DNA of 17,887 nt, from the NCBI GenBank assembly GCA_002713555.1, contig PATG01000092.1, positions 19,008-36,894 of the forward strand, written 5' to 3'. The notes under the pieces are model-generated. The model was not told where the DNA came from. It saw only the letters and a program-made list of their open reading frames with translations, and searched no databases. The translations under genes were made by a program, and so were the position numbers. The DNA is from Planctomycetaceae bacterium. GTDB taxonomy: Bacteria; Planctomycetota; Planctomycetia; Pirellulales; Lacipirellulaceae. Positions within the stretch are counted from its first letter, which is position 1; every line of letters starts with the position of its first letter. Shown one piece after another: positions 1 to 17,887 of this stretch.

Positions 1-683
1 GTAGCGGCGGCCCAAATGTTGACATCAATCTTGAAGATCTGTTTGGGGGAAGTGGACTAGGAGGCGGTGGCTTCGCAGATATTTTCAAGAACTTCAGCCA
101 GCGAGGAAAACGAAGCCCCCGACGCCAAGCCCCCACACGTGGTGCGAATATTGAACAAGAATTGACTGTACCCTTTACGAGTGCCATTCTGGGAGGAGAA
201 GCCCAGATTGCCGTACAAAGGGCAAATGGCAAGATCGAAACGATTCAAGTAAAGATTCCTGCAGGAATCGAATCGGGTAAAAAAATACGACTCCGAAATC
301 AAGGCAACCCAAGTAACGATGGGGGATCCCATGGAGATCTCTTGATCAAAGTTCAAGTAGCTCCACATCCCTTTTTTCGCCGACAAGGCAAACGTCTTGA
401 TTTACGTGTTCCCATCACTCTGGCCGAAGCAATACGTGGAGCAAAAATCGATGTGCCGACTCCACACGGCACAATCACACTGACAGTACCCCCCAATGCT
501 TCCAGTGGCAGGAAGTTGAGGGTTAAGGGCCATGGCGTAAAAAGTCAGAATGGTGCCGCAGGTGATTTATTTGCAGAATTGCTCGTGATGTTACCTGATG
601 AATTTTCCTCTGATGATCGCGAACAGATTCTACTGCTTAGTGAAAAGTATCAAGAGGATCTCCGTTCAGAACTGCAATGGTAG
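1..683 (+). CDS. dnaJ: DnaJ-type co-chaperone, C-terminal part (5' end outside window)
   Basis: This is the end of a Hsp40 co-chaperone, which delivers unfolded clients to DnaK and stimulates its ATPase. The frame is open from base 3, giving 226 residues; the TTG at 162 is an internal Leu codon, not a start. Seen in order: the end of a Gly/Phe-rich linker (FGGSGLGGGGFADIF), substrate-binding domain I from about residue 53 (TVPFTSAILGGEAQIAV, then IPAGIESGKKIRLRNQG) and domain II (ITLAEAIRGAKIDVPTPHG, then VPPNASSGRKLRVKGHG). There are no CxxCxGxG zinc-finger repeats between linker and domain I, so this is a class B (CbpA-like) protein rather than a classical class A DnaJ. The J domain lies upstream of the window. 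The last codons overlap the next gene (ATGGTAG), which suggests co-translation. The family assignment is firm; which DnaJ paralogue it is cannot be told. Confidence 0.9.
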   Translation, partial: SGGPNVDINLEDLFGGSGLGGGGFADIFKNFSQRGKRSPRRQAPTRGANIEQELTVPFTSAILGGEAQIAVQRANGKIETIQVKIPAGIESGKKIRLRNQGNPSNDGGSHGDLLIKVQVAPHPFFRRQGKRLDLRVPITLAEAIRGAKIDVPTPHGTITLTVPPNASSGRKLRVKGHGVKSQNGAAGDLFAELLVMLPDEFSSDDREQILLLSEKYQEDLRSELQW

Positions 684-1021
684 ATCTTTTGCCAATCACC
701 TGGGTGCACGACAGTGTCGATTGGCTATTAGCCCAAGAAAACGTTTCGCCAGTACAAATCCCTGAACCAACACGCACTGCGGCCATGATGGCTCTCTTGG
801 CCATTGCCCTTTTAGGATTGTTACTTGTCGTATTCATATTACTGGGAGGCCATTGGGTACGACGGTTGGGCAAACATCGACGCGGTCCGGTAGTACCACC
901 CGATAGATTACCTGGCCAACTTGGACCTGGCCACTCTGGATCTGCTCACACAAAAAGAAAGCTTCCCCCTGACATTGATACTGATGAAACTTTTCGTATA
1001 GATGACACGCTGGATACATGA
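677..1021 (+). CDS. Small single-pass membrane protein of unknown function
   Basis: The product has 114 residues and I do not recognise the family. A short N-terminal segment (residues 1-34) is followed by one hydrophobic helix of about 24 residues (MMALLAIALLGLLLVVFILL, near residues 36-60). Then comes a basic patch (RRLGKHRRG), which by the positive-inside rule suggests a cytoplasmic C-terminus, and a Pro/Gly-rich tail ending in acidic residues. Its ATG overlaps the dnaJ stop in ATGGTAG, so translation is probably coupled to the chaperone gene and no separate ribosome binding site is needed. The overlap and the clean transmembrane pattern argue that it is real. A role with the J-domain protein at the membrane is only a guess from position. 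Confidence 0.7.
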   Translation: MVDLLPITWVHDSVDWLLAQENVSPVQIPEPTRTAAMMALLAIALLGLLLVVFILLGGHWVRRLGKHRRGPVVPPDRLPGQLGPGHSGSAHTKRKLPPDIDTDETFRIDDTLDT

Positions 1022-1199
1022 TTCTTACAGAATAAAGATATTTCGGGGTTTAGAAAAACTGTGCAATTCCAGCAGTGCCTTGTGGATTGATACAGAACTA
1101 CAATGCCCCTTTCCTGACATGATTGCCCGTAGTACCAACCTTTTAACTTTGTGAACCATTTAGATCCGCACATCCCTGAATTCTATTCCACGAAATCTC

Positions 1200-1205
1200 T
1201 ATAAT
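1200..1205 (+). promoter_or_regulatory. Candidate -10 element for rnpA
   Basis: A perfect TATAAT ends only four bases before the rnpA ATG. No Shine-Dalgarno sequence precedes that ATG. If this hexamer is used, transcription would start at or within a couple of bases of the start codon, giving a leaderless or near-leaderless mRNA. The -35 region (around 1177-1182, TGAATT) is poor, so the call is tentative. Confidence 0.3.
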
Positions 1206-1209
1206 CGCG

Positions 1210-1590
1210 ATGCCCCAGTACGGTTTTCCAAAGTCTGTTCGTCTGCTCAAGCCGGCAGAATTTTCCTACGTATTCGAACAACGTTGCAGTAAGGTCGACA
1301 GCCTAATCGTCGTCTATGCTGCATACGGAACTTCTTCTCGACCTCGATTAGGAATGGCCGTATCGCGCAAATTCGGCAATGCCGTAATACGCAATCGATG
1401 GAAGCGTTCGTTAAGAGAAGCTTTCCGAAGGGTCCAGAACGAATTACCACGAAACCTTGATTTGGTTGTTTTACCGCGGCGCGGCGCCAGTCCAGATACG
1501 ATACGTTTACAGTCTTCACTAAAAAAACTTGCTGCATGTAATGCCAGCAAGCTTTCACAAAAGCAACCACCTTTGGAGAATCCATCCTGA
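1210..1590 (+). CDS. rnpA: Ribonuclease P protein component
   Basis: This is the protein subunit of RNase P, which binds the catalytic RNA and the 5' leader of precursor tRNAs during 5' maturation. The 126 residues match the usual family length (about 110-130). Visible landmarks are the N-terminal segment ([15 protein letters not shown], residues 10-24), the central strand ([16 protein letters not shown], 44-59) and the RNR motif ([13 protein letters not shown], 61-73) that contacts the RNA. Upstream in-frame codons offer no better start, and no Shine-Dalgarno sequence precedes the ATG. Downstream it overlaps yidD by four bases, the common rnpA-yidD pairing. The ribosomal protein gene rpmH, normally directly upstream, is absent here; the upstream neighbours are a membrane protein and dnaJ. 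Confidence 0.93.
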
Positions 1591-1814
1591 AAACTCTTTG
1601 GCAAATACCGCGATGGTTCCTCATAGGAATAATTCGGTGCTATCAATGGATCATCAGTCCTTGGTTAGGCCCTCGATGTCGATTTAAGCCAACTTGTAGC
1701 ACTTATTTTATTGCTTCACTCAAGAAGCATGGAGCAATTCGAGGTTCTATTCGTGGCATATTACGCATCGGGCGTTGTCATCCCTGGCATCCTGGAGGAT
1801 ACGATCCTCCTTAG
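1587..1814 (+). CDS. yidD: Membrane protein insertion efficiency factor YidD, CTG start
   Basis: YidD is a small, membrane-associated protein that assists YidC-dependent insertion of membrane proteins. The 75 codons read from CTG at 1587 show the family pattern: a hydrophobic start ([18 protein letters not shown], residues 12-29), the core [19 protein letters not shown] (31-49), and the C-terminal [12 protein letters not shown] (64-75) with its conserved Cys and HPGGYDP. There is no ATG, GTG or TTG between the upstream in-frame stop at 1539 and the conserved region. CTG at 1587 sits eight bases after GGAGA (1575-1579) and overlaps the rnpA TGA (CTGA), so it is the natural start. A sequencing error in an original ATG is possible. 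yidC, the usual next gene, is not present. Confidence 0.9.
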
Positions 1815-1949
1815 CCATTCTGCAATCATGGCATGGTTGATATACCCAAGCAAGAAATAATCGACTGCTGATTCTTTGTGGCTAAGCATAGGGTGCTAGC
1901 ATGTCCTGCAGTCTCTGTCTTGACCCCTTCTTCTCTGGCTCGTAAGCTT

Positions 1950-1974
1950 CTGCCCCATTTTAGGCATGGGGCGG
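1950..1974 (+). other. Stem-loop in the leader of the FlgI-like gene
   Basis: GCCCCAT (1952-1958) pairs with ATGGGGC (1966-1972) around a seven-base loop, and the stem extends outward by a T-G and a C-G pair. It lies about 60 bases before the start of the FlgI-like gene. There is no T-run, so it does not look like a terminator. It could be a leader structure or chance; the stretch 1815-2033 holds nothing else I can name. Confidence 0.35.
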
Positions 1975-2033
1975 ACCGGGTACATCTTGCCCGCATACCC
2001 CCTCTCATGTTGACCAGTAGGAGAACCATCGTG

Positions 2034-3746
2034 ATGCATCACGAGGCTGATAAGCCAATTCGTAGTATAGGCTTTGCTATGCTTGCATTGACTATCCTGG
2101 CAACAGGGTGCATGGGACCTGTACTCAGACAACAAAGCCCTGCGGTGCAAATACCAGAAGACGACTCCCCAGATACAAATCTCATTGGAGATGTAGCGCA
2201 TCCGTACGGCATGGGATACGTCAAATTAGAAGCAGTGGCACTCGTGACAGGACTTCAAGGAACAGGCGAAGACCCACAACCCTCTCCACAACGGGCTGCC
2301 ATGCTGGGCGAGATGAACCGTCGTGAAGTCGAGAATCCCAATCAAGTATTGGCGTCTCCCAATACGGCTTTAGTCTTAGTGCGTGGCCTACTAAAGCCTG
2401 GAATTGAGGCGGGGGAGCAATTTGATATTGAAGTTCGTGCACCATCACGGAGCAGCACAATCAGCCTGCGAGGTGGACAACTCCTCGAAACGCGCCTTAC
2501 AGAGATGGCCGTCTTAGGAGGCCAAATACGCCAAGGGCATTTAATGGCAATTGCCGAAGGTGCCGTGCTTGTTGATCCCAATGCTGATTCTCCTAAAGAC
2601 ATGGCTCGCGCCAGAATAGGTCGTGTGCTTGGCGGTGGACGGGTTCTTAAATCGCGCAGCCTGGGACTCATTCTCGACCATGAGCAGCAATCTGTTCGGA
2701 TGAGCCAATCAATTTCAAAATCTATCAACAAACGTTTCTACAGCTATTTTGAAGGACAACGAAGAGGAGTTGCCACCCCGAAAACGGATGAATACATCGA
2801 GCTTAAGTTACATCCACGTTACAAAGACAATGTTGGTAGATATATGCGTATTGTGCGAAACATTGCAATTGGCGAGTCCCATTTGCAGTCACAATCCCGC
2901 CTGCAATTGCTCAACAATCAATTGACCGACCCAATTACCTCTGCTTCTGCTGCCTTACGTTTAGAAGCAATTGGTAGTGAGCAAGCCATTGAAGTTCTTA
3001 AACAAGGACTCCTTGATGAAGACCCGGAAGTGCGTTTTTATGCTGCTGAAGCGCTCGCATATTTAGATATTACAGAAGCAATCAACCCCCTCACTGCCAT
3101 TACTAAAGAGGAGCCCGCCTTTCGTGCACATGCATTAGTTGCCTTAAGTGCTATGGACGATGGTGCTGCATACGAGCAATTGCGCACACTTTTACAAGTG
3201 AAGAGTGCTGAAACTCGCTATGGTGCCTTCCGAGCACTCACAGCCATGGCCCCGAATGATTCGTTGGTTCGTGGAGAATTAATGAACGAAAAATTCAGAT
3301 ACCACGTGCTCGATATTCCAGGCGTATCCATGGTCCATGTCACCAGTAGCCGCCGTCCAGAGATCGTTCTTTTTGGCAAAGACCATCCCCTGCAATTGCC
3401 ATTGGTATTGGATGCTGGCCCCCACATCCTGGTGAACGGTCTTAGTGGAGGAGAAGTCAAAATCACTCGTTTTGGAGAAACGACACAGCAGCGTGTTGTT
3501 TCCAATAATCTTAATGATGTAATTCGTACTGTTGTCGAATTGGGAGGAGAATATCCTGACGTTGTGCAAATGATACAGCAAGCTAAAGACACAGGTTGCA
3601 TGACGAGTCGCTTTAAGATTAATGCATTGCCTACAGGGGGCAATGAGATTTTGGAATCAAACCAAGACAACCTCGCAGATAGTGAAATTTCTGATTCCTA
3701 TCAAATCCAAACACCTCAACCAGAGTTGTTCGGCAAGAAGAGCTAA
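2034..3746 (+). CDS. FlgI-like (P-ring type) lipoprotein with inserted HEAT repeats
   Basis: The product has 570 residues from ATG 2034; GTG 2031 is an alternative. GGAGA at 2020-2024 supports this start, and reading further upstream would place non-signal sequence before a lipoprotein signal. Residues 9-26 form a signal ending in the lipobox LATGC (Cys26). Residues about 59-280 follow FlgI: VALVTGLQGTGED, a central NTALVLVRGLLKPGIEAGEQ, LRGGQLLETRL, ARIGRVLGGGRVLKSRSLGL and VGRYMRIVRNIAI. Residues about 300-400 are HEAT-type helical repeats (ALRLEAIGSEQAIEVLKQGL, VRFYAAEALAYLD, FRAHALVALSAMDD, TRYGAFRALTAM). The C-terminus returns to FlgI with NNLNDVIRTVVELGGEYPDV and MIQQAKDTGCMTSRFKI, matching the family's last helices. 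In flagella FlgI forms the P ring around the rod. Here no flagellar gene is nearby and the protein is probably lipid-anchored, so an envelope ring or scaffold role is inferred, not shown. Confidence 0.75.
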   Translation: MHHEADKPIRSIGFAMLALTILATGCMGPVLRQQSPAVQIPEDDSPDTNLIGDVAHPYGMGYVKLEAVALVTGLQGTGEDPQPSPQRAAMLGEMNRREVENPNQVLASPNTALVLVRGLLKPGIEAGEQFDIEVRAPSRSSTISLRGGQLLETRLTEMAVLGGQIRQGHLMAIAEGAVLVDPNADSPKDMARARIGRVLGGGRVLKSRSLGLILDHEQQSVRMSQSISKSINKRFYSYFEGQRRGVATPKTDEYIELKLHPRYKDNVGRYMRIVRNIAIGESHLQSQSRLQLLNNQLTDPITSASAALRLEAIGSEQAIEVLKQGLLDEDPEVRFYAAEALAYLDITEAINPLTAITKEEPAFRAHALVALSAMDDGAAYEQLRTLLQVKSAETRYGAFRALTAMAPNDSLVRGELMNEKFRYHVLDIPGVSMVHVTSSRRPEIVLFGKDHPLQLPLVLDAGPHILVNGLSGGEVKITRFGETTQQRVVSNNLNDVIRTVVELGGEYPDVVQMIQQAKDTGCMTSRFKINALPTGGNEILESNQDNLADSEISDSYQIQTPQPELFGKKS

Positions 3747-3777
3747 AGTCCATCCAATGACACACTTGCATTTATCA

Positions 3778-3796
3778 AGAAGAAGCAACTTCTTTT
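3778..3796 (+). terminator. Weak candidate terminator after the FlgI-like gene
   Basis: AAGAAG (3780-3785) pairs with CTTCTT (3789-3794) across a CAA loop, extended by two further pairs including one G-T, and runs straight into T-rich sequence. The stem is AT-rich and therefore weak. The remainder of 3747-3952 shows no gene and no clear promoter for smc. Confidence 0.3.
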
Positions 3797-3952
3797 AGAA
3801 ACACTTTTTAACTAACAACCAATTCATTCCACACCTCCGCGCTTACGAAACACGTGACCAGGATTTCATACTCTGAAAACGCCTACCACGAAATCCCATA
3901 AAAGAACGCTTCACTATTTCACTTTTTCCATTGCTCGCTTACATTCCTGCAC

Positions 3953-6900
3953 ATGTTCAAAGCCCTGGAACTAAACGGCTTCAAAAGCTTTGCCGATCGC
4001 ACTCGGTTTGAGTTCCCTTCTGGAATCACTTCTGTGGTTGGTCCGAATGGTTCGGGCAAGTCGAATGTTGTAGACGCCATCAAGTGGGTTTTGGGGGCAC
4101 AAAGTGCCAAAGCTTTGCGAGGCAAGGAGATGACCGATGTCATTTTCAGTGGCACAAGCAGTCGACGGCAAACTGGCTCTGCCGAAGTAACACTTATTTT
4201 TGACAATTCAACTGGCATTCTCGACTTTGATGCTGACGAAGTCCAAATCACCCGACGCGTGTACCGTAGTGGTGAAGGGGAATACCTGATTAATCGTCAA
4301 CAAGTGCGATTACGCGATATCCGAGAGGTGTTTGCTGGCACGGGTGTTTCGACTGGTGCTTACAGCATTATTGAACAAGGGAAAGTCGATGCCCTATTGC
4401 AGTCTTCACCCCGTGAGCGACGTCTCATCTTTGAAGAAGCGGCAGGCGTAAGTCGATTTAAGCTCAAGCGTCAGGAGGCGGCGCGACGTCTAGAACGTGT
4501 TGAACAGAATTTACTACGTCTCTCTGATATCGTAGATGAACTTGATTCGCGTCTTCGGAGCGTGCGATCTCAGGCAGGTAGAGCACGTAAGTACAAGGAG
4601 CAATCCGACAGGCTCAAAGAACTGCGTACACAGGCAGCACTTACTGACTGGCGTGATCTTACATATCAGCAGAAGAAACTTCAAGACGCTGCAAATGACA
4701 AACGCAAAGCCAGTGAAGAATTACAACTTCAAGTTACAACGAGTGATCAACAACTTGTAACGGCCGAATCCGAAACCGATCGTTTACAAAACGAGCTGAA
4801 TAAGACCAGCGATCAGGCAGCAAACGCCCGAGAACGTATTGCCCAATGTGAATCTACTCGCCGCAGCCAACTCGCACGTTGTGATGAACTCGAGCAAGAA
4901 ACAGAGCGACTCAAGCAGCAGTTGCTGGTTATGACTTCACGGGCCGGAGATGCAGAACAGTTGGTTTCAGAAACGGAACTTGAACTTGAAACTGCCGAAA
5001 ATCAGTACAACACACTACATCAAGATGTTCACTCCCAACAAACCCAATTAGATCTGGTTCAAAAGTCTCTCGCCCAATGTCGAACCAAAAACGAATCGTA
5101 TCGCAATGATCACACGGCCACACTACGTGCAGCAACAGAATTAGAACATCAAATCCACGCCCTCGAGTCCGAACGCACACGCATTCTAGCTACAAAGGAG
5201 CGTCTTCAAGAGCAACTCCAGCATGCTGAGTTAAACCGATCTGAGCTTGCACAACAACTTGGGCAAATCCAGAAATCTCTCCAAACCTCTGAAATTGAAA
5301 CTAAAGAGGCTTTGCAGCGATTTACTCAAGTGCAAGAAAAATTGGAGGCAGACCGTCAGCTACTTTCTAAATCTCAATCTCAATTGGCGGATCTACGGGG
5401 TAGGTTAGTAGGTGGACGAGAACGCGCCATTGTACTTGAGGAACTAGAGCGCCGACTGGATGGGTTGAGTGCTGGTACTAAAGAAGCACTCAAAAGGTCC
5501 CAAGAACAACCTGAAGGGCCTTTTGGTTGCATACGTGGTATTGTCGCCGACTTATTGAACGTTGACGCCGACAGTGCTGCACTCGTAGAGACGGCACTGG
5601 GCGAACGTGCCAATTATTTACTTATTGAAAAAGCTGACCCATCCTTCTTCACAATGGTCGAAAGCGATTGGGCTGGACGGACGAGTTTTTTAAGACTCGA
5701 CGTACCCTTGCCTGCCAGCGCTGTAGACCGCATTGATCTAAGTCGTGAACCAGGAGTTATGGGTCGTGCAGACCAGTTTGTCGAATCGGCTCCAGATTTA
5801 GCAACTCTTACGCGTCGATTATTAGGGCGTTGGTGGTTTGTTGATGCCTTACCAACTGCAATACGGTTGGCCAATGGTGTCGGGCGTGGCTTAAATTATG
5901 TAACTGTTGTAGGCGAAGTACTTGCGGCTGATGGCACTTTTATTGTAGGACCACGACAATCCACAACTGGATTACTATCACGTCGTAGTGAATTACGCGC
6001 TCTTATCGACGAAATCCATGAAATGGAGGCTCAATCAGAACAGAAAGAAGCAATATGCAAAAAACTGGAAAATACCATCAAGCAAGATGATCAAAAACTT
6101 AAAGAGTATTCCGTCACACACAAGCAGTTTGCTGAACAACTCGGACAAGTTCAACTTAAATACGCGGCAATGCGAGAACGCGCAGATCAAGCCGATCGAC
6201 AATTTACTGCTGCTAAAAAAGATTTATCAACAGCCTATAAAGATGTCGACTCCTCAGGGAAAGATCTGAAAGAACACTGCAAATCATTGGCCAATTACCA
6301 AGCCAATTTAGAAGAACTCAACAAGTCCATTCACGAATGGTCTGACAAAAATAATCAGCTCGAAGAAAAGCAAACAGCTCTGCAAAAATCGGTTTCTGAC
6401 CAGCGTGTCGCGTTGGCTCGCAGCGAGCAACGTCGAAATGGCTTGCGAGGACAAATGGAGCAATTCGAGCGTGACCATGAAGAACACGACAGGGCACTTG
6501 CCGAGACCCGTCATCGCGATGCTGAGTGCCAACAGCAGCAGCAATCCTTAAAACAGTCGGTTCAGAATCTTGGAGACGAACTAGCTGAACTCTACCAGAC
6601 GAAAGAAAAACTTTCTTCTGATTCTCAATCGCTCAGCCAGAAGCATGCTGAGCAACGAAAACAACGCTCAGAACTGCTTCAAAGGGGTGATTTATTGCGT
6701 GAACAGCTACTCAATAGCCAGAGCACCCTGCAACAAGCTGAACTTCGATTGCAGCAAATTCAGCAGAAGCGAGCGGACATGGGGGCACGCATGTCTGATG
6801 ACTACGACATTGACCTGGCTGCATTGGCTGCAACAGAAACTCCAGTAGAACTTGGTCCACGTGAAGAGATTGATCAGGAAATTAATACTCTTAGACAAAA

Positions 6901-7564
6901 GCTCCAAAACATTGGTCCCGTAAATATAGAAGCACTCTCGGAGCTAGAAGCCGTTGAAGATCGTCACACGAACCTATCACAGCAATACGAAGATTTACGC
7001 AAAGCCAAAATCCAACTCGAGCAATTGGTCGCTCAAATAAACACTGAGAGCCGTGACCTATTTATCAAAGCGCTCGATGTAATTCGAGGCCATTTCCAAG
7101 AGCTCTACGGCAATCTTTTTGGCGGTGGTGAAGCCGATATCATTATCGACAATAGTGAAATTGAAGACGTACTGGAATGCGGTATAGAAATTATCGCACG
7201 TCCTCCAGGCAAGCAACCCCGCAGTATTTCGCTTCTTTCTGGCGGCGAACGCACACTAACCTGTGTTGCTTTGCTACTGGCAATTTTCCGCAGTCGCCCG
7301 AGTCCCTTCTGCGTGCTGGACGAAGTCGATGCAGCCCTCGATGAAGCCAATATTGTCCGATTTGTCGATGTTCTAAAAGAATTTATGAGTTCAACGCAAT
7401 TCATAATCATCACGCACTCAAAGCGGACTATGTCGTGTGCTGACACGTTGTACGGAATCACCATGCAAGAATCAGGAATCTCAAAACGAGTCTCAGTCCG
7501 ATTTGAAGATGTATCGGAAGATGGTCATATTCGAGAAAGTGATAGCAAGGCAAAAGCGGCCTGA
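3953..7564 (+). CDS. smc: Chromosome segregation/condensation ATPase SMC
   Basis: SMC dimers load on DNA with ScpA/ScpB and organise and segregate the chromosome. The 1203 residues match bacterial SMC. Domains in order: N-terminal ATPase half with LNGFKSFADRTRFEFPSGIT and Walker A GPNGSGKSN (30-38); a Q-loop region (GAYSIIEQGKVD, about 137-148); first coiled coil about 165-515; hinge about 520-670 (GPFGCIRGIVADLLNVDADS through TVVGEVLAADGTFIVGPRQ); second coiled coil about 680-1050; C-terminal half with signature LLSGGER (1094-1100) and Walker B FCVLDEVDAALDEA (from 1119; catalytic Glu1124). The start is fixed by family alignment, although no Shine-Dalgarno sequence is visible before it. scpA and scpB are not in the window. 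All catalytic elements are intact. Confidence 0.97.
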   Translation: MFKALELNGFKSFADRTRFEFPSGITSVVGPNGSGKSNVVDAIKWVLGAQSAKALRGKEMTDVIFSGTSSRRQTGSAEVTLIFDNSTGILDFDADEVQITRRVYRSGEGEYLINRQQVRLRDIREVFAGTGVSTGAYSIIEQGKVDALLQSSPRERRLIFEEAAGVSRFKLKRQEAARRLERVEQNLLRLSDIVDELDSRLRSVRSQAGRARKYKEQSDRLKELRTQAALTDWRDLTYQQKKLQDAANDKRKASEELQLQVTTSDQQLVTAESETDRLQNELNKTSDQAANARERIAQCESTRRSQLARCDELEQETERLKQQLLVMTSRAGDAEQLVSETELELETAENQYNTLHQDVHSQQTQLDLVQKSLAQCRTKNESYRNDHTATLRAATELEHQIHALESERTRILATKERLQEQLQHAELNRSELAQQLGQIQKSLQTSEIETKEALQRFTQVQEKLEADRQLLSKSQSQLADLRGRLVGGRERAIVLEELERRLDGLSAGTKEALKRSQEQPEGPFGCIRGIVADLLNVDADSAALVETALGERANYLLIEKADPSFFTMVESDWAGRTSFLRLDVPLPASAVDRIDLSREPGVMGRADQFVESAPDLATLTRRLLGRWWFVDALPTAIRLANGVGRGLNYVTVVGEVLAADGTFIVGPRQSTTGLLSRRSELRALIDEIHEMEAQSEQKEAICKKLENTIKQDDQKLKEYSVTHKQFAEQLGQVQLKYAAMRERADQADRQFTAAKKDLSTAYKDVDSSGKDLKEHCKSLANYQANLEELNKSIHEWSDKNNQLEEKQTALQKSVSDQRVALARSEQRRNGLRGQMEQFERDHEEHDRALAETRHRDAECQQQQQSLKQSVQNLGDELAELYQTKEKLSSDSQSLSQKHAEQRKQRSELLQRGDLLREQLLNSQSTLQQAELRLQQIQQKRADMGARMSDDYDIDLAALAATETPVELGPREEIDQEINTLRQKLQNIGPVNIEALSELEAVEDRHTNLSQQYEDLRKAKIQLEQLVAQINTESRDLFIKALDVIRGHFQELYGNLFGGGEADIIIDNSEIEDVLECGIEIIARPPGKQPRSISLLSGGERTLTCVALLLAIFRSRPSPFCVLDEVDAALDEANIVRFVDVLKEFMSSTQFIIITHSKRTMSCADTLYGITMQESGISKRVSVRFEDVSEDGHIRESDSKAKAA

Positions 7565-7835
7565 TCCTCAAGTAGAAGTACTGGAGACGAGCCTCCCAAC
7601 TTACAATCCTTTTTTCCGTTAATATCCTACCTGGCTCGGTGATTTTGCTTCATCACAGCCCCTATAACCAGTCTTCTCGCCGCAACACGCGAAACTTTCT
7701 AAAGTCAGACCCCCGATTGTATCGAAACTATGTATCGGAAAGGTTGTTCTCGCCAGCACTGGCCACTTTAGGCCAATCCGGCTGATGAGAGCTCCTGCTC
7801 CAAGGGGGGAGCCTGCCAAATATGAAGAGGAGCCA

Positions 7836-7860
7836 GGAATGAGTACCAAGTACTCGATCC
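7836..7860. repeat. Near-perfect 25-base inverted repeat
   Basis: GAGTAC (7841-7846) and GTACTC (7850-7855) flank CAA, and the arms extend outward to GGAAT/GATCC, giving 10 of 11 possible pairs with a three-base loop. No T-run follows, so a simple terminator is unlikely. It could be an RNA hairpin or a protein-binding palindrome. Confidence 0.5.
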
Positions 7861-8131
7861 TTGCACCTTTTATCTGACTTGCTCTCCCTTGCAGCAGTAT
7901 TTCTATTGCAACGTTTTTTTGATGGTGCAATGCGTGTGTAAAGGAGATTGGGAAATAGATGGTTAGGGCGTCTTATTCCTAAAGTCGCTAATCTAACGAA
8001 TTTTGCCAATCTTCCAGTGCTTGCATTGCCGATAAGTACAAACATGACGGAGCGGATCAGAAGGACCTGAACCAAACCAACATGCGATTACAGAGCGTCC
8101 CGACCCAGGTGTGCTCTTAGCAGCAGTGACC

Positions 8132-8256
8132 GGAAACATTTGTTTCCAAAAGAAACCCACTGGCGGGAGGGAATTGATTGCCAGGCTGAGAGTAGACGCT
8201 CAGGACGTCCAAGTTGTGAGATGAAAATCTTGCATCTTGATTAGCAAAACGCAAGA
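8132..8256 (+). promoter_or_regulatory. Run of stem-loops in the leader of the HTH/receiver gene
   Basis: Four inverted repeats follow each other: GGAAAC/GTTTCC (8132-8147, four-base loop), CTGGC/GCCAG (8160-8184), CTGAG/CTCAG (8186-8203, followed by the palindrome GGACGTCC at 8203-8210) and TCTTGC/GCAAGA (8228-8256). The last ends nine bases before the GGAG (8265-8268) that serves the start at 8277. The serial arrangement suggests a structured leader, but each stem is short and any one could be chance. No known riboswitch class was recognised. Confidence 0.3.
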
Positions 8257-8276
8257 CATTTATTGGAGTACCCGTG

Positions 8277-8849
8277 ATGAAGGTCTTTACTACTGGCCAG
8301 GTCGCCAAGATTTGCAAAGTGGCCCCCCGCACGGTCAGCAAATGGTTTGACTCTGGAAGATTGAAGGGTTATCGCATTCCTGGTTCGCAAGACCGCCGTA
8401 TCCCTCGAGAATATTTGATCAAATTCCTCAAAGAGCATGGCATGCCGCTAGGCGATCTTGAGGATGAAGCGATGGCAAAAGTGCTGATTGTCGCTCAAGA
8501 TCAAGTTTTGATCGAGAATCTCAAGCGAGAATTGCCAGCCGAAAAATCATTCCGCACTTCGACAGCCGCTAGTGGTTTCGAAGCCGGAATCCAAGCCGAA
8601 AGTTTCCACCCCGATTGCATCATTGTTGATTTTTCGATCGGCCAAGTCGAGGCGCTTCAAATTTGCCAAAATCTGCGACGCAGCAACGACTTTGCCGAAA
8701 CGACCTTGATTGCCTTATTGCCTGATGATGGCACTACGGCCAGCTTTGATCGTTCGAGCATCAACGAAACGTTCAAAAAGCCATTCGACGCTGCTCTATT
8801 AGCTGAGCGACTACGAACGCTTATTGGAGCACGCAAAGAGCTGGTCTAG
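8277..8849 (+). CDS. DNA-binding protein: MerR/excisionase-type HTH fused to a receiver-like domain
   Basis: The product has 190 residues. ATG 8277 is preferred over GTG 8274 because GGAG (8265-8268) then lies eight bases away. Residues 3-54 form a compact helix-turn-helix of the MerR/BldC/excisionase type (VFTTGQVAKICKVAPRTVSK, WFDSGRLKGYRIPGSQDRRI, PREYLIKFLKEHG). Residues 67-187 look like a CheY-type receiver: first strand AKVLIVAQDQ with Asp75, phosphoacceptor position Asp118 in CIIVDFSIG, and the conserved Lys168 in FKKPF. The usual Ser/Thr switch position in strand 4 (LIALLPDD) carries Leu, so signalling may be atypical or phosphorylation-independent. The order HTH then receiver is reversed relative to ordinary response regulators. 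No histidine kinase is adjacent, and the gene stands alone behind a long leader and before a strong terminator. Target genes are unknown. Confidence 0.85.
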   Translation: MKVFTTGQVAKICKVAPRTVSKWFDSGRLKGYRIPGSQDRRIPREYLIKFLKEHGMPLGDLEDEAMAKVLIVAQDQVLIENLKRELPAEKSFRTSTAASGFEAGIQAESFHPDCIIVDFSIGQVEALQICQNLRRSNDFAETTLIALLPDDGTTASFDRSSINETFKKPFDAALLAERLRTLIGARKELV

Positions 8850-8857
8850 ACCCCAAC

Positions 8858-8879
8858 CCGTTGGAATAAAAACCAACGG
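8858..8879 (+). other. Hairpin just after the HTH/receiver gene
   Basis: CCGTTGG (8858-8864) pairs perfectly with CCAACGG (8873-8879) around an A-rich eight-base loop, nine bases after the stop codon. No T-run follows, so it is more likely a 3' mRNA end structure or processing element than an intrinsic terminator. Confidence 0.45.
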
Positions 8880-9001
8880 ATTATGATAGCAAGATAGGGG
8901 CTGTTGAATGAGTCAACTGCGCGGTGACTGATCTCTCCCGGTAAGTCGCTACTTCCCCGCTCAAAGGGCCTCGCTACCCAAAAGGTAGCGAGGCTTTTTT
9001 T
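8880..9001 (+). ncRNA. Candidate small RNA or structured 3' untranslated region
   Basis: About 120 bases lie between the first post-gene hairpin and a strong terminator and have no coding potential I can see. They contain GTTGA/TCAAC (five-base loop) and GGTGACT pairing with AGTCGCT through one or two wobble pairs, with GGGG near 8897 able to pair with CCCC near 8955. A terminator-ended, foldable segment is what an sRNA or a processed 3' UTR would look like. No promoter was identified, so this is a low-confidence call. Confidence 0.22.
8968..9001 (+). terminator. Strong intrinsic (Rho-independent) terminator
   Basis: GCCTCGCTACC (8968-8978) and GGTAGCGAGGC (8984-8994) form a perfect 11-pair GC-rich stem with a CAAAA loop, followed immediately by seven T. 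It ends transcription from the HTH/receiver gene or from a small RNA between that gene and this site. Confidence 0.92.
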
Positions 9002-9119
9002 ATGCGCGACACAAACGGCCATCCAAACAATACCCCTAAAACCACATTTCCACTAGAATGGAATAAGCTTCAAGGGCTTGTTGACAACCTATTGAATTGT
9101 CGCTCGGGAGAAGTAGGAC

Positions 9120-9443
9120 ATGCACGATCCAGATAACCAAGTCGAAACTCTCGTACAAGTAGCTTCTGACATGGAAGCAGCAATGATCGTCAGCGTATTA
9201 GCTGGTGAAGAAATTGACGCCACAACAGCAGGTGATTTTACCGCTGGTTTTCGTGCGGAAGCCCCCGGTGTTGTTAGTGTCCTGGTCCGAAAAAAAGATT
9301 TAGAGCACGCTCAAGGGATACTGGCTGCGTATCAAGGAAAATCACCCGGTACGAATCTCCAATCGTCTGAAAAAACTAATAAACCATGGTTGATTGTTGG
9401 CATTTTACTACTGGTGGCAGTGGCACTCATCCTGTTTTTATAA
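9120..9443 (+). CDS. DUF2007-like small protein with a C-terminal membrane anchor
   Basis: The product has 107 residues. The N-terminal part (about residues 8-72: VETLVQVASDMEAAMIVSVL, AGEEIDATTAGDFTAGF, VSVLVRKKDLEHAQGILAAY) follows the DUF2007 pattern, a small alpha/beta domain annotated as a putative signal-transducing protein with no established biochemical role. Residues about 90-107 (WLIVGILLLVAVALILFL) form one transmembrane helix ending at the C-terminus, so this is a tail-anchored protein with its domain probably in the cytoplasm. GGGAG at 9106-9110 supports the ATG. Just upstream, GACAA/TTGTC (9083-9101) forms a small inverted repeat next to a TTGACA (9081-9086), but no -10 at proper spacing was seen. 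Confidence 0.75.
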   Translation: MHDPDNQVETLVQVASDMEAAMIVSVLAGEEIDATTAGDFTAGFRAEAPGVVSVLVRKKDLEHAQGILAAYQGKSPGTNLQSSEKTNKPWLIVGILLLVAVALILFL

Positions 9444-9571
9444 TTTCTTCCAGGAACTCCTATTTATTGGTTGCTCTGATCAATTTGCTGCGGTTAATCT
9501 GTTAATCCCTTATATGTGCCTTGCCGCGATATTCTGCAAACCATATCAGAGCCAGAAACACGACTTCCCCC

Positions 9572-9599
9572 TCGACGTACGGCGAGTGCCGTTTACAAT
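9572..9599 (+). promoter_or_regulatory. Candidate sigma70-type promoter for moaC
   Basis: TCGACG (9572-9577) and TACAAT (9594-9599) are separated by 16 bases; the -10 matches five of six consensus positions. Transcription would begin near 9606, leaving a leader of about 27 bases before the moaC ATG. Confidence 0.35.
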
Positions 9600-9632
9600 G
9601 GCCTCCTTTACCCTTTTGTTTCAGCGTGCCCC

Positions 9633-10127
9633 ATGTCCGGATTTAGTCATTTTGATTCGCAAGGAGCAAGCCGCATGGTAGATGTAGGTAACAAAGAAGC
9701 GACTTATCGAATTGCCCGTGCCAGTGGCATGATCCAAATGCAAGCGAAGACTCTTCAACTAATCATGAATCAAGGGCACGTCAAAGGTGACGTTTTGGGA
9801 GTCGCCCGAGTTGCTGGAATTATGGCCACCAAACGGACTGCTGAATTGATACCTATGTGCCATCCTTTGGCTCTCGAAACCGTACAAGTTGATTTTAAAC
9901 CCTTCGAAAACGATGCAATTCTCATCGAAGCTACCGTTGCTGTCACCGCAAAGACGGGAGTCGAAATGGAAGCACTAACGGCAGTAAGCGCCGCAGCTCT
10001 AACTGTATACGACATGTGTAAATCCGTAGACCGAAGCATGACAATTTGCAAGATTCAATTGGAAGAAAAGTCAGGCGGTCGAAGCGGACATTTTTTGCGC
10101 AGCGATGCGTGTGCAAGCAAAGGCTAG
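9633..10127 (+). CDS. moaC: Cyclic pyranopterin monophosphate synthase MoaC
   Basis: MoaC converts the MoaA product (3',8-cyclo-7,8-dihydro-GTP) to cyclic pyranopterin monophosphate in molybdenum cofactor synthesis. From ATG 9633 it has 164 residues, the usual length, and begins with the family's typical FSHFDSQGASRMVDVGNK. An earlier frame opening adds residues with no family counterpart. Motifs seen: GHVKGDVLGVARVAGIMATK (48-67; Lys51), LIPMCHPL (72-79), TAKTGVEMEALTAVSAAALT (105-124), YDMCKSVDRSMTI with the catalytic-type Asp133, and the C-terminal KSGGRSGHF. No other moa genes are in the window. The polyprenyl synthase gene starts 23 bases after its stop, so the two are probably co-transcribed although metabolically unrelated. 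Confidence 0.96.
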   Translation: MSGFSHFDSQGASRMVDVGNKEATYRIARASGMIQMQAKTLQLIMNQGHVKGDVLGVARVAGIMATKRTAELIPMCHPLALETVQVDFKPFENDAILIEATVAVTAKTGVEMEALTAVSAAALTVYDMCKSVDRSMTICKIQLEEKSGGRSGHFLRSDACASKG

Positions 10128-10150
10128 TGCCTGCCAAAGAAAGGATTTCC

Positions 10151-11155
10151 ATGAGTTCCGCAAGAACTGCACAGTCGAATACACGAGCGGTGCTGGCAAA
10201 ACTCTTTTCTCCTATCGCTAATGATCTCAAAAAGGTTGATCATCTGCTTCAAAGTGAGCTTCGGCACAGTGATCCAATTATCGATGAAATTACACAACAT
10301 GCCTTTCGCTTAGGCGGCAAACGTCTCCGCCCTGCCTTGCTGCTTCTCTCTGCCCAGATGGCCGGAGAAGTCAATGACTCACACCGCATTCTAGCTGCAG
10401 TCGTTGAAATGGTTCACACCGCCACCTTGGTACACGACGATGTCCTTGACGAAGCGACTTTACGACGCCATGAAGATACGATTAACGCCAGATGGAACAA
10501 TAAGACCAGCATTCTCCTAGGCGACTTCTTATTCTCGCATGCATTTTATTTAGCAAGTACACTTGAGACTACCATGGGCTGTCGTACCATCGGACAGGCA
10601 ACTAATATTGTCTGTGCGGGAGAATTACGGCAAACAGCGGCAAGTGGTGACTTTGACTTAACTCAAGAATCCTATTTTCAAATAATCGATGCCAAAACGG
10701 CCGAGTTAACAGCTTGTTGCTGTAAACTTGGTGCCTACTATGCGAACGCAAACGAAGATCTCATTCGTCAATTAGAAGTCTATGGTCGGCACTTGGGCAT
10801 CGCTTTTCAAATCGCAGACGATTTGCTCGATCTCGAAGGCGAAGAGATACAGACAGGAAAGTCCTTAGGGACAGATCTTATGCATCTGAAAATGACCTTG
10901 CCGCTAATCCGTTTGCGTGATCAGCTCAGCATCCGTGAACAGTGTGAATTGAAACAGCTCATTGCCGCACCCAATCCGGAGAACCATCTACAAATACTCA
11001 ACTGGTTAGAATCATCCGATGCAATCCAAAATGCACGGAATGAGGCACGCCACCATACCTATCTGGCTTCGGAGGCACTGGCAAAGACACCAAACAACCC
11101 AGCCAAAGAATCTCTCTTGGAGCTTACGAATGTCGTGTCGCAGCGGGATAGCTAG
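10151..11155 (+). CDS. ispB: Long-chain polyprenyl diphosphate synthase
   Basis: This trans-isoprenyl diphosphate synthase extends farnesyl-type allylic diphosphates with isopentenyl diphosphate to make the side chain of respiratory quinones. From ATG 10151 (AAAGGA eight bases before) it has 334 residues. Seen: GGKRLRP (55-61), the first Asp-rich motif DDVLD (96-100) in ATLVHDDVLDEATLRR, GDFLFSHAFYLAS, the KTAELTACCCKLGA segment and the second Asp-rich motif DDLLD (223-227) in GIAFQIADDLLDLEGEE, then KSLGTDLMHLKMTLPLI. The residues just before the first Asp-rich motif (TATLV) are small, typical of long-chain enzymes, so an octaprenyl-, heptaprenyl- or similar product is inferred; exact chain length and the symbol are uncertain. 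It lies 23 bases after moaC and converges on miaA. Confidence 0.9.
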   Translation: MSSARTAQSNTRAVLAKLFSPIANDLKKVDHLLQSELRHSDPIIDEITQHAFRLGGKRLRPALLLLSAQMAGEVNDSHRILAAVVEMVHTATLVHDDVLDEATLRRHEDTINARWNNKTSILLGDFLFSHAFYLASTLETTMGCRTIGQATNIVCAGELRQTAASGDFDLTQESYFQIIDAKTAELTACCCKLGAYYANANEDLIRQLEVYGRHLGIAFQIADDLLDLEGEEIQTGKSLGTDLMHLKMTLPLIRLRDQLSIREQCELKQLIAAPNPENHLQILNWLESSDAIQNARNEARHHTYLASEALAKTPNNPAKESLLELTNVVSQRDS

Positions 11156-11243
11156 CCCGCATATTTCACTCGTTTCTGCAGGAAACAAAATAAAAAACGC
11201 CTACGTTCGGCCTTGAATGAGTAGCTCGGGTGGACAAAACGCT

Positions 11244-12194
11244 CTACTCACGTTGAATATTTTCACCAGACTCCAAAATCTGCTCGACAATATCGTCCAC
11301 CTGGCAGTCGTCTTCCAAGTCGAAATAGCGGCATTCTGAAAGACTACGGAACCAGGTTTCCTGGCGTTTTGCAAAGCGTCGCGTACGGGTTTTTATTTTA
11401 GCTGTCATTATCTCATGATCACCATGTTCCAAGTACTCCAGTACTTCCTGGTAACCAACGGCCTGCCTCGCAGTGCGACTTAGCTCCTCAATGTCTGCAA
11501 TTAAACTTCTAACTTCTTCCACCAATCCGCGCTCAAGCATTTGATCCACACGCTCGTTAATGCGCTCGTATTGAACCTCCCTGGACCGGCGAAGTGCAAA
11601 TACCCGACAATCCTCCGCTGGTATTTCTTCTTCAAATTGCATTTGGGAATGGCTGATTGGCACACCTGTTATTCGAAAGACTTCTACCGCGCGTATCAGT
11701 CGACGCGTATCGTGAGGATGGATCTGCGAGGCGGCCACCGGATCCAATTGTTCTAATCGTCGGTAAAGTCCCTGGGGTCCATGCTTGGCCACCTCGGCTT
11801 CAATTTCTTCACGCAACTTCCAATTGGCAGGAGGGCCTGGTGTCAAACCACGCAATAACCCTTTCAAATACAAGGGCGTACCTCCTACAAACAAGACCTC
11901 ATTGCCTCGCCTTCTAATTTCCTCAATTTTGGCATGAGCCGCTTCGAGATAGCAGGCCACACTAAATTCCTGGTCGGGAGGGACGATATCGATCAGATGG
12001 TGGGGAATCTCTGCCTGTTGATCGGAAGTCGGCTTGGCAGTGCCAATATCCATGCCTTGGTAAATGGCCATCGAATCCAATGAAATAATCTCGGCATGGA
12101 GTCGGCGTGCCATGGCCAGGCCAATTCGGGTTTTTCCTACAGCTGTAGCACCCGTCAAAAACCAGCAATTTTTTGCCGGCAAAGATTCAATCAC
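11244..12194 (-). CDS. miaA: tRNA dimethylallyltransferase MiaA
   Basis: MiaA transfers a dimethylallyl group to N6 of A37 in tRNAs reading UNN codons. The start chosen is GTG (first base 12194), which has GGGAGAG about seven bases upstream and gives 316 residues. An ATG at 12257 would add 21 residues unlike the family and would ignore that ribosome binding site. Seen: P-loop GATAVGKT (15-22), ISLDSMAIYQGMDIGTAKP, HHLIDIVPPDQEFSVACY, the VGGTPLYLKGLLRGL segment, DTRRLIRAVEVFRITG, QAVGYQEVLEYLEHG and the C-terminal KIKTRTRRFAKRQETWFRSL. All are standard MiaA elements. It is divergent from hisE and convergent with the prenyl synthase; no mutS, mutL or hfq is adjacent. Confidence 0.96.
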   Translation of the reverse strand: MIESLPAKNCWFLTGATAVGKTRIGLAMARRLHAEIISLDSMAIYQGMDIGTAKPTSDQQAEIPHHLIDIVPPDQEFSVACYLEAAHAKIEEIRRRGNEVLFVGGTPLYLKGLLRGLTPGPPANWKLREEIEAEVAKHGPQGLYRRLEQLDPVAASQIHPHDTRRLIRAVEVFRITGVPISHSQMQFEEEIPAEDCRVFALRRSREVQYERINERVDQMLERGLVEEVRSLIADIEELSRTARQAVGYQEVLEYLEHGDHEIMTAKIKTRTRRFAKRQETWFRSLSECRYFDLEDDCQVDDIVEQILESGENIQRE

Positions 12195-12382
12195 GTTGTT
12201 TCTCTCCCAAACGGCAATTCCACAGCAAATGCGAATAGGAACGGCAATTGCCACCATACCGACTGACGCTTAAACTAGCGAGACTATCCATTTACATACC
12301 CTCCATTGTGGTGCGATACAAGTGTCCTGAAAAGGTACCCCAAATTATCGGGAACACTAATGACTAACAAGAATGGTAAAAG

Positions 12383-12733
12383 ATGACCGATCCCTCACGC
12401 CGACCTTTGGACGTACTTGAACAGGTTATCCTGGACAGGCAGGAATCGCCTGGCGAAAAATCGTATACTGCCAAGCTATTGGCTGGTGGGGTGGAGAAGA
12501 TTGGCGGTAAAATCATCGAAGAAGCTGCTGAATATGTCGAAGCTGCTGGCGAACCGGGAGACGAAGGCCGCAAACACACTATCTACGAAGCAGGTGACTT
12601 ACTATATCACTTCATGGTTCTCTTGGCATCGCGAGGCATCCGGCTCTCAGAAGTCGAAAATGAACTTGCCCGGCGTTTTGGTGTCTCAGGTATTGATGAA
12701 AAGGCTTCACGTGGACGAAAAGAGAAAGATTAA
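12383..12733 (+). CDS. hisE: Phosphoribosyl-ATP pyrophosphatase HisE
   Basis: HisE hydrolyses phosphoribosyl-ATP to phosphoribosyl-AMP and pyrophosphate, the second step of histidine synthesis. The 116 residues are the length of a stand-alone HisE, not the HisIE fusion. Seen: LDVLEQVILDRQ, the SYTAKLLAGGVEKIGGKIIE segment, metal-binding acidic residues in EEAAEYVEAAG, and EAGDLLYHFMVLLASRG. These belong to the all-alpha MazG-like NTP pyrophosphohydrolase fold. It precedes hisG, the first-step enzyme, by 105 bases; the order hisE-hisG is opposite to the reaction order. No clear Shine-Dalgarno sequence precedes the ATG. Confidence 0.95.
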   Translation: MTDPSRRPLDVLEQVILDRQESPGEKSYTAKLLAGGVEKIGGKIIEEAAEYVEAAGEPGDEGRKHTIYEAGDLLYHFMVLLASRGIRLSEVENELARRFGVSGIDEKASRGRKEKD

Positions 12734-12752
12734 AGATCAAGGCATCTTTTTT
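12732..12752 (+). terminator. Weak candidate terminator after hisE
   Basis: AAAGAT (12732-12737) pairs with ATCTTT (12744-12749) around a six-base loop, followed by further T. The stem overlaps the hisE stop and contains a single G-C pair. It could attenuate read-through into hisG, but it is weak. Confidence 0.25.
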
Positions 12753-12838
12753 CATTTCCCAACTTGCTTCTCTGTTTTTTTTAGAATTATGCTTTGGACA
12801 CTAATTGACATAAACCCATTTTTCACTCTCCCTATCCT

Positions 12839-13693
12839 ATGAAAAATAATCTTCGAATCGGTATTCCCAGCAAGGGGCGTCTTGCAGACTTATCGAAACA
12901 ACTATTGCAGGAAGCAGGACTTCGATTTCGACGTCAAGACCGTAGTTTATTTGCGCGTGTCAAGGATATGCCGATTGATATTACGTTTTTGCGTACGGAT
13001 GACATCCCTGTACTATGCGCCGAAGGAGCCATCGACCTGGGGATTACCGGAGAGGATTTGGTTGCCGAAAGTGGTTTTCATCTTGAGACACGACTGCATT
13101 TAGGTGTCGGCAATTGTCGATTGGCCGTTTGTGTACCCGATAGTGGCGAAGTACAAAAACCATCTGACCTTGATGGCCGGCGCATTGCCACTAGTTTTCC
13201 GCATGTTACGAACGAATATCTGGCCCAACATGGCGCAAAGGCGCACACTGTCGAATTATCAGGTTCGGTAGAAGTCATGATTGCCTTGGGAGTTGCAGAC
13301 GCAATTGTCGATTTGGTAGAAACAGGCAGCACGCTGGCTGCGAATCGCCTCCAAATTCTCGACGAAATCGGAAGCTACGAAACGGTACTCGTACAGAATC
13401 CCGAAACCCCCCATACCGCGTTAGCAGACCGAATTGTGCGCCGCATCGAAGGTGTTGTGATTGCTCGTGCATACTCGCTCCTTGAATACAATATTCCAGC
13501 TGAGAAGCTGGCCGCTGCAGAAAAAATTACACCTGGTTTCCATTCACCCACAGTCAATCGCCTGGAAGACGAAAACTGGTACAGTGTCCGCGCAATGGTC
13601 AAACGAGGAGAGATCATCGATACCATGGAAAAAGTGGAAGCACTCGGCGCAACGGCCATTTTAGAAACCGCAATAACCAATTGCAGATTATGA
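12839..13693 (+). CDS. hisG: ATP phosphoribosyltransferase HisG, long form
   Basis: HisG joins ATP and PRPP to form phosphoribosyl-ATP, the committed and feedback-regulated step of histidine synthesis. The 284 residues correspond to the long form with its own C-terminal regulatory (PII/ACT-like) domain, so HisZ should not be needed. Seen: LRIGIPSKGRLADLSKQLL (5-23), DIPVLCAEGAIDLGITGEDL, RIATSFPHVTNEYLA, the PRPP-binding loop GVADAIVDLVETGSTL (151-166, core DLVETGST) and the regulatory domain beginning near residue 210 with KITPGFHSPTVNRLED, then WYSVRAMVKRGE and AILETAITNCRL. No Shine-Dalgarno sequence is visible before the ATG. A consensus-like TTGACA (12805-12810) lacks a convincing -10 partner. 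Confidence 0.97.
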   Translation: MKNNLRIGIPSKGRLADLSKQLLQEAGLRFRRQDRSLFARVKDMPIDITFLRTDDIPVLCAEGAIDLGITGEDLVAESGFHLETRLHLGVGNCRLAVCVPDSGEVQKPSDLDGRRIATSFPHVTNEYLAQHGAKAHTVELSGSVEVMIALGVADAIVDLVETGSTLAANRLQILDEIGSYETVLVQNPETPHTALADRIVRRIEGVVIARAYSLLEYNIPAEKLAAAEKITPGFHSPTVNRLEDENWYSVRAMVKRGEIIDTMEKVEALGATAILETAITNCRL

Positions 13694-13792
13694 GGCATGA
13701 GCAGCGGCAATGTGTGATTTCTAGCCCGCATCGAGGTGCTTAAAACACGAGATTTATTTAAGTCACCCTGCTCGTTCTTCTATCTTCACTTC

Positions 13793-15154
13793 TCACTTAT
13801 AAAACGCAACACTGGCAAAACTTACACAGGAGGTGCGGTCATCTGCTACCGCATGGTCGTACTTCAATAGTTCCCCCCGACAAGCTCCTATCACCTTGAG
13901 CATGACATACATAGGGGCTAAACCACAGATGCGGTTTTTATCCGCTTGGGCCGCAACATGAATAAACCATGCTTCGGCATCTCCTTCGCATGCTCGGGCC
14001 AAAAGTTCCTGGTCGTCAGTCCATTGCTCCGTCAACCTGGCATCTGTTAGTAATTCTGAATCTCCAAACTGTTGGCCTATATGTGCTAGATCAACACCCG
14101 CTATAAAACAGATTTTCTTTTTGCTCTGGGATGCTGTCTCACGAAGCACATGAATAAAGTCAGCAACCGCCTCCGAATCACCAGGAGGACGATTGTGCTG
14201 GACAAAAGGGTGAAACGACCCTACCAAAATTGGCACGATCGAATAATTGCGACGCTCACCCAATACGTATTGCAGCATCAAAGTTTGAAATTCAATGGAA
14301 TGCTCGCTACGGTGCGGTAATTCATCATTAAAGATATCTTCCACTTCGCTCGCATTATCACATGCTTCCAAGCGAGATTTAAGATCAGCAATAAAGGCAT
14401 GATCCGTTTGTACTGTCCCCAAGGGAGTATCAAAATGCTTTTGTGATACGCTAAACAGACTGGCCAGAGGTGTGTGTGCCGTTCCTAGAATAATATAGAT
14501 ATCGGCGTCCGAATCTGCCACAACGCGGTCGTATGCCCAAGCAAAAGTGGGGCCACCACGGTGCAAATCAATATGGGGACTCATCACCGCACAAAGTTCA
14601 TGATCTATACTATTCGGAACCTCATCCGATTGGCTTCCATTTTGGACGGGATTCGAACCATCGGTCTCTTTTTGAGAGTTATTCCCTTCCCAAGGTAATA
14701 ATCCAGGCCCACCTTCACTGGTAAAGAGATTACCCAATTGAGTGTTCAGTTCTTGAACACCTTCTTCGTAAGCTCCACCAGCGTGTGCTGCCGGCCTCAC
14801 CTTGAGTTGTTTGTATTGCGTTTTTAATTCTTCCTGGTAATCCGCAAATCTTTGGTTATCAAGCATGTAGCGCTGGTCAAGTTGATTGACTACACGCTGG
14901 ACATCAGGCAGTGATATTGATTTGCCAACCTTATGCTCAAATTCCCTACGCAAGTCGCCTAGCGTTCTCTCACCATTCATCAGCGTCACCAACATGGCTG
15001 CCCCCATAGGCAAAGCTACGGTTTCAGAAAAACCATAGGGGTCCCGCAGCGCGTACATCGATTCGTCCTCCTCACTGAGTGGAACCAGTTCCAGAGCACG
15101 GATCCGAGGTTGCAAATCGGGTGTCATGTCATTGGGTGATAAATTTTCAGGCAT
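13793..15154 (-). CDS. Memo-family (AmmeMemoRadiSam system protein B) protein with N-terminal winged-helix-like domain
   Basis: The product has 453 residues. The C-terminal half (about 185-453) is a Memo domain, a fold related to extradiol dioxygenases and LigB; bacterial copies are named AmmeMemoRadiSam system protein B and have no settled function. Conserved parts seen: SPHIDLHRGGPTFAWAYDRV, ILGTAHTP, the LPHRSEHSIEFQTLMLQYVL block, VPILVGSFHPFV and FIAGVDLAHIGQQFG. Their His, Asp and Glu residues form the putative metal pocket. The N-terminal 35-110 region (FSETVALPMGAAMLVTLMNG, ERTLGDLRREFE, SLPDVQRVVNQLDQRYMLD) resembles the PqqD-like winged helix. A low-complexity Gln/Asn/Ser linker (about 145-180) joins the halves. 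The AMMECR1 and radical-SAM partners are not adjacent. The start has AGGA ten bases upstream, with ATG also at residue 10. Confidence 0.85.
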   Translation of the reverse strand: MPENLSPNDMTPDLQPRIRALELVPLSEEDESMYALRDPYGFSETVALPMGAAMLVTLMNGERTLGDLRREFEHKVGKSISLPDVQRVVNQLDQRYMLDNQRFADYQEELKTQYKQLKVRPAAHAGGAYEEGVQELNTQLGNLFTSEGGPGLLPWEGNNSQKETDGSNPVQNGSQSDEVPNSIDHELCAVMSPHIDLHRGGPTFAWAYDRVVADSDADIYIILGTAHTPLASLFSVSQKHFDTPLGTVQTDHAFIADLKSRLEACDNASEVEDIFNDELPHRSEHSIEFQTLMLQYVLGERRNYSIVPILVGSFHPFVQHNRPPGDSEAVADFIHVLRETASQSKKKICFIAGVDLAHIGQQFGDSELLTDARLTEQWTDDQELLARACEGDAEAWFIHVAAQADKNRICGLAPMYVMLKVIGACRGELLKYDHAVADDRTSCVSFASVAFYK

Positions 15155-15247
15155 AATAGTAATATCCTATCATAAGCTGCCTTTTTTCCCCTTGCCTGAT
15201 TTTAGTGGCAATAAAACTGCCAGTCCTTTCATGCCACCCAAATAGCC

Positions 15248-15276
15248 TTGCCAGCCCCCCCAGCAATGGCTAATAT
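15248..15276 (+). promoter_or_regulatory. Candidate sigma70-type promoter for the Lnb-like lipoprotein gene
   Basis: TTGCCA (15248-15253) and TAATAT (15271-15276) are separated by exactly 17 bases. The -35 matches five of six consensus positions and the -10 four of six. The predicted start near 15283 leaves a leader of about 36 bases. It lies in the divergent region shared with the Memo-family gene. Confidence 0.5.
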
Positions 15277-15318
15277 CCCCCGCTTTTCTCATTTGCACCT
15301 AAGTGTCTCTCATCGCTT

Positions 15319-16143
15319 ATGACGCGTCCCCTTTGCCTCGTATTGGTTGTCGCTGTTACAGGATGTAGCGGGGTCCGTAAGATCCTGGCTCCCTCGAATG
15401 TGCGCAACTGGTCACCAGACCAGGCCGTGCTACCCTATGCTGAATTTCAGGGGCAAAAGATTACCGTTCATAACGTCCGAAACTGTCGTTACTTCTCTGA
15501 TGATGTCTATGTTGTCCAGCACGAAGATCGTGTCTATGACCTGAGTGAACTGCAGTCCGTTGACTTCTTTGTAGTACCGTTTGAGAACATGCCTGCCATA
15601 GCACATACCATGCTAAGTTTTGAATTTCGGCCTCCAGGAGGAACTCCACAAAGACTAGCCGTAAGTGTTGAAACTCGCAAAGAACTCGGTGAACAATATG
15701 CGGCCTGGAAGGGAAGTGCCCGGCAATATGAATTAATCTATGTTCTCGCTGATGAGCGTGACGTTATTGGTGTTCGTGCCAACCATCGGGGTGAAGATAT
15801 TTATCTCTATCCAACAACCGCAACTCCAGAGCAAGCCCGTAATCTATTTGTTGATATAGTCAGCCGTGCTAACGAATTGGCAAGTCGTCCCGAGTTTTAT
15901 GATACGTTTACCAATAACTGCACGACCAATATTGCCCGGCACATCAATCGCATAGCACCTCAACGTATCCGATACGACTACCACATCTTACTCCCTGGCT
16001 ACTCCGATAAACTAGCTTACGAAGAAGGTCTCATCCAGCGCTATGGTACTTTTAAGGAAACTAAGGCCAAGGCATACATTTCGCCATCAGCAATCCTATT
16101 TGCGGAAAACGAAGATTTTTCTAAAAAAATCCGGTTGAGGTAA
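15319..16143 (+). CDS. DUF4105/Lnb N-terminal-type lipoprotein, putative Cys-His peptidase-like
   Basis: The product has 274 residues. The first 16 residues form a short lipoprotein signal ending in AVTGC (Cys16), so the mature protein is probably anchored to a membrane on the periplasmic side. The body matches the DUF4105 family, known as the periplasmic N-terminal domain of Lnb-type proteins: DVYVVQHEDRVYDLSELQSV, FFVVPFENMPAIAHTMLSFE, VETRKELGEQYAAWKG, then YDTFTNNCTTNIARHINRI. The conserved Cys201 in NNCTTN and nearby His residues suggest a papain/NlpC-like fold; enzymatic activity is not established. No Shine-Dalgarno sequence is visible, but a good promoter lies upstream. Transmembrane segments found in larger Lnb proteins are absent, so this is a soluble, lipid-anchored version. 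Confidence 0.8.
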   Translation: MTRPLCLVLVVAVTGCSGVRKILAPSNVRNWSPDQAVLPYAEFQGQKITVHNVRNCRYFSDDVYVVQHEDRVYDLSELQSVDFFVVPFENMPAIAHTMLSFEFRPPGGTPQRLAVSVETRKELGEQYAAWKGSARQYELIYVLADERDVIGVRANHRGEDIYLYPTTATPEQARNLFVDIVSRANELASRPEFYDTFTNNCTTNIARHINRIAPQRIRYDYHILLPGYSDKLAYEEGLIQRYGTFKETKAKAYISPSAILFAENEDFSKKIRLR

Positions 16144-16211
16144 GGGATTGAGATAGCCTAGATCTGTCCTCTTATTTGGTTACGGACCGGTGCAGTTGAA
16201 GGTTGGGCCAG

Positions 16212-16257
16212 AGCGAAGCGTCAGCCCACCCTAGCGAAGCGCCGGCCCACCCTAGCG
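16212..16257. repeat. GC-rich 21-base tandem repeat (two copies plus a partial third)
   Basis: Unit 1 (16212-16232) and unit 2 (16233-16253) share AGCGAAGCG, a variable YCRG and GCCCACCCT and differ at two bases; AGCG of a third copy follows. GGGCC before unit 1 can pair with GGCCC in unit 2. It lies between two convergent genes (the Lnb-like lipoprotein gene and yjbQ). Similar GC-rich intergenic sequences are, from memory, common in planctomycete genomes. Confidence 0.85.
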
Positions 16258-16369
16258 TGGAATGAGTAATTACCCAAAACGACAGACCTACGGCACCCTC
16301 CTGCAATGCTGGAAAATGAAGTTCCTGGAAGCTTAGCCCAGGCATTGAAAGCTTACACGGAAGAAGCAC

Positions 16370-16792
16370 TTATTCCCCAATAATTTTCACTAAAACACGT
16401 TTCTCACGACGGCCATCGAATTCGCCATAGAAGATCTGTTCCCAAGGTCCAAAGTCCAACCCACCCTCGGTAACCGCAACAACCACTTCGCGCCCCATGA
16501 TTTGACGCTTGTGGTGAGCATCTGCATTATCTTCCCCAGTACGATTGTGATGGTATCTCTCAGGCGAAGCATCAAATGGGGCCAATTCTTCTAGCCATTT
16601 TTTGTAGTCTCGATGCAATCCTGACTCGTTATCGTTTATAAACACGCTCGCCGTAATATGCATGGCATTGACAAGGCACAATCCCTCTGCAATACGGCTC
16701 TCCGCGAGACATTCTTCTATCGTGTCCGTGATATTCACAAAGTCCATGCGCGCTGGAACATTAAACCAAAGCTCTTTTCGATAGGATTTCAT
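16370..16792 (-). CDS. yjbQ: YjbQ family protein (UPF0047), secondary thiamine-phosphate synthase-type
   Basis: This is a small trimer-forming protein of the UPF0047 family. Some members show weak thiamine-phosphate synthase activity, but the true role is uncertain. The 140 residues match the family. Seen: [20 protein letters not shown] (19-38), [19 protein letters not shown] (38-56), a [13 protein letters not shown] segment, then [20 protein letters not shown] and [18 protein letters not shown]; the His residues are typical of its metal site. AGGAGA about 11 bases before the ATG supports the start. It converges on the Lnb-like lipoprotein gene and has no metabolic neighbour. Confidence 0.93.
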
Positions 16793-17099
16793 CTCTTTTT
16801 ACAATCTCCTATAAATCGATTTGACAGGTAGTTGGGCGATGCTGCTATAGAAACATAAAGTGCTATCGAGTGGAGGAAGAAATAGAATCCGAATGATTAA
16901 CTGAATGCTATTCGTTTGTGCATCCATAGGGTACATGGCTTCCAACTATTGCAGCTTATCCACAGAAGCATTCGATAAAAGTGCAGGGATTCAACTGAGC
17001 AGAGCCATCTCAATTAATCAAGTGGCAAGAGAAATCAGCCACTGAATATCTCCGAAAAACATCGAAAACACCGCACGTGTCTCTGATCATTGCCGTGCT
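16793..17099. other. Stretch without recognisable genes
   Basis: About 300 bases upstream of yjbQ hold no convincing coding region on either strand and no recognised RNA gene. A + strand TTGACA (16820-16825) is followed after 19 bases by TATAGA, but no gene follows on that strand. Confidence 0.4.
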
Positions 17100-17294
17100 T
17101 CAAAGCGGCTCTGGCAAGCATTCACTATGCTGCTTATTGTCACGATAAATACTATCGTTCACAAAGATGTTATTCCCACCGGTTTCGGTTGCTGAAGAGA
17201 CCGACAACTCAAGTCTTTGGAAAACGGACCCCGGGTCTTCTCCCGGTTCAACTTCTGTGACACCCGTACTAACTGAATAAGTTGGATATTTCAT
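17100..17294 (-). CDS. Short hypothetical reading frame, possibly a gene remnant
   Basis: This is 64 codons from ATG (first base 17294). The translation (MKYPTYSVSTGVTEVEPGED, then PGSVFQRLELSVSSATETGG) looks protein-like, with alternating beta-type residues. I recognise no family, and no good ribosome binding site precedes it. It follows the broken minus-strand reading at 17371-17782 on the same strand. It may be a decayed continuation of that operon or a chance frame. Confidence 0.22.
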   Translation of the reverse strand: MKYPTYSVSTGVTEVEPGEDPGSVFQRLELSVSSATETGGNNIFVNDSIYRDNKQHSECLPEPL

Positions 17295-17370
17295 CCGTTT
17301 CGTCTGTAAGCGGCCGCAGTGTTTCTTTAATAAAGGGCGTTTCCTGCAGGCAAGTGAGGTTGACCAGATT

Positions 17371-17782
17371 CTAGTACACCACACGACTCCAGAAACCAGG
17401 CACAATTTGCATCGAGAAATTAGCCGAAAACCCCGGGGGCGGATTGCTCAGTAGCGAAGCATCATAAGTCAATGTCAAATCTGTCGTTATTCCCACACCC
17501 CCTCCAACCACGACTATACCTTCTATAGTGCACCCACCGGTGACCGCCATGTTGCCTGAAACATAGACAAGCCCCTTAATTAGTGGAGGATAAACATCTA
17601 GCTGGTCCATGTCTTCTGTACCCATGTAGCGGGTGCTGACCTGCCCCCTTCAAACGAGTCCACGTCACAGCTAACCGTCGCTCCACAAAAAAGTTGGGGT
17701 TGTTTGCGGAAATCATTTTCCGGTATTCTATTTCCTCTGTTGTTATTGTGTTTTCGCGATGACTCACAGTGGCTACTAATAC
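17371..17782 (-). pseudogene. Frameshifted C-terminal part of a surface/pilus-type protein
   Basis: The open part (17371-17649) reads, after an upstream TGA, YMGTEDMDQLDVYPPLIKGL, VYVSGNMAVTGGCTIEGIVV and YDASLLSNPPPGFSANFSMQ, ending IVPGFWSRVVY. A Gly/Val beta-repeat followed by NPPPGF and a terminal PG.W..V resembles, from memory, the C-terminal end of planctomycete proteins encoded with prepilin-like operons. Continuity upstream requires two shifts: one extra base in the C5 run (17644-17648) joins to DVDSFEGG, and one in the A6 run (17687-17692) joins to MISANNPNFF. A third shift near 17783 would be needed to go further. Either the gene is decayed or homopolymer sequencing errors are present. 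No function can be assigned. Confidence 0.4.
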
Positions 17783-17828
17783 CTAACCCAAACAAAATTG
17801 TTTTGATTACTCGAGCCAAGCGTTGCCG

Positions 17829-17887
17829 ATGAACGCCGACGACCTGCGCAACCAGGGTTGGACGTTTTTGTCCAATCACTCGCATGT
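17829..17887 (+). CDS. Start of a winged-helix transcriptional regulator (runs off the window)
   Basis: Only 19 codons are visible from ATG 17829: MNADDLRNQGWTFLSNHSH, then V if the next base permits. The WTFLSNHSHV stretch matches the opening of a family of small winged-helix (ArsR/MarR-like) regulators that begin W.FLTNH.HVLL. The codons are visibly more GC-rich than the flanking sequence to the left. There is no clear Shine-Dalgarno sequence; TTG 17823 is an alternative start. A small inverted repeat CAAAA/TTTTG (17793-17805) lies upstream. With so few residues, this call rests on one motif. Confidence 0.5.
   Translation, partial: MNADDLRNQGWTFLSNHSH

Follow-up and report, generated by a model that had tools for sequence, protein, structure and literature searches.

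The open reading frame analysed here occupies positions 2034-3746 of the forward strand of a 17,887-nucleotide stretch of planctomycete DNA (the window) and encodes, from an ATG start codon, a protein of 570 amino acids, which we refer to as the FlgI-HEAT protein. On the same strand it is preceded by rnpA (1210-1590; Pfam PF00825) and yidD (1590-1814; PF01809; start codon provisional) and followed, 206 bases after its stop codon, by smc (3953-7564; Pfam SMC_N and SMC_hinge, and recovered in the survey of adjacent genes described below). Pfam thus identified all three neighbours that an earlier note on this DNA had named. A small protein with one hydrophobic stretch and no Pfam family above the cut-off is encoded between a dnaJ-type gene and rnpA (677-1021); a homologue was found in 18 of the 61 loci compared below, and in none of the distant ones.

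The protein begins with a signal peptide (residues 1-25; 2034-2108), evident from the sequence and as a helix at residues 10-23 of the structure model, and the lipobox LATGC that ends it contains the predicted lipidation site, Cys26 (2109-2111). The earlier note had already pointed to this lipobox, and conservation corroborates it: Cys26 is invariant in all 33 rows of an alignment of relatives, and the cysteine is at least 90% conserved both in a 75-row alignment with relatives down to 23% identity and at the matching column among the 43 members found in the phylum. A clear lipobox is absent from two or three of 20 distant members. By sequence and conservation the protein thus has the hallmark of bacterial lipoproteins, a signal peptide closed by a lipobox cysteine, lipidation itself being predicted. 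According to our reading of the signal peptides, an RR motif resembling a Tat signal precedes the lipobox in five members (L015, L017, L036, L037, L111), and some members may therefore be exported in a folded state.

Behind the signal peptide follow the N-terminal part of FlgI (residues 47-282; 2172-2879), an insertion of HEAT repeats (residues 283-406; 2880-3251), a C-terminal beta domain (residues 407-531; 3252-3626) and a low-confidence tail including the stop codon (3627-3746), whose TPxPxLF motif is common to many close relatives. The Pfam profile for FlgI (PF02119) matches with an E value of 2.3e-21 in two stretches, the better one covering residues 51-281 (profile positions 2-227 of 343); the more demanding NCBIfam cut-off for FlgI is missed (69.4 bits versus 300 required). 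The earlier note had named the lack of a FlgI fold in a predicted structure as grounds for dismissing the assignment; the fold is present in the predicted monomer, which was modelled from the 75-row alignment. This model replaced a first one built from 21 close relatives, in which the N-terminal half was poor (mean pLDDT 58.8). HEAT_2 matches with an E value of 3.2e-12 (best stretch 297-371), the insertion is also recognized by the Pfam families HEAT and HEAT_PBS and by its matches to HEAT-type repeat proteins, and the model places eight helices across residues 283-405 as tandem antiparallel pairs. As had been proposed, HEAT repeats thus interrupt the FlgI fold; they do so at about FlgI residue 245, and the insertion measures about 124 residues instead of the proposed 100 or so. 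The claim that both halves of FlgI are present held for the N-terminal half. For the C-terminal half, this sequence alone scores 1.8 bits (E 0.37) when compared with a profile built from 50 flagellar FlgI proteins, and gives a second match in the full-length profile comparison with a P value of 0.25; at the family level, 29 of 75 C-terminal domains score above 5 bits, whereas none of the 75 does so in any of five shuffled sets or in one reversed set. A profile of these domains aligns residues 487-531 to the final 45 residues of FlgI (P 1.3e-6, probability 90.6). As judged from these profiles, the C-terminal FlgI half, with its signature at 487-531, is real for the family and weak in this single sequence.

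Classical FlgI is a soluble periplasmic protein without a lipid anchor, which forms a 26-meric ring, the flagellar P-ring, around the rod. Compared with this protein (PF02119; PDB 7cbl, 7bgl, 8z5n), the FlgI-HEAT protein has an additional lipobox, whose conserved cysteine is predicted to be lipidated, and the HEAT insertion, and it measures about 570 residues versus about 360. Moreover, the flagellar gene adjoins flgH, whereas the gene studied here is flanked by rnpA-yidD and smc. With HEAT/PBS-lyase-type repeat proteins (PF13646, PF03130) it shares the eight helices (283-405) and the profile matches, but unlike in those proteins the repeats are inserted within another fold and the protein carries an export signal.

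Separation from the flagellar protein was examined in the genomes of relatives. Forty loci were taken from named records (30 with a class given, all Planctomycetia), and in the 29 genomes examined for 30 of these loci the FlgI-HEAT protein is always present. A second FlgI of flagellar type (99-239 bits), encoded beside FlgH on one contig, was found in 24 of these genomes; in all 24 the FlgI-HEAT gene is located on a different contig from flgI/flgH or at least 126 kb away. The survey of the phylum for separate flgI and flgH genes that had been suggested in the earlier note thus supports its view of a non-flagellar protein, on the strength of the relatives' genomes. FlgI and FlgH matches are absent from the other five genomes (G004, G019, G023, G024, G027) and, among 294 phylum genomes, from six more carriers of the FlgI-HEAT gene (G084, G156, G249, G286, G295, G303), most genomes being drafts without completeness figures. 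A FliG_C match is likewise absent from seven of these 11 genomes, and in three (G004, G295, G303) it is weak (32-51 bits), like the second copies seen in flagellated genomes. G019 has a full FliG_C match, so that the absence of ring genes there may be an assembly gap. Such gaps are an unlikely cause in G156, whose FlgI-HEAT gene lies on a contig of 3,868,357 bases that represents nearly the whole 3.9 Mb genome. FliG_C was used as the flagellum marker because the FliF C-terminal domain (PF08345) gave 0 of 13 matches, flagellated controls G006 and G012 included.

In a tree of the N-terminal part, 59 FlgI-HEAT rows are split from 50 planctomycete flagellar FlgI rows by a single branch with an SH-aLRT support of 100; this tree of 109 rows (127 before 18 FlgI-HEAT rows were dropped) is unrooted, was inferred by a quick method with SH-aLRT as its sole support, and includes flagellar FlgI of Planctomycetota and of no other phylum. 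The FlgI-HEAT proteins do not group with flagellar FlgI, and the nearest relative of the window's protein (L004, 78% identical over the N-terminal part) comes from G004, one of the genomes without flagellar FlgI and FlgH matches. The family therefore forms a lineage of its own, apart from the flagellar FlgI of planctomycetes, and persists in genomes in which neither flgI nor flgH was found; we are highly confident both that it belongs to the FlgI fold and that it is not flagellar.

A profile of the N-terminal domain detected the FlgI-HEAT protein in 43 of the 294 phylum genomes (119-342 bits; open frames of 539-897 amino acids), compared with 104 bits for the best match read as flagellar FlgI, and both PF02119 and HEAT_2 match at an E value of 0.01 or better in all 43; a full-length profile drew many HEAT candidates, few of which were scored. 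The profile missed nine genomes with divergent FlgI-like frames, hand-picked from weak PF02119 matches (six of the nine above the Pfam cut-off), and 43 of 294 is thus a lower bound. Four of these frames were scanned: the N-terminal part is FlgI-like with E values of 1.5e-7 to 4.9e-5 (two under the Pfam cut-off), and no Pfam HEAT match was found. Lipoboxes are present in the four frames inspected (L188, L189, L193, L195), and proteins of this type are about 485-515 residues long. The named homologues among the matches listed belong to Pirellulales, Planctomycetales and Planctomycetaceae types, and those of a distant group, which share about 25% identity with the window's protein, to Phycisphaerales and Phycisphaeraceae; among the matches listed (the best 120 in two lists, most entries nameless), every organism-named homologue is planctomycete except P0183, named 'bacterium'. 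This spread suggests that the family is old within the phylum.

The earlier note had regarded smc merely as a non-flagellar neighbour; a survey of neighbours showed that it is by far the most conserved one. Among 61 loci, which are not independent of each other (the window, the 40 named loci and 20 distant regions), 49 have smc immediately downstream in the same orientation, with 3-293 bases between the last sense codon and the earliest possible start codon of smc. This neighbour is absent from that place in 10 loci, is found in L018 on the opposite strand 4.2 kb upstream, and could not be judged in L031, whose sequence ends too early. Of the 43 carriers in the phylum sample, 38 have smc immediately after the FlgI-HEAT gene in the same orientation, with gaps of 7-293 bases, some of which (including six) were measured to the start of similarity; in G249 it lies 2.8 kb downstream, and in G006, G196, G303 and G140 it was not found within the 14-22 kb seen. 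The linkage is thus not obligatory. Of the 20 distant regions, 18 contain smc, whereas the next most frequent families, moaC and a polyprenyl synthase, are found in four each and rnpA and dnaJ in two each; the rnpA family was found in 28 of all 61 loci. In six of the nine divergent genomes, too, smc follows immediately downstream; in two it does not, and the contig of the ninth is cut off too soon to judge. Within the set L188, L189, L193, L195, L202 and L203, it is downstream in all but L189 and L195. As a control, smc was examined in 30 genomes chosen by hand from those in which the profile search had found no member. Of 25 loci that included the smc start (two with little upstream DNA), our own profiles detected a FlgI-like frame upstream in one (G051); four of the 30 genomes (G030, G051, G058, G062) turned out to be among the nine divergent ones, and in three of these four smc adjoins the FlgI-like gene.

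The linkage could be regulatory or historical. There is close to an even chance that it reflects hitch-hiking, with an ancestral operon frozen because smc uses the promoter of the upstream gene and with no functional coupling. Gaps of only 3-28 bases in six loci agree with this. In positions 1500-4100, two promoter-like and two terminator-like signals were found, no more than the 3.4 and 2.9 expected, a result that carries little weight. Yet the pair is split in four of 43 genomes and hence breakable, and the other neighbours have been reshuffled among the same distant members. Because SMC is cytoplasmic and the FlgI-HEAT protein carries an export signal, direct contact is not expected, and the link is most simply one of shared expression, either coordinated with the cell cycle or of historical origin.

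A role as an accessory of the planctomycete flagellar basal body, for example as a second P-ring or an H-ring-like collar, seems highly improbable to us. The FlgI fold itself, the co-occurrence with flagellar FlgI and FlgH in most of the 29 genomes and a distance of only 41-50 kb to flgI in five phylum genomes (G077, G098, G210, G256, G267) might be taken to speak for it, and several source databases call the protein FlgI, a label that hides the family and by which non-flagellated genomes could look flagellated. However, the two genes are far apart or on different contigs in the 24 genomes mentioned above, and the FlgI-HEAT gene is retained in genomes that lack flgI and flgH matches, including G156 with its nearly complete contig. 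Also on the unlikely side, but deserving more weight, is an envelope lipoprotein with a role in assembly or quality control that forms no ring, its FlgI part serving as a binding module on the peptidoglycan or membrane side and its HEAT part as a docking surface. HEAT repeats are typical docking surfaces, and the four divergent proteins, two of them encoded beside smc, retain the FlgI-like N-terminal part without Pfam HEAT, which indicates that the parts can be exchanged; on the other hand, the fold is conserved over the whole FlgI N-terminal part with many invariant residues. Taken as a whole, a non-flagellar FlgI-fold lipoprotein that acts as an envelope collar or scaffold is the best explanation, held at slightly below even probability; the specific claim that the protein is such a collar or scaffold instead of a flagellar bushing is more tentative still.

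Such an envelope collar or scaffold might work as follows. The lipid tail would tether the protein to a membrane, presumably the outer membrane, to which the +2 residue rule of lipoprotein sorting assigns it by Met27, and a tethered protein would have no need of the FlgH L-ring. The FlgI part might self-associate at the peptidoglycan layer into a ring, an arc or a patch by analogy with the 26-meric P-ring, the HEAT arms might hold a partner protein, and co-transcription with smc would tie the amount of protein to chromosome replication and segregation.

To our knowledge, FlgI has been known only as the flagellar P-ring, and no paper describing the FlgI-HEAT protein was found among those judged by title or the start of the abstract. 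In the FlgI-HEAT family this fold has acquired a lipobox and HEAT repeats and is retained where flagellar rings were not found, and the gene is linked to smc in a phylum that has lost FtsZ. Two publications describe FtsZ as lost from Planctomycetota and their cell division as unexplained (PMC10632474; PMC5147048); the terms 'flagell', 'smc' and 'P-ring' are absent from the main text of the former, a study of essential genes in Planctopirus limnophila. In our own search, FtsZ exceeded the cut-off in none of the 294 phylum genomes (10 weak matches below it) and in 13 of 14 control genomes, and therefore the presence of the family cannot be contrasted with FtsZ loss. An envelope ring protein tied to smc where division is unexplained is a fair candidate for the division machinery. 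That the lipoprotein ring is a core part of FtsZ-less division or chromosome segregation, as a collar that is anchored in the membrane at the bud neck or site of division, is made from one transcript with SMC and has HEAT arms that dock constriction or wall enzymes, nevertheless appears improbable.

Several other features were noted in passing. Within the window, positions 8274-8849 encode a fusion of HTH_17 with a response-regulator receiver domain, a homologue of which is found in the neighbourhood of the FlgI-HEAT gene in 20 of the 61 loci; positions 13793-15154 (reverse strand) encode a Memo-like protein in which about 120 additional N-terminal residues precede the PF01875 match (residues 122-449); and positions 15319-16143 encode a periplasmic Lnb_N domain (PF13387, E 3.4e-41) with, by our own reading, a lipobox-like start. 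Outside the window, a second, partial FlgH match (53.6 bits) is located within a 727-residue frame on contig 13 of G002 (2498-2698).
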